A DNA stretch of 64,000 bases from Anaerolineae bacterium (GTDB taxonomy: Bacteria; Chloroflexota; Anaerolineae; Anaerolineales; Anaerolineaceae), in NCBI GenBank assembly GCA_013178295.1, contig JABLWW010000011.1:124001-188000 (forward strand), read 5' to 3'. This document shows positions 1 to 64,000 of this stretch, piece by piece. A program made the translations under genes and the position numbers. Every line of letters begins with the position of its first letter. The stretch's first letter is position 1. A model generated the notes under the pieces. The model was not told where the DNA came from, did not search any database, and was given only the letters and a program-made list of their open reading frames with translations.

Positions 1-14
1 TATAGGAGTAAAAC

Positions 15-1398
<1,384 letters not shown>

Positions 1399-1406
1399 CC
1401 TGTCTG

Positions 1407-2519
1407 TTATGCACGACTGATAGCCAGAGCGCCTGCGTTGCCGCGCATAAAGTCTTCCAGCGTGGCGGCCGTGACTTTGTGTGGAGCGTGGCGACCGGGG
1501 TCATGCACCGTAAACAGTTTGCGGTTGGGGTCATATTCTGTGATGACCACATAATGTTCGGTTGCGCCGCCTGGGGCGATTGCGCTGTCAACGTCACTGT
1601 CGCCGGTCCACGGCAGGGGAGTTTTATCCTCAAATGTGCCGCTTACAATCACTTTGGCGCCGTTCGCAACAGCTCTTTGAATATCCAGAGCGGTTGGCGA
1701 TAACCATTCTGTGCTGGCACCTGCCAGGCGAGCGCCCTGAAGCAACTCGGGAAAATAGGTGTATGTGCTGTGTTCTTTTTCCGAGCGATACCCGGCTTCT
1801 GTTATGCCGTCCCGATCGCTGTCCAGCACCATGATGCGGCGTGCCAGGTCTACCAGTTCGCCATCTGTAGAGTTTGCTGTCTCACCGGGTAATTGCAGTC
1901 CCAAAGCCCTGAGCGCCATGACCAGCGAGGCTGGTCCGCAGTTTGCGTTGGCGCCATCTCCGCCGACCTGTTTCTCGACTGCAAACTGGTTGATGTGCAA
2001 GCCTTTGGCGGGTTGTGCCTGACTTGAGTCTGTTTGACGATGGGGTATGGTGAACGGCGGTCTAATAATGGAGCTTTGGAAGCGCATTTGCTGTGCCGCA
2101 ATGCGCTCAAAGAGGTCGCTCAGGGGTGTATTGGATATAGCGGATGCATTTGGGATGCTGCTGGTATCTTCAAGCCCATAAAGAGATCGGCGGGTATTGC
2201 TGCTTGTTGGCGCAAGCTGCCCCATCTGTTGTAAGAAAGACAAGCCTGGCAAACTGCTTTGCTCTGAGCTTGCCAACCCCAGCAAGCTCATCAGTTCGCC
2301 GCCCATGGCTGGCTGGCTTTGGCTGGCTGGCGTGGAAAAGGATTCTGAGGAATCCCAGGAGTTCAAAAGCGGGTTCTGTGAGGTCATTGCGCTCAGCATC
2401 ATCCCACGCAAAAGCAAGCTAAACTCCTGCGCTGCAATGCGTCTTTGTGCAGGTGTTTTTGCTGTGGTGGTTTCTGTGTAAAACGCGCTTAATAATGGCA
2501 GAAGCGTATTACTGTCCAT
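1407..2519 (-). CDS. C39-like peptidase-domain protein with FlgJ-like N-terminal segment
   Basis: A 370-residue protein without signal peptide or membrane segment. The C-terminal ~190 residues form a C39-like (papain-fold) domain: the nucleophile region ANCGPASLVMALRALG, then EHYVVI and FTVHDPG supplying the likely His and Asp. The first ~120 residues are low-complexity Ser/Gln/Leu-rich, but residues ~28-45 (AAQEFSLLLRGMMLSAM) resemble the rod-binding helix of FlgJ-type proteins. Substrate and location are unknown. A GATAAT element ends 8 nt before the ATG and no Shine-Dalgarno is visible, so the mRNA may be leaderless. The peptidase fold call is fairly secure; the FlgJ likeness is only suggestive. 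Confidence 0.75.
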   Translation of the reverse strand: MDSNTLLPLLSAFYTETTTAKTPAQRRIAAQEFSLLLRGMMLSAMTSQNPLLNSWDSSESFSTPASQSQPAMGGELMSLLGLASSEQSSLPGLSFLQQMGQLAPTSSNTRRSLYGLEDTSSIPNASAISNTPLSDLFERIAAQQMRFQSSIIRPPFTIPHRQTDSSQAQPAKGLHINQFAVEKQVGGDGANANCGPASLVMALRALGLQLPGETANSTDGELVDLARRIMVLDSDRDGITEAGYRSEKEHSTYTYFPELLQGARLAGASTEWLSPTALDIQRAVANGAKVIVSGTFEDKTPLPWTGDSDVDSAIAPGGATEHYVVITEYDPNRKLFTVHDPGRHAPHKVTAATLEDFMRGNAGALAISRA

Positions 2520-2582
2520 GCAGGCATATTATCCAACGCTTTTGCCAGAGATGTCTGTAAAGGGTAGATTAAGAAGGGCGTA

Positions 2583-2624
2583 AAATTTTATAAACGTAGC
2601 TTGCGCAATCATGCTCAAGCTACG
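2583..2624 (-). terminator. Terminator of the EamA transporter gene
   Basis: On the minus strand a perfect 9-bp stem CGTAGCTTG/CAAGCTACG with a 12-nt loop is followed by an A/T-rich tail (TTTATAAAATTTTA). The upstream arm overlaps the TAG stop of the transporter gene. Confidence 0.7.
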
Positions 2625-3489
2625 CTGGCTGTACGGCAAAACGTCGTACCCCGCGTTCGTTCAGGTAAAGCGCCCATAGTACAATTGCGCCGCCAATCAG
2701 CAGATTGATGAGATTTGCCTGTTCCTTGAAAAATAGCAGGGACACGGTAACAGCCAGCGGCACTTTGAGGTCGTTGAAAATCGCCAGTGTTCCTGTATCC
2801 ACCTTTCTGCCGCCGATGTTCCACAGGAAAAAGCAAACCCCTGAAGCGATGGCACCAAGATACAGCAGGGTCAAAATGTGTATGCGGGTCAATGTCAGGC
2901 TTTGCCAGTCGGTGAATATTCCGGCTGCCAGTAGTGTCACGGCGAAACCACCCAGATATAACAAACCGAACACCTGCTGGTCTGAAACGCCTGACGGCGC
3001 CTGTCGCATGCTTTCTTTGTAATAGACCTGCCCAAAAGCAAAGCACAGGTTAGATATCTGCACCAGCAGAAAACCTTGCACAATATCGCCCTGTGGCAAT
3101 CCCTTCAGACTGACGATGGCTGTTCCAGCTACTGCCATAATGGTGGTGATGATATTCAACCAGCGAACACGCTTTTGCAAGGCGTTGTTGATTAAAGTAA
3201 CATATAAAGGCGTGAAGACCGTGAAGAGCGCTACTTCGTATGCTTTGAGAAAGCGGAAGGCGTAAATGTATGTAATATACATGATGCCAAACTGCAAGAC
3301 CCCTGCTACAAACAGGCGCAGTTTTAGTCTGTTGTTCAAACCGCGCAGACGGATTAGCGGCAAAAAAATAATCAGCGAGATGAGCATCCGCGCGGCTGAG
3401 ACGAAGTTGGAATCGACACCTGCTAGATTGCCTTTGATTAAGCCAAAGGAAAAAGCCCAGACCAGAGAAACGATAAAAAGATATAACAT
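2620..3489 (-). CDS. EamA/DMT-family membrane transporter
   Basis: A 289-residue, ten-helix drug/metabolite transporter family protein with two EamA repeats (about 1-135 and 145-280). Visible hallmarks are the N-terminal SLVWAFSFGLIKG, the repeat-1 end FTPLYVTLINNAL and the repeat-2 segment GVCFFLWNIGGRKVDTG. Members export amino acids or other metabolites; the substrate cannot be read from the sequence. The ribosome site AAAGGAG lies 10 nt before the ATG and is buried in a perfect 13-bp hairpin, described separately. The upstream lipoprotein gene ends 59 bp away on the same strand. Confidence 0.88.
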   Translation of the reverse strand: MLYLFIVSLVWAFSFGLIKGNLAGVDSNFVSAARMLISLIIFLPLIRLRGLNNRLKLRLFVAGVLQFGIMYITYIYAFRFLKAYEVALFTVFTPLYVTLINNALQKRVRWLNIITTIMAVAGTAIVSLKGLPQGDIVQGFLLVQISNLCFAFGQVYYKESMRQAPSGVSDQQVFGLLYLGGFAVTLLAAGIFTDWQSLTLTRIHILTLLYLGAIASGVCFFLWNIGGRKVDTGTLAIFNDLKVPLAVTVSLLFFKEQANLINLLIGGAIVLWALYLNERGVRRFAVQPA

Positions 3490-3490
3490 A

Positions 3491-3520
3491 ATAATAACGC
3501 TCCTTTCGGAGCGTTATTAT
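3491..3520 (-). promoter_or_regulatory. 13-bp hairpin containing the Shine-Dalgarno of the EamA gene
   Basis: A perfect inverted repeat (13-bp arms, 4-nt loop) ends one base before the EamA start codon. On the minus strand the right arm begins with GGAG, the likely ribosome site, and the left arm overlaps a TATAAT hexamer. It could be a translation-controlling hairpin or a terminator of the upstream lipoprotein gene; the run after it (TTATTATTATG) is not a clean T-tract. If the TATAAT is the real -10 box, the left arm would not be fully transcribed. Confidence 0.55.
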
Positions 3521-3548
3521 ATCAAAAGAGCCTTTTGGTTTTCTGTGA

Positions 3549-4292
3549 TTATTGAGCGATTTTTGATATTGTGCCTACACCATTGATGGTACGCTCGCCT
3601 GAGGGGGCGCCATAATAACGAATGGCGCCTGCGCCATCCAGGGTGGCGTTGAGCGTGTTTTGTGCCCGGATCAGTACTTCACCGGCGCCGCGCAGTTTGA
3701 CTGTCGCGCTATCACTTTGCAGATCACCAGCCTCGTAGCGTCCGACACCATTGACTACCACATCTTGTTCAGAGACCTTTCCCCCACTGATACACTGAAA
3801 CCCGCCCCCATTCAAAGTGGTTTGCAGACTCTGGGCTTGCAGGTTTTGGAAGATGATCTCGGCAGCCCCATCGGTTTGTAGCCCTAACGAGTCTGTCTTT
3901 AATGGCTCGACTTCCACCCGCAGGGCACCATTCACTTCAATTGCACGCAGGTTTTTGACCTTGAGGTAGAATTTTGGCGTCTTGTATGGCAGAACAAAGC
4001 GATTCCAGCCTTTATCTTTGAAGCCGATGTACAGTGTGCCATCAGTGACCTGGGTGGTGATTATGTCAAGAACGTTGTCTTCCGCTTCTATTCGGATAGA
4101 TTCCTGATTCCCCTGCTGGATAAACACTTCGCCCACCCCGCTGATGGTAACTTTGTCAAAGTTCTGCACCTCACGGGTCTCGCTGATGACCCGCCCCGAT
4201 CCGGGTGATATCTGAAAGTCGTTTACGGTGATGTGGCAGGCACTCAGAATAAGCGCCAGCAGAATGGTATGAATAATAGATACATTCCTCAT
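3549..4292 (-). CDS. DUF2807 (head GIN domain-type) putative lipoprotein
   Basis: A 247-residue exported protein. The N-terminus MRNVSIIHTILLALILSAC is a lipoprotein signal with lipobox LSAC, so it is probably anchored outside the membrane. The rest is a parallel beta-helix-like GIN domain: DFxKVTISGVGEVFIQQG, then repeated Gly/Asn turns (VNGALRVEV, LNGGGF, VNGVGRYEAG, LRGAGEV, LDGAGAI). Function is unknown in this family; adhesin or cell-surface roles have been suggested. The frame is open to 4400, but ATG 4292 follows a TTGGAGATT ribosome site and places the signal peptide at the N-terminus. Confidence 0.85.
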   Translation of the reverse strand: MRNVSIIHTILLALILSACHITVNDFQISPGSGRVISETREVQNFDKVTISGVGEVFIQQGNQESIRIEAEDNVLDIITTQVTDGTLYIGFKDKGWNRFVLPYKTPKFYLKVKNLRAIEVNGALRVEVEPLKTDSLGLQTDGAAEIIFQNLQAQSLQTTLNGGGFQCISGGKVSEQDVVVNGVGRYEAGDLQSDSATVKLRGAGEVLIRAQNTLNATLDGAGAIRYYGAPSGERTINGVGTISKIAQ

Positions 4293-4439
4293 GTGAAAAT
4301 CTCCAAGATTGATGACAATTGACAATTGACCAAAGTTTGCAGCTTCCATATCATAACATTGGCTTTTTCTATATACGCATGGATGAGCTTCGGGTTTCAA
4401 ATTCCATTTTTCCTATCTGACATCTGAGAAAGGAGCGCA

Positions 4440-6530
4440 ATGGAGTATCGCATTACCGGACATCCCATTCTGCCTGGTTTGACAGACGAATGGGTTGATT
4501 TTACCTGGAGAGGTCAAAAGCTAACCGCGCGTAAGGATGAAATGATCGCTTCAGCTTTATTTGCCAATGGAATCAGAATTTTTGGACGGCACCCTAAAGA
4601 TCACGCTCCTCAGGGAATATTCTGTGCCAACGGGCAATGTGCACAGTGTTTGGTGCTGGCGGATGGAAAGCCGGTCAAAGCCTGTATGACGCCGGTTAAA
4701 GCAGGAATGGCGGTGGAGCCCGTCGAGAGTCTGCCTGAGCTGCCCAGGGTGGCATCACCCCCGCATGTGCGGGAAATAGAAACGCTTGAAATCCCCGTTT
4801 TGATCATTGGAGGGGGACCTGCTGGTATGTCGGCTGCCATTCAACTTGGGCAGCGCGGGATCAAGGTCCTTCTTGTGGATGATAAAAATCGGCTTGGGGG
4901 AAAACTGGTTTTGCAAACCCATCGCTTTTTTGGCTCTATCAATGCGGTGTATGCTGGGACACGCGGTATTGACATTGCCACACGTTTGGAAAACGAGGTG
5001 CGCCAGTTTCAAAGTGTTGAAATCTGGCTGGATAGCACTGCGCTGGCGGTTTTCAGTGATCACAAGGTTGGCATCTTGCGTGAAGGCAAGGAGTATGTGC
5101 TGATCAAGCCACAGGTGCTGTTAAACGCTGCTGGTGCCCGCGAGAAGTCATTGGTGTTCAAGGGCAATACCCTGCCCGGTGTGTACGGGGCAGGTGCCTT
5201 TCAGACGCTGGTCAATCGTGATTTGGTCAGAGCAGCCGAGCGGCTCTTCATTGTTGGTGGTGGTAATGTAGGGCTTATCGCTGGCTATCACGCGTTGCAG
5301 GCTGGCATTGAGGTGGTGGGGTTGGTCGAAGCGCTGCCGGAATGCGGGGGCTACAAGGTGCATAAGGACAAACTGGTGCGTATGGGGGTGCCAATTTACA
5401 CCTCGCACACCATTCTGAGCGCAAACGGTAAGGAGCAAGTGGAGTCGGTAACCATTGCCAGGATTGATCAGAACTGGCAGCCTGTCCCTGGTAGCGAGAA
5501 GTCCTTTGCCTGTGATACTGTGTTGATTGCCGTGGGGCTTGACCCGGTCAATGAATTCACTGTCAAAGCGCAAGAATTTGGCATGTCGGTGCTCTCCGCG
5601 GGCGATGCCGAAGAGATTGCTGAAGCCTCGGCTGCCATGTTCTCTGGCAAGATCAAGGGACTGGAAATTGCCCGCATGTTGGGGAGGTTTGACGAACCCA
5701 TCCCTGAGGATTGGTACCACACTGCTGAGATTCTTAAATCCCATCCCGGTATGATTAGTCAAGAATGGATTCCGGCAAGCGAAGGTGGAGTGTATCCCGT
5801 GTTGCACTGCTCGCAGGAGATACCTTGTAACCCCTGCACCTCTGTCTGTTCACAGGGGTTGATACGGATAGATGAAAACGATATTCGTAAGGTGCCGGTC
5901 TTTGTTGGTGAGCAGCTTGGCGAGCGTTGCATCGGGTGCGAAAAGTGCGTTACCATTTGCCCGGGTCTTGCAATTACCCTGGTGGATTATCGTAAGGATG
6001 CCGAGAACCCAACGGTACTGATTCCTTTTGAATATTCTGCCGGGAAAGTGAACGTTGGGGATATGGTTACTGCTCTCGACACAGCGGGCAATGTGCTGGG
6101 TGAGGTACCGGTGGTCAATGTGCGTGCCATCAAAGCCAATGATCGCACCATCCTGGTGAAACTCAAGGTACCCAGGTCAATTGCAAAGCGCGTGGCTGGC
6201 ATCCGCGTTCAGCCGCCTTGGGTCAGCGAACCGCTCCCGGAAGTGCTGGAAAGACTGGAAGAAGATACCATTGTTTGCCGTTGCGAGCGGGTTACAGCAG
6301 GTGAGATTCGAGCGTTGATCCGTAAAGGATATATTGATATGAATGAGATCAAAGCAGTTACCCGTGCCGGGATGGGTGCCTGTGGTGGAAAGACCTGCAC
6401 TGCTCTGATCCAGCGGTTATTCCGTGAGGAGGGTGTGGACAGTGGTGAGGTAACCCCTAATGTTAAACGCCCGCTCTTTATTGAAGTTCCGCTTGGCATC
6501 TTCGCTGGGTATAAGGGGGATGAAGCATGA
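4440..6530 (+). CDS. Dye-linked amine/amino-acid dehydrogenase, FAD/Fe-S alpha subunit
   Basis: A 696-residue flavoprotein like the large subunits of HcnB, octopine/nopaline oxidase, sarcosine oxidase and dye-linked proline dehydrogenase. In order: an N-terminal [2Fe-2S] domain (Cys62, Cys67, Cys70, Cys82); an FAD site GGGPAGMSAA near 124; an NAD-type Rossmann site IVGGGNVGLIAG near 277; a ferredoxin-like [4Fe-4S] module (CIGCEKCVTICPG near 500); and a BFD-like [2Fe-2S] domain with CRC and CGGKTC near 615-655. Such subunits pass electrons from the partner to an acceptor. The stop overlaps the next start (ATGA), implying translational coupling. Substrate is not determinable; ribosome site is AGAAAGGAGCG. 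Confidence 0.88.
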   Translation: MEYRITGHPILPGLTDEWVDFTWRGQKLTARKDEMIASALFANGIRIFGRHPKDHAPQGIFCANGQCAQCLVLADGKPVKACMTPVKAGMAVEPVESLPELPRVASPPHVREIETLEIPVLIIGGGPAGMSAAIQLGQRGIKVLLVDDKNRLGGKLVLQTHRFFGSINAVYAGTRGIDIATRLENEVRQFQSVEIWLDSTALAVFSDHKVGILREGKEYVLIKPQVLLNAAGAREKSLVFKGNTLPGVYGAGAFQTLVNRDLVRAAERLFIVGGGNVGLIAGYHALQAGIEVVGLVEALPECGGYKVHKDKLVRMGVPIYTSHTILSANGKEQVESVTIARIDQNWQPVPGSEKSFACDTVLIAVGLDPVNEFTVKAQEFGMSVLSAGDAEEIAEASAAMFSGKIKGLEIARMLGRFDEPIPEDWYHTAEILKSHPGMISQEWIPASEGGVYPVLHCSQEIPCNPCTSVCSQGLIRIDENDIRKVPVFVGEQLGERCIGCEKCVTICPGLAITLVDYRKDAENPTVLIPFEYSAGKVNVGDMVTALDTAGNVLGEVPVVNVRAIKANDRTILVKLKVPRSIAKRVAGIRVQPPWVSEPLPEVLERLEEDTIVCRCERVTAGEIRALIRKGYIDMNEIKAVTRAGMGACGGKTCTALIQRLFREEGVDSGEVTPNVKRPLFIEVPLGIFAGYKGDEA

Positions 6531-7684
6531 GCGACAACTATGATGTCATCATCATTGGAGCGGGGAGCGTGGGGACTCCCGCAGCGCATGCCATGGCAAA
6601 GGCTGGGCTTAAGGTGCTGGTGATTGACTGCTTTGCGAGTTCCGGTCAGGGGTCTAACAAAGCCGCTATTGGTGGTGTGCGTGCTACCCATTCTGATCCT
6701 GCCAAGATCCGCCTGTGTCTGCGCAGTCTGGAAATCTTCAAGGCGATGAAAGAAAAATATGGGCATGATATTGAGTGGGAGACAGGCGGTTACTGCTTTG
6801 TTGCATATCGCCAAGAGGACGAACAGGCTTTCAAAGAGTTACTTCGAGTACAAAAATCGTACGGTCTGCATATTGACTGGTATGATGCGGAAGAGCTGTT
6901 GCAAATTGTTCCTAGCCTGAACCCGGAAGGTCTGCGTGGGGGTACCTATTCGCCTGAAGATGGTTGCTGCTCCACATTGCTTGCCAGTCATGCGTTTTTT
7001 GTGGAAGCTCGGCGGGCGGGCGCGGTTTTTCACTTTAAGGAGACCTTGACTGCTATCAGGACACAAAATGGGCGCGTGATCGGTGTTCAGACGGATAAAG
7101 GTGAGTATGGTGCGCCAGTGGTGGTCAATGCTGCTGGGGGATGGGCAAAGCAGGTGGGTGCAATGCTTGGTCTGGAGCATCCAGTAATGCCTGACTCGCA
7201 TGAGGCGGGTATCACCGAACCAGTGGCGCGTTTTCTCAAACCTATGCTGGTAGATATCCGCCCAGGGCCTGGTTCGGCAAACTATTATTTTTACCAGTTG
7301 AATACCGGGCAAGTTGTTTTCTGCATTACGCCCAATCCTAACATTTGGGGGTATGACTGCCGCGAGACCAGCGCGTTTTTGCCAATGATAGCCCGTCGTA
7401 TGGTGAACCTTGTGCCGTGTCTTACCAATATTCGCGTACGGCGTACATGGCGCGGGCTTTATCCAATGACGCCCGACGGTGCACCGCTGGTGGGTTGGGC
7501 AAGGGAAGTAACAGGATACCTGATGGCAATTGGCATGTGCGGACAGGGCTTTATGATTGGGCCCGGTTTGGGAGAACTGCTTGCCCGCATGATTTGCCAA
7601 AGTCAGATTTCGGCGGACGATCAGATCATTTTGGATGGCTTGAACCCGTACCGCGCCTTCAAGGAGATGGAGAAGCTAAAGTAA
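6527..7684 (+). CDS. FAD-dependent oxidoreductase (DAO family), catalytic beta subunit
   Basis: A 385-residue D-amino-acid-oxidase/sarcosine-oxidase-fold protein. The N-terminal dinucleotide fold VIIIGAGSVGTPAAHAMA binds FAD; GGVRATHSD, VVNAAGGWA and the C-terminal TPDGAPLVGW and GMCGQGFMIGPG motifs are typical of soxB/HcnC/OoxB-like subunits. It probably oxidises a secondary amine or amino acid and hands electrons to the upstream Fe-S subunit, to which it is coupled by a 4-bp overlap. Its 3' end overlaps the convergent kinase gene by 26 bp. Glycine, proline/hydroxyproline, sarcosine and opines are all possible substrates. Confidence 0.87.
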   Translation: MSDNYDVIIIGAGSVGTPAAHAMAKAGLKVLVIDCFASSGQGSNKAAIGGVRATHSDPAKIRLCLRSLEIFKAMKEKYGHDIEWETGGYCFVAYRQEDEQAFKELLRVQKSYGLHIDWYDAEELLQIVPSLNPEGLRGGTYSPEDGCCSTLLASHAFFVEARRAGAVFHFKETLTAIRTQNGRVIGVQTDKGEYGAPVVVNAAGGWAKQVGAMLGLEHPVMPDSHEAGITEPVARFLKPMLVDIRPGPGSANYYFYQLNTGQVVFCITPNPNIWGYDCRETSAFLPMIARRMVNLVPCLTNIRVRRTWRGLYPMTPDGAPLVGWAREVTGYLMAIGMCGQGFMIGPGLGELLARMICQSQISADDQIILDGLNPYRAFKEMEKLK

Positions 7685-8990
7685 ATATTATCTGAATGCC
7701 ATAGGGCCGCAGTGAGCCAAGCTGTATCTTATCCCCGTTGTGAAGGAGATAAGGCGTTTCGGGTGTCAGGGCAACGCCGTTTAACCATGTGCCATTGTGG
7801 CTATGGTGATCTACAAGGTAATACTGGTTGTTCTTAAGTTCAATGCTGGCGTGATATCGTGAGATAACACGTTTCTGGTCGAAGCGGGTGAGGTCAATCT
7901 CGACTTCACCTTGCCGCGAGGAACTGCTTCTTCCTAGACGGGTGTTGGGCTGATGAATTGTGTAGGTCATCTTTTCCCCAAGAGCCTCTACCCGTAGCTG
8001 CAGAACGGCTTGGGGTGGCTGCGCCTTGCGCTCGAATCGGTCGTATAGTACGGTGGCTGCCTCTTTGTCCGGTGCTGCTTGGTGGCTGGATGATGAAATC
8101 TCCATGGGGGCGGTCTCTGCTGCCAGCGCCTTGCGCATTTCCTCTATCGAGGAAAAACGATCCTGAGGCGCCAGCGCCATAGCTTTGGTTACGGCGGAAT
8201 CCACAGAAGCCGAAATGCTGCTGATTAATTGACGCGGCGAGGGCATGTTGTCCTTCATCAAGCGTGAGACAGCATCCAGGGGAGGTGTGCCGGTCAGCAG
8301 GGTATACATGGTAGCACCCAGCGAGTAAATATCCACACGAGCATCCATCAGACCCGACCCGCCGGTATATTGCTCGGGGGCACTGTAACGCGGGGTGAGC
8401 ACCTGTGTTACGCCAGTGGTAATCTGAGAAGGATCGTAAAGCTTAGCCACTCCGAAATCGACCAGATACACTCTGTTGGCGAGCGTTACAATGATATTTG
8501 CTGGCTTCACGTCTCGGTGAACGATGCCTTGTTGGTGACAGTATCCCAGCGCATCCATTACCTGTTCCATCCAGCCCATCACCCGTTGTTCCTCGAATGG
8601 TTTCCCCTGTTGCTCTTCCTGCATCCGTTTCAGATCTTTGCCTTCGATCAGTGTCATCACCAGGTAATAGTCGTCGTCCAGTGAAAAATAATCGCTTACT
8701 TTTGGCAGGTTGGGGTGATCTAACGTGGCAAGCAGTTTTGCTTCACGTTTGAACAGCTTGATGGCTTTATCCAGCGTAACGGCATCCGAGTCCGACAAGC
8801 CAGACGCAGCAGCTTGTTGCAGCCAGTTGGGATGAATGTCCGTAAGGTGCTTTGGGGAGAATTCTTTGAGCGCGCAGGGGCGGTCAAAAAGCAGATCAAA
8901 AGCCCGATAGACCGCTCCCATTCCACCATGACCAAGAAGCCCATCCACACGATAGCGACCATGTAAAATGGTTTGCGGCTCGAGCTTCAT
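7659..8990 (-). CDS. Ser/Thr protein kinase with C-terminal FHA domain
   Basis: A 443-residue Hanks-type kinase. The glycine loop GHGGMGAVY (20-28), Lys42, the HRD motif (159-160) with DVKPAN, and DFG (178-180) are all present, so it should be active. An insertion of ~25 residues lies between the ATP lysine and helix C. A linker (~285-350) leads to a C-terminal FHA domain with TRLGRSS, SRYHASIEL and HNGTWLNG, which binds phosphothreonine. There is no membrane segment, so it is a cytoplasmic signalling kinase that may bind its own phosphorylated form or partners. A TTGACG-N17-TATAAT promoter lies upstream. The gene is divergent from a second kinase. Confidence 0.93.
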   Translation of the reverse strand: MKLEPQTILHGRYRVDGLLGHGGMGAVYRAFDLLFDRPCALKEFSPKHLTDIHPNWLQQAAASGLSDSDAVTLDKAIKLFKREAKLLATLDHPNLPKVSDYFSLDDDYYLVMTLIEGKDLKRMQEEQQGKPFEEQRVMGWMEQVMDALGYCHQQGIVHRDVKPANIIVTLANRVYLVDFGVAKLYDPSQITTGVTQVLTPRYSAPEQYTGGSGLMDARVDIYSLGATMYTLLTGTPPLDAVSRLMKDNMPSPRQLISSISASVDSAVTKAMALAPQDRFSSIEEMRKALAAETAPMEISSSSHQAAPDKEAATVLYDRFERKAQPPQAVLQLRVEALGEKMTYTIHQPNTRLGRSSSSRQGEVEIDLTRFDQKRVISRYHASIELKNNQYYLVDHHSHNGTWLNGVALTPETPYLLHNGDKIQLGSLRPYGIQIIFTLASPSP

Positions 8991-9035
8991 TTTCCTCTCT
9001 TGCTACTCCTGTGATATTGCTTATCCTATAGGAGG

Positions 9036-9052
9036 ATGATATATAATATCAT
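9036..9052. promoter_or_regulatory. AT-rich inverted repeat between divergent kinase genes
   Basis: Perfect inverted repeat ATGATAT-ATA-ATATCAT. It contains a TATAAT on the plus strand (9042-9047) and overlaps the minus-strand -10 box (9051-9056), so a protein bound here would affect transcription of both kinase genes. Confidence 0.5.
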
Positions 9053-9079
9053 TATAGGCAACCACATATCCTGCGTCAA
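9051..9079 (-). promoter_or_regulatory. Promoter of the FHA kinase gene
   Basis: Minus-strand TTGACG (9079-9074), 17-bp spacer, TATAAT (9056-9051). The expected start near 9044 gives a leader of about 54 nt with a GAGAGGAA ribosome site before the ATG at 8990. Confidence 0.75.
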
Positions 9080-9202
9080 CTCCGGTAAGATGTTTTGGCG
9101 CCGTGGCGTTTTTATCGCAGAAGAAACGCTCGTTATTGTGGCTTTTCTTGCTGGGAAACCTGAAGGAAGGCATTATATCCGGCACGAAGCCATTGGACAG
9201 GG

Positions 9203-10363
9203 ATGAACGCTATGGAAAAATATATTGGCCGTTATGAGATTATTCAGCAGATTGGCGAAGGGGGAATGGCAACAGTGTACCGGGCGCGCGATACACGTCT
9301 GGAGCGTGAGGTGGCGATCAAGGTGATCCGCTCGGATCAGGCACTGAGCGAGAAATTTCTGCTGCGCTTTGAGCGTGAAGCCAAAGCCCTGGCGAAACTC
9401 AATCACCCCAATATTGTGCGCATTTATGATTATGGCGAGCATGAAGGGCGTCCCTATTTGGTGATGGACTATCTCTCTGGTGGAACATTGCGGCAGAAGA
9501 TGGGGCATCCCATGCCCTATACCCAGGCGGCAGGCTGGTTGGCGCCCATTGCCCGTGCCCTGGAATATGCACATCGCATGGGGATTGTTCATCGTGATAT
9601 AAAGCCGTCCAATGTTCTTCTGTCTGATGATGGGCGGCCCATGCTCGGCGATTTTGGGGTGGCAAAGCTGCTCGAAAGCGAGGAACTCATTAAGCTAACA
9701 AAGACAGGGATGGGCATTGGTACGCCGGAATACATGTCTCCAGAGCAATGTTACGGGGAAAATATTGATCACCGCTCGGATATTTATTCGTTGGGAATCG
9801 TCCTTTACGAATGTGTTGTGGGCTGCAAACCTTTCAGCGCTGATAGCCCGATGGAGGTGATGGTCAAGCAGGCATCGGAACCGCCAGTGCCCCCCAGGAC
9901 GTTGCTGCCTGAGTTGCCTCAGCATGTGGAGGAGATCATTCTCAGGGCAATTCAAAAGAGAGCGGAGCAGCGTTTTCAGAATATGGGGGTATTTGCTGCT
10001 GCTCTGGAGAGTCTGATCCTGCCTTTGCCGGAAGATCTCAATGAAGTGACCCTTACTGACCGTGATCTGAGTGAGGAGGAAATTGAGCAATTGAAGGCAG
10101 AATCCCGCGCAGGCGAGGCATCGCACGAAGCGTTTGAAACCATGGATGATGAGCAGGGGGTTGCATTGGAGAAGCCAACAGCGTCATTTGTGACTGGGCT
10201 TCGATCGGCTCTTGGGCAGGATAAGTCCCGTCGTATTCTGTTGATCGTCGGTTCTATCTGGGCGTTGATCATGCTGGCAATGCTCATTATTGGTGGTACG
10301 GTGCTGATTACTTGGGGAGTGGTTGAACTGGCGCATTATCTGCGCGCGGGTTCTGTGTGGTAG
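9203..10363 (+). CDS. Membrane-anchored Ser/Thr protein kinase
   Basis: A 386-residue Hanks-type kinase with GEGGMATVY (18-26), Lys40, HRDIKPSN (130-137) and DFG (150-152), so catalytically complete. A charged linker (~275-340) precedes a single C-terminal membrane segment ([20 protein letters not shown] onward, ~345-375) with only a short tail beyond, so there is no extracellular sensor as in PASTA kinases. ATG 9212 is an alternative start with slightly better spacing to AGGG. The thiolase start lies 15 bp after the stop, so the two may share an mRNA. The divergent neighbour is another kinase. Confidence 0.93.
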
Positions 10364-10377
10364 GGCTGGAGAAGGCT

Positions 10378-11595
10378 ATGAGAGAAGCCGTTATCATTGA
10401 TGCTGTCCGTTCACCTATTGGTGCGCTGGGCGGGGCACTGGCAACCACCCGCCCGGATGATCTGGCAGCCCAGGTGATCAAAGCATTGCTTGAGCGCACA
10501 AGGGTAGATGTCTCTATTGTCGAAGAGGTCTATCTTGGCTGCGCCAATCAGGCAGGGGAGGACAGCCGTAATATTGCCCGCAATGCGCTGTTGCTTGCTG
10601 GGATGCCGGTGGAAACCGGCGGGGTAACCCTCAACCGTCTGTGTGCTTCGGGATTGACCGCTGTCAGCATGGCAGCCCGCGCAGTGCGTTGCGGCGAAGG
10701 AGAAGCGTTAATTGCCGGTGGGGTGGAGAGTATGTCCAGGTCGCCATACGTTTTGCCAAAAGCCGAACAGCCTTTTGCCTTTGGCAATCTGACTGCCTGG
10801 GACAGCGCAATGGGATGGCGTTTCCCCAACTCGCGGCTTGGAGATATGTATGGCTTGGAGTCAATGGGAGAGACTGCCGAAAATATTGCTCAGGAGAAGG
10901 GGATCAGCCGGGAGAAGCAGGATGCCTTTGCCTGTGAGAGTCACCGGCGGGCTGTTCAGGCAATCGACAGCGGCAAATTTGCCGAGGAGATTGTGCCTGT
11001 TGTTGTTCCGAAGGTCAGAGGGGAGTCTGTTACCCTGACAGTGGATGAACGTCCAAGACGCGATGTCAGCCTGGAAAGTTTGGCGAAGCTGAAACCAGTC
11101 TTTCGGCAGGGGGGCACTGTAACAGCTGGGAACAGTTCAGGGCTGAACGATGGCGCTGCAGTGCTGCTGGTGGCAGAGCGGGGCAGCGCCCTGCAGGCGG
11201 GGTTGAAGCCGCTTGTCCGCATTGTTGCTTCCGCCGCAGCGGGGGTGATGCCAAGGGTAATGGGTTTGGGACCCGTTCCTGCCATCAAGAAAGTCCTGTC
11301 GCGGGCTGGTTTGAAGATGGATGATATTTCTCTGGTCGAGATCAACGAAGCCTTTGCTGTCCAGGTGCTGGCAGACATGGAAGCGCTGGGGATACCTCAT
11401 GAGAAAGTGAATGTTAACGGTGGGGCAATTGCGCTTGGTCATCCGCTAGGCTGTTCTGGAGCGCGCATCCTGGTTACGCTGCTGTACGAGATGCGCCGCC
11501 GCGCGCCGAACGCCGGACACCCCTTTTATGGCATGGCGGCTCTGTGTGTAGGCGTTGGGCAGGGTGAAGCCATGCTTGTTGAATGGCTGGACTGA
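10378..11595 (+). CDS. Thiolase family protein (acetyl-CoA C-acetyltransferase type)
   Basis: A 405-residue thiolase. The nucleophilic cysteine lies in [12 protein letters not shown] (~Cys89); the second half has [23 protein letters not shown] and CVGVGQGEA, supplying the His and Cys for condensation or cleavage of acyl-CoA. Such enzymes act in beta-oxidation or acetoacetyl-CoA formation; direction and chain length cannot be told. ATG 10378, after TGGAGAAGG, gives the standard N-terminus [13 protein letters not shown]; a GTG at 10357 would overlap the kinase gene. No other beta-oxidation genes are nearby. Confidence 0.92.
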
Positions 11596-11611
11596 AACCG
11601 ATTGTTGCCAC

Positions 11612-12253
11612 ATGGATACAACAGTCGCAAAATCCCTTGCGGCGCTGATGCCCATCCTGCCTGTTGTAGGAGATGACCGGCCACACCTGGAAGATGCTAT
11701 CCGGGCTTTCAAAGATCACGGCGGGCGTTTTGTCCTTGCCGGGGGTTTAAGCATGGCGGGCGTCCAAGCAAGGCGTTCGCTTGAGGCGGCGAAGAAGGTG
11801 TCGGCGGCAAGCGAATCAGCGTGGCGCAAGCTCTATCACTGGCACGCGGGTGGCGAGCCTTCCTACGGTGCCCCGCGTTTCTACACGGTGCAATTGGGGA
11901 GGCTGGTGCGCGAGTTGTGTCAGAAACACGGAATGAACGATCGCATTCCGCGTTACATTGGCCGCGGTGTGCTGGCGGTTAACAAATATGTGGCTGAAAA
12001 GCTGTTTTTGAAAATGTATGAACTGGAACTGGAGCAGCAGCCAAGCTATCGTGTTTGGGCGTACCGCAAAGCTGCCTGGTCGGTGGACGAACTTCCCCAA
12101 AGCCTCACCGATATCTATCAGGCGCATGGCATTGCAGGTTTGATGGAGCGGTCCGACATTGGCAGAAGCATTGCGGAGGAAATTGCGGCGTGGGTGATGG
12201 CGTACATTAGCGTATCTTATCAGACAGAGGTAGGGTTAAATGGCAAGACGTAA
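11612..12253 (+). CDS. Truncated radical-SAM C-terminal region joined to a PolX-like HhH domain
   Basis: About 213 residues with two recognisable parts. Residues ~15-125 (PILPVVGD, RFVLAGGLSM, YTVQLGRLVRELCQ) resemble the C-terminal barrel part of SplB-like radical SAM proteins, but the CxxxCxxC cluster region is absent. Residues ~130-205 (YRVWAYRKAAWSVDELP, SDIGRSIAEEIAAWV) resemble the N-terminal 8-kDa helix-hairpin-helix domain of DNA polymerase beta/PolX. No ribosome site is seen at ATG 11612, 16 bp after the thiolase stop, and the frame continues open into the thiolase gene. It may be a 5'-deleted remnant or a short functional derivative. It overlaps the next gene by 14 bp. Confidence 0.5.
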   Translation: MDTTVAKSLAALMPILPVVGDDRPHLEDAIRAFKDHGGRFVLAGGLSMAGVQARRSLEAAKKVSAASESAWRKLYHWHAGGEPSYGAPRFYTVQLGRLVRELCQKHGMNDRIPRYIGRGVLAVNKYVAEKLFLKMYELELEQQPSYRVWAYRKAAWSVDELPQSLTDIYQAHGIAGLMERSDIGRSIAEEIAAWVMAYISVSYQTEVGLNGKT

Positions 12254-12677
12254 AGCGCCGTTTTGGAAGCGCAAATCCCTGTTTGATATGACCCCGGCGG
12301 AATGGGAGTTGCTGTGCGATGGCTGCGGGAGGTGCTGTCTGTACAAGCTGGAAGATGTGGATACCCAAGAGGTTTTTTACACCCGCATTGCCTGCCGCTA
12401 CCTGGAGCTTGAGAGTTGCCGCTGTATGGTGTATCCACAGCGCCAGGCGTTGATGCCTACCTGTATGGTGCTTACCCCCGAGATGGTGATGCGCATCTCC
12501 TGGCTGCCGGAGACCTGCGCCTATCGTCTCTTGGCAGAGGGAAAAGAATTGCCCGTCTGGCACCCGTTGCTCTCAGGCGACCCCCGTTCTGTTCATGCTG
12601 CGGGTGTCTCCGTCCGCGGTAAGGTCATTTCCGAGATAGGAATTGACCTGGAAGAGCTGGACAAGTATGTGATTTGA
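12240..12677 (+). CDS. YcgN/UPF0260-like cysteine-cluster protein
   Basis: A 145-residue protein of the YcgN family: the N-terminal PFWKRKSLFDMTPAEWELLC is followed by CDGCGRCC and later conserved cysteines (TRIACRYLE, CRCMVYPQR, MPTCMVLTPE, CAYRLLAEG), then the Trp-His-Pro-Leu region. The cysteines probably bind a metal or Fe-S cluster; the family role is unknown. It overlaps the preceding remnant by 14 bp and faces the mrr gene. Confidence 0.88.
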   Translation: MARRKAPFWKRKSLFDMTPAEWELLCDGCGRCCLYKLEDVDTQEVFYTRIACRYLELESCRCMVYPQRQALMPTCMVLTPEMVMRISWLPETCAYRLLAEGKELPVWHPLLSGDPRSVHAAGVSVRGKVISEIGIDLEELDKYVI

Positions 12678-12787
12678 TAGATATAAAAGGCTGGGAGGAT
12701 TACTCAGCTGATGCGAAAGATTTGCTCAGGTGTACCGTGAACCCCGAGTTTATCATCTAAACGTCGTTTTCTTCTGCACAAAGCCTC

Positions 12788-13723
12788 TTATCCTTCTTCA
12801 AAGTAGTCGTAGTCAATACGCTTTGTGATATAGCGTGATACTTCTGTCACGCCCACATTGTAGTCGATCATCAACTGTGCCAGTTCCTCACCATCAATTA
12901 GGACAATCCTCTTTTCAATTTTATCAACAAAATCCAGAGCTTCCGGCGAAAATCGTGAAGTGGTGATTAAAACCCCTTTACGAGCTCTCTTTCCTTCCAA
13001 GCTCCCAGTAAAAGCCTGCACAATAGGTCGCCCCACATTGGTGTCCCATCTTTTCGCTTGGACATATATTACATCCAACCCAAGTTTATCTTCCTTGATT
13101 ATGCCGTCGATTCCACCATCACCACTTCTTCCGATCGCTTGACCTGCGTCCTCCCGGGAACCGCCATATCCCATTGCTACCAATAAATCAATTACCAGTG
13201 TTTCAAAAAATGCAGGCGAACAGGCTTTCACCTGTTCTAAAAGGTTGTCTGCTAGTGCGGAACGGATACTGCGATAACTGTCCTCTAATACCTCCTCTGG
13301 AGTCTTAGGTGTCTGTGAATAAATTAACTTATGTCGATCATCATGTTTATGGTCGTCGACTCCTCTTGCACGATGCAGACCGCTTTTACGAAAATCATTA
13401 AATTCCTTGTAGGTTGATAGTTGTTCCTGAATGCTTATACCTGATCTGCACGCCCGTAAGGTTTCCAGCCCACGATTGGTGATTCGATAGCTCCCCCGCC
13501 CTACAGATTCAACAAGCATGCCCTTTTTAAGATGTGTGCTTGCCCAGCCAATTTTATTATCAAATTTATTGCCACCTGCTGGTAATCGCTCGCTTAACTC
13601 TGCGGAGGACAAGCCAAATTGACTCACAAGTTTGGTCTTGATATCCGAAAGCAGGTGAATGTTGCCATCTTGAATAACTGAGAGAAAAGGCAGCATCAAG
13701 TCTTCATAATCTGGTATTGGCAT
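12788..13723 (-). CDS. mrr: Mrr-type restriction endonuclease
   Basis: A 311-residue type IV restriction enzyme. The N-terminal ~95 residues form a winged-helix Mrr_N domain. The C-terminal Mrr_cat domain (~165-300) has FFETLVIDLLVAMGYGG, the metal-binding GDGGIDG and VQAKRW, the PD-(D/E)xK core. Such enzymes cut foreign modified DNA. A strong AGGAGGT ribosome site overlaps the TAG stop of the upstream kinase gene, so the two are co-transcribed and probably translationally coupled. The gene looks more A/T-rich than its neighbours, hinting at acquisition by transfer. No methyltransferase or specificity subunit is near, as expected for type IV. Confidence 0.93.
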   Translation of the reverse strand: MPIPDYEDLMLPFLSVIQDGNIHLLSDIKTKLVSQFGLSSAELSERLPAGGNKFDNKIGWASTHLKKGMLVESVGRGSYRITNRGLETLRACRSGISIQEQLSTYKEFNDFRKSGLHRARGVDDHKHDDRHKLIYSQTPKTPEEVLEDSYRSIRSALADNLLEQVKACSPAFFETLVIDLLVAMGYGGSREDAGQAIGRSGDGGIDGIIKEDKLGLDVIYVQAKRWDTNVGRPIVQAFTGSLEGKRARKGVLITTSRFSPEALDFVDKIEKRIVLIDGEELAQLMIDYNVGVTEVSRYITKRIDYDYFEEG

Positions 13724-13733
13724 GTATAACCTC

Positions 13734-15260
13734 CTAAGGTATTTCTGTCTCGGTTTGGGTTGCTGTTGGGGTGTGTGTTGCGGTGCGGATGGTTTCTGTG
13801 GGGGTCGGCGTCGGCGTTGGTGGTGGAAGGATAAGCTTTAAAGTGTCCACAGGCACGCTGAGATCGACATTCTCACCAAAAACCCAGCCTTCTTGCCCGT
13901 TTTCGAGCAGGACAGCCAGCCAGTCGGATTTCTGGTTGCGCCCGATTACCTGTAGCAGAGCGCCCTGCGGGTAGCCCGCGATGACTTCGTAAGCCGTGCT
14001 GGGTCCGCTGCGAATGTAAATGCCCTGTGCTGCAAGGACTTTTGCCGTTGGCGCTCCGGCTGGCGGCAGGGGAAGCGTTGAAGCGGGGGGCTTTTCAGGC
14101 GTGTCCGCTGTTGTGTTGGCAATGGGCGGGGAGGGTTGCATCATGGGCTGTGTGGGGGGTAGCGGGGTCAGAGAGGGCTGACGGGTGCTCTCCCAGCCCG
14201 GCAGTTTGGTGAAGCGCGCTTCCACAGTCTGGGCGGCGTACGTATACTTGAGGTGTGGTGGCTGGGTGGCTGTGGGTTTGGGGCTGAACAATATGCTTCC
14301 TATCAAAAATGCGATCAGCAGCAAAGCGACTGCCAGCGCCCCGATCAGGAAGCGCAGCACGGCGGGGTGCAGGCGTGCCACAGATGTCGTCAGCTGCTCG
14401 CTGTTGGAAGGCTTGCCAATGGCATTTTCCAGCGCCTGTAGCAGCATCAGTGCATCGGGGTAGCGTTTGCGCGGGCTTTTCTCCAGGCAGCGCAGGATCA
14501 CCGCTTCCAGAGCGGGGGAAATGCGGGGGTTGTACTTGCGTGGTGATGGAGGGGGAATGTTGAGATGTTCACGGTTGACGGCGTTGATGAGCAGCATCTC
14601 ATCCTTGTATTCTTCCCCGGTGAAAGGGCGCTCGCCGCCGGTAGCCATCTCGTACAGCACCACGCCCAACGCGTAGATATCCGTTTGAGGCAGTGGCGGT
14701 TTGCCCATGATTTGCTCCGGGGCAGCGTAGCCGGGGGTACCCAGACCTGCCAGCGTGGTGGTGGTGCTTTCTGCCAGGCGGGCAATGCCAAAATCGGTAA
14801 TGCAAACGCGTCCCTGACGTTCAATCATGATGTTGGCGGATTTGATGTCGCAATGTACCACGCCGTTCTGGTGGGCATAGTGCAAAGCTGAGCAGACCGG
14901 GCGCAGATAGGTGAGGATGCGCTCTTCTGAGAAGGGCGCGGCTGTTTGGAAAATTTCTTTTGCCAGTGAGATGCCGTCAATATACTCCATGAGCAGAAAG
15001 ACGCGCTCCCCGTCCTGTTCCATACCATAAAACCGCACGATGGAGGGGTGCTGTAGGCGGGAGAGCGTTTCGGCTTCGCGGTGGAAACGGCGCAGGACGA
15101 CACGGTCCATCGCCAGGTCGGAGCGCATCATTTTCATTGCCAGGTAGCAAGCGCGCTGCTCATCCCAAACTTTATAAACCTGTGCCATTCCCCCTTCGCC
15201 AATAAAAGAAACCACTCGATAGCGGTTATTGGCGAGATAGGTGCCGATCAAATCATACAT
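13734..15260 (-). CDS. Transmembrane Ser/Thr kinase with extracellular SH3-type domain
   Basis: A 508-residue receptor-like kinase. The N-terminal kinase domain has GEGGMAQVY (21-29), Lys43 and DFG (156-158), but the catalytic motif is HCDIKSAN (136-143) rather than HRDIKPAN: the Asp stays while the Arg is Cys, a non-RD kinase. A membrane helix (~311-333, FLIGALAVALLLIAFLIGSI) is followed by a Pro/Thr linker, a bacterial SH3 domain (~410-470: IYIRSGPSTAYEVI, GWVFGENV) that may bind cell-wall or surface ligands, and a TPTPT-rich tail. The stop codon lies within the ribosome site of mrr. Confidence 0.92.
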   Translation of the reverse strand: MYDLIGTYLANNRYRVVSFIGEGGMAQVYKVWDEQRACYLAMKMMRSDLAMDRVVLRRFHREAETLSRLQHPSIVRFYGMEQDGERVFLLMEYIDGISLAKEIFQTAAPFSEERILTYLRPVCSALHYAHQNGVVHCDIKSANIMIERQGRVCITDFGIARLAESTTTTLAGLGTPGYAAPEQIMGKPPLPQTDIYALGVVLYEMATGGERPFTGEEYKDEMLLINAVNREHLNIPPPSPRKYNPRISPALEAVILRCLEKSPRKRYPDALMLLQALENAIGKPSNSEQLTTSVARLHPAVLRFLIGALAVALLLIAFLIGSILFSPKPTATQPPHLKYTYAAQTVEARFTKLPGWESTRQPSLTPLPPTQPMMQPSPPIANTTADTPEKPPASTLPLPPAGAPTAKVLAAQGIYIRSGPSTAYEVIAGYPQGALLQVIGRNQKSDWLAVLLENGQEGWVFGENVDLSVPVDTLKLILPPPTPTPTPTETIRTATHTPTATQTETEIP

Positions 15261-15367
15261 ATCAAAGCCCCAAACTTAAGGTCGGATGGTCAAAACCCAT
15301 ATTTGTGTTTAAGTATACCGCTTTTGTGGGTTAAAGGGGTTATCCCTGTTGTTTGGGTTAAGCAAGG

Positions 15368-15403
15368 CACGCCGGAGATGCTTTTGTGAACTTCTCCGGC
15401 GTG
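15368..15403 (-). terminator. Hairpin downstream of valS
   Basis: Perfect 11-bp inverted repeat CACGCCGGAGA/TCTCCGGCGTG with a 14-nt loop, 26 bp beyond the valS stop. The minus-strand tail lacks a strong T-run, so it is a structural rather than textbook terminator. Confidence 0.55.
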
Positions 15404-15428
15404 TGTTTTGCCTATATCAAGAGACGTC

Positions 15429-18131
15429 TCAGAGGTCTCTTATCTGAGCGGATAATTTCTGAGCGGTTTCGCGGTAGGTCGCTAGTTTCTGACGCTCTTT
15501 TTCCACCAGAGGGGCGGGGGCTTTGTGCGAAAATTCTCCGCTTAGCAGCCTTTCCAGCCGTTCAATCTGCTGATGGGTTTCATCCAGCTCTTTTTGCAGC
15601 CGAGCGCGCTCGGCTTGTGTATCTACAAGGTCAGCCAGCGGCAGGAAGATTTCAATTCCCGAAATCACGAGAGAAATCTGTCCTTGAGGTTTTCGAGAAA
15701 TTTTTTCAACAAGCTGGGTCTTCTCCAGGTCAAGATGAGCCAGCGCGGCGATGGTCTTGATCTGTTCGTGGAGGATGTCGTGGTAATCGCCAGCGACCAG
15801 GGTGGCGGGGATGCGTTTACCTGGCGGGACTTTCTTCTCAGCGCGCAGGTTGCGGATGGCACGCACAAGCTCCTGCAACAATGAAAAGTTGGCTACTTTC
15901 TGCTCTTCCCAATCCTCTTGCGGACGCGAGGATGGCCAGCGGGCAACGATGAGAGCATCTTCCCAGCCGCCTTGTGGCGCAAAGCGGGGGGAATGTGCCA
16001 TGGCAGCGCGCTTGAGATGTCCCCACAATTCTTCGGTAACAAACGGTGTGAAGGGGTGTAGCATCCGCAGACACTGATCCATGACCCGCACCAGCGTGAG
16101 AGCGGTGTAAAAGGCGCGGTCGCCCCCTTCGGCGAGTTGCTGTTTGGCAATTTCTACATACCAGTCGGCAAACTCATCCCAAAAGAATTCATAAATCTGT
16201 CTGCCTGCTTCTCCGTACAGGTGCGTGTCGAAGAGGTGGTTGACATCGCGTATCAACTTTTGCAGGCGTGCCCAGACCCACGAATCCGCCAGTGTCCATT
16301 GCGGCTCTGAACGCGGCTCTGAAGGTGCCTGTGCCAGTGCACCAATGACAAAGCGTCCGGCGTTCCAAATTTTGTTGGCAAAATTGCGGTTTGCCTCCAC
16401 CTTTTTGATACTGAGGTTCATATCGTTGCCCGGTGAGGAACCCACCAGCAGGGTGAAACGCAGCGCGTCCGTCCCCAACGCATCCATGGTGTCCAGCGGG
16501 TCAATCACATTGCCTTTGGTCTTGCTCATTTTCTGCCCGTGTTCATCCCGAACCAGCCCATGTAAATAGACCGTGTGGAACGGAACTTTGCCGGTGAATT
16601 CCAGCCCCATCATAATCATGCGCGCCACCCAGAAAAACAGGATGTCGTAGCCCGTTTCCATCATGGTTGTTGGGTAAAAGTACTGCAGGTCGGGGGTTTG
16701 TTCGGGCCAGCCGAGCGTGGAAAATGGCCACAACCCAGAGGAAAACCAGGTGTCGAGCACGTCTTCATCCTGATGGATGCGCTGGCTCTGACAATGGCTG
16801 CACACGGCGGGGTCTTGCCGTGCGGCGGTCATTTTGCCGCAGTCATCGCAATACCAGACCGGGACGCGGTGTCCCCACCACAACTGGCGGCTGATACACC
16901 AGTCTTCGATGTTTTCCAACCAGTTATAGTACACCTTGGTAAAGCGTTCGGGGACAATGCGGATACGTCCATCGCGTACCGCTTCCAGGGCCGCATCTGC
17001 CAGGGGACGGATTTTGACAAACCACTGGGTGGAGACCATTGGCTCAATGATCTCGCCGCCGCGCTGCGAGCGGGGCACATTGAGCGTGTAGGGCTGTTCA
17101 CGGATGACCAGCCCGGCGGCGCGCATATCTTCCCAGAGCTTTTTGCGGCATTCAAAACGGTCCATACCCTGATAAGGACCCCCGTTGTGGTTGACACAGG
17201 CTGCCTCGTCCAGCACGCTGATGACTTCCAGCCCGTGGCGTTCGCCAATGATAAAGTCATTTGGATCGTGCCCGGGAGTAATCTTGAGCGCCCCGGTGCC
17301 AAATTCGCGATCCACGTAGCTATCGGTGATGACGGGGATTGCCCGTCCCAGGATGGGCACAAGCACCTTGCGCCCGACATATTGGCGGTAGCGGTCGTCG
17401 TCCGGATGAACGGCCACAGCGGTATCGCCCAGGATGGTTTCGGGGCGGGTGGTGGCTACTGGGATAAACTCATGCGGCGCGTCTGCCAGCACGTACTTGA
17501 AGTAATATAAAAAGCCTGGTTCTTCGGAGTATTCCACCTCCAGATCGGAGACGGCTGTGCGCAGTCCTGGTGACCAGTTAATCAGACGCGGCCCGCGATA
17601 AATCAGGCCTTTCTCAAACAGGCGGACGAAAGCCTCGCGCACGGCGCGCGAGCATCCCTCGTCCAGGGTGAATCGTTCGCGATCCCAATCGCAGGAAGCG
17701 CCCAGACGGCGGATTTGGCGGTTGATAATCCCGCCGTATTTTTCCTTCCATTCCCAGGTGCGCTGAATAAATGCTTCTCGCCCAATGTCTTCGCGGCGTT
17801 TGCCTTCCTTTGCCAGCGCTTTTTCGACCTGGAGCTGTGTGGCGATACCGGCATGATCGCTGCCTGGCACCCACAGGGTAGATAGCCCTCGCATGCGGGC
17901 GTGACGGATCATCAGGTCTTCCATAGAGACAAACATGGCATGTCCCAAATGCAGTTCGCCGGTTACGTTGGGCGGCGGAATGGAAATGACATAAGTGGGA
18001 ACGCTGGGGTCGAAGCCTGGTTTTTGTGGATCATTGAAAGGCTTGAAGTAGCCGTTTTCTTCCCACCACTGATACAGACGGTGTTCAGTGGTTTTGAAGT
18101 CATACACTTTTGGTAATAGATATTCGGGCAT
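15429..18131 (-). CDS. valS: Valyl-tRNA synthetase
   Basis: A 900-residue class I aminoacyl-tRNA synthetase. The HIGH motif appears as LHLGHAMF near residue 50, the KMSKS motif as KMSKTKGNV in the middle, and the editing domain (ATTRPETILGDTAV) lies between them. A zinc-type cysteine set (CDDCGKM, CSHC) is in the catalytic insertion. The C-terminus ends in the coiled-coil tRNA-binding arm (QAERARLQKELDETHQQIER) typical of ValRS. Start ATG 18131 follows TCAGGAGTG and gives the usual MPEYLLPKVYDF start; upstream in-frame codons read through the T-box leader and are excluded. Confidence 0.97.
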   Translation of the reverse strand: MPEYLLPKVYDFKTTEHRLYQWWEENGYFKPFNDPQKPGFDPSVPTYVISIPPPNVTGELHLGHAMFVSMEDLMIRHARMRGLSTLWVPGSDHAGIATQLQVEKALAKEGKRREDIGREAFIQRTWEWKEKYGGIINRQIRRLGASCDWDRERFTLDEGCSRAVREAFVRLFEKGLIYRGPRLINWSPGLRTAVSDLEVEYSEEPGFLYYFKYVLADAPHEFIPVATTRPETILGDTAVAVHPDDDRYRQYVGRKVLVPILGRAIPVITDSYVDREFGTGALKITPGHDPNDFIIGERHGLEVISVLDEAACVNHNGGPYQGMDRFECRKKLWEDMRAAGLVIREQPYTLNVPRSQRGGEIIEPMVSTQWFVKIRPLADAALEAVRDGRIRIVPERFTKVYYNWLENIEDWCISRQLWWGHRVPVWYCDDCGKMTAARQDPAVCSHCQSQRIHQDEDVLDTWFSSGLWPFSTLGWPEQTPDLQYFYPTTMMETGYDILFFWVARMIMMGLEFTGKVPFHTVYLHGLVRDEHGQKMSKTKGNVIDPLDTMDALGTDALRFTLLVGSSPGNDMNLSIKKVEANRNFANKIWNAGRFVIGALAQAPSEPRSEPQWTLADSWVWARLQKLIRDVNHLFDTHLYGEAGRQIYEFFWDEFADWYVEIAKQQLAEGGDRAFYTALTLVRVMDQCLRMLHPFTPFVTEELWGHLKRAAMAHSPRFAPQGGWEDALIVARWPSSRPQEDWEEQKVANFSLLQELVRAIRNLRAEKKVPPGKRIPATLVAGDYHDILHEQIKTIAALAHLDLEKTQLVEKISRKPQGQISLVISGIEIFLPLADLVDTQAERARLQKELDETHQQIERLERLLSGEFSHKAPAPLVEKERQKLATYRETAQKLSAQIRDL

Positions 18132-18470
18132 TGCTACACTCCTGATATTAGGGATCATTGCTTGCATGATTCTAGATGTGCTTTTTTCTAAAATTCGTTC
18201 AAATAAAAAAAACCTCTCGCCAAGAGGACGAAAGGTTTTTCCGCGGTACCACCTCACTTTGCTGTCAAACAGCACACTCATTCCGGACAATCATCCGGTT
18301 GATGCGCTAACGGGCACACCCGTGTCGTTCTACTTGCTGGATAGCTTTCTTCGACATTTACGTCAAGCGACTTCCCTCAGGGGACGCCTTTGGAGATTCT
18401 CAGCTCTTATCTCCTTCTCTGTCAGGGTATTCCTAAGGTACTCCTCTTGACAACTTTTTATGTGATTGTT
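18132..18470 (-). promoter_or_regulatory. T-box leader controlling valS
   Basis: The untranslated leader contains the T-box core GGTGGTACCGCGG (minus strand, 18253-18241), which pairs with the CCA end of uncharged tRNA. It is followed by an intrinsic terminator: arms 18238-18228 and 18221-18211 (AACCTTTCGTC / GGCGAGAGGTT) plus a run of eight T. The 5' part has features of Stem I, including AGGAGTACC. Low Val-tRNA charging should stabilise the antiterminator and switch valS on. I could not fix the specifier codon; GTC or GTA in the Stem I region are candidates. Confidence 0.93.
18211..18238 (-). terminator. T-box terminator stem before valS
   Basis: Eleven-pair stem with two G-U pairs and a short loop, followed on the minus strand by TTTTTTTTATTT. 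The left arm overlaps the sequence just after the T-box core, consistent with mutually exclusive terminator and antiterminator. Confidence 0.85.
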
Positions 18471-18476
18471 GGCAGG

Positions 18477-18505
18477 ATTATACAAAGTTTTGGGGACGAT
18501 GTCAA
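18477..18505 (-). promoter_or_regulatory. Perfect consensus sigma-70 promoter of valS
   Basis: Minus strand: TTGACA (18505-18500), 17-bp spacer, TATAAT (18482-18477), both exact consensus at optimal spacing. Transcription should start near 18470, at the 5' edge of the T-box. Confidence 0.92.
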
Positions 18506-18681
18506 TAAAAATAAACTTTACCAATTTTTGCTATTATTGTCGGAATTATGGGAGAGTCGTACAAAGCCGCAGGTGACGGTTGTCACTACCTGAAAACCTG
18601 AAGCTCGATCATAATAGTTATGGTAAGGTATGAAAAATTGCCTCTATAGGCAACTTATATTCTTCCAAGAAGGAGATGCGA

Positions 18682-18927
18682 ATGCCCCCAAAAGGACGAA
18701 TTGTTGTTGATGAGTTCTACTGCAAAGGTTGTGAGTTGTGCGTTGAAGCCTGCCCTCAGGGCGTCATTCAGCTGGCGCCTGAACGGCTCAATCTCAAAGG
18801 ATTTCATCCGGCGGAAATGATTGCAATGGGCTGCACAGGGTGTGGTATTTGCGCGATTGTCTGCCCAGAAGTTGCTATCACCGTCTATCGTGAAATTAAG
18901 GCAAGAGAAGAGAAAGCCAACGCATAA
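18682..18927 (+). CDS. 2-oxoacid:ferredoxin oxidoreductase, ferredoxin-like delta subunit
   Basis: An 81-residue 2x[4Fe-4S] ferredoxin-type subunit with [12 protein letters not shown] and [12 protein letters not shown]. It carries electrons from the catalytic beta subunit to external ferredoxin. ATG 18682 is preferred because AAGGAG ends directly against an earlier ATG at 18676. It heads a tightly spaced four-gene operon. The region upstream (18506-18681) has a short inverted repeat GTGAC-GGTT-GTCAC (18573-18586) and a TTGCCT/AGGCAA hairpin near 18640; no clear promoter was identified. Confidence 0.93.
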
Positions 18928-18936
18928 GGAGAAAGA

Positions 18937-20052
18937 ATGAGCCGACAATTGCTTAAAGGGAATGAAGCCATTGCAGAAGCCGCAGTACGCGCTGGTTTGC
19001 AAGCCTATTTTGGTTATCCGATTACCCCCCAAACTGAGCTGCTGGAGTATCTTTCTTTGCGTATGCCGGAGTTAGGCAGAGGGTTTGTACAGGCAGAGAG
19101 TGAACTGGCAGCCATTAACATGGTGTATGGCGCTGCCTGCACTGGTGCTCGCGTGATGACCTCGTCTTCCAGCCCTGGCATCAGTCTGATGATGGAGGGG
19201 TTATCCTATATTGCTGGTACGGAATTGCCAGTGGTGATGGTGGATGTCATGCGTGGCGGTCCGGGGTTGGGGAATCTGGGACCTTCGCAGGGGGACTATA
19301 ATCAGATTGTGCATGGGGGAGGACATGGTGATTATCATTGTCTGGCGCTGGCACCCTCGAACGTGCAGGAAGCCATTGACATGACTGCTGAGGCGTTTGA
19401 TTTGGCAGAACAATACCGTATGATTACCTGGATCGTCATTGACGGGTTGATTGGACAGATCATGGAGCCTGCGGAGCTTCCGCCGATGCAGCCGCTCAAG
19501 ACGTCATATCCCGACTGGGCGACCCGCGGGGCTGAGGGCGGGCGTAAGGCGCGCCTGCTCAAGTCCTTCTATGTGGATACCCTAGAGGAAGAGGCTGTCA
19601 ATATCCGCATGTTAAAGCGCTGGCAGGAAGCGCGCGAACATCTGGTGCGTTACCGTGCCTACTACATGGAGGACGCCCAGTTTGCGGTGATCGGTTTTGG
19701 TTCTGCGGGGCGTATTGCGCTGTCTGCTGTGCGTGCCGCGCGCGCTGAAGGCATTAAAGTGGGGCTGCTTCGACCGTTGGTGATCAGCCCCTTTCCAGAA
19801 GCGGTTGTACGGGAGGTGGCTGACAGATTAGAGGGTATACTGGTTGTGGAAATGAACGCTGGTATGATGCTGGATGATGTGCTTCTGGCAACCGAAAAGA
19901 AAACACCTGTGGAGTTTTACGGACGTGTGGGCGGTAATGCACCCCTGCCAGACGAGATACTGGAAGAGATTCATCGTTTGGCAAAAGGACCACTGACAAC
20001 TTCAGGCCACCCGCGTGATCGCTGGTTTAATCGTATCTCCAAGAACAATTAA
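18937..20052 (+). CDS. 2-oxoacid:ferredoxin oxidoreductase alpha subunit (VorB/KorA-like)
   Basis: A 371-residue alpha subunit. It begins LLKGNEAIAEAAVRAG with FGYPITPQTELLEYL, the conserved substrate-side motif, then QAESELAAINMVYGAA and TSSSSPGISLMMEGLSY, typical of 2-oxoisovalerate/2-oxoglutarate enzymes. The C-terminal half is the transketolase-C-like domain (FAVIGFGSAGRIA). The complex oxidatively decarboxylates a 2-oxoacid to acyl-CoA, reducing ferredoxin, or runs in reverse for biosynthesis. Similarity pattern favours VorB (branched-chain) but 2-oxoglutarate is possible. Confidence 0.92.
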   Translation: MSRQLLKGNEAIAEAAVRAGLQAYFGYPITPQTELLEYLSLRMPELGRGFVQAESELAAINMVYGAACTGARVMTSSSSPGISLMMEGLSYIAGTELPVVMVDVMRGGPGLGNLGPSQGDYNQIVHGGGHGDYHCLALAPSNVQEAIDMTAEAFDLAEQYRMITWIVIDGLIGQIMEPAELPPMQPLKTSYPDWATRGAEGGRKARLLKSFYVDTLEEEAVNIRMLKRWQEAREHLVRYRAYYMEDAQFAVIGFGSAGRIALSAVRAARAEGIKVGLLRPLVISPFPEAVVREVADRLEGILVVEMNAGMMLDDVLLATEKKTPVEFYGRVGGNAPLPDEILEEIHRLAKGPLTTSGHPRDRWFNRISKNN

Positions 20053-20063
20053 CAGGAGTATGA

Positions 20064-20849
20064 ATGAACATCCGACAAGAAATGGAAATGGAAGAGATCA
20101 TCTATCGCAGACCATCAACGCTGACTGAGCTGTCTACCGGCTACTGTCCGGGCTGCACGCATGGTGTGGCGCATCGTCTGGTGGCTGAGGTCATTGATGA
20201 GATGGGCATCCGCGGTCAAACGATCGGTGTCGCGCCTGTGGGATGCTCAGTCTTTGCATATAAGTTTATTGACGTGGACTTTGTCCAGGCTGCGCATGGG
20301 CGGGCACCGGCAATGGCAACGGGCATCAAGCGCGCCTTACCGGACCGCATCGTGTTTACCTATCAGGGTGACGGCGATATGATCTCGATTGGCACAGGCG
20401 AAATTGTCCACGCGGCGACGCGCGGTGAAAACATTACGGTAATATTTATCAATAATGCCAATTTTGCTATGACTGGCGGTCAGATGGCGCCCACCACGCT
20501 GCCCGGTATGAAGACCACCTCATCACCCCTGGGCAGAGATGTGGAGCAGATGGGATATCCCATACGTGCCTGTGAAGTGCTGGCGACGCTGGATGGCACC
20601 AGCTATGTTGTGCGCCGTTCGCTGCACAACCCCAAGAATATACGTATGGCAAAGAAGGCTATCCGCATTGCGTTTGAAGCTCAGGCGCGCGGCATGGGAT
20701 TCTCGATGGTCGAATTGCTTTCTACCTGCCCCACAAACTGGGGTCTCTCTCCGGTGCAGGCAACCAAGTGGCTGGAAGAAAAAATGTTGCCATATTACCC
20801 GCTGGGTGATTATAAGGTGCACCCTACGCTTTCCGATCTAAAGATATAG
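20064..20849 (+). CDS. 2-oxoacid:ferredoxin oxidoreductase beta subunit (ThDP-binding)
   Basis: A 261-residue thiamine diphosphate-binding subunit. [13 protein letters not shown] near the N-terminus and [17 protein letters not shown] with [16 protein letters not shown] supply the ThDP-Mg site. It follows the alpha gene by 11 bp with a good AGGAGT site. The final segment [12 protein letters not shown] is typical of Vor/Kor beta subunits. Confidence 0.94.
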
Positions 20850-20855
20850 GAGGAG

Positions 20856-21410
20856 ATGATGCAGACAGAGTTTGTCTTTTCGGGGTTTGGCGGGCAGGGT
20901 GTTATGTTTGCCGGGCAGCTTCTATCCTATGCTGCGATGGATGACGGGCTGCATGTTACCTGGTTTCCGTCTTATGGACCGGAGATGCGCGGCGGGACGG
21001 CGAATTGCGTGGTGATCATCTCTGATGAGGAAATAGGTTCTCCGATGGTGCGCAACCCAAAAGCCGCGGTGGTTTTCAATCTGCCATCGCTGGATAAGTA
21101 CGAGCCGCTGGTGCAACCGGGCGGCTTGATGGTGATCAATGCATCTATGGTCAATCGCGAGGTTGGGCGCGATGATATCACCTGTGTGCGCGTCCCGGCA
21201 AATGAGATTGCTGAGAAAGTGGGCGACAAGCGCATGGTCAATATGGTAATGCTGGGTGCGCTGATTGCCAATCTCCCTATCGTGCCTTTGTCATCTCTTG
21301 AGAAAGCACTTCGTGAGCACCTGCCCCAGCGGCATCAGCGCTTGCTGCCAGCCAATTTGCTGGCGCTTAAAGAGGGTTCTGTGTATCTGGCGGAGAAGGC
21401 TGTAAAGTAG
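20856..21410 (+). CDS. 2-oxoacid:ferredoxin oxidoreductase gamma subunit
   Basis: A 184-residue gamma subunit: FSGFGGQGVMFAGQLLSYAA at the N-terminus and the SYGPEMRGGTANC motif are hallmarks. It helps form the CoA-binding face of the complex. AGGAGG lies 2 nt before ATG 20856 and 5 nt before ATG 20859, so the second Met is likely the true start. It ends the operon and converges on the PBP-like gene 6 bp later. Confidence 0.93.
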   Translation: MMQTEFVFSGFGGQGVMFAGQLLSYAAMDDGLHVTWFPSYGPEMRGGTANCVVIISDEEIGSPMVRNPKAAVVFNLPSLDKYEPLVQPGGLMVINASMVNREVGRDDITCVRVPANEIAEKVGDKRMVNMVMLGALIANLPIVPLSSLEKALREHLPQRHQRLLPANLLALKEGSVYLAEKAVK

Positions 21411-21416
21411 AGACGG

Positions 21417-24329
21417 CTACTCGACACTAAAGGTGATCTTTTCCGAAAGCGTCTCGTTGCCTGCCAGGTCAACAGCCTTTACCTGGAGGGTGTGTTCTCC
21501 TTTTTGTGCCTCCCAGAGGTGTACATAGGGCGGCTGGATAGCTTCGCCTATCAGTTTCCCGTCCACGTACCAGATGACGCGCTCAATGCCGACAGCATCA
21601 CTTACGGTGGCTTCCATATTGACAGATGAAGCGAATACATTAATCTTCTGACCATTGGAGGGGGAAAAGGATTGTATGACGGGTGGTGTGTTATCTACGG
21701 TAACCTGTGTAATGGCGGACTGAATAGACTGGTCAGAGCGGATAACCAAAAGGCGCAAGGCGTAAAGCCCATCGCGTTGCTGGCGTGTGTCCCACGTTCC
21801 TAACACGTTGTCGTATTGCGGGGTGGTGACATCAGCGCCGATCTGCTGCCAGCTGCGCGGGTTAAGTCCTGCTCCTGCTTGCAAGCGATAAGCGGAAAAT
21901 GTCTCCCCGCCAGCGGAACCACGAATTTTCACTTCGCCTGAGACATAAGCAAAAAGCGGCGGGTATGTTATGCGCGTGTCGGGGGAAGATGGGGGAGGCT
22001 GAATTGTGTCGTAGGATTGTGGTGGCTTAGGAAGTCCCACCTCTTTTGCCCACGCGCTGAATTCGGGGGGAGGGATGAGAAAAGTGCGTTCCTCGATCAT
22101 TTCGAGGGGGGTGAATACGGTCGCCAAGAGCTGGGTTTCGCGGTTCACCTCATACGTACGGTACAGATTGTCAAACGTAGTGGGTTCGTTGCCTTGCAAA
22201 AATACCTCCTCCACTACTGCTGGGCAGGCAGGGGTAGGAAGCAGCCCTGAAGGGTCGCAGACTTTGATAATGCTGATACCGGAAGGTTGCTGCCATTCTG
22301 TTACCGGTAAATCGCGGTGGCTGTATTGCATGACAGCATGCCATATTCCGGCAGCCATTTTTGGGTCAAGTCGTAGATTGGGATCGCTCTGCGGCGGCAG
22401 CCCTAGCCAGACTACCGTCAGACGCTGAGGCGTATATCCGACGCTCCACACCTGATGACCGTCTGCGGTCTGCCCAATCTTGGCAGCAGCCGGACGTCCA
22501 ATTTGGAGAGGGTTGGGGAAACCCAGTGTTGCTCTGCGGGCATTGTCATCACCCAAAATATGATGGATAAGAAAAGAAAGCTGTGGGCTGAGCACCAGCT
22601 TTTCTTGTGGCGCTCCAGCTTCCCACCAGCGGCGGTGGGTTAAGTCTTCAATCCACAAAATCCCTGACGGGCGCTGGAGATTGCCTTCAGTCGCCTCACC
22701 TGTTGGAGTTGCGGACGCTTTTCCTATCTGCCGCCCCTGGTTTGCCAGTGTGGCATAGGACTGAGCAATTTCCAGAATGGTAACTTTACCCCCGCCGTAG
22801 AGCAAAGTCTCTGGGTTTTGACTTCTGGAGAGGTCTGGCAAACCAAACACCTGCGACATACGCCAGACGTTGAAAGCGCCTATATCTACCAAAAGTTTTG
22901 TTATGGGGATCAGATAGTCATTGGCGATTGCCGTTCGCAGACGCAGAGGCCCATGATATTCCACCTCTGGTGGCTGAAATTCCTCCAAACCCGCTGGTAT
23001 ATTCTGAGGGACATCCCAGAGCAGACTGGAGGGGCTGAGCCCACGCCCGAAGGCAGCTACTGCAACAAAGGGGGTTAATAGCGATCCTGGATCGTGGAGC
23101 GAGAGAGTCTCGCTTTCTCCCAGAACGCTGGTATCCCCCAACATTGCCAGCACTTCGCCGCTGGCAAGGTCAAGAATGACGGCGCTGCCCTCAAGTTCTG
23201 CCGGGAAAACCCGGTCGCCAGTTGCAATGGTGGGTAACAGAGAGGCTGTTTTGCAGTTTGCATCGTCCGGAAGACCTGTGGCTGGCATCTGGTCTTCGAG
23301 ACGCAGCAATTGGGTGCGCAGGGCACACGTCAGCTGGGTTTGCAAATCATAGTCTAGTGTGGTGATGATGCGTAAGCCGCCGCGTTCAACACGTTGCCTG
23401 CCCAGTGCTGCAATCATCTGGTTGATCACCTGACGGGTAAAAGCCCTGGCAATTTGCGGGGTTTCCGGCTGTGGCAACCTTGGCGAGATGATTGTTTGTT
23501 TGGCTTGCTCGTACTCCTGATCGCTGATCAGACGGCGTGCATGCCATTCTCCAAGCAAAACCTGCTGACGCTCGAATGCTGCCGCCGGAGCATCCAGTGG
23601 GTTGAGAGCTGGCGATTGTACTGTTGCCAGTAGCAGGGCAACCTCTGCCAGGTTAAGCTCTCGAGCGGATTTATCCAGATAAAGCCGTGCAGCGCTTTCG
23701 GCACCGTATGCCTGATGACCGTAATACATGCTGTTGAGCGTCCATTCCAGCACCTGGGCATGCCCATATTGTTTGATTGTCTGTGCTGCAAGCATTTTTG
23801 CTCGCAGGGCGCGGCGGACTCCGGCAGGTTCTTGATCGAGAAGCAGGTCTGACACCAGTCTTTCGGCAAGGGTGCTGGGCTGTGGTGAAAGCAAATGAGT
23901 CCAATCCACTCCCGATCCTTGCCAGAAGGTCGGGTCGTAGGTTGCCACTGTCATTTCCACCAGGAGCGGTGAGAAATGGTTGGCGTGTTCTGGGTTGAGG
24001 AAAAGATAGGTGCGTTCAACACCGGGGTTCTCGATGCTTGTCAGCAAACGTTGACCGCTGCGGTCATAAATGCGTGTTGGCTCAAGCAGCAGACCGTTAC
24101 GCGGATTGAGCCAGATGGGCAACAGCTCTATTGAAGGCAGGTTCGTTGTCAGGCTGGCATAAGCCATTGCTGACAGCAAAACGATAAAAACCAGGAAGAG
24201 CGAGAGCAGTGTGCCAATGATCCATAACGGGCGGATAAGCAGCGCTGGCAGCCTGCGCCGATGGGTGGCGCTGCGGCGCTGGCGGCGGTTTGTCAAGGTG
24301 TAGATCGAAAGCAAGCGCACGGGTTGCAT
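21417..24329 (-). CDS. Class A penicillin-binding protein-like pseudoenzyme
   Basis: A 970-residue membrane protein with a helix at ~32-58, a GT51 glycosyltransferase-like region (~100-250), a transpeptidase-like region (~380-650) and a C-terminal Ig-like domain (~885-970). The overall fold signatures are clear (LEWTLNSMYYGHQAYGAESAA, LAEVALLLATVQSP, WSVGYTPQRLTVVWLG), but catalytic positions differ: the motif-1 Glu is Tyr131 (ATYDPTFW), the motif-3 Glu is Ala177, SxxK reads SLLT (416-419), SxN reads DYL (471-473) and KTG reads KIG (617-619). The frame is uninterrupted. It probably has a structural or regulatory role in the envelope. The TPR gene upstream ends 7 bp before it. Confidence 0.88.
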   Translation of the reverse strand: MQPVRLLSIYTLTNRRQRRSATHRRRLPALLIRPLWIIGTLLSLFLVFIVLLSAMAYASLTTNLPSIELLPIWLNPRNGLLLEPTRIYDRSGQRLLTSIENPGVERTYLFLNPEHANHFSPLLVEMTVATYDPTFWQGSGVDWTHLLSPQPSTLAERLVSDLLLDQEPAGVRRALRAKMLAAQTIKQYGHAQVLEWTLNSMYYGHQAYGAESAARLYLDKSARELNLAEVALLLATVQSPALNPLDAPAAAFERQQVLLGEWHARRLISDQEYEQAKQTIISPRLPQPETPQIARAFTRQVINQMIAALGRQRVERGGLRIITTLDYDLQTQLTCALRTQLLRLEDQMPATGLPDDANCKTASLLPTIATGDRVFPAELEGSAVILDLASGEVLAMLGDTSVLGESETLSLHDPGSLLTPFVAVAAFGRGLSPSSLLWDVPQNIPAGLEEFQPPEVEYHGPLRLRTAIANDYLIPITKLLVDIGAFNVWRMSQVFGLPDLSRSQNPETLLYGGGKVTILEIAQSYATLANQGRQIGKASATPTGEATEGNLQRPSGILWIEDLTHRRWWEAGAPQEKLVLSPQLSFLIHHILGDDNARRATLGFPNPLQIGRPAAAKIGQTADGHQVWSVGYTPQRLTVVWLGLPPQSDPNLRLDPKMAAGIWHAVMQYSHRDLPVTEWQQPSGISIIKVCDPSGLLPTPACPAVVEEVFLQGNEPTTFDNLYRTYEVNRETQLLATVFTPLEMIEERTFLIPPPEFSAWAKEVGLPKPPQSYDTIQPPPSSPDTRITYPPLFAYVSGEVKIRGSAGGETFSAYRLQAGAGLNPRSWQQIGADVTTPQYDNVLGTWDTRQQRDGLYALRLLVIRSDQSIQSAITQVTVDNTPPVIQSFSPSNGQKINVFASSVNMEATVSDAVGIERVIWYVDGKLIGEAIQPPYVHLWEAQKGEHTLQVKAVDLAGNETLSEKITFSVE

Positions 24330-24336
24330 CCTGAAT

Positions 24337-26256
24337 TTATGGTGCGGGTGTTACGCTCTGGTCGTGCGCCAAGGTTGGCAGTTGGGTGATTGTTGGAATA
24401 GGCGTATTTGGCAAGGCAATCGTTGCAATTGGGGTGGGCGTAGCGGGGGGTATGCGGATGGTCGGCGTGCGCGTGAGCGGGCTTGTTTTTGTGGGGGATG
24501 GTGTGCGGGTGCGTGTTGGAGTACGGCTTGGGGTTTGTGTGGGTACAGTGGGCGTTGGCGATTTGGGCGCCAGCACATCCAGCCGCTGGCGTGCAGTGGC
24601 GCGCCAGGCGTCAGGGATGTCGGTAGAGGGCAGATTGAGCAGTGCTTCCCAGTCGCGAATTGCTGCCTGGAGCATGTTTATCTTCTCAAGCGCCTGCGCG
24701 CGCCAGTAATAGACCTGTCCCTCTTCGCCAATGTTGGTTGCCAGCCCATGAGCGTTAGCAAAGCGCATATAGGCTTCACTGTCTTTCCCCAGTATGAGAC
24801 AGGCACGCCCCAGGGCGATATTGGCATCAAAAGAGCGCGGGCGAAGCGTAATTGCCACGCGCAAGTCCTTTTCTGCCAGGTCTGGCTTTTGCTGCTCAAG
24901 GTAGATCAACCCGCGCCGCAAACGGGCATCAAATTGTTTTCCGTCTGCTTTTATTGCATTGTCAAGCGCAGCCAGAGATAGGGTAATTTGGTTTTGCTGT
25001 GCATAGGCTTCCCCCAGCCAGGCAAGCGCCTGTGCGTCTTGGGGCTCATAGAGGGTATACATTGCCAGGGTAGCGATTGCCAGATCAATATTCTCCTCTA
25101 ACAGGGCTGCTTGGCCAAGTGTACGATAAACATCCAAATAGGTGTAATCGAGTTGATTGGCGCGTTGCGCGTCTGCCAGCGCCTGCGCCGAGTTGTTAAG
25201 TTGCAGGTGGACGCGTGCGCGCTGATAGAACACCTGAGGTGAGTCGGGAGCTTGCTCGGCTGCCTGGTTCAGGTATTGCAGTGCGGTGGCAGGGTCATTG
25301 CGCGAGAGGAGCAGATGAGCTAGCTCAAGGTATGCCTCGGTCAAGCGCGGATCCATGTCAATGGCGGTTTTCATATCGGCTTTTGCATCTTTCCATTTTG
25401 TCTGAGGAGAAATGGCAAGAACGGATCTGCCGCGCCCTAGATACGCTGCTGCAAAGTAGGGGTTGATTTGCAATGCCCGTTTGTAGGCTGCAAGCGCATT
25501 GCTGTGTTGGCCTTCCATGCGGAAGGTCTCGCCGATGTAGAAGTAAATGTCCGCTGATTCCGGCTCGAGGGTTAAAACCTGCTGCAACATGTTGCGGCTG
25601 CCTTCCCAATCCTGACGCTGATATGCCGTCAGGGCGGAGCGATATGCCTCGGCGCGTGGGTGTGGGGTGTTGACGTACAATGGCGTGGGGGTATACGTTG
25701 CCTCCAGTAATGTCCACAATGGCACAGGACTACTGAAGGTTGGGGTAGGTCCGGTGGGGTGCGGGGTTGATGTAGGGGGGATAGTCTGCGTTGCTGCCCC
25801 GGCTGCAAAGAGCGGCATTTGCAAGCCTTTGCTGGTCTGATTTCTGGCGGGTAAGATCGTTACCACTGCTAGCACAGCCACAACCACCAGAAGGGCAGCT
25901 GCGCCTAGCAGCGAGGTCTGCATCCAGGCGGGCATCAGCAGTAGCTTATCTGCAGAGGAGGATGGGAACATTTTGCTTTGCCAATCGCGTTTCTGCAGAC
26001 GCATGGGTACTGCCAGCTTTTCATCTGGGGGCATAGCTCCCAGCAAACTCAATCCCCGCCGGGCAGAGAGGTTTTTGGGATCCAGGCGCAGAACCTCTTT
26101 TAAGCAGAAAATGCGTTCGCGCGGTGTTTCCACCACAACGCTCATCCAGAGCCAGTAATCTGCGTGATTGGGGTGATCCTTAATCAGACGGGTCAGCAAG
26201 TCGCGGGCGCGCAGGTAATCCCGATGCTCAATCGCCTGCATGGCTTGTTGAAACAT
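24337..26256 (-). CDS. TPR-repeat membrane protein with Thr/Pro-rich tail
   Basis: About 639 residues. An N-terminal cytoplasmic TPR pair (AIEHRDYLRARDLL, VVETPRERIFCLKEVLRL) precedes one membrane helix (LLGAAALLVVVAVLAVVTIL, ~120-140). The extracellular part has about ten TPR units in tandem (for example GEYAQQ-type helices A/B) and ends in a ~90-residue TPTPT-rich tail. TPR arrays bind proteins. The gene is co-oriented with, and 7 bp from, the PBP-like gene, so the two may form an envelope complex. ATG 26256 has GAGGA 5 nt upstream; the upstream ATG 26280 has no ribosome site. Confidence 0.85.
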   Translation of the reverse strand: MFQQAMQAIEHRDYLRARDLLTRLIKDHPNHADYWLWMSVVVETPRERIFCLKEVLRLDPKNLSARRGLSLLGAMPPDEKLAVPMRLQKRDWQSKMFPSSSADKLLLMPAWMQTSLLGAAALLVVVAVLAVVTILPARNQTSKGLQMPLFAAGAATQTIPPTSTPHPTGPTPTFSSPVPLWTLLEATYTPTPLYVNTPHPRAEAYRSALTAYQRQDWEGSRNMLQQVLTLEPESADIYFYIGETFRMEGQHSNALAAYKRALQINPYFAAAYLGRGRSVLAISPQTKWKDAKADMKTAIDMDPRLTEAYLELAHLLLSRNDPATALQYLNQAAEQAPDSPQVFYQRARVHLQLNNSAQALADAQRANQLDYTYLDVYRTLGQAALLEENIDLAIATLAMYTLYEPQDAQALAWLGEAYAQQNQITLSLAALDNAIKADGKQFDARLRRGLIYLEQQKPDLAEKDLRVAITLRPRSFDANIALGRACLILGKDSEAYMRFANAHGLATNIGEEGQVYYWRAQALEKINMLQAAIRDWEALLNLPSTDIPDAWRATARQRLDVLAPKSPTPTVPTQTPSRTPTRTRTPSPTKTSPLTRTPTIRIPPATPTPIATIALPNTPIPTITQLPTLAHDQSVTPAP

Positions 26257-26351
26257 GCTTTCCTCAGGTTTAAGCACCATGCTTTCAGTTTAACACAGGC
26301 AAAAAAAGTCGGCAAGGTTCGCAGCTTGTGAAGACAATCATTCGGAAGCGG

Positions 26352-26357
26352 TATAAT
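26352..26357 (+). promoter_or_regulatory. -10 box, probable leaderless promoter
   Basis: TATAAT ending 7 nt before the ATG at 26365, with no Shine-Dalgarno in between, so transcription should begin at or next to the start codon. The -35 region is weak. Confidence 0.6.
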
Positions 26358-26364
26358 ACCTTCT

Positions 26365-27687
26365 ATGCCTCAAAAAAGCTCCTTATGGCTTATGCTGTTG
26401 ATTGGCACGCTATATTTTCTAGCTTTCATCCCTGCCAATTTGCAGGGTGCCAAAAGCGAGGCGATGCTTTCTAGGACATCCATTGATGAGCCAGTAACGT
26501 ATCCGTATGTTGTGCGGATGTTGACGCCTGCCAGCGATTGGCGCGATCTGTTCTCGCGCTGGGTTTTATACGGTGATTATCATTATGGCTATCCGTTTTA
26601 CTTTTTCTCTGCTTTGTCTGTGCTGCCGGTGCGATTGATATATGGGGCGCGTTTTACAGATCATACTGCTCTTAACCTGCTTTTGCTAAGACAGTTGATC
26701 AGCGTTCTGCCGATGATCCTAGCGGTTGCGGTGCTGGCTTATTCCAGTGTTGGGCGGGGGCGTCTTCTTGTGTTGGGTGGTTTGTTTGTGTTTGTGCTTT
26801 CCACCCGCGCAGTTGTGCGTCAGAATATTCAGTGGTGGCATCCCGACGCGCTGTCTGTGCTGGCGGTGGCGTTGACTCTGTATTGTTTACAGCGTGATAA
26901 TCTGCGTTTTGGCAGGTATTTTTATCTTTCAGCGGCAATGTGCGGTTTGGCGGCTGGCATCAAGCTGGCTGGAGTCTGGTTCTTCCTGACGGTGGCGGTA
27001 TATCTGTGGCTGGGTTTCAAGCGGCGAGCGCTCATGTTCGGACGGACAATTGCCATGGGGGCATTGTTTTTAGTCGTGATGGGGCTGGCGTTGGTTGTCT
27101 CTAATCCATTTCTGTACAATTCCGGCGCACGCCAGGAGATGATCGCCATTCAGACGTATAAGACCACCGAGCTGGATCAAGGCTACAGCCATGATGATCC
27201 GCTGTATTATTCCAAAGGCTTGCGCTGGTGGCTGCCTACACTACAGAACTGGTATGCCCATCCGTTTGTGCTTCTCTTTTTGTTGTTCTCCCTGTTAGCG
27301 GGATGTGTTTGGGGCTCGCGCCGTCTGTATAACCTGCTGGTGCTGACCTGGATCATCCCTTATTCCGTGTATCTTCTGTATTTTGTGGCGGTTAAGCCGG
27401 ATCACTACTGGTTGCCAGTGATGCTGCCTCTGTTTGCCGCTGCCGCAAATATTTTAGTGCTTGTTGCCGAGGGCGGTAATGCGCTTGTCAAAAGGCTGGG
27501 GCGTTATCGCTCGTTGATGTGGGTTGTGGTGATGGCGGTGCTGGCGGCACAGATGTTCTGGAACGTTGCTCGTCCCGAAACGGGGCTGTATGCGCTTTAC
27601 AGCCGTTCCATGCGGGTGGAGACAGAACTAACGACGCAATCATTCGATGTGCGCAGCCGTATGGCTGCTGCAGATTTAGATAAGTGA
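26365..27687 (+). CDS. GT39/PMT-like membrane glycosyltransferase
   Basis: A 440-residue protein with about ten membrane helices. The first loop carries the acidic motif SIDEPVTYPYVVRML, resembling the catalytic Asp/Glu loop of GT-C enzymes, and later HPDALSVLAVAL and VKPDHYWLPVMLPLFAAAA fit the ArnT/PMT pattern. It probably transfers a sugar from a lipid carrier on the outer face of the membrane. Acceptor and donor are unknown. A methyltransferase gene follows 9 bp later. Confidence 0.75.
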   Translation: MPQKSSLWLMLLIGTLYFLAFIPANLQGAKSEAMLSRTSIDEPVTYPYVVRMLTPASDWRDLFSRWVLYGDYHYGYPFYFFSALSVLPVRLIYGARFTDHTALNLLLLRQLISVLPMILAVAVLAYSSVGRGRLLVLGGLFVFVLSTRAVVRQNIQWWHPDALSVLAVALTLYCLQRDNLRFGRYFYLSAAMCGLAAGIKLAGVWFFLTVAVYLWLGFKRRALMFGRTIAMGALFLVVMGLALVVSNPFLYNSGARQEMIAIQTYKTTELDQGYSHDDPLYYSKGLRWWLPTLQNWYAHPFVLLFLLFSLLAGCVWGSRRLYNLLVLTWIIPYSVYLLYFVAVKPDHYWLPVMLPLFAAAANILVLVAEGGNALVKRLGRYRSLMWVVVMAVLAAQMFWNVARPETGLYALYSRSMRVETELTTQSFDVRSRMAAADLDK

Positions 27688-27696
27688 GTAGCAGCG

Positions 27697-28269
27697 ATGT
27701 CTTCTTTCAATCATTTTGACTTTCTTGCTCCATTTTATGAACGCTTTATTGTCGGGGTTCAGCCGCAAGACTTGCTGCGCCAGCTGGATATTCCGCGCGG
27801 GGCAATGATCCTGGATGCTGGCGGCGGCACCGGACGCATTGCTCAATTCCTCCATAATGGGAACAGTCAGGTGTGGGTGATAGACCTTTCCTATAAAATG
27901 CTGACACGTGCAAAGTGGAAAGGGGGGTTACTTCCCGCCTGCGCTTATGTGGAAAAGTTGCCCTTTGCGACAGCCACTTTTGACCGCGTTGTGATGGTAG
28001 ATGCGTTTCATCATGTGTGTAATCAGCAGGATACAGTGCGCGAGATGTTGCGTGTGCTTAAGCCTGGAGGACGCTTGATTATCGAGGAGCCAGATATTCG
28101 CTCAGGATTGGTCAAGCTGATTGCGTTGGGTGAAAAGCTGCTTGGAATGCGCAGCCGGATTCTTTCAGCCCAACAGATAACGCAATTGTTTGACAATCTA
28201 CCGGTGCGTGTTTCCGTCAATCAATTGGATTACAAGATATGGGTTGTGGCAGATAAATCTAGTTGTTGA
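27697..28269 (+). CDS. Class I SAM-dependent methyltransferase
   Basis: A 190-residue methyltransferase: motif I ILDAGGGTGRIAQFL, post-motif VIDLSYKML, motif II VVMVDAFHHV and LRVLKPGGRLIIEEP. UbiE/Methyltransf_11 type; the substrate is unknown. It lies 9 bp downstream of the membrane glycosyltransferase, probably in the same transcript, and converges on the desulfhydrase gene. Confidence 0.9.
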   Translation: MSSFNHFDFLAPFYERFIVGVQPQDLLRQLDIPRGAMILDAGGGTGRIAQFLHNGNSQVWVIDLSYKMLTRAKWKGGLLPACAYVEKLPFATATFDRVVMVDAFHHVCNQQDTVREMLRVLKPGGRLIIEEPDIRSGLVKLIALGEKLLGMRSRILSAQQITQLFDNLPVRVSVNQLDYKIWVVADKSSC

Positions 28270-28306
28270 GGTTGACAATACTCAGCGATAAGTTTTCGGC
28301 TGCTTA

Positions 28307-29320
28307 TCATGGCTTTGAGCCAAGCACTTCACGGGCATATTGGTCTCCAAATGGGAAAAGCCCGTATATCCCTCCGGTATGGATGAACAAAATTCTGTTG
28401 CCCTTTTGAAAGCGTCCGTTCTGGGTTTCACGCCACAGCGCGTAGAAAGCCTTGCCGGTGTAAACTGGGTCGAGAACTAGGCCGGTTGTGCGGGCGACAT
28501 TGTGAATAAAGCGCAACTCATCCAGTGTGCTTTGCGCATAACCTGTGCCAACATAACCGTCCACAATGTGGATATCCTGGGCACAGGCTTGCAGATCAGA
28601 AAGATATAGGTTGCGGAACTCATCCAGGACGCGGCTGATTTCGCGCACAAAATATGGCGCGTCCATGCGCACGTTGATGCTGATAATTTCACAGGGGAGC
28701 TTGAACAGCTCTTTGCCGATCATCAGTCCGGCATGTGTTCCGCCGCTGCCTGCTGCGGCGACGATATAGTCTGGAATAAACCCTAAGCCCTCAAATTGCG
28801 GCAGCATCTCTGCGATGGCATGGGCGTACCCAAGCGCGCCGGTGGCATTGGAAGCCCCCATTGGCAAAATTTCGGGCTGGTGACCTTTTTTGCGATATTC
28901 ATTTGCCAGTTCCTGCATAACAGTTGTGAGGGCATCCAGGTCTTCGGTGGGTACAAGGGTTACCTCAGCACCCAACAGGTAGTCTAAAAGCAGATTGCCG
29001 GTCAGCGCACCCTTGCCGTCGCCGCCCAGAACAAGGTGTGCTCTGAGTCCCAGCCGCGCGGCTACTGCGGCAGTGGCGCGCGCGTGGTTGGATTGCTGCC
29101 CCCCGGCGGTGATCAGGGTGTCTATGCCCTGTTGCAGGGCTTTTGCGGCAATAAACTCCAGTTTTCGAATCTTGTTGCCTGAAAGGTCAATGCCTGTCAG
29201 GTCATCGCGCTTGATATATATTTCAACACCGTTAAAGAGGGGCGCAAGCCGCTCAAGTTTTTCAATGGGTGTAGGAAGCTGGGATAGTGGTATTCGTTTT
29301 GGGAATTCAAACGCACACAT
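28307..29320 (-). CDS. D-cysteine desulfhydrase / ACC deaminase-family PLP enzyme
   Basis: A 337-residue fold-type II PLP enzyme. The PLP lysine is in GIDLSGNKIRKLEF (~52), followed by AGGQQSNHARATAAVAARLG and the phosphate-binding AAGSGGTHAGLMIG. Family members deaminate D-cysteine, L-cysteate or 1-aminocyclopropane-carboxylate; the sequence alone does not decide. ATG 29320 follows AAAGGAGAG; the longer reading to 29545 would overlap the divergent channel gene. Confidence 0.9.
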   Translation of the reverse strand: MCAFEFPKRIPLSQLPTPIEKLERLAPLFNGVEIYIKRDDLTGIDLSGNKIRKLEFIAAKALQQGIDTLITAGGQQSNHARATAAVAARLGLRAHLVLGGDGKGALTGNLLLDYLLGAEVTLVPTEDLDALTTVMQELANEYRKKGHQPEILPMGASNATGALGYAHAIAEMLPQFEGLGFIPDYIVAAAGSGGTHAGLMIGKELFKLPCEIISINVRMDAPYFVREISRVLDEFRNLYLSDLQACAQDIHIVDGYVGTGYAQSTLDELRFIHNVARTTGLVLDPVYTGKAFYALWRETQNGRFQKGNRILFIHTGGIYGLFPFGDQYAREVLGSKP

Positions 29321-29398
29321 ACGCTCTCCTTTGGCTTGGATTTGCGTTGATTGTATCACGATGCCTGCATGATGCTGCCTTTTGGTTGTGAGGATGGC

Positions 29399-29427
29399 TT
29401 GACTTTTTGCGCGCATGTCGGGATAAT
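29399..29427 (+). promoter_or_regulatory. Promoter of the RCK channel-like gene
   Basis: TTGACT (29399-29404), 17-bp spacer, GATAAT (29422-29427). Expected start near 29434, leaving a short leader before ATG 29460. Confidence 0.7.
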
Positions 29428-29459
29428 AATTTTGTCTTGATGGAGGGTGTTGCTGGAGG

Positions 29460-30515
29460 ATGAAACAGTTTTCGCTGAGAACTGTACGGCGTGTTTGGCG
29501 TGCGCAATGGCGCGATATGAAGGTGTTGTTGCGCGAGTCGCGCACTCCTCTGGTGTTGTTTATACTTGTCGTGGTGGGGGGAGCGACGCTTTTACACTTT
29601 TTCTACACCTTTCCAGAAGATGGGCATGAATTGGGTTGGGGGTATGCGCTTTATGCCTCCTTTGCGCTGGTTTTTTTTGAAACTGCGTTGGAATTCCCCC
29701 AGCAGTGGTATCTGCAGGCGTTATATTTCTTGATTCCAATATTGGGGTTGAGTGCAATTGCGGATGGTGTACTGAGCTTTAGCGCTGCGCTGACCAATAA
29801 ACGTGCGCGCGGGCAGAAGTGGCAGGTGGCTATGGCTTCTACGTACAAGGATCACGTCATTGTGTGTGGTTTGGGTAAGGTGGGCTACCGCGTGGTTTTG
29901 GAGTTGCAGAAGTATGGGCGTGATGTTGTGGGCATTGAAGCCAACCCCGAAGGCAGGTTTGTCGAACGTCTTCAGGAGATGGGGATTCCTTTGATTTTGG
30001 CAGATGCGCGCCGCCCGTCCAATCTGATAAAAGCCAACGTCAAGGAAGCTGATGCTATCATACCCTGCACGGATGATGAGTTGACCAATCTGGATATTGC
30101 GCTGGATGCCCGCGAAATTAATCCCCGTATTAAAGTGGTGATGCGGATGTTTGATCCTGATTTGGCGAAACGTATTGAAAAGGGCTTCGGCATTCACACT
30201 GCAATCAGCACCTCGGCGCTGGCAGCGCCAATGTTTGCCGCGGCAGCGATGCGCGCTAATGTGAAATATTCATTCTATGTGGACAACGATTTGTTGAATA
30301 TCGGTGAGCTGACAGTACACCCTCATTCCAAACTTGTTGGGCGGAGTATTGGAGAAATTGAGAAGGAATATAACATCTCGGTGATCATTTATCAGAGGGG
30401 TGGTTTTAGGGATATGCACCCTGAGCCAGCCTTTTTGATCGAGGCTGATGCCAAATTAACTGTTCTGGCGGAATTGCCCGCCTTGCAGCGGCTTGAGGCG
30501 TTGAACCAGGGTTAG
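29460..30515 (+). CDS. Two-helix membrane protein with RCK/TrkA-N and TrkA-C domains, atypical pore
   Basis: A 351-residue protein built like a bacterial K+ channel: two membrane helices (~30-52 and ~85-110), a Rossmann RCK_N domain (HVIVCGLGKVGYRVVLEL, ~133) and a C-terminal TrkA-C domain (~270-345). Between the helices, where K+ channels have TVGYGD, the sequence is FFETALEFPQQW, so the selectivity filter is missing. It may be a non-selective channel, a sensor or a non-conducting subunit. GGAGG abuts ATG 29460; Met20 (29517) is a possible alternative start. Confidence 0.83.
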   Translation: MKQFSLRTVRRVWRAQWRDMKVLLRESRTPLVLFILVVVGGATLLHFFYTFPEDGHELGWGYALYASFALVFFETALEFPQQWYLQALYFLIPILGLSAIADGVLSFSAALTNKRARGQKWQVAMASTYKDHVIVCGLGKVGYRVVLELQKYGRDVVGIEANPEGRFVERLQEMGIPLILADARRPSNLIKANVKEADAIIPCTDDELTNLDIALDAREINPRIKVVMRMFDPDLAKRIEKGFGIHTAISTSALAAPMFAAAAMRANVKYSFYVDNDLLNIGELTVHPHSKLVGRSIGEIEKEYNISVIIYQRGGFRDMHPEPAFLIEADAKLTVLAELPALQRLEALNQG

Positions 30516-30549
30516 GCTGTTGGTATGGCAGAAAGTGGAGGAAAACCCA

Positions 30550-31113
30550 ATGGGCAACCCGATTGAGCTAGCTTGTTTATCCTGCCGCACCAAGCTGTTG
30601 GTTGAGAATGAGCGGCTGATTGTTTGCCATCATTGTAAGACAGTCTTTGTTGTCAAGCGTGGTATTGGGGTTGTCTCTCTGATTCCCTTTCGTCTTGATG
30701 AGCGCGAAACCGAGAAAAGGGATTACACTCGCATTGCTGCCGACAAAGCTATTAAACGTCTAAGTGCCGAAATTGAGCAACTGGAAGAAAAATTGAAGGT
30801 GCAGAGGGAATGGGTTAGAAATCGCAAAAAAACGGAGCGCCAGTGGCTTTACGGCTACTTTGCTGCAAGAAGGGTCTCTTTGGGCGAGGTAGTGGCTGGC
30901 GACGCAGATGAGGACACCCTACCCGAATTGGACAAGCTGACATCGGATCAGGCAAAGGAACTGGTTGCGCACTTTCGCCGTTTATCTTTAAATTACCCCA
31001 ATGATAGACGTATCGCGGGGCTGGTAGCCGCTTTTGGCAACATAGAATTACTGTTGTCCACGCTGGAAGCCAAGCGCAAGGAGCTTGAGGATGAGAAGCG
31101 GCTGATAGACTGA
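30550..31113 (+). CDS. Zinc-ribbon and coiled-coil protein, unknown function
   Basis: A 187-residue soluble protein. An N-terminal zinc ribbon (CLSC, 13 residues, CHHC) is followed by a charged coiled coil (~65-105: AIKRLSAEIEQLEEKLK) and a helical C-terminus ending in another Glu/Lys-rich helix. The family was not recognised. ATG 30550 has GGAGGAAAAC upstream, better than the earlier codon at 30520. It follows the channel-like gene by 34 bp on the same strand. Confidence 0.78.
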   Translation: MGNPIELACLSCRTKLLVENERLIVCHHCKTVFVVKRGIGVVSLIPFRLDERETEKRDYTRIAADKAIKRLSAEIEQLEEKLKVQREWVRNRKKTERQWLYGYFAARRVSLGEVVAGDADEDTLPELDKLTSDQAKELVAHFRRLSLNYPNDRRIAGLVAAFGNIELLLSTLEAKRKELEDEKRLID

Positions 31114-31121
31114 TTGTGGCT

Positions 31122-31991
31122 TTAGGGCTGGTGGCTGATCATAGAAAGCAGGTTGTATACTGCCCGCAGTTCGTTGATGATTTCAGTTTGCCGTTGTGTG
31201 ATAAATTGCATCAGAATAGCCCGCGCTGGGTCTTCACGTAACAGCCTGATACCAACGCGGTAACGGTTGCGTAACGTGTCCTGGTGCACATTGGCAATGA
31301 CACCCCGCAGTTCGATTTCAGTGGCTTTTTTGTATAAGGGTTCTGATGCGCTTGTGATGAATGAGACTTGTCGCCGCTGCCCGGCCAGCGGGTCGAGGCG
31401 CAGCGTTTCGCTGCTGGAGCGAGCCTTTAAATCGTTCTCCATGTACCACTTCACCGCCGTGCGGGGAATTTCTCCTTTGTAGTGCAGGCTGGCGGCTGGG
31501 ATAAAGACAGTAATGGGTGTGTCCACCTTATAGTAGTCGGCAAAAAAGAATCTGGTTTTGATGTAAATAGCCAGTCCGTCCTGAGAAACGTCTGCCAGTT
31601 CGGCAGTGAGTGGACGACGCATCGTGTTGGTCATGATGGCGCCCTGGATGGGTGAATCGGGCTCAACGCGTATCTGATTGCGCGCCCCTATATTGCCTTT
31701 GACCATTTGAAAGTCGGATAGAACCCCCTCAACTTTTGCAAAATCAATATGAGATACGCTTGCCAGCACTGTCCCGGGGATCGCTTCGCTTTGGATGTAT
31801 GTCTGACGCTCACGGTACAGACAAACCATCTGGAAAGGATCGGTCTTTACGTTGATCGAGGAGACCCCCACATCCGTCAGCGCTGCTGTGTTTGCAATTG
31901 GTATGCCTTTGAAAACATTGAGCAGGCGAATTTCTTTTCTGTTCCGGTAAATGCTGTCAAAGATACTGATAAGGTTTGGGGCGGGTTCCAT
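31122..31991 (-). CDS. PilZ-like c-di-GMP-binding protein
   Basis: A 289-residue protein with an N-terminal YcgR-like region (~1-95) and a C-terminal domain bearing both PilZ signatures: RNQIR (RxxxR, ~104) and DVSQDG (DxSxxG, ~135). PilZ domains change partner binding on c-di-GMP capture. A PAS-GGDEF cyclase is encoded elsewhere in this window. AAGGAAA lies 9 nt before the ATG; a TTGACA-N17-AATAAT promoter lies upstream. It is divergent from the ccm operon. Confidence 0.75.
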   Translation of the reverse strand: MEPAPNLISIFDSIYRNRKEIRLLNVFKGIPIANTAALTDVGVSSINVKTDPFQMVCLYRERQTYIQSEAIPGTVLASVSHIDFAKVEGVLSDFQMVKGNIGARNQIRVEPDSPIQGAIMTNTMRRPLTAELADVSQDGLAIYIKTRFFFADYYKVDTPITVFIPAASLHYKGEIPRTAVKWYMENDLKARSSSETLRLDPLAGQRRQVSFITSASEPLYKKATEIELRGVIANVHQDTLRNRYRVGIRLLREDPARAILMQFITQRQTEIINELRAVYNLLSMISHQP

Positions 31992-32040
31992 AATTTGATT
32001 TCCTTTAGCGTAATGTTAAAACGCCTGGTAGGTTGCTTTG

Positions 32041-32069
32041 ATTATTGCATTATTCATATCACTTGTCAA
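32041..32069 (-). promoter_or_regulatory. Promoter of the PilZ gene
   Basis: Minus strand TTGACA (32069-32064), 17-bp spacer, AATAAT (32046-32041), about 50 nt before the start codon. Confidence 0.75.
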
Positions 32070-32174
32070 TAAAAGCGTCATTAGTCTGTTTATCGCATGG
32101 GAGTCCCTTGCAGATACATTAGAAATTTTTAAGATAATTCACTTTCCTGATATCTTTATGGTAAAAAAACAAAT

Positions 32175-33452
32175 ATGCGCATGAAATGTAAGAGTTTGTT
32201 TTTTATGGGCTTTGTCATTTTTGTTTTTGGATCAGGTTATTCCTTTTCTGGGGGTGTCAACCTGTCTCAAGAGCTCTCTTTCCGATCTGTCAGCCCACAG
32301 GGGGAAATACGATTGGCGAAGGTGTCTGGCCAATTCGCCGATGTGTTCTCTCCTGCCATAGTTGGGGAAGAGTCTTCTCCCCGTTTTGTGACCATCAGGG
32401 GAGAGGTGGTTAACGCTTCTGGGAACTCTCTGCCAAAGGGTTTGAGTGTCTCGCTTCGGGTATTTGACGATATGTCGCCGGTATATATCATGACGACAGT
32501 GGTGGATGAGCCAAGCGGCGCATTTTCTTTTGACGCGGTGGAAGTTCGTTCGGGGCGTTCCTTTGTAGTTTCTACCCGATATATGGGGCATCTGTATACC
32601 TCAAGGGTGATTCATGCGTCTGATTTTGCAGACACCACCGAGATATTCATCCAGCTATATATCTATGAGCCAACAAGCAACTCCGCTCATTTGCTGGCGG
32701 AGCGGGTGCATGTCTTCTTTGATCTGATTGCCCCGCAGATGCTGCGGGTTACAGAATTTCTGATTATTTCCAACGTATCGCCGTATGTTTTCACTTCTGC
32801 AAATGCGGGAGAACCTGCTATCTATTTTGCCCTGCCGCCACGATTTGTTGACCTTGAAGTTGAAGATAGCCAGAATAATCAGGTGATGGTTACTGAAGAC
32901 GGCTTTGGTACGCTGTCGCCAATTTTTCCTGGGCAACTGCCGCAGGAGATACTTTTCTCCTATAACCTTCCGTATGATGACAACCTGGAGATGAACCTTA
33001 AATTTCCTGTGGCTGTCAGTTCGATTGTTGTAGCGCTCCCTCAAGACAATATGCGTTTGACCAGCAAGCAGTTAAGCGATGCGGGATGGCGTGATGTCAG
33101 GGGGAGACGGTTGCGGCTTTACGAAACCCATAATCTGGCAGCTGAGGATGCGTTGTATGTCTCGCTCTCCAGAAGGGTGGGGGTGTTTTTGCCCTCCGAT
33201 TCTTCACTTGGGACCGTTATTGGCGGAGTGGTTTTTGCTCTGGCGGCTTTTTTCTCGTGGCGTCTATTGTGGCGGAAAGGGCAGTGCACGTCAAAGAAGG
33301 CAGAGCATGATGGTGGCGTTGTTTCGGAGGATAGGGAAGCTGTCCTGGATGCCATTATTGCCCTGGACGATTTGTTTCGCGCTGGTGAATTGCCGGAAGA
33401 GGTTTACCGTCGGCGGCGGTCTGATTTGAAAGAAAAGTTGAAATCCGGTTAG
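32175..33452 (+). CDS. Exported membrane protein heading the ccm operon, unknown function
   Basis: A 425-residue protein with a signal peptide (LFFMGFVIFVFGSGYSFSGG), a long extracytoplasmic beta-rich region whose ~70-150 part looks like a carboxypeptidase-regulatory-like fold, a C-terminal membrane helix (~345-365, VIGGVVFALAAFFSWRLLW) and a cytoplasmic tail with a SHOCT-like helix pair (LDDLFRAGELPEEVYRRRRSDL). ccmA begins 1 bp after its stop, so it belongs to the cytochrome c maturation operon. The tail resembles segments found in CcmI/CcmH-like proteins, but homology is not claimed. Confidence 0.75.
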   Translation: MRMKCKSLFFMGFVIFVFGSGYSFSGGVNLSQELSFRSVSPQGEIRLAKVSGQFADVFSPAIVGEESSPRFVTIRGEVVNASGNSLPKGLSVSLRVFDDMSPVYIMTTVVDEPSGAFSFDAVEVRSGRSFVVSTRYMGHLYTSRVIHASDFADTTEIFIQLYIYEPTSNSAHLLAERVHVFFDLIAPQMLRVTEFLIISNVSPYVFTSANAGEPAIYFALPPRFVDLEVEDSQNNQVMVTEDGFGTLSPIFPGQLPQEILFSYNLPYDDNLEMNLKFPVAVSSIVVALPQDNMRLTSKQLSDAGWRDVRGRRLRLYETHNLAAEDALYVSLSRRVGVFLPSDSSLGTVIGGVVFALAAFFSWRLLWRKGQCTSKKAEHDGGVVSEDREAVLDAIIALDDLFRAGELPEEVYRRRRSDLKEKLKSG

Positions 33453-33453
33453 C

Positions 33454-34155
33454 ATGATCGAGGTATCCTGCCTGACCAAGCGGTTTGACGGCAAAACTGC
33501 ATTGCGCGGTCTGGATTTTCGGGCTGTGGCAGGAGAGTTTGTGGCACTGCTGGGTCCGAATGGCGCGGGAAAAACAACCCTTTTGTACATTCTGGCTTCG
33601 CTTCTCCGCCCGACAAAAGGTGAGGTGCGTGTCGCTGGTTGCCCCTTACCACATCATGCGGCAGCCGCGCGGCGCAGTGTGGGGTTTGTTGCACATCAGC
33701 CTTTGTTATACCCTGACCTTACAGCCAGGGAAAATCTAACGTTTTTTGGGCGTCTGTACGCTGTGCCGCACCTTCCCCAGCGGGTGGATGAAGTGTTGTG
33801 TCTGGTTGGGCTGATGGAGTGCGGCAACAACCTCGTACGCACGTTTTCGCGGGGGATGTTGCAACGTCTTGCAATTGGCAGGGCGGTTTTGCATGACCCG
33901 CAGATTTTGCTTCTTGATGAGCCCTATACTGGATTGGATCAAGCTGCCTGTGAGATGCTTGACGCGATGTTGCATCTGCAGGCGATGCAGGGCAGGGTGC
34001 TTGTGATGGCGTCGCATGATTTGGGGCACGCCGCCAGGCTGGCGAGCCGCTTTGATATCCTTGTTAGCGGTAATTTGAAGGTCTCTGTCTTCCGCGAGCA
34101 GATACCTGCCGAAGGGTTGTCCGCTTTGTATCAGCAGGCGGTTCAATCCCAATAA
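33454..34155 (+). CDS. ccmA: Heme exporter ATP-binding protein CcmA
   Basis: A 233-residue ABC ATPase: Walker A GPNGAGKTT, signature FSRGMLQRLAIGRA and Walker B ILLLDEPYTGLD. With CcmB and CcmC it drives release of heme-loaded CcmE in system I cytochrome c maturation. The genes around it (membrane protein, ccmB, ccmC, ccmD) support the assignment over a generic ABC protein. Confidence 0.9.
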   Translation: MIEVSCLTKRFDGKTALRGLDFRAVAGEFVALLGPNGAGKTTLLYILASLLRPTKGEVRVAGCPLPHHAAAARRSVGFVAHQPLLYPDLTARENLTFFGRLYAVPHLPQRVDEVLCLVGLMECGNNLVRTFSRGMLQRLAIGRAVLHDPQILLLDEPYTGLDQAACEMLDAMLHLQAMQGRVLVMASHDLGHAARLASRFDILVSGNLKVSVFREQIPAEGLSALYQQAVQSQ

Positions 34156-34156
34156 T

Positions 34157-34867
34157 GTGCGGGCAGTTGTGTATGTGTTTGGGCGAAGGCGGCATACGGT
34201 GTTTCTGAGAACAGTTTGGGCAATCTTATGGAAAGACCTTGTTACAGAATGGCGCAATCGTCAGACATTTTCTGCCATGCTGGTGTTTGCCCTGGTGGTT
34301 ATTTTTTTATTCAACTTCGCTTTGGAGTTGAACAGGGGAGCGCAGGCTGTTGTCACCTCTGGGGTGATTTGGGTAACCTTTGCCTTCTGTGGAACGCTTG
34401 GGTTTAACCGTTCTCTCTCTGCCGAACAAGATCGCGGCTGTCTGGACGGACTGCTTCTTGCTCCGGTCAATAGGGCGGCAATTTACGTTGGGAAAGCGTT
34501 GTCCAATCTGGTTTTTATGCTTGCCACTGCTGTTGTTGTTCTGCCGGTATATAGTCTGTTGTATAACACGAACCTGTTTATTCCCGCCTTTCTACTGGTG
34601 GTTTTGCTGGGAATGCTGGGATACGCGGCGCTTGGGACAATGTTGTCCGGTATGAGTATGCGTTCGCGTATGCGGGATTTGTTACTGCCGGTTCTTCTTT
34701 TTCCGGTGGCGTTGCCGCTTTTGGTAGCAGTGGTAAAAGCCAGCAGCGGTTTGCTTGAGGGACAACCGCTTTCTGCTGTAAGACATTGGATGGATTTGCT
34801 GGTGGTCTATGATATTATTTTCGTGACGGTGTCTCTTTTGGTTTTTGATGAAGTAATAGAGGATTAG
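34157..34867 (+). CDS. ccmB: Heme exporter permease CcmB
   Basis: A 236-residue, six-helix membrane protein with the CcmB hallmarks WKDLVTEWRNRQTFSAMLVF and EQDRGCLDGLLLAPV and the LLLPVLLFPVALPLL helix. GTG 34157 is the most upstream start, 1 bp after ccmA; later GTG codons are possible. It is the permease partner of CcmA. Confidence 0.92.
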   Translation: MRAVVYVFGRRRHTVFLRTVWAILWKDLVTEWRNRQTFSAMLVFALVVIFLFNFALELNRGAQAVVTSGVIWVTFAFCGTLGFNRSLSAEQDRGCLDGLLLAPVNRAAIYVGKALSNLVFMLATAVVVLPVYSLLYNTNLFIPAFLLVVLLGMLGYAALGTMLSGMSMRSRMRDLLLPVLLFPVALPLLVAVVKASSGLLEGQPLSAVRHWMDLLVVYDIIFVTVSLLVFDEVIED

Positions 34868-34870
34868 ATA

Positions 34871-35569
34871 GTGAGGTCTGGACATCCCAGGTTGCTGTTG
34901 TCGCTGTCCATAGCCGCGTCTCTTTTGCTGTGCCTGGCTTTGTGGGCGGTCTTTCGGTATGCCCCCCTGGAATTGAATATGGGGGCGGTGCAAAAGGTGT
35001 TCTATTTTCATGTTTCTGCAAATTGGGCGGGGATGCTTGGCTTTTTGGTGGCGCTGGTTGTTTCTGTGATTTACTTACGCACAGCTGATTTGAAGTGGGA
35101 TATTGCGGCGGTGGCAGGTATTGAACTGGGGATGGTCTTTACTGCCATGGGCATCGTCTCGGGCATGATTTGGGCGCGCCCGACATGGAACACCTGGTGG
35201 ACGTGGGATCCACGTTTGACGACTATTGCTGTGGTTGAGATGGTATATGCTGCCTACTTTATGCTGCGGCAAGGGATCGAGGAATGCGAGCGCCGCGCCC
35301 GTTTCGGCGCGGTGTACTCGATTGTGGGATTTATCAGTGTTCCGCTCACGTTTTTCTCTATCCGTTTTGCGCGTACGATACATCCTGTGGTGATAGGCAG
35401 CGGTGACTCCTCCAACCAGGTATTCAATATGACGCCCGCCATGTTACAGACCTTTTTGCTCTGTTTGTTTGCCTTCTCGGTGCTTTTTGTTGTTCTCCTA
35501 TGGCACCGCCTGCGGCTAGGGCTACTGGCGCAGGAAGTCGAAGATGCCGCAAATGCCTGTTGGGAGTAA
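34871..35569 (+). CDS. ccmC: Heme-handling protein CcmC
   Basis: A 232-residue, six-helix protein with the heme-handling tryptophan-rich motif WWTWDPRLT, preceded by MIWARPTW, and conserved periplasmic histidines in VFYFHVSANWAGM and TIHPVVIG. It delivers heme to CcmE. Start is GTG 34871, 3 bp after ccmB. Confidence 0.94.
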   Translation: MRSGHPRLLLSLSIAASLLLCLALWAVFRYAPLELNMGAVQKVFYFHVSANWAGMLGFLVALVVSVIYLRTADLKWDIAAVAGIELGMVFTAMGIVSGMIWARPTWNTWWTWDPRLTTIAVVEMVYAAYFMLRQGIEECERRARFGAVYSIVGFISVPLTFFSIRFARTIHPVVIGSGDSSNQVFNMTPAMLQTFLLCLFAFSVLFVVLLWHRLRLGLLAQEVEDAANACWE

Positions 35570-35576
35570 AATAGCA

Positions 35577-35726
35577 ATGCAGATGCCGGATACCGTCGTA
35601 TATATGATTGCTGGGTATGTTGCCATATTGGCGATTCTTGCCATTTACATTGTTAGTCTTGGTGTACGCTGGAAGCGTCTGCAGCGGCAGTTAAGAAACC
35701 TTAAGCTTAAAGCCAGGAAGGAATGA
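35577..35726 (+). CDS. ccmD: CcmD-like small membrane protein
   Basis: A 49-residue single-helix protein (VYMIAGYVAILAILAIYIVSL) with a basic cytoplasmic tail (RWKRLQRQLRNLK), the CcmD topology, placed right after ccmC. ATG 35577 follows GGGAG. CcmD helps release holo-CcmE from CcmABC. The stop overlaps the next start (ATGA). Confidence 0.8.
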   Translation: MQMPDTVVYMIAGYVAILAILAIYIVSLGVRWKRLQRQLRNLKLKARKE

Positions 35727-37057
35727 GGATGCCACAAGCCACTTTCACGTTTCCAAAAGGTTTTTTGTGGGGGACAGCCACTGCCTCACATCAGGTGGAA
35801 GGCGGGAACAACAATAATAACTGGGCGATTTGGGAAGACACACCGGGAAAAATCATTGGTGGACATCGCAGCGGAAGAGCCTGTGATTGGTGGTGCGGCA
35901 AGCGATGGAAAGAGGATTTTGACCGTGCTGCCGAAACGGGGCAGAATACCCATCGTCTCTCCATTGAGTGGAGCCGGGTTCAGCCTGCTGCTGACCGCTG
36001 GGATGAGGATGCCATCAATTACTATCGTGAAATCGTGCGCGGTATGACAGAGCGCAAGCTCATGCCGATGGTGACTCTGCACCATTTCACAGACCCTATT
36101 TGGTTTTATGAGCAGGGTGGTTGGGAGATGGAAGATGCCCCCGGGCTGTATGCCAGATATGTTGAGAAGGTGGTTGAGGCGCTGAAGGAGTATGTGTCGG
36201 TGTGGGTAACGATCAATGAACCCAATGTTTACACGCTGAATGGGTATGTGGAAGGGGCGTTCCCCCCTGGGAAAAAGGATGTTGGCGCAGCTTTCGGTGT
36301 GTATTGCAACCTGGTGCGTGCCCATGCACAGGCATATCGCATTATTCACAAAATACAGCCTCAGGCGCGGGTGGGCTTTGCCCATCACTATCGCAGCGTA
36401 CTGCCAGCGCGTTCCTGGTCTCCGTTTGATCGTCTGGCGGCAAAGCTTGTTTTTGAAAGCATCAATGTGGCGTTTCCTGGTGCACTGCTAGATGGGCGCG
36501 TTCGCCTTTTGGGCAAGCAGTGCCGCGTACCTGAAGCTATTGGCACACAGGACTTTTTTGGTCTTAATTATTACACGCGCACGCTGGTTGCGTTTGTACT
36601 CGATGCAAAGCAGTTTTTTCAGCGCAGCTTTTTCCCGCCCGGTGTTGAGGTCTCGCCAACCGGTTTTCTAGCTAATGTCCCAGAGGGCTTTTACGAAGCC
36701 ATGCGCTGGGCGACGCGTTTTAATGTCCCTATTTTAATCACGGAGAATGGTGTTGAAGACAATGATGACCGCCTGCGCCCCAGCTATCTGGTGGAACACG
36801 TGCATCAGGTGTGGCGGGCGTTGAATAATAATTTTCAGATCAAGGGCTATTATCACTGGTCGCTGGTGGACAATTTTGAATGGGAGCGGGGGTGGACACA
36901 GCGTTTTGGTTTGTGGGGGCTCAACCCGGAAAGCCAATCGCGCCTGCGCCGCCCGAGTGTTGACCTTTATGCGGCGATATGCCGGGAGAATGCGCTCTCT
37001 TCAGCAATGGTAGAGAAGTTTGCTCCCAGGTCATTTGCCAGGCTGTTTCCGGTCTAG
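35723..37057 (+). CDS. Glycoside hydrolase family 1 beta-glucosidase-like enzyme
   Basis: A 444-residue GH1 enzyme. N-terminal FPKGFLWGTATASHQVEG, the acid/base motif TINEPNV (~157) and the nucleophile motif LITENG (~338) are all intact, with the C-terminal GYYHWSLVDNFEWERGW. It should hydrolyse beta-glucosides or galactosides in the cytoplasm. Its start overlaps the ccmD stop, an unexpected neighbour for cytochrome maturation genes. ATG 35729 is an equally good start. Confidence 0.94.
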   Translation: MRMPQATFTFPKGFLWGTATASHQVEGGNNNNNWAIWEDTPGKIIGGHRSGRACDWWCGKRWKEDFDRAAETGQNTHRLSIEWSRVQPAADRWDEDAINYYREIVRGMTERKLMPMVTLHHFTDPIWFYEQGGWEMEDAPGLYARYVEKVVEALKEYVSVWVTINEPNVYTLNGYVEGAFPPGKKDVGAAFGVYCNLVRAHAQAYRIIHKIQPQARVGFAHHYRSVLPARSWSPFDRLAAKLVFESINVAFPGALLDGRVRLLGKQCRVPEAIGTQDFFGLNYYTRTLVAFVLDAKQFFQRSFFPPGVEVSPTGFLANVPEGFYEAMRWATRFNVPILITENGVEDNDDRLRPSYLVEHVHQVWRALNNNFQIKGYYHWSLVDNFEWERGWTQRFGLWGLNPESQSRLRRPSVDLYAAICRENALSSAMVEKFAPRSFARLFPV

Positions 37058-37072
37058 CGCAGAGTTCCCTTG

Positions 37073-37840
37073 TCAAGACGTTTTGTGCCAGACCTGGTAC
37101 AAGCCCAGGTTTCCGCTTTGCCCGTCCGAGAGGAACTGTTCTGCAATTGTGAAACCGCAGTCAGTTGCCAGTGTGCGCAGTTCCTCCTCGCTGAACAGAT
37201 GTACGTAACGCAGACCGCTGCGCGGTGATTCGCCGGGTAATGTGTGCCGCCAGTCCAGCAGTGTATCTCCTGCTTCAAGGTCGGCTGGGTTTAGCCCAAC
37301 GGTTTCCCATAGCACGCGGCGCGCCCAGATTTTTGGGCTGTTTTGGAATTGCCATACCGAGTGGATAAACACCCCATTGGGTTTGAGCAAGGTGTGGATA
37401 TTTAGAAGGAGCCGTCTGCGCAGTGTTTCGGTGGGTAGATGGTGCAGTGTAGCGAACATAAGCGCCCCGTCAAAACCCTCCTGGCAAAACGCTTGAGCGG
37501 TTGGAAGCAGATTCTCTGGTTGCGAGAAGTCCACTGCCAGGAGGTGCATTTTAAGCTGGGGATGAGATATTGCCTGGATGGCGTGAAGGGCTTCTTCTAG
37601 CAAGGGTGTACTAAAATCCATGCCGATATACAGCCCGCTGTGCCCCTGATGTGCCCACTCTACTGCCAGCGCCCCATTGCCGCAGCCCAGATCGAGCCAT
37701 TTACCGTCTTTTGGCAGGCGTTGAACAATGCGACGGACGCCCGGTTGAATGCGGCGTCTGGTGGATGCGAAAGAAGCCCCAAACTCATGGTAAAACCGGC
37801 GGTTGATTTCGAGAAGTTGCGCAGCGATTTCTGGTTGCAC
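37073..37840 (-). CDS. Class I methyltransferase, TRM9/UbiE-like
   Basis: A 255-residue methyltransferase: LDLGCGNGALAVEW (motif I, ~49), GMDFSTPLLEEAL, FDGALMFATLHHLPTETLRR and LLKPNGVFIHSVWQF. The Phe-His-N-terminal region (RRFYHEFGASFASTRRRIQPG) and the motif after it recall the TRM9/ALKBH8-type tRNA methyltransferase group, but the substrate is unproven. Start is GTG 37840 without an evident ribosome site. It converges on the GH1 gene. Confidence 0.8.
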   Translation of the reverse strand: MQPEIAAQLLEINRRFYHEFGASFASTRRRIQPGVRRIVQRLPKDGKWLDLGCGNGALAVEWAHQGHSGLYIGMDFSTPLLEEALHAIQAISHPQLKMHLLAVDFSQPENLLPTAQAFCQEGFDGALMFATLHHLPTETLRRRLLLNIHTLLKPNGVFIHSVWQFQNSPKIWARRVLWETVGLNPADLEAGDTLLDWRHTLPGESPRSGLRYVHLFSEEELRTLATDCGFTIAEQFLSDGQSGNLGLYQVWHKTS

Positions 37841-37949
37841 AAAACCATTTTAACGGATAAACTGCAAAAAACTGCTCTTATTCGAGCTTTGACTTCTCTA
37901 ATACATACAGTTGCGGAGCAAATGCAGGGGTCGCTGCACTGTGTGTTAT

Positions 37950-39002
37950 CTATCTTGTTTCCAGTTCGCCTGCTTTTTTGAGGACACGCAGCGCACGCAG
38001 CGTGACCCATTTGTTGGGTTGCTTTTTGCCGCCGAAGTCCACCCAGGTCTTGTTGGCGTAGTCATACTCCAGTGCCCAGTGTCCTTGTGCGTCTTGCTTT
38101 TGACGAATTAACGTCAGGGAATTTGCCAGACGGGGGTCTTGCCCATAGCCCAACCCTACCATTGCCTCTGTCAGCTGTAAAAGGTCTGTAACATAGAACA
38201 CTGGAAAGCCAAATTTCCACCAGTTGCCGCTGGGTTTGGGGCTGTATCCGCATGGATAGGCGGCTGTAACCGGATCAACGCTGAAAATGAAATCTACACC
38301 TGCCGTGATTGCCCGCTGAATCAGAGGTGTGCGCCGCTCTGGTGGCAATTTGCTGAAAGCCAGCATCACTTTTACACCGCCCCAGGCGCAGGGCAGTTTA
38401 TTGTTTGAGCCGCAGGCGAAAACAGGTCCACACTTTCCTGCATAGTAGCGCAGGCTGGCGTGTTTATTTTCCATGGGGGCGATTCCCTCACCAGTAACGC
38501 TGCGCGCCATCCACGCAAATGCACTTTCCAGGCGCGGGGTTTCAAAGCCTAAATCCAGAAAAGCGGCGCAAAGATTCCCCTGAAGACAGTCAGCTGTACC
38601 GGCAGGGCTTCCCGTCACGGAGAATATTCCATCGTCTGTCAAGGTGTGTTGCATCAGGTACTCGCAAGCCGTTTGAATGCGTTGATCCATTGCCACACAA
38701 GCTCCCAGCTGCGCCAGCAGAAGGATAGACCAGACTGAGCCTGTGTACTTTGGGTAATATCCTGCGCCAGGTTCTCCCCAGTATCCTTCGGGGTGCATCG
38801 CATTTAATATGGTGTGGATTTGCCCTTCACGGTGCGCATGTTCGGCGGCAGTGGTGAGAGAGGGAGCACTTTTTGGCAGCGCATACAGGTCGCGCAGAGC
38901 AAGATAACGCACACCTGGGTCATCTGGCTCTGTTAGCCACTGCAGTGCCTTGTCAGACACTCCCGGAAATTTTGTCGGGCTGGCGGATTGCTCTATATTC
39001 AC
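37950..39002 (-). CDS. Alpha/alpha-toroid (prenyltransferase/squalene cyclase-like) protein
   Basis: A 350-residue soluble protein with repeated helical pairs of the terpenoid cyclase/prenyltransferase toroid type: EGYWGEPGAGYYPKYTGSVWSILLLAQLG, TDDGIFSV, GHWALEYDYANKTW and LRALRVLKKAG. The DCTAE-type cyclase motif is not seen, so cyclase activity is doubtful; many such Chloroflexota proteins are unassigned. GTG start overlaps the histidine kinase stop (GTGA), implying coupled translation. Confidence 0.7.
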   Translation of the reverse strand: MNIEQSASPTKFPGVSDKALQWLTEPDDPGVRYLALRDLYALPKSAPSLTTAAEHAHREGQIHTILNAMHPEGYWGEPGAGYYPKYTGSVWSILLLAQLGACVAMDQRIQTACEYLMQHTLTDDGIFSVTGSPAGTADCLQGNLCAAFLDLGFETPRLESAFAWMARSVTGEGIAPMENKHASLRYYAGKCGPVFACGSNNKLPCAWGGVKVMLAFSKLPPERRTPLIQRAITAGVDFIFSVDPVTAAYPCGYSPKPSGNWWKFGFPVFYVTDLLQLTEAMVGLGYGQDPRLANSLTLIRQKQDAQGHWALEYDYANKTWVDFGGKKQPNKWVTLRALRVLKKAGELETR

Positions 39003-42000
39003 CTACTACCATTGTCCTCATTGGGTTTGGGATGAAAATCTGGCGGGATGCGCGGTAACGATACTGTAAAAATCGTACCGCCTTCCGCAATGCTTTCCAA
39101 TTCAATTTCTCCGCCATGAGCACTGACAATGCTTTTGATAATAGAAAGACCAAGTCCGGTACCCATCCCTGCTGGTTTGGTGGTGAAGAACGGGTCAAAG
39201 ATTTTTTGGCGGATTTCGGATGGGATGCCGTGCCCTGTGTCCTCAATTTGCAGCAACAGACGGTCTTTTGATGGATCATAGTCAGTGCGAATGGTAATCT
39301 TGCCGCCGTTTGGCATGGCATCGCGGGCGTTGGTTAATATGTTGATAATGACCTGGGTGATGCGGTTGCGGTCGCACATCAGTGGTGGAAGCCCTTGTTT
39401 TAGGCGGGTGATGACGCGGATATTTGCCCAGGTCTCTAGCTGGTGTTCAATTAACAGAAGCGCATCACCAACGATCAGATTTAAATCTTGTGTGGTAAAA
39501 TCGCCAGCCGTTGAGCGGGCGTACGTCAGCAGCGAACGCACAATTTCTGCCACACGCCAGCCGTTTTTGTTGATCATCTCAATCCGCTGACGCATTTTTG
39601 CTTTGTCAATCTCGTCGCGCTCGATGCGCTGTAAAAGCACCTCGCTGGCGCCGGTAATGACCTGTAAGGGCGAGTTGATCTCGTGGGCAATACTGGCTGC
39701 TAATGTCCCCAGATCAACGTATTTTTGTGAAGCCAGCAATGCGTTTTCAAGTTGTCTTTGGGTGGTAATGTCCTTGATGATGTAGACCTTGCCTTGTTGC
39801 TCTGTGGTTATTTTCACAGGGTAGACAGATACCTCATACCAACCTTCCAGAGTGGGAAACTGTGTGATGCCGGACGTCTCTTCCAGGCGGTAGGAAGCTG
39901 CCGAATCTCCATAGAACAATGTGCCGATGGGGATGCCCAACAGATCTGCATATCGGGGAGCAAATGTGCTGGATGCGGCGCGGTTACAGCGCATGATGCG
40001 GTTTTTCCCATCGGTTAGGATGATCATGTCCGGGACAGCGTCGAAGGTGGCTTCCCATTCCTCCTTTGCCCGGAGGATTGCCTCTTGAAGCCGTTTTTGT
40101 TCGCTATGGTCAACAATTACCCCGTCCAACCACAGCGGGTTGCCAGCTTCATCGTATTGTGCTCTGCCTCTCTCAAATACCCAGCGGATGGAGCCGTTTG
40201 CATGACGAATGGGGTACTCAAGCACATAAGGTTTGCGGCTTTTCACCCCTTTGGCAACGATTTTGGCAACGTACGGACGGTATTCTTCCAGGATGATTCT
40301 TTCATAATCTTGCCATGCACCGTTGACAAAATCGCTGGCGGGATAACCGCTGATGTCGTAAATCTCGTCGCTCATATAGACCATGCGCCAGGGCGGAATG
40401 GTATCACAGCGATAGACAGCACCTGGAATGTTATCTACCAGGGTACGGTAGCGCTCTTCGCTTTGCCGCAGTTTCTCTTCCGCATGTTTTCGCTCGGTGA
40501 TATCGCTGATAATCCCTTCGTAGTAGAGAGTTTTGCCCTGTTCATCGCGCACAGCCAGGGCGTTGACAGAAACCCATATCAATTGTCCATCTTTGCGGCG
40601 GTTAAGAACCTCGCGGTTTCTGACAATCCCTTTCTCTTCAATCTCTGTAATGAATGCTTCTCGATCCTGTGGGCTAACGTATAACTGCCGGGCGATGTTG
40701 CTGATAGCTTCAATCATTTCCTGCGGAGTATCATACCCGTATATACGGGCAAATGCCGGATTCATGGTGATATAACGCCCCTCAAGGGAAGCCTGATAGA
40801 TGCCCTCCATGGCATTTTCAAACAACCGTTGGTATCTTTTTTCGCTTTCCTGTTGCGCTTTGAACGTTTGCAGTCTTTCAGCGTTGATCAGCATCTGCGC
40901 AAATTGGTCTGCGAGATAACCAGCAAAGATGGCCTCATCGTCATGCCATTCGCGTGGTGAACCGATGTGCTCATTGCAAACCACACCCAGCAGCCGCCCC
41001 CCTGCTCGAATAGGGGCATCCAGCATGGAAGCGATTCCAAGCGGCTGCAGGTAACCCTGGCGAAGCTCACAGGTGCGTTCATCGTGTTCGGCGTCCACGG
41101 CTGAGATGGTTTTGTCGTTATTCAAGGCGTTGAAATAAGCCGGAAAGTCCTCTGAATGCAGTATGGCGCCCTGGCTCTCACGACCTGAGGGGAATTCATA
41201 AAGGGCCATACAGCGCAAAATCCTGCCATTATCCTCCAGCAGCCATAGACTGCTGCGAGCTACTTCGAGTGTGTCGGCAGCCAGCTTTGTGATGCGGCGG
41301 GCTGCTTCTTCCAGCTTTCCTTCGATGATCGCCTCGTCGCTTAACATGCGCTTTAAAGCGTTGCGCTGGTTATGGATACGGAGCAGGTAGTGTTGCTGCT
41401 CCGCCTCGGCGCGCATGCGGGCGGTAACGTCACGCGCTGCGCCTACGATACCGATTACATTTCCATTCTCATCTTTTAGGGGAGATTCATCAATTTCTAC
41501 AAAGATTCTGTTACCGTCTTTTCGGTAGAATTCCAGATAATAGATGCCCTGTCGTTCCCCCGTTTCAAGTGCTTTGTTGGCCATTTCTATTCCGCGGGCG
41601 TTCATGGGATGGTCGGTAAGCAGCTTTGTCCAATCCAATTTCAATTCTTCAGGAGAATAGCCAATGAGGGTTTCGCACTGCGGGCTCAGGTAGACAAATA
41701 CATTGTGTGTGTCATGGATATAGAATAGCTCATCGCTATGTCCAATGATATGGTCGAGTTGTTGCTCGTTTTCTCTGAGGCGTTGTTCTGCCTGGCGTAT
41801 GTCGCTTAGATCAGTAACAAAGACAAGCATGGCAGACCCATCTGCCAGGAGGATACGGCTAATCTGCATGGAGGCGGGGTATTGACTGCCATCTTTGCGC
41901 ACACCGCAGATTTCGAACGTGTCCATCTGCGGGCTGCTGTGTTGAAGGTGTTGGCTGGCTTCTTCTACTGTGGCACAGTTGCTTATGGAGATCAGATTGT

Positions 42001-42148
42001 AAATCGACATGCTCTGTAGTTCATCAGCAGAGTAGCCGGAGAGGTGGTGGCAAGCAGGGTTGCTGTAAAGGATTTTTTCGTCGCGGGTCAAAATTGCCGC
42101 GACAGGGATGATCTCCAGAGTGGCACAGAGGGCATCTTGATCGTGCAT
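38999..42148 (-). CDS. Multi-PAS/GAF sensor histidine kinase
   Basis: A 1049-residue soluble sensor kinase. In order: PAS (~5-120), PAS-PAC (~130-250), GAF (~285-435), three further PAS-PAC modules (~440-560, ~570-690, ~700-800), then the dimerisation domain with His in [15 protein letters not shown] (~825) and an ATPase domain with N box [11 protein letters not shown]1 EDTGHGIP and G2 GTGLGLSI. No receiver domain or membrane segment is present. No response regulator is adjacent. TATAAT ends 7 nt before the ATG with no Shine-Dalgarno, suggesting a leaderless message. Confidence 0.94.
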
Positions 42149-42155
42149 ATAATGT

Positions 42156-42161
42156 ATTATA
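42156..42161 (-). promoter_or_regulatory. -10 box, probable leaderless promoter of the histidine kinase
   Basis: Minus-strand TATAAT separated from ATG 42148 by 7 nt; the start point should coincide with the start codon. The -35 region is not consensus. Confidence 0.55.
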
Positions 42162-42313
42162 CCTATTTGTGAGGAGAGGACGATTGTTTGTGGGCAAAGC
42201 GTAGCGCACTATACTTGAAAAATACCAAAAAGCTTGTAATTGATGTGCAAGATATTGTAGAATTTTTTTAAAGTCACATATCGTATCCTTTTTTACGGTA
42301 AGGAGAGTGGAAA

Positions 42314-42799
42314 ATGAGCAAAGAGTACCCGATGTTGTATTCACCTTTTAAGCTTAAGCATCTGACGCTTAAGAATCGCATTGTCAAACCGGCACAGTGG
42401 GTAATATATGCTGAGCCGGATGGCTCGGTGGGAGCGAGGGTGATCGCCTTCTACGAGTCGATTGCCAGGGGAGGTGTAGGTCTCATAACCGTTGAGGAGA
42501 GTATTTGCGAGTATCCTGAGGGCGCCAGCAATATTCCGCATATTCGACTGGATGAGGATCGTTTTATCCCTGGCTTGAGCGAACTGGCAAAGGCAATTCA
42601 CAAATACGATGTGCCCTGTTTTGTTCAAATCACCCATGCTGGACCAGCGCACAATCCGGCGTTCAGTGGCACGCAACCAGTGGCGCCTTCCCGTCTTGAC
42701 CCACCTGCAGAACCTCAAATGGCAGTGGCGCGTGAGTTAACCATTCCTGAGATCAAAGGGCTGGTGGAAAAATATGCGCAGGCAGCCCTTACGGGTTAA
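42314..42799 (+). CDS. Old Yellow Enzyme-type NADH:flavin oxidoreductase, N-terminal fragment (frameshifted)
   Basis: 161 residues forming the start of the FMN barrel: YSPFKLKHLTLKNRIVKPAQW, GGVGLITVEES and QITHAGPAHNP. The reading frame stops at 42797 just where the barrel should continue with the next fragment's RVKKAGFDGVEMHMAH. Removing one base, for instance A42791, joins the two frames into a normal enzyme of about 690 residues. AAGGAGAG precedes the start. It is either a real frameshift mutation or a sequence error. Confidence 0.8.
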   Translation: MSKEYPMLYSPFKLKHLTLKNRIVKPAQWVIYAEPDGSVGARVIAFYESIARGGVGLITVEESICEYPEGASNIPHIRLDEDRFIPGLSELAKAIHKYDVPCFVQITHAGPAHNPAFSGTQPVAPSRLDPPAEPQMAVARELTIPEIKGLVEKYAQAALTG

Positions 42800-44369
42800 G
42801 AAAGCTGGCTTTGATGGGGTTGAGATGCACATGGCGCATTATGCGCTGGTTAACGCTTTTCTCTCGCGCATCCAGAATAAACGGCATGATGAGTATGGCT
42901 GTGATACGCTTGAGAATCGTGCACGTTTCTCGATAGAAATACTCCAGCGTGTGCGTGAGCTCTGCGGACCGGATTTTGTGGTGGGTGTGCGCATGAGCAC
43001 AAAAGAATGGGGGCATGAGCTGGGAACCACTGTAGAAGAAGCCTGCCAGTTTGCCAGGATGTTTGAGAAGGCTGGATGTGATTATATTCAGGCAAGCAAC
43101 TACGGTTATGGGGCATTTGCGCTGGCGGCGATTCCTGAAATGGTGCTTTATCCAGAAATTCCGGAAGAGGTAAAGCCGTATGCAGAGCGGAAATCCACCG
43201 GTTATATCATCCCTGAAGCTGCAGAAATCAAAAAGGCAGTGTCTATACCTGTATCTGGGGTTGGACGGCTTGATGCGGATATTGGAGAGAAAGTTATTGC
43301 AGAGGGCAAGGTTGACTTGGTCTGTCTGGGGCGACGTCTTTTTGCTGACCCTGAATTGCCCAATAAGGTCAAGGAGGGACGCAAACATAGTGTCAAGCCA
43401 TGTCTTGGCTGCCTTTATTGTCTGCACGTGATGCTTTTCAATCAGCCGGTTGCCTGTCGTGTTAACCCGTTTATGGGGCGTGAGTTGGAAATGGAAATCA
43501 AACCGGCTGAAAAGAAGAAGAAAGTTGTGGTTGTTGGCGCTGGCCCGGCAGGCATGGAGGCAGCCCGTGTTGCAGCGCTGCGCGGACACCAGGTCAGTCT
43601 TTATGATAGAGCCAAAGAACTGGGTGGTCTCTTGCCAATGGCTTCTTTTATCAAAGGGAAAACCCCCGATGATCTGGATGAACTTTTGGATTATTACAAG
43701 AAGCAGTTTGATGATCTGGGCGTTAAGGTGGAGTTGGGCAAGGAAGTTACCCCGCAGATGCTTGAGAAAGTACAAGCGGATGTTGTCATCCTGGCAGTAG
43801 GTGGCAAACCGATCCCTCCACAGATACCCTGCGACGAGAAAAAATTGGTCACCACAGAGGAACTCAAAGCGAAATCGAAGGATTTTGTCCGTCTTTTGGG
43901 AGCGGACTGGATGAACGCGCTAACGAAGATCTTTTTGCCGGTAGGCAATAAGGTAGTTGTGGTAGGTGCCGACCTGGCTGGGCTTGAAGCTGCTGAGTTC
44001 CTTGTCAAACGGGGTAAACAGGTAACCGTTGTGGATGAAGCCGAGCAGCCAGGTGAAGGGATGCTCATCCAGTGGCTGATCAAATTGATGCCTTGGCTGG
44101 CAGCCAAGGGTGTGCAGGTGTTGACAGGTGTAAAGTACGAAGAAATAACTGCAGATGGGATGGTGATTAGCACAAAGGAGGGTGAGCGTAAGGTGCTGTC
44201 TGCTGATACTGTGATGTGGGTCAACAAATATACCAAAAATGATGCCCTGTATAAAGCTTTGCAGGGCAAGGTGAGTGAGGTGTATCTTGTTGGTGATGGA
44301 AAGGAAGAGAAGCCTGCTTATATTCATGGCGCAATACTGGATGGGGCAAAGGTTGCAATTAGCATCTGA
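42774..44369 (+). CDS. Old Yellow Enzyme-type reductase, remaining barrel, Fe-S and FAD/NAD domains
   Basis: Continuation of the preceding fragment in the +1 frame. It holds the rest of the FMN barrel (DGVEMHMAH, ARFSIEILQRVR, SGVGRLD), a cysteine cluster (CLGCLYC and a distal Cys in ACRVNPF) for a [4Fe-4S] cluster, and a C-terminal FAD/NAD(P) module (VVVVGAGPAGMEAARVAALRG; VVGADLAGLEAAEFL). Whole enzymes of this kind resemble 2,4-dienoyl-CoA reductase and bile-acid or enoate reductases. The first eight codons of this frame are read only because of the frameshift. Confidence 0.82.
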   Translation: MRRQPLRVKKAGFDGVEMHMAHYALVNAFLSRIQNKRHDEYGCDTLENRARFSIEILQRVRELCGPDFVVGVRMSTKEWGHELGTTVEEACQFARMFEKAGCDYIQASNYGYGAFALAAIPEMVLYPEIPEEVKPYAERKSTGYIIPEAAEIKKAVSIPVSGVGRLDADIGEKVIAEGKVDLVCLGRRLFADPELPNKVKEGRKHSVKPCLGCLYCLHVMLFNQPVACRVNPFMGRELEMEIKPAEKKKKVVVVGAGPAGMEAARVAALRGHQVSLYDRAKELGGLLPMASFIKGKTPDDLDELLDYYKKQFDDLGVKVELGKEVTPQMLEKVQADVVILAVGGKPIPPQIPCDEKKLVTTEELKAKSKDFVRLLGADWMNALTKIFLPVGNKVVVVGADLAGLEAAEFLVKRGKQVTVVDEAEQPGEGMLIQWLIKLMPWLAAKGVQVLTGVKYEEITADGMVISTKEGERKVLSADTVMWVNKYTKNDALYKALQGKVSEVYLVGDGKEEKPAYIHGAILDGAKVAISI

Positions 44370-44401
44370 TCCCTAAAGACCGGTCATTGAGACTTGAAAC
44401 T

Positions 44402-44439
44402 AACCTGGCGGGTTGCGTATGGGGCAACGCCCGCCAGGT
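44402..44439 (+). terminator. Long hairpin after the reductase gene
   Basis: AACCTGGCGGG pairs with CCCGCCAGGTT, extended inward by TTGC/GCAA with a 2-nt bulge. No T-run follows, so it may be an mRNA-end structure rather than a textbook terminator. Confidence 0.5.
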
Positions 44440-44531
44440 TGTGTTAACAAAGGCGTATCATTTTATTATCGGTATTGCCTGTTCAATTGGTGTAAAAGTT
44501 TGAATGCAAAAAACCAAAAATTTAGTGGGGC

Positions 44532-44560
44532 TTGTATTTCGTTGAAAACATTACTATAAT
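44532..44560 (+). promoter_or_regulatory. Promoter of the CASTOR/POLLUX-like gene
   Basis: TTGTAT (44532-44537), 17-bp spacer, TATAAT (44555-44560); leader of about 70 nt with GAGGAGAGGTG before the ATG. Confidence 0.6.
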
Positions 44561-44638
44561 TACCTTATTAGTATTATTTCAGTCTCTTTTCTTTTCCGCA
44601 AAAAGAAAAGCTGTCTGGCAATACAGAAACGAGGAGAG

Positions 44639-46555
44639 GTGATGAGACAGAGAGCACAATGGCAAAAGCAGTTGAGTTATTATATTGATACCCTCTTTTC
44701 ACAAGGGCTTGGGGCGCTGGTTGCATGGCTGGCAGTGTTATCCCTTCTGGTTATCTCGCTTTCTGCGGCGGTCATGGTGATCACCGGCATAGCGCCGCCT
44801 AATGAGAGTCCTTATGATTTCATCGAAGCTGCCTGGCTCAGCTTGGTGCGGACGTTGGGGGGCGGTTCGATTGGCGGCAGGGAGACTGCATGGAGCTTCC
44901 GTTTGCTCATGCTTGGAGTTACCCTGGGCGGCGTTTTTGTTATCAGCGCTTTGATCAGTGTGCTCACCAATGCGATGAATGCCCGTATGGTTGAGCTGCG
45001 CAAGGGTCGCTCGCAGGTGATGGAGAAAGACCACATTGTCATTTTGGGATGGTCTGAACAAATTTTTACCATTGTACCTGAACTACTTCTTGCCAATGCA
45101 GAGAAACGGTGCACCACCGTTGTTATTCTGGGCGAGAAGGATAAGGTGGAAATGGAAGATGTCATTCGCGAGCGCGTCAAACCTGGTCGAGGGGTGCGTA
45201 TTGTCTGTCGCAACGGGAACCCTATGGAGATGAGTGATTTGGGGATTGTCAGTCTCAACACTGCCCGCGAAATTATTGTGCTTACGCCAGAAAGCGAAAC
45301 ACCGGATGCCGATGTGCTCAAAATTGTGCTGGCTGTCCTCAATCACCCTGAACGACGCAGCCAGCCCTATCACATTGTGGCGGGTATCCGAAACCCGAAA
45401 AACCTTGCTGTAGCCCAGTCAATTGGAAAGCACGAGGTGGAGTGGATTCGCATTGGCGACTTTGTTGCCCGCATCATTGCCCAGACCTGCCGCCAGTCTG
45501 GTCTTTCGGTGGTGTATACTGAATTGTTGGATTTTAGCAATGGTGAGATATATATTCACGAGGAACCAGAGCTGGTTGGGAAATCGTTTGGCGAAGCGCT
45601 TTTATCCTATGAGAATGACACTGTGATTGGTCTGTACCAGATGAACCAAAGCCCAAAGCTCAACCTGCCAATGGACACAGTGATTCAACCCGGTGATAAA
45701 CTGGTCATCATTTCGAGGGATGACAGCCAGATTCAGTACACTGGCAGCCGACGTTATCAGCCTGGCGTTATTCAGGAAAGGGTTATCCGCAGCAAACCCT
45801 TTGCCAAAGCGCAGCCAGAACGCACCTTGCTTTTGGGATGGAACTGGCGCGCCCCGCGCATCCTTGCTGAGTTAGATCAATATGTTGCGGATGGCTCTGA
45901 GGTGCGGGTGGTGGCTGAGCGATTAGGAATCGAGGATGAAATTGCTGAAGGATGTCGCGATCTTGTGCACCAGCGGGTTTGCTACCAGAAAGGTGATACG
46001 ACTGATCGCCAAACATTGGAGGAACTTCATCCTGAGGGGTATGATCACGTCATTCTGTTGACTTGCGCCGAGAATGTTTCCAAACAGCAGGCAGATGCAC
46101 AGACGCTGATAACTCTTCTTCACTTGCGCGATATTGCCGATCAAAAGAAAGCCAGCTTTTCGATAGTTACTGAAATGCTTGATCCGCGCAACAGCAAACT
46201 GGCAGCAGTAACAAGAGCAGATGACTTTATTGTCAGCAATCGCCTGGTCAGTTTGATGATGAGCCAGGTGGCGGAAAGCAAAATGATCAATTCGGTTTTT
46301 AACGATTTGTTTGACCCTGCCGGTTCTGAAATCTATTTGAAGCCAGTCAAAAAATATGTCCAGCCGGGTGAGGAAGTTAATTTCTATACGCTGGTAGAGG
46401 CAGCGCAAAGGCGCGGAGAAGTCGCGATTGGCTACCGGCTGGAAGCGCAGTCAAAGGACGCCAATAGTGCGTATGGAGTTGTCCTCAATCCACCCAAAGC
46501 TGAGAAAGTCATTTTCGGACGCGAGGACAAATTGATTGTGCTCGCAGAAGGATGA
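44639..46555 (+). CDS. CASTOR/POLLUX-like ion channel protein with two RCK modules
   Basis: A 638-residue protein: two membrane helices (~24-48, ~88-112) flanking a pore-loop candidate (WLSLVRTLGGGSIGG), then an RCK_N domain (HIVILGWSEQIFTIVPELL), a TrkA-C-like part (~300-355), and a second Rossmann domain (TLLLGWNWRAPRILAEL) with a C-terminal part. The arrangement matches the CASTOR/POLLUX (DUF1012) family known from plant nuclear-envelope channels and bacterial relatives. The pore loop lacks the K+ channel GYG. Possible ion specificity is unknown. Confidence 0.85.
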   Translation: MMRQRAQWQKQLSYYIDTLFSQGLGALVAWLAVLSLLVISLSAAVMVITGIAPPNESPYDFIEAAWLSLVRTLGGGSIGGRETAWSFRLLMLGVTLGGVFVISALISVLTNAMNARMVELRKGRSQVMEKDHIVILGWSEQIFTIVPELLLANAEKRCTTVVILGEKDKVEMEDVIRERVKPGRGVRIVCRNGNPMEMSDLGIVSLNTAREIIVLTPESETPDADVLKIVLAVLNHPERRSQPYHIVAGIRNPKNLAVAQSIGKHEVEWIRIGDFVARIIAQTCRQSGLSVVYTELLDFSNGEIYIHEEPELVGKSFGEALLSYENDTVIGLYQMNQSPKLNLPMDTVIQPGDKLVIISRDDSQIQYTGSRRYQPGVIQERVIRSKPFAKAQPERTLLLGWNWRAPRILAELDQYVADGSEVRVVAERLGIEDEIAEGCRDLVHQRVCYQKGDTTDRQTLEELHPEGYDHVILLTCAENVSKQQADAQTLITLLHLRDIADQKKASFSIVTEMLDPRNSKLAAVTRADDFIVSNRLVSLMMSQVAESKMINSVFNDLFDPAGSEIYLKPVKKYVQPGEEVNFYTLVEAAQRRGEVAIGYRLEAQSKDANSAYGVVLNPPKAEKVIFGREDKLIVLAEG

Positions 46556-46562
46556 GCAATCT

Positions 46563-47273
46563 TTAGGCACTTAGCCAGGCAGTAAATGAACTACGCTGGA
46601 GTGGGCGGGAAAAACCGCGTACATCGGGTAGGGGAAGCTGCAGGGCATCTTTCACCGTGAGCCAGCCGTGTGGCATAGCTACTCGCTGGATATTTCCTGA
46701 GTTGGAAAACCACTTGAGAATTTTTTGATTTTCTACTGCCTGACATACAGATAGGGTGACACGTACATCCTGTGCAACGTACTCCAGCACTTCCTGATAG
46801 CGACCCTCTGCCCAGTAACGCGGCGCCAGTGCCCCTGACATACCAGCGCTTTTTCCGGGAACCCCCATGCCGCGGGCGGCTTTTTCCAGTCCAAGGGTGT
46901 GCCCGCGCAGACAGAAGATGTGGAACATCATATCCACGTGGTCAAGGGCTAGCTGGCTGCAAGCGGCAACGTTTTTACTCTCCTCGCCGAGAATATCAAA
47001 GTCGAACCCTAGCCCGTTCCAGGTGAGGAGTGTATAGCCCGCTTGCACCATAGACTGGAGATGTTCCAGCAAGGAAGCTGCCTCCTCACGGGTCATACAT
47101 GCGGCTGGGTTGTCAGATGGCGTTTTGCCATACCACAGACGCATTTCCCCGCTGCTGGTCAGCGTTGCGGCACAGGTGATGCCCAGTGGACGGTGGGAGC
47201 GCCAATTGTCAAAATCTGACAACTGACGGGCAATCTCAATGTCGAACGCGCAGTACTGTCGCATAAGATACAT
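46563..47273 (-). CDS. DEDD-type 3'-5' exonuclease-fold protein
   Basis: A 236-residue RNase H-fold exonuclease-like protein. Acidic residues appear in CAFDIEIA (Exo I), TWNGLGFDFDIL (Exo II) and YVAQDVRVTL (Exo III). It may trim DNA or RNA. ATG 47273 has AGGGG 5-6 nt upstream; the longer frame to 47348 would run into the divergent elp3 gene. Confidence 0.8.
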   Translation of the reverse strand: MYLMRQYCAFDIEIARQLSDFDNWRSHRPLGITCAATLTSSGEMRLWYGKTPSDNPAACMTREEAASLLEHLQSMVQAGYTLLTWNGLGFDFDILGEESKNVAACSQLALDHVDMMFHIFCLRGHTLGLEKAARGMGVPGKSAGMSGALAPRYWAEGRYQEVLEYVAQDVRVTLSVCQAVENQKILKWFSNSGNIQRVAMPHGWLTVKDALQLPLPDVRGFSRPLQRSSFTAWLSA

Positions 47274-47346
47274 TATATCCCCTGTAGGTGGCGAAGCGAT
47301 AAAAGACGGGCTGGAAAAACGGTTTTGATTATGGTAAAAAAGAGAC

Positions 47347-48933
47347 ATGCCTTCAGATACCTGGATAGAGGATCATCAAATTACCCCGGAGAAGATTGCC
47401 GCCGCCCGCGCGGTGCTCGAAGATTTGCGCCGCGGTCTGGACCTGTTGCAAGCAACCCACCGCCATCCTCTGCCCGGCGGCGGGATGGTTGCCAAGCATG
47501 TCCTCGTGGCGGTTTACCGTCAGCTGGTTGCCAGTGGTGAATGGGAAGAGGATGAAGGATTGCTGGCGCGCATCCGCATGAAACCTGTGCGCAGCCTTTC
47601 CGGGGTGACGACGGTAACTGTGTTAACCGAACCGAGAAGCTGTCCTGGCACGTGTATTTTCTGTCCGGAGGATGCCCGCATGCCCAAGAGTTACCTGCCG
47701 GACGAACCGGGCGCGGCACGTGCCTATCAGAATGCATTCGATCCATATCGGCAGGTCTGTTCTCGTTTGGAGGCGTATCAAGAAATTGGACATCCCACAC
47801 ATAAGATTGAACTGCTTATTCTGGGCGGCACATGGGATGCATACCCCCGTCAATACCAGGAGTGGTTTGTACGTCGCTGTTTTGATGCGCTCAACGGGCA
47901 GGACTCGCCCACGCTGGAAGCAGCGCACAGGATGAATGAGCGGGCGGCGCGGCGCAACGTGGGTCTTGTGGTCGAAACCCGCCCTGATGAGATTACTTTA
48001 CAGACCCTTGTCTGGCTGCGACAGCTGGGTATTACCAAAGTGCAAATGGGGGCGCAAAGCATGGATGACCGCCTGTTGGCGCTTAACCGACGCGGGCATA
48101 CTGTTGCAGATACCCTGCGAGCCTGTGCTTTGTTACGCGCCCTTGGTTTTAAGATCGTCTTACACTGGATGCCCAATCTCTTGGGGGCGACGCTGGAGAG
48201 CGACCGACAGGATTTTGCCCGTCTGTGGGAGGGGTGTTGCCCAGATGAGATCAAAATTTACCCCACCCAACTGCTGGAAAATTCGCCCCTGTTTGCATAC
48301 TGGCAGCGGGGAGAATATGCGCCTTATACTACGGAACAGCTGATTGGTCTGATTGCTGATCTCAAACCGATGATACCACCATACTGCCGTGTCAATCGCG
48401 TGATTCGGGATATTCCTGCGCGGCATGTGGTGGCAGGCAATAAACGCACCAGCTTGCGTCAGGATGTTCTGGCAGAGCTGGCGCGACGCGGGCAGCACTG
48501 CCGGTGCGTTCGCTGCCGCGAGGTGCGGGGCAGGGCTGTTGTGGCGGAAACGCTGCGGCTGGATGACACTGTCTACAAGCCGCTCAATGCTGAGGAGCAT
48601 TTTCTCTCGTTTGTTACCCCTGAAGATAAAATAGCAGCATACCTGCGACTCTCGTTGCCGGGTCAGAGCCTGACGGAAGTTGCAGACCTCTCTGGGCGAA
48701 CAGCTATGATCCGTGAGTTGCACGTTTACGGTCAGGCATTGGGGTTCGGCAGTGAACAAAATGGCGCGGCGCAGCATATTGGGCTGGGCACAGTGTTGCT
48801 GCAGGAGGCGGAGCGGATTGCATCTGCAAAAGGGTTCAGAAAACTGGCGGTGATTGCTGCTGTGGGCACAAGGCTTTACTACGAGGCGCGCGGTTTTGAA
48901 CGGGGGGATCTGTATATGGTGAAGGAGATTTGA
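47347..48933 (+). CDS. elp3: Elp3-family tRNA uridine(34) modification enzyme
   Basis: A 528-residue radical SAM-acetyltransferase. The cluster motif is CPGTCIFCP with MPKSYLPDEPGAARA right after it; the C-terminal GNAT domain contains AAQHIGLGTVLLQEAE and VGTRLYYEARGFERGDLYM. It makes 5-carboxymethyluridine at the tRNA wobble position. Bacterial Elp3 works alone without the other Elongator subunits, and none are nearby. Divergent from the exonuclease gene. Confidence 0.95.
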   Translation: MPSDTWIEDHQITPEKIAAARAVLEDLRRGLDLLQATHRHPLPGGGMVAKHVLVAVYRQLVASGEWEEDEGLLARIRMKPVRSLSGVTTVTVLTEPRSCPGTCIFCPEDARMPKSYLPDEPGAARAYQNAFDPYRQVCSRLEAYQEIGHPTHKIELLILGGTWDAYPRQYQEWFVRRCFDALNGQDSPTLEAAHRMNERAARRNVGLVVETRPDEITLQTLVWLRQLGITKVQMGAQSMDDRLLALNRRGHTVADTLRACALLRALGFKIVLHWMPNLLGATLESDRQDFARLWEGCCPDEIKIYPTQLLENSPLFAYWQRGEYAPYTTEQLIGLIADLKPMIPPYCRVNRVIRDIPARHVVAGNKRTSLRQDVLAELARRGQHCRCVRCREVRGRAVVAETLRLDDTVYKPLNAEEHFLSFVTPEDKIAAYLRLSLPGQSLTEVADLSGRTAMIRELHVYGQALGFGSEQNGAAQHIGLGTVLLQEAERIASAKGFRKLAVIAAVGTRLYYEARGFERGDLYMVKEI

Positions 48934-49027
48934 TAGTTTTTCGCAGAGCAATATCCTCAGCCCGGCAATGCTGATAGAAGATATCTGCCGCGTCAAGTTA
49001 TCTGCATTATGATATAGTGGGTGTGAT

Positions 49028-49990
49028 ATGGAGAGCCATCTGCCCTGGTTGCGGGGGGGAGATGATCACCTGAGACACCGCTTGCGTGCTGCCTTTTGCT
49101 TGTGTGGGTATTGCGCGCCGGGGGTGCTCATTCCGCGCGCTTTGTTACAAAAAGCACTCAAGCTGGAGATGGCTGGAGGCAACCGCCTGCTTGGCAGCAT
49201 CCTTGGGGCGCTCTGCCGCGAGGGGCTTCTTATCAGGAAGCGGGGCGGTGTTGCAATTTGCCCGCCGCAGGATAGCTTTGCCCGACAAATTGATAAGGCT
49301 GGTGCAAGAAGTCAGCTGCCCGTTTTGGCGGATGTACTGGCGAGGGTGTCTTTTGAAGGGCTGCATGCGGCAAATTGGGTTCTATTGGAGCAGCTTGCGC
49401 CGCACTTACGCGTTGCTGCCAGCTATGCTGAAAATGCAGGGCTGGGGCAGGCTTCCGTTGTATGGACTAATCTGGGCGCTTTTCTGCGCAGCCAGAAACG
49501 ATACACGGGGGCGCTGGATTGTTTTCAGCGCGCGCTGGCTTTTGACCGGAACATTTATGGAGATGTTCACGCCTCCGTCGCCACTGACAACAACAATCTA
49601 GGGCTGGTGTTTCAGGATTTAGGGCAGCTGCAGGAAGCCAGGCTTGCTTTTGAGCGCGCGCTGGAAATCAATCTGACGCTGTTTGGCGAAGAGCACCCCA
49701 AAATAGCCAACCGGTATAACAATCTGGGTTGTCTGATGTTGAAAAGCGGAAATTTTGAGGCAGCGGAGGCATATTTTGATCGTGCTTTGCAGATTGCGGA
49801 AAAAGCGTTGGGCAAACAACATCCGCGTGTTGCAACGATTTTGAACAACCTGGCGGTCGCGCTGGCGGAGATGGGTGACACAGAGGGCGCGCGGCAAGCC
49901 TGTCAGCGTGCTCTTGTTATCTTTGAGATGAGTTTGCCCCCTGATCATCCAGATTTGCTGACTGTCCGGCGAAACCTGGGTGTGGAATAG
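49028..49990 (+). CDS. TPR (kinesin light chain-like) protein
   Basis: A 320-residue cytoplasmic protein. The N-terminal half (~1-130) has a winged-helix-like look (LLGSILGALCREGLLIRKRGG). The C-terminal half has about four TPR_12-type repeats (LGAFLRSQKRYTGALDCFQRALAF, NNLGLVFQDLGQLQEARLAFERAL, YNNLGCLMLKSGNFEAAEAYFDRAL). Such repeats bind proteins; the layout resembles the C-terminal part of STAND/AfsR-type regulators without the NTPase. TATAGT lies 9 nt before the ATG with no ribosome site. Confidence 0.8.
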   Translation: MESHLPWLRGGDDHLRHRLRAAFCLCGYCAPGVLIPRALLQKALKLEMAGGNRLLGSILGALCREGLLIRKRGGVAICPPQDSFARQIDKAGARSQLPVLADVLARVSFEGLHAANWVLLEQLAPHLRVAASYAENAGLGQASVVWTNLGAFLRSQKRYTGALDCFQRALAFDRNIYGDVHASVATDNNNLGLVFQDLGQLQEARLAFERALEINLTLFGEEHPKIANRYNNLGCLMLKSGNFEAAEAYFDRALQIAEKALGKQHPRVATILNNLAVALAEMGDTEGARQACQRALVIFEMSLPPDHPDLLTVRRNLGVE

Positions 49991-50041
49991 GTGGATAATA
50001 CTCTGTTTGCAAAGCTGAAGACAATAAATGACAGAAAACAC

Positions 50042-50071
50042 TTGAAAATGCTTTGCACAGTATGCTACAAT
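50042..50071 (+). promoter_or_regulatory. Promoter of the small RNA candidate
   Basis: TTGAAA (50042-50047), 18-bp spacer, TACAAT (50066-50071). Transcription is predicted to begin about 7 nt later, exactly at the closing helix of the RNA candidate. Confidence 0.65.
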
Positions 50072-50076
50072 CATCT

Positions 50077-50192
50077 CAGAGAAAGGTTAGCCTGTTGTGT
50101 GCAAGCCGTGAGCTAAGGGCACAACTCCGTCAGTGCCTTTTGTGTAGCTTGTTCAGGGTGCTGTGAGCAGCCTTTTAGGCAGCCTTTCTCTG
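50077..50192 (+). ncRNA. Structured RNA candidate of about 116 nt, unassigned
   Basis: The ends form a perfect 10-bp helix, CAGAGAAAGG (50077-50086) with CCTTTCTCTG (50183-50192). Inside, GCCT (50090-50093) pairs with AGGC (50177-50180); a central hairpin pairs GAGCTA (50110-50115) with TAGCTT (50145-50150) and AGGGCAC (50116-50122) with GTGCCTT (50133-50139). GTTGTG (50094-50099) can alternatively pair with CACAAC (50120-50125), excluding the central hairpin. It lacks the SRP, 5S, tmRNA and RNase P signatures; a short 6S-like regulator or a riboswitch for the downstream gene are possible. It lies in the 396-bp gap 49991-50386. Confidence 0.55.
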
Positions 50193-50264
50193 TGTTTAAC
50201 CGGTGCTGCTGGACTTAGAGCGACAAAATGCTATCGATATAAAGCTGACTTGCCGCGACAGAAA

Positions 50265-50295
50265 ACGCCCCCTTTACCAGTAATTCTGGGGGCGT
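50265..50295 (+). terminator. G/C-rich hairpin downstream of the RNA candidate
   Basis: ACGCCCCC (50265-50272) pairs with GGGGGCGT (50288-50295) around a 15-nt loop; no long T-tract follows. It could end the small RNA or act as a leader hairpin of the DnaJ-CheW gene. Confidence 0.5.
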
Positions 50296-50386
50296 CTCCG
50301 TGTGAACCGTTAATCTGGTTTGTATAACCCGCTGTGGGGGGAAAGGATGCGCGCATCTACCAAAGAGCGGTTACAATAGAGAGAAT

Positions 50387-51184
50387 ATGCCCGCTATTGT
50401 CCCTGACTACTACCTGATCCTTGAAGTTGACCCATACGCCGATCAGGAAACAATAGAAGCCGCTTTTCGCAGGCTGGCTTTGCTTTTTCACCCTGATCTG
50501 AATCGCTCAGCAGAAGCCAACAGCCGTATGCAGCTTATCAATGAGGCGTATTCTGTGCTGCGGCAGCCTGCAAAGCGCGAGAGATATCACCGTGAATGGG
50601 CGGTTCACTATTCTGCCGCGGCGCCCAATCAAAGAGCACCTTTTAGCGCTTCTGCCGCGTATTCCCAATCCCGACCATCTTACCCCCCTCCGCCCCCGGT
50701 GCAGCCGACAGCTGCACAAGCCAGCGCAGGTGTTGATGTAGATGAGCAAATGCTGGTTTTTTATCTTGAAAATTCCGCGTATGGTCTTTGTCTTGAGCGC
50801 TTACAGGGTGTGATTATGATGTTACCCATCTCAGAGGAGCCGCGCTTGCCGCGCTTTATGGAAGGCACAATTAAGACGCGCGGCATGACCGTGCCTGTGA
50901 TGAATCTGCGCCGCTTTTTTGGAATGTCTCCTCTCCCTGTAACCCGTGATACCCGCATCTTGCTGACGAATATCGGTGGGGAGTTGTCTATTGGCTTGAT
51001 TGTCGATTCTGTCGGCTCCTTTATTCGTATCCCCCGTAGCGCTATCGAACATCCTCCGGCAATTACAGCTGATAGCGGCATTAACTTCATTCGCGGGATC
51101 GCCAAGAATGGTTTTCAGTTGATCGTCATGCTTGAGCCATTAAACTTTTTTAGTCCCGAACAGCGCGAGGCGCTGTCTGTCTAA
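50387..51184 (+). CDS. J-domain / CheW-domain fusion protein
   Basis: A 265-residue protein. Residues ~6-70 are a J-domain (DYYLILEVDPYADQETIEAAF, with HPD intact in FHPDLN), which stimulates DnaK/Hsp70. A Ser/Pro linker (~80-112) leads to a CheW-like domain (~115-260): MLVFYLENSAYGLCLERLQGV, MTVPVMNLRRFFG, IGLIVDSVGSFIRIP and IRGIAKNGFQLIVML. CheW domains bind CheA kinases and chemoreceptors. No chemotaxis genes lie nearby. A TACAAT box ends 9 nt before the ATG. It converges on carH. Confidence 0.88.
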   Translation: MPAIVPDYYLILEVDPYADQETIEAAFRRLALLFHPDLNRSAEANSRMQLINEAYSVLRQPAKRERYHREWAVHYSAAAPNQRAPFSASAAYSQSRPSYPPPPPVQPTAAQASAGVDVDEQMLVFYLENSAYGLCLERLQGVIMMLPISEEPRLPRFMEGTIKTRGMTVPVMNLRRFFGMSPLPVTRDTRILLTNIGGELSIGLIVDSVGSFIRIPRSAIEHPPAITADSGINFIRGIAKNGFQLIVMLEPLNFFSPEQREALSV

Positions 51185-51215
51185 GTTTGCTGGTATAAGA
51201 AACGTTATGCTTTGT

Positions 51216-52187
51216 TCAACGCCTTTTTGACTTTTTGAGCAGAGCATGGACGCGCTGTGTTGCCTCGCGCAAAGTTTTCCCCAGAAATATTCCCCCCACT
51301 TTCTCTCTCAGCTCAGGCTTAAGGTTGAATGATGCGCCGCCGTACCCAAAAACTGGCGCATGCTCCATCTTCCTCAGTTTCTGCTCAAACCCTGCCAGTT
51401 CCAGGGCGTTGTTTTCCAACGTGGCAGAAAGGACGATAACTGCCGGGCGCTCCTCACGCACATATACAAGCAGGTCATCCAGTGGAATATCTGGCCCAAG
51501 GTACTCAACGCGATGTCCCATGCGGCGTAAAAGAATCGCCAGCATCAATGGGCCGATCTCGTGTTGCTCGAACGGGGCACAGCCGACAAGGACAGAGGGC
51601 ACTTTGCGCCGGTTGGGATACGTCTGAAGGAGTGACATCAATTTGGCTTTGATAAAGTTGGATGCCCTGTGTTCACTGGTAACACTCAGTTCGCCCCGGT
51701 ACCAGGCTTCACCGATCTCAAACATACAGGGCAGAAGGATATCTTCAAAGACCACCAGCATATCAAAGATGGCGTACGCTTCCTGCAATATCTTGTCTGC
51801 TGCGGTGTCGTCATGCCCTAACAGCGCTTTGTACAGATGATTTGCATAATATGCCGGGGGATGTGTCTGTCTGATCTCTGCAAACAGAGCGGGCGTTTGG
51901 GGAACTTCCGGTAGATATCCATGATCTATATAGGTTTTCAGGTTGCTGACAGCCCTGCTGATAGATACACCGCTGTTGATGCTGTTCTGTATCCATTTCA
52001 ATATGGCGATATCCCGCTCCGAGTACAGGCGATAGCGGTTGTCGGCTCTTTTGGGCGTTAACAGGGTATAACGGCGCTCCCAGGCGCGTATGGTAACTGG
52101 CAGTATACCGGTTTGTTTGCTTACTGTCTTGATGGTATATTGCGGTTCATTTGGAATATCGCTGATTGTGATTGTTCTTGGTTCCAT
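51216..52187 (-). CDS. carH: CarH-type B12-dependent MerR-family photoreceptor repressor
   Basis: A 323-residue regulator. An N-terminal MerR winged helix (YTIKTVSKQTGILPVTIRAWERR, ~17) is followed by a four-helix B12-capping domain with the CarH signature WYRGELSVTSEH (W-x9-EH, ~162) and a cobalamin-binding domain with EQHEIG (ExHxxG, ~205) and GPDIPLDDLL. In CarH, adenosylcobalamin-bound tetramers repress in the dark and light breaks the Co-C bond. All ligand motifs are present. It follows the fasciclin gene on the same strand, whose promoter has CarH-like operators. The ribosome site sits in a short hairpin just upstream. Confidence 0.92.
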   Translation of the reverse strand: MEPRTITISDIPNEPQYTIKTVSKQTGILPVTIRAWERRYTLLTPKRADNRYRLYSERDIAILKWIQNSINSGVSISRAVSNLKTYIDHGYLPEVPQTPALFAEIRQTHPPAYYANHLYKALLGHDDTAADKILQEAYAIFDMLVVFEDILLPCMFEIGEAWYRGELSVTSEHRASNFIKAKLMSLLQTYPNRRKVPSVLVGCAPFEQHEIGPLMLAILLRRMGHRVEYLGPDIPLDDLLVYVREERPAVIVLSATLENNALELAGFEQKLRKMEHAPVFGYGGASFNLKPELREKVGGIFLGKTLREATQRVHALLKKSKRR

Positions 52188-52188
52188 G

Positions 52189-52202
52189 GGAAGCCGCCTT
52201 CC
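52189..52202 (-). promoter_or_regulatory. Hairpin over the carH ribosome site
   Basis: GGAAG/CTTCC with a 4-nt loop ends 2 nt before the carH start; the left arm (minus strand) holds the AGGAAGG ribosome site, so translation may be damped. Confidence 0.4.
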
Positions 52203-52212
52203 TAAAAAGAAC

Positions 52213-52230
52213 TGTACAAAATGTTTGTAT
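52213..52230 (-). promoter_or_regulatory. CarH operator-like element before carH
   Basis: Plus-strand TGTACAAAATGTTTGTAT closely matches TGTATAATGTTTGTAT at 52899-52914 upstream of the fasciclin gene. On the minus strand it gives two TACA cores 13 bp apart. It suggests autoregulation of carH. Confidence 0.6.
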
Positions 52231-52258
52231 CATGTTCTCTGTTACTTGATTATATCAA

Positions 52259-52286
52259 CAGAGCTGGTTGGTGGAAACCGGCTCTG
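52259..52286 (-). terminator. Hairpin between the fasciclin gene and carH
   Basis: CAGAGCTGGTT pairs with AACCGGCTCTG (one G-U) around a 6-nt loop, about 30 bp after the fasciclin stop. The T-tail is weak. A TTTCCA-N17-TATAAT promoter for carH overlaps its downstream part. Confidence 0.55.
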
Positions 52287-52314
52287 TTGGAGCCTGTTGG
52301 TGCAAGCGTGTCTT

Positions 52315-52809
52315 CTATTGCGGTGGTAATATCACCGTATCCAGGACATGGATGACGCCGTTGGTGGTGAGGATGTCGGTTGTGATAACACGGGCATTGT
52401 TGATGAAGACCTGGCCGTTCTTGACGGAGATGACGACATCGGCACCCTGGATGGTCTTAGCGCTGGAGAGCTTGACGACCTCACCGGAATAGACCTTACC
52501 CTCGACAGCGTGGTAGAGGAGGATACCCTTGAGCTTTTCGGGGTCAGCCAGGAGGGCGTCGATGGTAGCTTTGCCGAGCTTATTGAAGGCGGCATCGGTG
52601 GGTGTAAAGACAGTGAAGGGGCCTTTGCCTTTGAGGGTATCTACCAGACCGGCAGTCTGTATAGCGGCGACCAGTGTTTTGAATTGAGGGTCAGACGATG
52701 CAATATCTACGATCGTCCCGCCCCCCATTCCAGCCTGTGCTGTTAAGTTTGGAAAAGCTGCAACAACAAGCACAAAAACGACAAGAAGGTGTAAAAGTAT
52801 TTGTTTCAC
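52315..52809 (-). CDS. Secreted fasciclin (FAS1) domain protein
   Basis: A 164-residue protein with a signal peptide (LLHLLVVFVLVVAAFPNLTAQA) and a single FAS1 domain: TLVAAIQTAGLVDTLKGKGPFTVFTPTDAAF (H1), LLYHAVEGKVYSGEVV (YH motif) and the C-terminal TNGVIHVLDTVILPP. FAS1 proteins act in adhesion or bind small hydrophobic ligands, including carotenoids in some proteins. Start is GTG 52809. The promoter is covered by CarH-like operator repeats, so expression may be light- and B12-dependent. Confidence 0.93.
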   Translation of the reverse strand: MKQILLHLLVVFVLVVAAFPNLTAQAGMGGGTIVDIASSDPQFKTLVAAIQTAGLVDTLKGKGPFTVFTPTDAAFNKLGKATIDALLADPEKLKGILLYHAVEGKVYSGEVVKLSSAKTIQGADVVISVKNGQVFINNARVITTDILTTNGVIHVLDTVILPPQ

Positions 52810-52847
52810 GATATTTTTTCTTTTTTTGAATAGGTTATTTTAAACAC

Positions 52848-52915
52848 TGTACATACTATATACATAATGTGTACAACATTCAACTATTGTATATATTTTG
52901 TATAATGTTTGTATT
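52848..52915 (-). promoter_or_regulatory. Promoter with two triple CarH-like operator arrays before the fasciclin gene
   Basis: Promoter: TTGAAT (52883-52878), 17-bp spacer, TATAGT (52860-52855). On the minus strand one array has TACA cores at 52913, 52902 and 52891, exactly 11 bp apart; a second has TGTACA, TGTATA and TGTACA starting at 52875, 52864 and 52853, again 11 bp apart and spanning from the -35 to the start site. Eleven-bp direct repeats with a TNTACA core are, to my knowledge, the CarH operator design. Confidence 0.75.
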
Positions 52916-52996
52916 ATCAGAGGATAACCTCAGTTGAGATCAAAAATCACTAGGGCTGTGTTTCCCCTGCTTGTATTTTTTTCCACATATTGGGGG

Positions 52997-54055
52997 TTAG
53001 TGGAGCATCATTAACTCGTAGACTGCTTCCCCGTTCTCTTTTGCTTCAAGTCCGGCAAGATGGACAGATAGCTCCATCTGGGCGCGAAAGCGGAAATAGT
53101 ATGGGTTTACCAGCAAGCGTGCCAGCTTTTGCTGCCATTCTGGGAGGAAGTAAAGCAGGCTGATGGCTTCCAATATCTGCGGCTGACGCAGTTTGATATG
53201 CATGGTGTCCTCGCCAGATTGCCAGTGAAAATCTAGAGAGCGGGGATATCTGCGTCCTGAAGCATGGTTGACGTGGTCATCTGTTTGTAAAAGCAGCGGG
53301 TCGCCGTTGCTAATCAGAATGTGTTCCCCTTTGGCAAGCATCAACACGGGGATTTTTTGATATCCATAGGCTTTGGCGGCGGTCTCTACAATGAAGATCA
53401 CACTAAAGTCCCCAATATGTGTGCGTCCCCAGAACCAGTGATCCATGACATGTTGAAGGGCAACATTTCCCCAATTGTGGTCGTGATAGCCAAACCCATG
53501 TACGCGGCGGGTGTTGCCGTCGTAAGTCAAGTAACCTTCCACGCTGCCGTAGGGGATGGGCACAATCCAGCCAAAATACTTCTTGAGATCTTCGCTATAA
53601 TAGTTTTTCCCCGCCCCAGGGCGCCATGGGGGGACGATGCCCTCAAAATTTAACCGCGCTGCCAGCGTATGATCCTGAGATGTTACCTCCATCTTGTAGC
53701 GGCGAAGGTCTCCCTTTGCCCATGCATCCCCAAAGCGCAAATCACATTGCTCTTTGGAGAATCTTACCTCTTGTGGGGTAGGGCGCAGAGAGCATGAGCG
53801 TTTTATTCCATCGGATGTGGTGATTCCCATGTCCACAATAGGCGCCAGCGGTCCATTCAGGCGTGTTAACGGTTTAGTTTGAAAAATTGTCACACAGGTC
53901 ACCCCATCCTCAAAGACGCCGTCAAAGTACCACCACTCGAAGCTGCCGCGCTCGGTTGATGCGCGCTGTCCGTCTTCCCAGGGCATTGGGGTGGCGTTCA
54001 ATCCTTCCAAATGTAAAAATCTATCTTGTGTGCCGAGGATGACACGCTTTGCCAT
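52997..54055 (-). CDS. CrtC/AttH-like lipocalin-type protein
   Basis: A 352-residue protein of the carotenoid 1,2-hydratase/AttH superfamily: two lipocalin-like beta domains with GSFEWWYFDGVFEDG (~37), YGSVEGYLTYDG and the hallmark GYHDHNWGN (~195), then HWFWGRTHIGDF. CrtC adds water to acyclic carotenoids; AttH-like relatives have unknown roles. No signal peptide is seen. It lies upstream of the CarH-controlled fasciclin gene, and CarH homologues usually control carotenoid genes, so a pigment-related role is plausible but no other crt genes are present. Confidence 0.8.
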   Translation of the reverse strand: MAKRVILGTQDRFLHLEGLNATPMPWEDGQRASTERGSFEWWYFDGVFEDGVTCVTIFQTKPLTRLNGPLAPIVDMGITTSDGIKRSCSLRPTPQEVRFSKEQCDLRFGDAWAKGDLRRYKMEVTSQDHTLAARLNFEGIVPPWRPGAGKNYYSEDLKKYFGWIVPIPYGSVEGYLTYDGNTRRVHGFGYHDHNWGNVALQHVMDHWFWGRTHIGDFSVIFIVETAAKAYGYQKIPVLMLAKGEHILISNGDPLLLQTDDHVNHASGRRYPRSLDFHWQSGEDTMHIKLRQPQILEAISLLYFLPEWQQKLARLLVNPYYFRFRAQMELSVHLAGLEAKENGEAVYELMMLH

Positions 54056-54168
54056 TGTTCTTTCTCCTTTGTGTTTTGAAAGAGGAGATGCCAGAGGATG
54101 TTTATGTCAAAGGATGCTGTTTTTTTAAGTATAGCAGCCATTATGTTTGGAGCGTTGCGTTATCGTCA

Positions 54169-54186
54169 GCAAATCGTACGATTTGC
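54169..54186. promoter_or_regulatory. Perfect 18-bp palindrome in the intergenic region
   Basis: GCAAATCGTACGATTTGC, identical to its reverse complement, lies in the 351-bp gap between the divergent CrtC/AttH-like and GGDEF genes. A dimeric regulator site is likely; the regulator is unknown. Confidence 0.5.
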
Positions 54187-54268
54187 GTCAAGCATTTTTA
54201 GATAATTTGACATACACTGAATATGGGCAAAGGGAAAATTTCCTTTTGCGCATTACCAAACCATTAAT

Positions 54269-54305
54269 GAGAGCCGGCCTGGAGAACCGGCTCTCGACCA
54301 TTTTT
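54269..54305 (+). terminator. Hairpin with T-rich tail before the GGDEF promoter
   Basis: GAGAGCCGG pairs with CCGGCTCTC (9 bp, 9-nt loop), followed after 5 nt by TTTTT. No plus-strand gene precedes it, so it may insulate the downstream promoter or end an unannotated transcript. Confidence 0.5.
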
Positions 54306-54317
54306 ATCTCCTTTTAC

Positions 54318-54346
54318 TTGACAAAAGATACTATTTCTTACACAAT
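54318..54346 (+). promoter_or_regulatory. Promoter of the PAS-GGDEF gene
   Basis: TTGACA (54318-54323), 17-bp spacer, CACAAT (54341-54346); leader of about 55 nt. Confidence 0.7.
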
Positions 54347-54406
54347 ATTGATGTTCGCCCCTTCTTGGGGTCATTGTTGTGTATTTAATTTGTCTGGTAA
54401 CTGTAG

Positions 54407-56803
54407 ATGAAATCTCGACCTGCACAGGGACGTTTGCCCAGCCCATGGATTGTTCTCCTGGTGTATACAGGGCTGTGCCTGTTTTTTGGCTATGCCTTGC
54501 TTGTGTTTCGCCTGCCGGAGGCGATGCTGTATGTGATGGCTGTTCCGTTGCTTTTTACAGTAACGCATTATTCTGGCAGGGTTGTGGCTGCCCTTTTTTC
54601 GGTTTTGACTGCGGTAGCGCTGAGCAGCGCTTTGCTTTTCTCTTCTAATTACGTCTATTCTGCTATTACCCTTTCTGCGGCTTTTGTTACCTCCCTTTTT
54701 GCGGTTGTGTTGCTGCGCCGTATGCTTTTGCAGCATCGCCGCGCTGAGAAGGCTGCCGGAGAACTTCTGCGTATTGCTGCTGATCTCTCCCCCGCGTTTG
54801 ATTACTGGCAAAAACCGGATGGCAGTATCGGCTATATTTCACCTGCCTGTCGGCGTGTTATCGGTTATGACCCTGAAGAAATTGCCGAGAACCCTCAGAT
54901 GTTTTATGACCTTATTCATCCGGAAGATCGGGCGCGAGTGATGCACCTTTGCATGCAGGGGCGCCGACGGAGCGAAGAGCTGCGCACGATCCGTTTTCGC
55001 TTTACCCGCCGTGATGGGCAGCAGCGTTGGATGGAACAGGTCTGTCAGCAAGTGTTCAGCGAGAAGGGTGAGTTTTTGGGCAAGCGTGCCTCGAATACAG
55101 ATATTACCGAACGTAAAGAAGCGGAGGATGCACTTAAGTACAAGCTGGAACGTGTTTCCCTGGCGCTTGAGGGAGGACATGAGGCGGTGTGGGATATTGA
55201 TCTGGTCAGCGGGGTTGCCTATTTCAGTCCGCATTATCTTCGTCTGTTGGGGATTGATCCTGAACAGCAGCCGCTCAAACTGCAAGACATTTACAAACGC
55301 GTGCATTCTGAAGATCTTCCGCGGGTGGTCAAGGCGTTTAAGGCTTACCTGCGCGATGAAGCCGATATTTACCAGGTGGAGTATCGGCTACGCTTTGCGA
55401 CGGGGGCATGGCGCTGGGTGCGTGATCGCGGAAGAATTATTGCTCGAGATAACACGGGAAAACCTACACGTATGGCTGGCACGCATGTGGACATCACCCA
55501 GCTAAAAGAATTGGAAGAAGCTTTGCAGGCTTCGGAGATGCGCTTCCGTCAACTTACCGAGAATATGCGTGAGATTTTTTGGCTCAGGGAACGGGCTTCC
55601 AGGCACTTTATCTATATTTCGCCTGCATTCTCAGATGTTTGGGGACGTTCTCTAGAAAGCCTCAAAGATAACCCCAATCTTTTCATCGAAGGTATCCATC
55701 ATGAAGATTTGGGACGTGTCTTTCACGCGCAAAAAGAGCTGCTGGAGTTTGGGCGTGCATTGGATATGGAATTCCGTGTGCTGCGCCCTGATGGCACCAT
55801 GCGCTGGGTATGGTGTCGTGAGTATCCCGTATATGATCAGAGTGGAAAATACTACCGCACGGCTGGCGTAGTCGAAGACATTACAGCGCGCAAGGAGGCG
55901 GATACCAATCTCAAGGACAGTGAACGCCGTTATCGAGCCTTGATTGAAAATCAAGGTGGAGGGGTGAGCATTGTAGACCCCAATGATCGTATTGTCTATA
56001 TTAACCCGGCAGGGGAAGACATCTTTGGTGTTACGCGCGGTACGCTGATGGGACGCAACATGAAGGAGTTTCTCAGTGAAGACCAGATCAAGGTCTTGCA
56101 TGCACAATCTGCGTTGCGGCGGCAGGGCGTGGAAAGCTCGTATGAGTTGACCATTACCCGCCCCGACGGCGAGACCCGTAACCTGCTGCTTACGGCAACA
56201 CCGCGTTTTGACGTGAATAATCAGTTTTTGGGTGCCATTACCATCTTCAGAGATATTTCTCAACGCAAGCAAAATGAGGAACGCCTGTTGTATATGAGCC
56301 TGCACGATTCCCTTACTGGGCTGCACAACAGGGCTTATTTTGAGGAGGAGATGATTAAGCTTGACCAGAGCGATCTGTATCCCATCAGCGTCATTATGGT
56401 GGATGTAGATGGCTTAAAAGCCGTCAACGATCAGATGGGGCATGCCCAGGGTGATGATCTGCTTGTTCGTGTGGCGAAGATACTCAAAGCTTCTATTCGG
56501 ACGCAAGATAGTCTTGCCAGGCTCGGCGGGGATGAATTTGCCATTCTGATGCCGGAGACGGATGAAAAAGCGCTTAAACAAGTAATGACGCGCATCTTTG
56601 ACAATTTGGAAGCTGAGAATCAGACTCATGAAAGCCCTTACCTGGTCAGTCTTTCGGCGGGCGGCGCGGTATGTACCGAGAGAGGAAAAATTAACGAGGC
56701 AATTAGCGAGGCAGATGCCCGCATGTATCAGGCAAAAGAGCAGAAAAAGAGGATGTATTTCATTAACCTGCCATTCCCGGCAAAGGGGAAGCCAACGGAG
56801 TAA
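54407..56803 (+). CDS. Membrane PAS-GGDEF diguanylate cyclase
   Basis: A 798-residue c-di-GMP synthase. The N-terminus has about four membrane helices (~15-105), followed by four PAS-PAC modules (~125-245, ~250-375, ~380-500, ~510-625) and a GGDEF domain (~635-790). The active site is intact (RLGGDEFAILMP) and the inhibitory I-site RxxD (RTQD) lies five residues before it, so product inhibition is expected. No EAL domain. A PilZ receptor gene at 31.1-32.0 kb could read the signal. Confidence 0.95.
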   Translation: MKSRPAQGRLPSPWIVLLVYTGLCLFFGYALLVFRLPEAMLYVMAVPLLFTVTHYSGRVVAALFSVLTAVALSSALLFSSNYVYSAITLSAAFVTSLFAVVLLRRMLLQHRRAEKAAGELLRIAADLSPAFDYWQKPDGSIGYISPACRRVIGYDPEEIAENPQMFYDLIHPEDRARVMHLCMQGRRRSEELRTIRFRFTRRDGQQRWMEQVCQQVFSEKGEFLGKRASNTDITERKEAEDALKYKLERVSLALEGGHEAVWDIDLVSGVAYFSPHYLRLLGIDPEQQPLKLQDIYKRVHSEDLPRVVKAFKAYLRDEADIYQVEYRLRFATGAWRWVRDRGRIIARDNTGKPTRMAGTHVDITQLKELEEALQASEMRFRQLTENMREIFWLRERASRHFIYISPAFSDVWGRSLESLKDNPNLFIEGIHHEDLGRVFHAQKELLEFGRALDMEFRVLRPDGTMRWVWCREYPVYDQSGKYYRTAGVVEDITARKEADTNLKDSERRYRALIENQGGGVSIVDPNDRIVYINPAGEDIFGVTRGTLMGRNMKEFLSEDQIKVLHAQSALRRQGVESSYELTITRPDGETRNLLLTATPRFDVNNQFLGAITIFRDISQRKQNEERLLYMSLHDSLTGLHNRAYFEEEMIKLDQSDLYPISVIMVDVDGLKAVNDQMGHAQGDDLLVRVAKILKASIRTQDSLARLGGDEFAILMPETDEKALKQVMTRIFDNLEAENQTHESPYLVSLSAGGAVCTERGKINEAISEADARMYQAKEQKKRMYFINLPFPAKGKPTE

Positions 56804-56848
56804 GCTGCCAGCTCTGCGCGCTTGGTGGCAAAGGACTGGGGAAGGCGG

Positions 56849-57232
56849 TCAATCTTTCGTTTCCCGCTCGTCAACAGGTTTTACGTCCGTTTCTATTACG
56901 GGTTCTTCCTCTTTGCCTTCTTCTGTTGCGCTGGTTGTATTTGGGGTTTGATATTTCTTGCCTTCAAAGATTTCCAGCAGTCCCATCCAAATCAACAGAA
57001 AAGCTACCCCTTCGTCGAGGTTGCCGATCACTGGAATTGTATCAGGGATAAACTCAAACAATCCCAGTGTAGGATTGAGGATATACAAAATCGCTACCCC
57101 CATCATCAGGAAAACAAACCAGCGCGGCCAGCCGCGGGCTGAAAGGGGTGTGGTGAAAAAACTGATATCTTCTGGCGGTGTGCGCTGGCTTTTGGGGATG
57201 AGCGCCATTTTGTCATTGTCTTTTTTATTCAT
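56849..57232 (-). CDS. Small membrane protein, YkvA/DUF1232-like
   Basis: A 127-residue protein with two hydrophobic segments (~38-55, ~75-90) around FEFIPDTIPVIGNLDEG, matching the DUF1232 core (DxIPDxIPxxGxxDD). The C-terminal ~35 residues are acidic and unstructured. Function unknown. It converges on the GGDEF gene. Confidence 0.75.
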   Translation of the reverse strand: MNKKDNDKMALIPKSQRTPPEDISFFTTPLSARGWPRWFVFLMMGVAILYILNPTLGLFEFIPDTIPVIGNLDEGVAFLLIWMGLLEIFEGKKYQTPNTTSATEEGKEEEPVIETDVKPVDERETKD

Positions 57233-57275
57233 ATCTTATTCTCCGACTTCTGCCGCTTTGAAAGCAGCATTATTG

Positions 57276-58451
57276 TTAAGATAGCAGGGTATTGACAATA
57301 TTTTCCGCCCGGGACAGCCCTTCGCTTACAAATGTGTTCATATCACCGTATGTTGAGCATCTGTATAGCGCAAAAATAACCACTTGAAGATGTTTAAGTT
57401 GTTGAGCCAGCAGCTCCTGGTTACGGATATTTATATCCAGGCGTGGCGCTTCTAAACAGATCTGACTGATGAGAAGCAGGTTGTCAACCGTCTGTTGTCT
57501 GATGTGGCGGTAAGTGGTTAATTGTTCTTCGTTGAGCCACATAGGGCTGATGCCTGCTGGCAGAATATGATCCTCCATTGTACCGCCTGGGCCAAGCAGC
57601 TGGTGATATGCTTTTTGCAAGCCAGAGACTTCGATAAGCGCCAGCGACATACGCTGTAGGCAGCTGAGCCCCCGTTTCGGGTCTGAGGTGGTTTTTGGGG
57701 GCGCGTTGATGAGCTGGTGGGTCATCGCGGCGATATTGCAGAGATTAGTTGTCATCAGTTGATAAAACAGGAGAGGAGAAACAGCCCATACCTGGGTGTG
57801 GGCGGATGCCGTTGGCTGCTTTTTATACAGGTGCATCAGGATGGCGTGTTTTTCTATCTCCAGCGGGGTAGGTGAGGAGTGTCGCAGCGGGCTGTTGAAA
57901 ATCTTAGAGAGGTCACCGGTCATGTTTTTGCAGATTGTCAATGCTTCGTGCAGTTTGATGATCCAGTTGTTGAACTCTGTTGCACGCACAATGTCAGTCA
58001 TCACAAGCTGTATTTTCTGAAGGTTGTCCCACCAGCTGGTCGGGGTGTTAAAAGGGTAGGAAAAGGTGCTAAGCCCAATGGCGGTTTCGTCCACCCGCAT
58101 AAGACAATTGGTGATGTCCTGCACCATGTGCTGATAGGCAAGCCGTTGGGCGTTGACCATGCTTACGGGGTTTTGTCCAATGGGGTGGACGGTGTTTTGA
58201 ATGATTGTGCTAGAGAGCAGGGAAGACGAGACTGTTTCTAGATAGCCCAGTGCCTCGCCGATGCTTGAGAATAATGTCTTTAGTTGCTCTTTGAGCGCGC
58301 GCCGGTCAATGTGATCTGTTTTTGGCTGGGCTGCCATTTGAAAAAAGGAGGTAATGACTGGAAAGCAAGCAGCGGTGAGCAGCAAAAGCGGCGCTTCGGG
58401 CGTAACTGCATTGACAGGCGAAGGCAGGCTTAAAGATTTTTGATCTCGCAT
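57276..58451 (-). CDS. Helical protein of unknown family
   Basis: A 391-residue, mostly alpha-helical protein with no recognised motif. The N-terminus includes a hydrophobic stretch (APLLLLTAACFPVITSFFQM) that could be a signal anchor; the remainder is a run of amphipathic helices with few charged clusters. Codon usage and an uninterrupted frame support a real gene. A TTGTCA-N17-TACACT promoter lies directly upstream with only 6 nt to the ATG. Confidence 0.6.
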   Translation of the reverse strand: MRDQKSLSLPSPVNAVTPEAPLLLLTAACFPVITSFFQMAAQPKTDHIDRRALKEQLKTLFSSIGEALGYLETVSSSLLSSTIIQNTVHPIGQNPVSMVNAQRLAYQHMVQDITNCLMRVDETAIGLSTFSYPFNTPTSWWDNLQKIQLVMTDIVRATEFNNWIIKLHEALTICKNMTGDLSKIFNSPLRHSSPTPLEIEKHAILMHLYKKQPTASAHTQVWAVSPLLFYQLMTTNLCNIAAMTHQLINAPPKTTSDPKRGLSCLQRMSLALIEVSGLQKAYHQLLGPGGTMEDHILPAGISPMWLNEEQLTTYRHIRQQTVDNLLLISQICLEAPRLDINIRNQELLAQQLKHLQVVIFALYRCSTYGDMNTFVSEGLSRAENIVNTLLS

Positions 58452-58457
58452 GGATTA

Positions 58458-58486
58458 AGTGTACATGAGGGCGCGGGAATTGACAA
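58458..58486 (-). promoter_or_regulatory. Promoter of the unknown 391-residue gene, leaderless
   Basis: Minus strand TTGTCA (58486-58481), 17-bp spacer, TACACT (58463-58458), then 6 nt to ATG 58451; no ribosome site. Confidence 0.65.
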
Positions 58487-58507
58487 ATGATTGCAGCGCG
58501 GGGGGTG

Positions 58508-59272
58508 CTATCTGGATATTAACCTGCGCCGCTTCAATGTGATTATGGGGGCTGCCAGTTTGCGCAGAAGGTATTTGGCATAGATAACGGATAAGAGCGA
58601 CCCGCCTTCACGGCGGTGTACTCTGAGCATCTCGGGCCAGCAGCGATCGTCAGCAGTGATGGTTTTGGCGTTGCTGTGCAGACGGAAGTTTGCCCATGGT
58701 CGTGGCAGGTAGACCAGCGGGGCAATGGCAGCAATGCGCACCCAGAGATCATAATCCATAGCAAAGTAAAAAGAGGTGTCCAGCGGCGCAACGCGATGCC
58801 AGAGGCTGGCGCGAAAGAAGGCAGCTTGCTGGGGAATGTGCACATATCCCTGTCTTAGGCGGCGGTAATCTGTCTGGCGGGCAGGGAATTTTCCGATGAT
58901 GTTGCCTTCCTCGTTGATAAAGTCGGCATCGCCATATACCATGCCAACATCGGGGTGCTCCTGTAAGTACTTAACTGCCTCGGCAACACATCCGGGTTTG
59001 TAGGTGTCGTCTGAGTTAAGCCAGGCAAAGATTTCTCCCTTTGCATGTGCAAACCCCTTGTTGATGGCGTCTGTTTGTCCGCGATCGGGCTGTGAAGTCC
59101 ACCATGCCAGCCGCTCGGCGTAGCGCTGGATGATTTCTACACTCCCATCGGTGGACGCGCCATCTACAATCAGATATTCGATGTGGGGGTAATCTTGTTC
59201 CAAAACGGAGCGGATGGTGGCTTCGAGAAAACGTGCTTGATTGAAAGAGGGGGTAACAATGGAAACGAGCAT
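58508..59272 (-). CDS. Family 2 glycosyltransferase
   Basis: A 254-residue GT-A enzyme: SIVTPSFNQARFLEATIRSVLEQ at the start, LIVDGASTDGS, the donor-binding region GQTDAINKGFAHAKGEIFAWLNSDD (DxD-like SDD) and later YGDADFIN. It transfers a nucleotide-activated sugar, probably for surface polysaccharide or glycolipid. It is the last gene of the operon of membrane glycosyltransferases, 22 bp after the third paralogue. Confidence 0.92.
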   Translation of the reverse strand: MLVSIVTPSFNQARFLEATIRSVLEQDYPHIEYLIVDGASTDGSVEIIQRYAERLAWWTSQPDRGQTDAINKGFAHAKGEIFAWLNSDDTYKPGCVAEAVKYLQEHPDVGMVYGDADFINEEGNIIGKFPARQTDYRRLRQGYVHIPQQAAFFRASLWHRVAPLDTSFYFAMDYDLWVRIAAIAPLVYLPRPWANFRLHSNAKTITADDRCWPEMLRVHRREGGSLLSVIYAKYLLRKLAAPIITLKRRRLISR

Positions 59273-59294
59273 ATCAAGAGCCTCATCAATTCGG

Positions 59295-60788
59295 TTATGG
59301 CGTCATAGGGTGACGCAGGTCGAATACCAGCGCGTCTCCGTCAATTGGTAACAGAGGATAGCGGTTGTATAATAGCGATTTTAGCTCAGGCTGCCGCTCG
59401 AGTTCATCGTGCGCGGTAACGACAAAATAGTCTTTTCCGGTGGTGAGTTCGGCGAACAATGTGTCCATGTCATACTCTAAACCAGCCAAGCGGCGGTAGT
59501 TGAAATCGCCGGAGCTCATCCATTGCTCACTTTCCACCCACCCCCAGTAGGAAAGCCGATAGCCGTAATCTTGCATCAAGCCAACCACAGCCTTTCCCTG
59601 TCCAATCTGCTGCCCAAGTTTTTGCCAGTATACCGGTTCTTGAGAGAAGTCATAGCGTTTCAGCGCGACACGCACCTCCCACGCGTTAATAACAGTCAGA
59701 AACACCATGACAGCGCCAAGCAGGGCGTAGGCGAGCCATTTGGGGCTTTGGAAACTCTTGTATGTACCACTTACTGCGGCTGCCAGACCAAGTGCCACGA
59801 CAGGGATCAATGGAAGCTGGTAGTAATCATGCGTTGAGATGTGAAAAGGCAGGGTCATACCATACGCGAAATAGCCTGCCCAGATGCCCAGCAGCATGGT
59901 GCGGTGGGGACGCTCCTGAACAAAAGAGGAGGCAATCAACGCGATCAGACACCACTCAAGCCCCAGCGTCCCGCTGATTTGTCCCTTCCATTGCAGATAG
60001 AAAACGGGATCGCGCCACAGCTGAGGAAAAAAACGCAGATTGAACTGGCTTGCTAATGCTCCTGAGATGTATACCCCGTAAATGTGGAACAACAGGTAGG
60101 GCAACACCGTCAACCCGGCGAGCGCCCAGACGCGCCGCTCTGTGAGGATGCGGCGTATACTCTGACCGCCAAACAACAGCCCAGCCCACGCACCAGCTAT
60201 AAAAAATACGGCTACAGCCTTGATGAAAATGGCAAAGCCTGCCAGCAAACTCGCAATGATTGTCCAGCGCCAGTTGCGGTGATGCTGCCATTGCAGCATT
60301 CCCCAGTATGCCGCAATGGTTGCGGCGGTCATCAGCGGGTCAGGCATAAAGGCACGGCTGGCAATTGCTCCGAAGGGCAGGATCAGGTAGTACAGGATGG
60401 CGGCGAGAGAGCACCATTCACCATTCATACGGCGTGAAGCGAAAAAGAGAAATATACCGCCAACGATCCAAAAAAGAATGCTATAGAATCTGGCAACCAG
60501 CAGATTTTCATTACCCAACAGGTGGTATGTCTGTGCGGTGAGAAACTCCATGACAGGCGGCTCAATCAGCCCTTCTTTTTCCCGCAGGCGCAGAGCCATC
60601 TCACGCTGCCACTGTGGGGCGGAAGGTAACTGCTGGTAATACATCCCGCGCGCAATCAAGGCAGAGTGTAGCTGGCGTGTGGAGTTAAAGTCCAGCGGGG
60701 TATCGCCAAAATCATAAAAGCGAATCGCTAGAGCCAAAATGACGATCAGAGCACAGCAAATCCATAACAGGAGGCGGGAGGTTTTCAT
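59295..60788 (-). CDS. GT39/ArnT-like membrane glycosyltransferase, paralogue 1
   Basis: A 497-residue GT-C enzyme with about 11 membrane helices. The first loop has RFYDFGDTPLDFNSTRQLHS, with the acidic catalytic-type Asp, and the fourth loop IASRAFMPDPLM; the C-terminal soluble part contains YFVVTAHDELERQPELKSL and ends VFDLRHP. It resembles two genes just upstream, so the three form a tandem family. It probably transfers a sugar from polyprenyl phosphate outside the membrane. Confidence 0.85.
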   Translation of the reverse strand: MKTSRLLLWICCALIVILALAIRFYDFGDTPLDFNSTRQLHSALIARGMYYQQLPSAPQWQREMALRLREKEGLIEPPVMEFLTAQTYHLLGNENLLVARFYSILFWIVGGIFLFFASRRMNGEWCSLAAILYYLILPFGAIASRAFMPDPLMTAATIAAYWGMLQWQHHRNWRWTIIASLLAGFAIFIKAVAVFFIAGAWAGLLFGGQSIRRILTERRVWALAGLTVLPYLLFHIYGVYISGALASQFNLRFFPQLWRDPVFYLQWKGQISGTLGLEWCLIALIASSFVQERPHRTMLLGIWAGYFAYGMTLPFHISTHDYYQLPLIPVVALGLAAAVSGTYKSFQSPKWLAYALLGAVMVFLTVINAWEVRVALKRYDFSQEPVYWQKLGQQIGQGKAVVGLMQDYGYRLSYWGWVESEQWMSSGDFNYRRLAGLEYDMDTLFAELTTGKDYFVVTAHDELERQPELKSLLYNRYPLLPIDGDALVFDLRHPMTP

Positions 60789-60831
60789 TTGGTCTTTTGA
60801 AGTATCTGCAGCAATACTGGTTATTGAGAGG

Positions 60832-62352
60832 TCAATGCTCTTTTGGATGCCTCAGGTCAAAAATCAGGTAGCCATCACCCTGTTGAAAGACAGGGTAGTT
60901 ATCATAAAGAAACTGGCGTAGCTCTGGTTGGCTTTCAAACTCGTCAAAATCGGTTACGATAAAATAATTCTTTCCGGCAATTCGCGAGGCAATGTCTTCA
61001 GAGCTGGGGGTGCGTCCTGCCAGCTGCGCCATTTTAAGATCGCCGCGACTTGGGTAAGCCTCTGGCACGATATATCCCCAGTATAACAGGCGCGCGCCAT
61101 AGTCGTTGAACAGACCGATCGGTGCGGCTTCCATCCAGCCCATCTTTTCCGCAATAGAGCGCCAGCGTTGGGGTTCCTGGCGGTAATCCGTCCGTTTTAG
61201 CTCAGCGCGCGCCTGCCACAGGCTGAACATGCAGCTCACAGCAACAACCGCAGTGATAAGAGCTGTAGAGAACCAGCCGCGATGAAGTTGACGTGCTTTG
61301 TGGATCACCAGCAACACGGCCGGGCTTATTCCCATTGCTACCAGCGGGATCAGTGGCAAGTGATAGTAATCATGGGTAGAAGCGTGATATGCGAACACCA
61401 TTGCGTACAGGATATAACCGGCGCCAAGCCCGAACATCAGATAACGCCCCATCCGCTTCTCGATTAGCAGAATCCCCAAAACAGCTAAAAGAAAAGCCGG
61501 AATGGTTACCACCTGGTCAATCAGGGATGCCCATTGAATGTAAAAAGCTGGGTTGATAAGCAGCGAGGGGAAAAAACGCAGGTTGTATTGACCGGCAAGA
61601 AAGCCAGCAACGAAAATGCCATATATGTTGTAAGCCAAAATAGGTATCAGTGCCAGGGCGCCAACCAACCACGTCTGTTTGTCTTTCAGGATTTTTCTCA
61701 GACCGCCGTTTGCCAAAACCACTGCGCATACGGCGCCTAACACCATGAAAACAGCCACCTGTTTGACCAGAATACACAACCCTGAGAGTGTTCCGGCGAG
61801 TATTGCCGAACGCCAGGTTGACTTTTGTGCCCAGCGCAATAACGCCCATGCAGAAAAACACAATAAGGATACCATCAGCGGGTCGGGCTGAAAGGAACGG
61901 CTGGCAATAATGCCGTATGGCAGCAACAGGTAAAAAAGCAGCGCCAGCAAGGCACCACAGTTGTCTGTCATTTGTCTGGAAAGCAAGAAGACAGCTATCC
62001 CGCCTGCCAGCCAGAAGATGATTGCGTAGATTCTTGCCACCCACAGGGGGTCATCACCAACGAGATAATAGACTGCCGCGGTCAGTGTTTCCATGATGGG
62101 CGGTTCAATCCAGATTTCCGAGTTGCCCAGCGCCATCGAGCGGTCGCGCTCAAAATCCGGAAGGTCAGGCTCAAGGTGGGCAAAAAAGCCGCGGGCAATC
62201 AGCGCCGAATGGATTTGCCGCGCCGGGTGAAAGTCCAGAGGTGGGTCGTCCAGGTCATACAGACGGATTGCCAGCGCCGCAAGGAAGATCAACACAAGGG
62301 TAATCCGCAAGGCGGTTCTTGGGAATGGGTCAGGTGGTCTCTGAACAGTCAT
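60832..62352 (-). CDS. GT39/ArnT-like membrane glycosyltransferase, paralogue 2
   Basis: A 506-residue paralogue with the same plan: RLYDLDDPPLDFHPARQIHS in the first loop, IASRSFQPDPLM, HASTHDYYHLPLIPLVA and the tail FIVTDFDEFESQPELRQFL, LIFDLRHP. The closest motif to the ArnT first-loop consensus is kept (PLDFHPARQ). It lies 7 bp after paralogue 3. Confidence 0.85.
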   Translation of the reverse strand: MTVQRPPDPFPRTALRITLVLIFLAALAIRLYDLDDPPLDFHPARQIHSALIARGFFAHLEPDLPDFERDRSMALGNSEIWIEPPIMETLTAAVYYLVGDDPLWVARIYAIIFWLAGGIAVFLLSRQMTDNCGALLALLFYLLLPYGIIASRSFQPDPLMVSLLCFSAWALLRWAQKSTWRSAILAGTLSGLCILVKQVAVFMVLGAVCAVVLANGGLRKILKDKQTWLVGALALIPILAYNIYGIFVAGFLAGQYNLRFFPSLLINPAFYIQWASLIDQVVTIPAFLLAVLGILLIEKRMGRYLMFGLGAGYILYAMVFAYHASTHDYYHLPLIPLVAMGISPAVLLVIHKARQLHRGWFSTALITAVVAVSCMFSLWQARAELKRTDYRQEPQRWRSIAEKMGWMEAAPIGLFNDYGARLLYWGYIVPEAYPSRGDLKMAQLAGRTPSSEDIASRIAGKNYFIVTDFDEFESQPELRQFLYDNYPVFQQGDGYLIFDLRHPKEH

Positions 62353-62359
62353 ACCTGGT

Positions 62360-63853
62360 TTATTGTACTGGATGTTTTAAGTCAAAAAGTATATACCCAT
62401 CTCCCTGCGCAAAGATGGGCAAAGCTTCCAGTTGTTTGCGCAGGGCTGGCTGGCTGTCTAGCTCATGGAATGCGGTTACCAGAAAGTAATCCATATCATG
62501 TGCCATCTCTGCAAAGTGTTCGACGTCGTTGTGTGTGTTATTGCCCGCCAGCGAGAACAGGTTGCTATCGGCTTGAGTGGCCCAGTGCGCAGATGCTTTT
62601 GTCCAACCGTAATAGCGCAGACGCATGCCATAGTCGCCGGTAAGTGCGATCACCTTTGCATTTGCAGGAATTGCCTGCCCTACCCGTTGCCAGCTGATGG
62701 GTTCATGACGGTAATCGCTGGCATACAGCACCGAGCGCGCTACCCACAGCGAATACCCAACGGAGCAAATGAGAATGAGGCTGGCAAGCACATGACTGTG
62801 CCACGGCTGGGTTTTTAGAGAGGAGAAAAAGACATCGAGAAGCGGCGGCAGAGAGATAGCTATCAGGGCTATCAGCGGCAGATGGTAATACTCGTGGGTG
62901 GTGTACTGATAGGGAAACACCATCCCGTAGACAAAATACCCCACCCACAAGCCGAACACAGTTAGTTTGATTTTTTTGGGTATGATCAGGCTGCCCAGTA
63001 ACGCAGCCACAAAAATTGGCAAACTGGTCAGCCCTTTGATCATTGCCAGCCAGTCGGCGTAGAAGTTTGAAGTCAGAACGAGGTGCGCCAGAGAGCCTGT
63101 CCAGAATGCCATAAACCCGGATGAACGTTGCGGGTTGAGCAGCCAGTAATACACTGCGGAGGGCAACAGGGTTAAGATGGCTATTACCCACACCTGCGCT
63201 GTTTGTAACATCCGTTTGAAGCCATAAGTTTGTATGGCGATTGCAATCAGCACAGCGCCAATGAAAAAGCCAGCGACAATTTTGACCAGCAGAGCTATAG
63301 CGCTCAGGATTGCCACGAGAATAGCCCATTTCCATGTGTGGGTTTCTGACCAGCGCAGGGCGGCGTGGGTTGCCAGCAGTATCCACATTATCATCCATGG
63401 GTCGGGTTGAAAAGAGCGGCTGGCGATCACGCTGAAGGGGATGAAGAAGTAGAACGCCAGCCCCAGCAGCGCTGCCCATAGAGAAGTGTAGCGTCTTAAT
63501 ATTGCCAGCAATGCCAGCCCACCCACAGCCCAGAAGACTGCCAGGTAGATACGCGCAATCCACAGTTGTTCTGACCCGATGACCAGATAAGTCGCGCCGA
63601 CCAGCGTTTCAAGGATGGGAGGCTCGTACATCTCTAAATCTGCCAGGCTGGCGGCTTGCTCTCGCAAAGAAGGGGAAACATTGCTATTGAGCTGATAATA
63701 TACGGAGCGGGCAATCAGGGCGGAGCGCAACTGGCGTGCGGGGTGAAAGTCAAGCGGGGGGTCAGTCAGATCATACAGTCGTATGCCGATGCCCAACAGA
63801 AAGATGGCAAGCAGAGTGAACCGCTGTATGACGCTTTGCCCGTTAGCTTTCAT
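62360..63853 (-). CDS. GT39/ArnT-like membrane glycosyltransferase, paralogue 3
   Basis: A 497-residue paralogue: RLYDLTDPPLDFHPARQLRS, IASRSFQPDPWM, TTHEYYHLPLIALIAI and the tail YFLVTAFHELDSQPALRKQL, LFDLKHP. AGGG lies about 9 nt before the ATG. The start overlaps the end of the partial gene at the window edge by 11 bp, so the whole cluster is one operon. Confidence 0.85.
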   Translation of the reverse strand: MKANGQSVIQRFTLLAIFLLGIGIRLYDLTDPPLDFHPARQLRSALIARSVYYQLNSNVSPSLREQAASLADLEMYEPPILETLVGATYLVIGSEQLWIARIYLAVFWAVGGLALLAILRRYTSLWAALLGLAFYFFIPFSVIASRSFQPDPWMIMWILLATHAALRWSETHTWKWAILVAILSAIALLVKIVAGFFIGAVLIAIAIQTYGFKRMLQTAQVWVIAILTLLPSAVYYWLLNPQRSSGFMAFWTGSLAHLVLTSNFYADWLAMIKGLTSLPIFVAALLGSLIIPKKIKLTVFGLWVGYFVYGMVFPYQYTTHEYYHLPLIALIAISLPPLLDVFFSSLKTQPWHSHVLASLILICSVGYSLWVARSVLYASDYRHEPISWQRVGQAIPANAKVIALTGDYGMRLRYYGWTKASAHWATQADSNLFSLAGNNTHNDVEHFAEMAHDMDYFLVTAFHELDSQPALRKQLEALPIFAQGDGYILFDLKHPVQ

Positions 63854-64000
63854 GATGTATCCCTATTTGACTTTCTGAAAGGCGTCTCTTGCGGCGGGAA
63901 TCGCGCAGTTTATATGCAAGGGGCTGCAATTTTCCCAAACCTAGCAGCGAAACGAGGGTATAAACAAACCGCCGCCAGTCTTCGAGTACGGGTTGCGGAT
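63843..64000 (-). CDS. Partial gene at window edge, C-terminus only
   Basis: Minus-strand open frame entering from beyond 64000 and ending at TAA 63845-63843. The visible 51 residues (VLEDWRRFVYTLVSLLGLGK, then KLRDSRRKRRL) are amphipathic and basic, like C-terminal tails of glycosyltransferases. It overlaps paralogue 3 by 11 bp. The family cannot be assigned. Confidence 0.5.
   Translation of the reverse strand, partial: PQPVLEDWRRFVYTLVSLLGLGKLQPLAYKLRDSRRKRRLSESQIGIHHES

Follow-up and report, generated by a model that had tools for sequence, protein, structure and literature searches.

A class A penicillin-binding protein-like pseudoenzyme in an Anaerolineae genome, a candidate non-catalytic subunit of cell wall synthesis

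Pseudoenzymes are familiar from kinases and cell wall hydrolases. EnvC and NlpD have a hydrolase-type fold and regulate wall remodelling, and the sensor domains of BlaR1 and MecR1 use the penicillin-binding protein (PBP) fold outside wall synthesis, keeping an acylatable SxxK site and having no GT51 domain. The protein described here resembles EnvC and NlpD in being a dead relative of a wall enzyme that was apparently kept for non-catalytic work, but those two are not derived from a bifunctional synthase. With class A PBPs such as E. coli PBP1b, S. aureus PBP2 and A. baumannii PBP1a it shares the membrane anchor, a GT51-like domain followed by a transpeptidase-like domain and the predicted fold, but its catalytic residues are replaced in both domains and its GT51 cleft is shortened. 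Closest to it are active PBPs of the same layout (six of the order, and L236–L239 of the class), which are similar to it in length, share its domain layout and Cys335/Cys359 pair and are nearest in the tree, but in which all motifs are intact; none of the six from the order is located beside a TPR gene. Dead regulators in wall metabolism are already known, and DipM is described as one (PMC6373972). In the open-access literature searched, no class A PBP clade dead in both sites was found.

The window, that is, the whole stretch of 64,000 nucleotides that was analyzed, contains on its minus strand an uninterrupted frame of 970 aa (positions 21417–24329), whose product (P0001) was characterized from the open frame, Pfam, alignment and predicted fold. 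A hydrophobic segment at residues 29–62, with a predicted helix at residues 32–61 (24147–24236, minus strand, as are all features below), indicates that the protein is anchored in the membrane by its N-terminus. The GT51 (Transgly) domain, residues 117–261 (23547–23981), was recognized by Pfam with 76.9 bits against a cut-off of 27 (1.7e-21) and is about 11 residues short between motifs 1 and 2. It is followed by a transpeptidase-like domain with approximate limits at residues 381–680 (22290–23189), which was borderline in Pfam (19.7 bits against a cut-off of 22.1, and 24.8 bits when searched together with its neighbours) and was placed by the predicted structure and by alignment with active relatives. 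A post-transpeptidase region, residues 681–880 (21690–22289), and a C-terminal Ig-like domain (Pfam Big_7), residues 883–950 (21480–21683), complete the protein.

An AlphaFold2 model of the protein (mean pLDDT 76.1, pTM 0.64) matched class A PBPs both in Foldseek (best E 6.1e-30) and in VIA-align (best Z 39.4, rmsd 3.0 over 383 residues), the VIA-align matches covering residues 66–723 and class B PBP3 rows following with Z of about 32; such a fold search tells only the family of the fold. Judged from alignment and model, the 970-aa protein is a class A PBP by descent. An initial annotation, made from the letters alone, had proposed an intact 970-residue frame, with no strand given, and a GT51-transpeptidase architecture, and both were borne out, the latter by Pfam, alignment and predicted fold.

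The catalytic motifs were located by aligning the window protein with six intact same-layout relatives from the order (L023, L024, L025, L027, L028 and L034), 13 B-type PBPs and 43 C-type PBPs. In the GT51 domain, Tyr131 (23937–23939) is in the column of the motif-1 Glu, STLAER (residues 152–157, 23859–23876) replaces STITQQ, and R173...A177 (23799–23813) replaces RKxxE, with Ala174 for Lys and Ala177 for Glu. In the transpeptidase-like domain, SLLT (residues 416–419, with S416 and T419 in the outer columns; 23073–23084) replaces SxxK, DYL (residues 471–473, with D471 for Ser and L473 for Asn; 22911–22919) replaces SxN, and KIG (residues 617–619, 22473–22481) replaces KTG. The altered motifs listed in the initial annotation were each found in the claimed column. 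None of the motifs is intact, but individual residues persist, D132, S152, T153, R173, S416, K617 and G619 being as in active enzymes. The possibility that the motifs had been misplaced was rejected because the same-layout active relatives align through each of them; in the model, the SxxK equivalent lies at the start of a helix (residues 415–428) and KIG lies in a strand (residues 615–620). With Y131, A177 and STLAER, the protein does not have the residues of an active peptidoglycan glycosyltransferase, nor, with SLLT, DYL and KIG, those of an active penicillin-binding transpeptidase. As far as the motifs tell, lipid II polymerisation would be impossible without the motif-1 Glu and the second Glu and with a shortened cleft, and cross-linking of stem peptides would be impossible with the SxxK Lys, the SxN Ser and the SxN Asn lost.

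These residues were also lost in relatives of the window protein. After identical sequences and L003, a truncated copy of the window gene, had been removed, the core dead set comprised 68 rows, including the window, from 36 genera by our own count. All 12 motif residues were kept in 6/6 active same-layout rows, 43/43 C-type rows and 12 of the 13 B-type rows, the remaining B-type row, which is cut at a contig end, keeping 9 of the 12. Core dead rows kept 1 to 6 of these residues and seven distant dead rows kept 0 to 4, and the loss cannot be attributed to chance, because active rows keep 12 compared with 1 to 6 in the core dead rows. Among the 68 core rows, the SxxK Lys, the SxN Ser and the SxN Asn were present in none and the RKxxE Lys in at most two; Asp was found at the SxN Ser in 65 rows, and the second Thr of motif 2, kept in four, was replaced by Ala in 62. 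The loss is graded, since the RKxxE Glu, the second Glu of GT51, was kept in 23 rows, the whole KTG in 10 (Thr in 11, Gly in 66) and the motif-1 Glu in one.

The spacing between the motif-1 Glu and the motif-2 Thr was 23–24 residues in 62 of the 68 core dead rows, compared with 34 (five rows) or 45 (one row) in the active same-layout PBPs and 34–36 in the 12 complete B-type and 43 C-type rows, the GT51 cleft thus being about 11 residues shorter in these 62 dead rows. Among 47 loci of the order, class and phylum that were read for motifs, 15 were additional dead members from the order, distinct from the core rows; all 15 were without the motif-1 Glu and the SxxK Lys, had Asp at the SxN Ser and kept the KTG Lys. 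Two other families of the class also contain dead members (L240, L241, L244 and L246). L240 and L241 keep the motif-1 Glu, with most of the rest gone, and L241 also has the RKxxE Glu, so that loss within the dead clade was probably stepwise. No match to query A1 was found in viral contigs.

Phylogenetic analysis placed the dead PBPs in one group, with SH-aLRT 99 in the trees with 25 and with 33 dead rows and local support 99 in the tree with 75 dead rows. In a tree of 53 chosen rows, 33 of them dead, the dead clade received bootstrap 100 and SH-aLRT 99, the bootstrap being not fully settled (correlation 0.968), and was nested among active same-layout PBPs of the order and class. By this placement, the dead clade arose from the stock of intact relatives that other families in the order and class contain. 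Catalytic residues are lost across a whole clade (75 dead rows, 33 in the careful tree), and both chemistries were apparently lost once; several independent losses were rejected, since the trees need one change only. Both trees with 33 dead rows were built from 53 chosen rows, without the three long rows L030, L041 and L087, which were included in the tree with 75 and, as L083, L041 and L087, in the tree with 25. Long rows, a shifted composition and the unsettled bootstrap leave room for several losses. The pair Cys335 (23325–23327) and Cys359 (23253–23255) was identified by alignment in 68/68 core dead rows, in 6/6 active PBPs of the order and in L236–L239 of the class, and was absent from the 14 remaining active PBPs that were read from the class and phylum. 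At position 359 all 13 B-type and all 43 C-type rows have a gap, and Cys is not among the residues listed for these rows at position 335.

Selection on the dead PBPs was estimated by the NG86 method in three genera other than that of the window (8, 10 and 9 dead-PBP sequences). Most pairs were saturated, and omega was taken only from pairs with pS < 0.62, namely 3/28, 3/45 and 15/36 pairs of dead PBPs and 3/28, 1/36 and 10/36 pairs of active C-type PBPs. In these pairs omega was 0.121–0.139, 0.083–0.106 and 0.082–0.191 for the dead PBPs, compared with 0.097–0.112, 0.076 (one pair) and 0.102–0.164 for the C-type PBPs of the same genera, and the medians were 0.135, 0.102 and 0.165 compared with 0.099, 0.076 and 0.129. 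All medians by domain were below 0.3 (GT51, 0.05–0.21; transpeptidase-like, 0.10–0.15; post-transpeptidase region, 0.08–0.10), and the linker domain gave 0.50 in one pair of genus g36. Purifying selection after the loss, with omega of 0.08–0.19 near that of active PBPs, was therefore found in all three genera.

Two checks put forward in the initial annotation, conservation of the altered residues in orthologues and dN/dS, both came out in favour of its proposal of a pseudoenzyme, since the relatives are dead, in frame, under purifying selection and in one clade. Intact orthologues within the genus, which it had named as the sign of a decaying copy, were not seen; the genomes searched belong to other genera. 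Its further suggestion of a scaffold or an allosteric partner is plausible.

The gene upstream of the pseudo-PBP gene, identified by Pfam, hydropathy and neighbourhood, encodes a TPR protein of 647 aa (P0002, 24337–26280, minus strand). The spacer between the two genes is 7 bp (24330–24336), as the initial annotation had given, and they are presumably co-transcribed. In the TPR protein, a single hydrophobic segment lies at about residues 118–148 and the C-terminal tail is Thr/Pro-rich; the main TPR array is presumably located outside the cell. Within the window's family, 23 loci, the window included, have 1.7 kb or more of sequence upstream, and in 17 of these a TPR homologue lies directly upstream on the same strand. 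The gap, calculated from coordinates with gene starts as first-start estimates, was -4 to 21 bp in 15 of the 17 and 37 and -61 in the other two. A TPR gene was the upstream neighbour in 16 of 49 loci, excluding the window, and was the most widely recurring one, the next cluster having four. Both genes were present in 14 of 25 family genomes (the PBP being a fragment at a contig end in two of these), the dead PBP only in four, the TPR gene only in one, and neither or a scrap in six.

No TPR gene was found upstream in 16 dead-PBP loci of other families in the order or in the six active loci, and four dead-PBP genomes (G006, G008, G011 and G037) contained no close TPR relative. The proposal that the pseudoenzyme is kept with the TPR protein consequently holds within the window's family and fails in the other families of the order and in some genomes. 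Because TPR relatives are present in other families and are unlinked there, the two genes seem to have been paired later, at the level of the family.

The genome of the window also encodes two other GT51 frames (L076 and L077), both with intact motifs, four further transpeptidase-domain frames and three SEDS-type matches, and a C-type class A PBP was present in 26/26 dead-PBP genomes searched (three genera). Since both chemistries were lost and the protein was kept under constraint beside working enzymes, the simplest interpretation is a non-catalytic subunit of the wall-building system, and the window protein is probably a non-catalytic partner protein, not a wreck. On balance, we favor the reading that this PBP pseudoenzyme serves wall synthesis as a non-catalytic subunit anchored in the membrane, acting with a presumed partner. 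Derived from a class A PBP, it keeps the fold and, as far as the motifs tell, has lost both chemistries; it would act as a dock, a spacer or an allosteric switch of the peptidoglycan-building machinery. Partners would bind to the GT51 shell, which is preserved, and to the well-conserved region after the transpeptidase domain, and in the window's family the pseudoenzyme would assemble with the TPR protein encoded just upstream. A more elaborate version is put forward tentatively: in many families of the order, one of three class A PBP lineages recognized in this analysis might have become specialized as a non-catalytic subunit, docking onto the remaining active wall synthases or gating them, a regulatory 'dummy synthase' of a kind not found in the literature searched, with both clefts reshaped (by the cleft deletion and an Asp471-Lys617 lock) and, in one family, with a membrane TPR partner in the same operon. 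If true, a double-dead wall synthase preserved in dozens of genera would indicate that the PBP body is useful without its chemistry and would provide a natural test of the scaffold roles of class A PBPs in a little-studied phylum. It would also mean that counts of working synthases and of beta-lactam targets are too high when taken from the GT51 or PBP annotations of these genomes.

Alternatively, the old clefts might still bind a ligand (lipid II, stem peptides or glycan) without turning it over, and signal to partners such as the TPR protein or active PBPs. Several pocket-side residues are consistent with such a ligand sensor, including the YLN Asn (68 of the 68 core rows), the motif-2 Thr (64), the motif-3 Arg (62), the KTG Lys (63) and a hydroxyl residue at the old nucleophile (Ser in 49 and Thr in 18, 67 in all), as is, in the window's family, the hydrophobic segment of the neighbouring TPR protein. 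However, the shortened GT51 cleft and the acidic residue in place of the SxN Ser make binding of the canonical substrates doubtful, and Pfam found no signalling domain in either the pseudo-PBP or the TPR protein, so that sensing appears unlikely.

The conservation profile along the protein bears on another explanation, namely that the PBP shell is an extracellular scaffold of the envelope surface with no link to peptidoglycan synthesis. Identity in 30-residue bins, calculated from 300 random pairs each for the core dead and C-type rows, was 0.28–0.55 among core dead rows compared with 0.51–0.84 among C-type rows at residues 391–660; at residues 691–870 it was 0.42–0.64 among core dead rows, at or above the C-type value in all but one bin and near that of active same-layout PBPs. 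Many of the 43 C-type rows come from three genera and the two sets differ in relatedness, so absolute identities are not comparable across sets and the profile along the protein is what counts. This profile, in which conservation relative to active PBPs drops in the catalytic domains and is maintained in the post-transpeptidase region, would suit a structural protein, and the module at residues 784–870 recurs in further, small proteins encoded by these genomes, one or more of them with a hydrophobic end. Purifying selection on both the GT51 and the transpeptidase-like domains and retention of the fold beyond the need of a mere spacer argue against a purely structural role, which we rate slightly below sensing.

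Asp471 and Lys617 covary among the dead PBPs: over 75 dead rows, Asp471 and Lys or Arg at position 617 occur together in 65, are both absent in 7 and are discordant in 3. Among the distant dead members, L240 and L241 are without both, L246 has the Asp without the Lys, and L244 has the Asp with a gap. The starred branches provide only four independent pairs, about three concordant and none opposed, and because there are only four, the covariation cannot reach significance; proof of an Asp471-Lys617 salt bridge from covariation was not reached. It may be, as a guess from this co-variation, that the Asp471-Lys617 pair replaces the Ser/Lys network and locks the old transpeptidase site. A different active site made of Ser/Thr416, Asp471 and Lys617 would agree with the frequency of the first two and with the joint presence and absence of the charged pair. 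Such a new enzyme is nevertheless improbable, given that Thr stands for Ser in 18 core rows, that no general base is found at the SxxK Lys position, and that the covariation comes down to four pairs, with L246 breaking the association.

A single decaying gene copy heading for loss would account for the lost motifs and for the sampled family genera without a match, and was rejected as hardly credible in view of omega of about 0.1–0.2, one old clade and mostly open frames. When 300 genomes from the order were searched with a profile, very many full-length matches with E = 0 were among the matches listed, and among these the frames were mostly open and full-length in many genomes; motifs were read in a subset of them. 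For several sampled genera of the window's family, no dead-PBP match was among the matches listed, and the dead PBP is for this reason not essential to the group. By our own count, 11 of the matches listed are read through a stop, all of them in family f12, and four genomes of this family (L220, L224, L228 and L231) have frames of 836–917 aa. The family f12 proteins are shorter, and their match continues to profile position of about 868–885.

The class A PBP-like proteins that have lost key catalytic residues (dead PBPs) were 833-870 aa long in all nine members read from genus g36 of family f12 (L021 and L138-L145), and the profile matches of these same nine proteins ended ahead of the C-terminal Ig-like domain (Big_7, residues 883-950 of the window's pseudo-PBP). 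These lengths and match ends indicate that the domain is dispensable. A homologue of part of the pseudo-PBP's post-transpeptidase region, the module at residues 784-870, was found together with hydrophobic segments in a small protein encoded on contig C1 of the window's own genome (L259:643-1443), and related genomes also encode small proteins similar to this one.

Among the matches listed, sampled genomes of four genera of the window's family (g11, g16, g17 and g46) gave either just the weaker scores that are usual for the C-type lineage of active class A PBPs or no match, which suggests that the dead PBP is absent from these genomes. No close relative of the 647-aa TPR protein encoded directly upstream of the pseudo-PBP gene was found in the three genomes of this set sampled for it (G010, G015 and G016).

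In other families, a different shared gene precedes some dead PBPs (L061, L065, L158 and L163); the upstream genes at L061 and L065 resemble those for NAD kinase and RecN.

Outside the window, at G000:C12:86038-88101 of the same genome, SEDS (FtsW/RodA) and transpeptidase matches apparently lie within a single 888-aa frame, which is perhaps a natural SEDS-PBP fusion.
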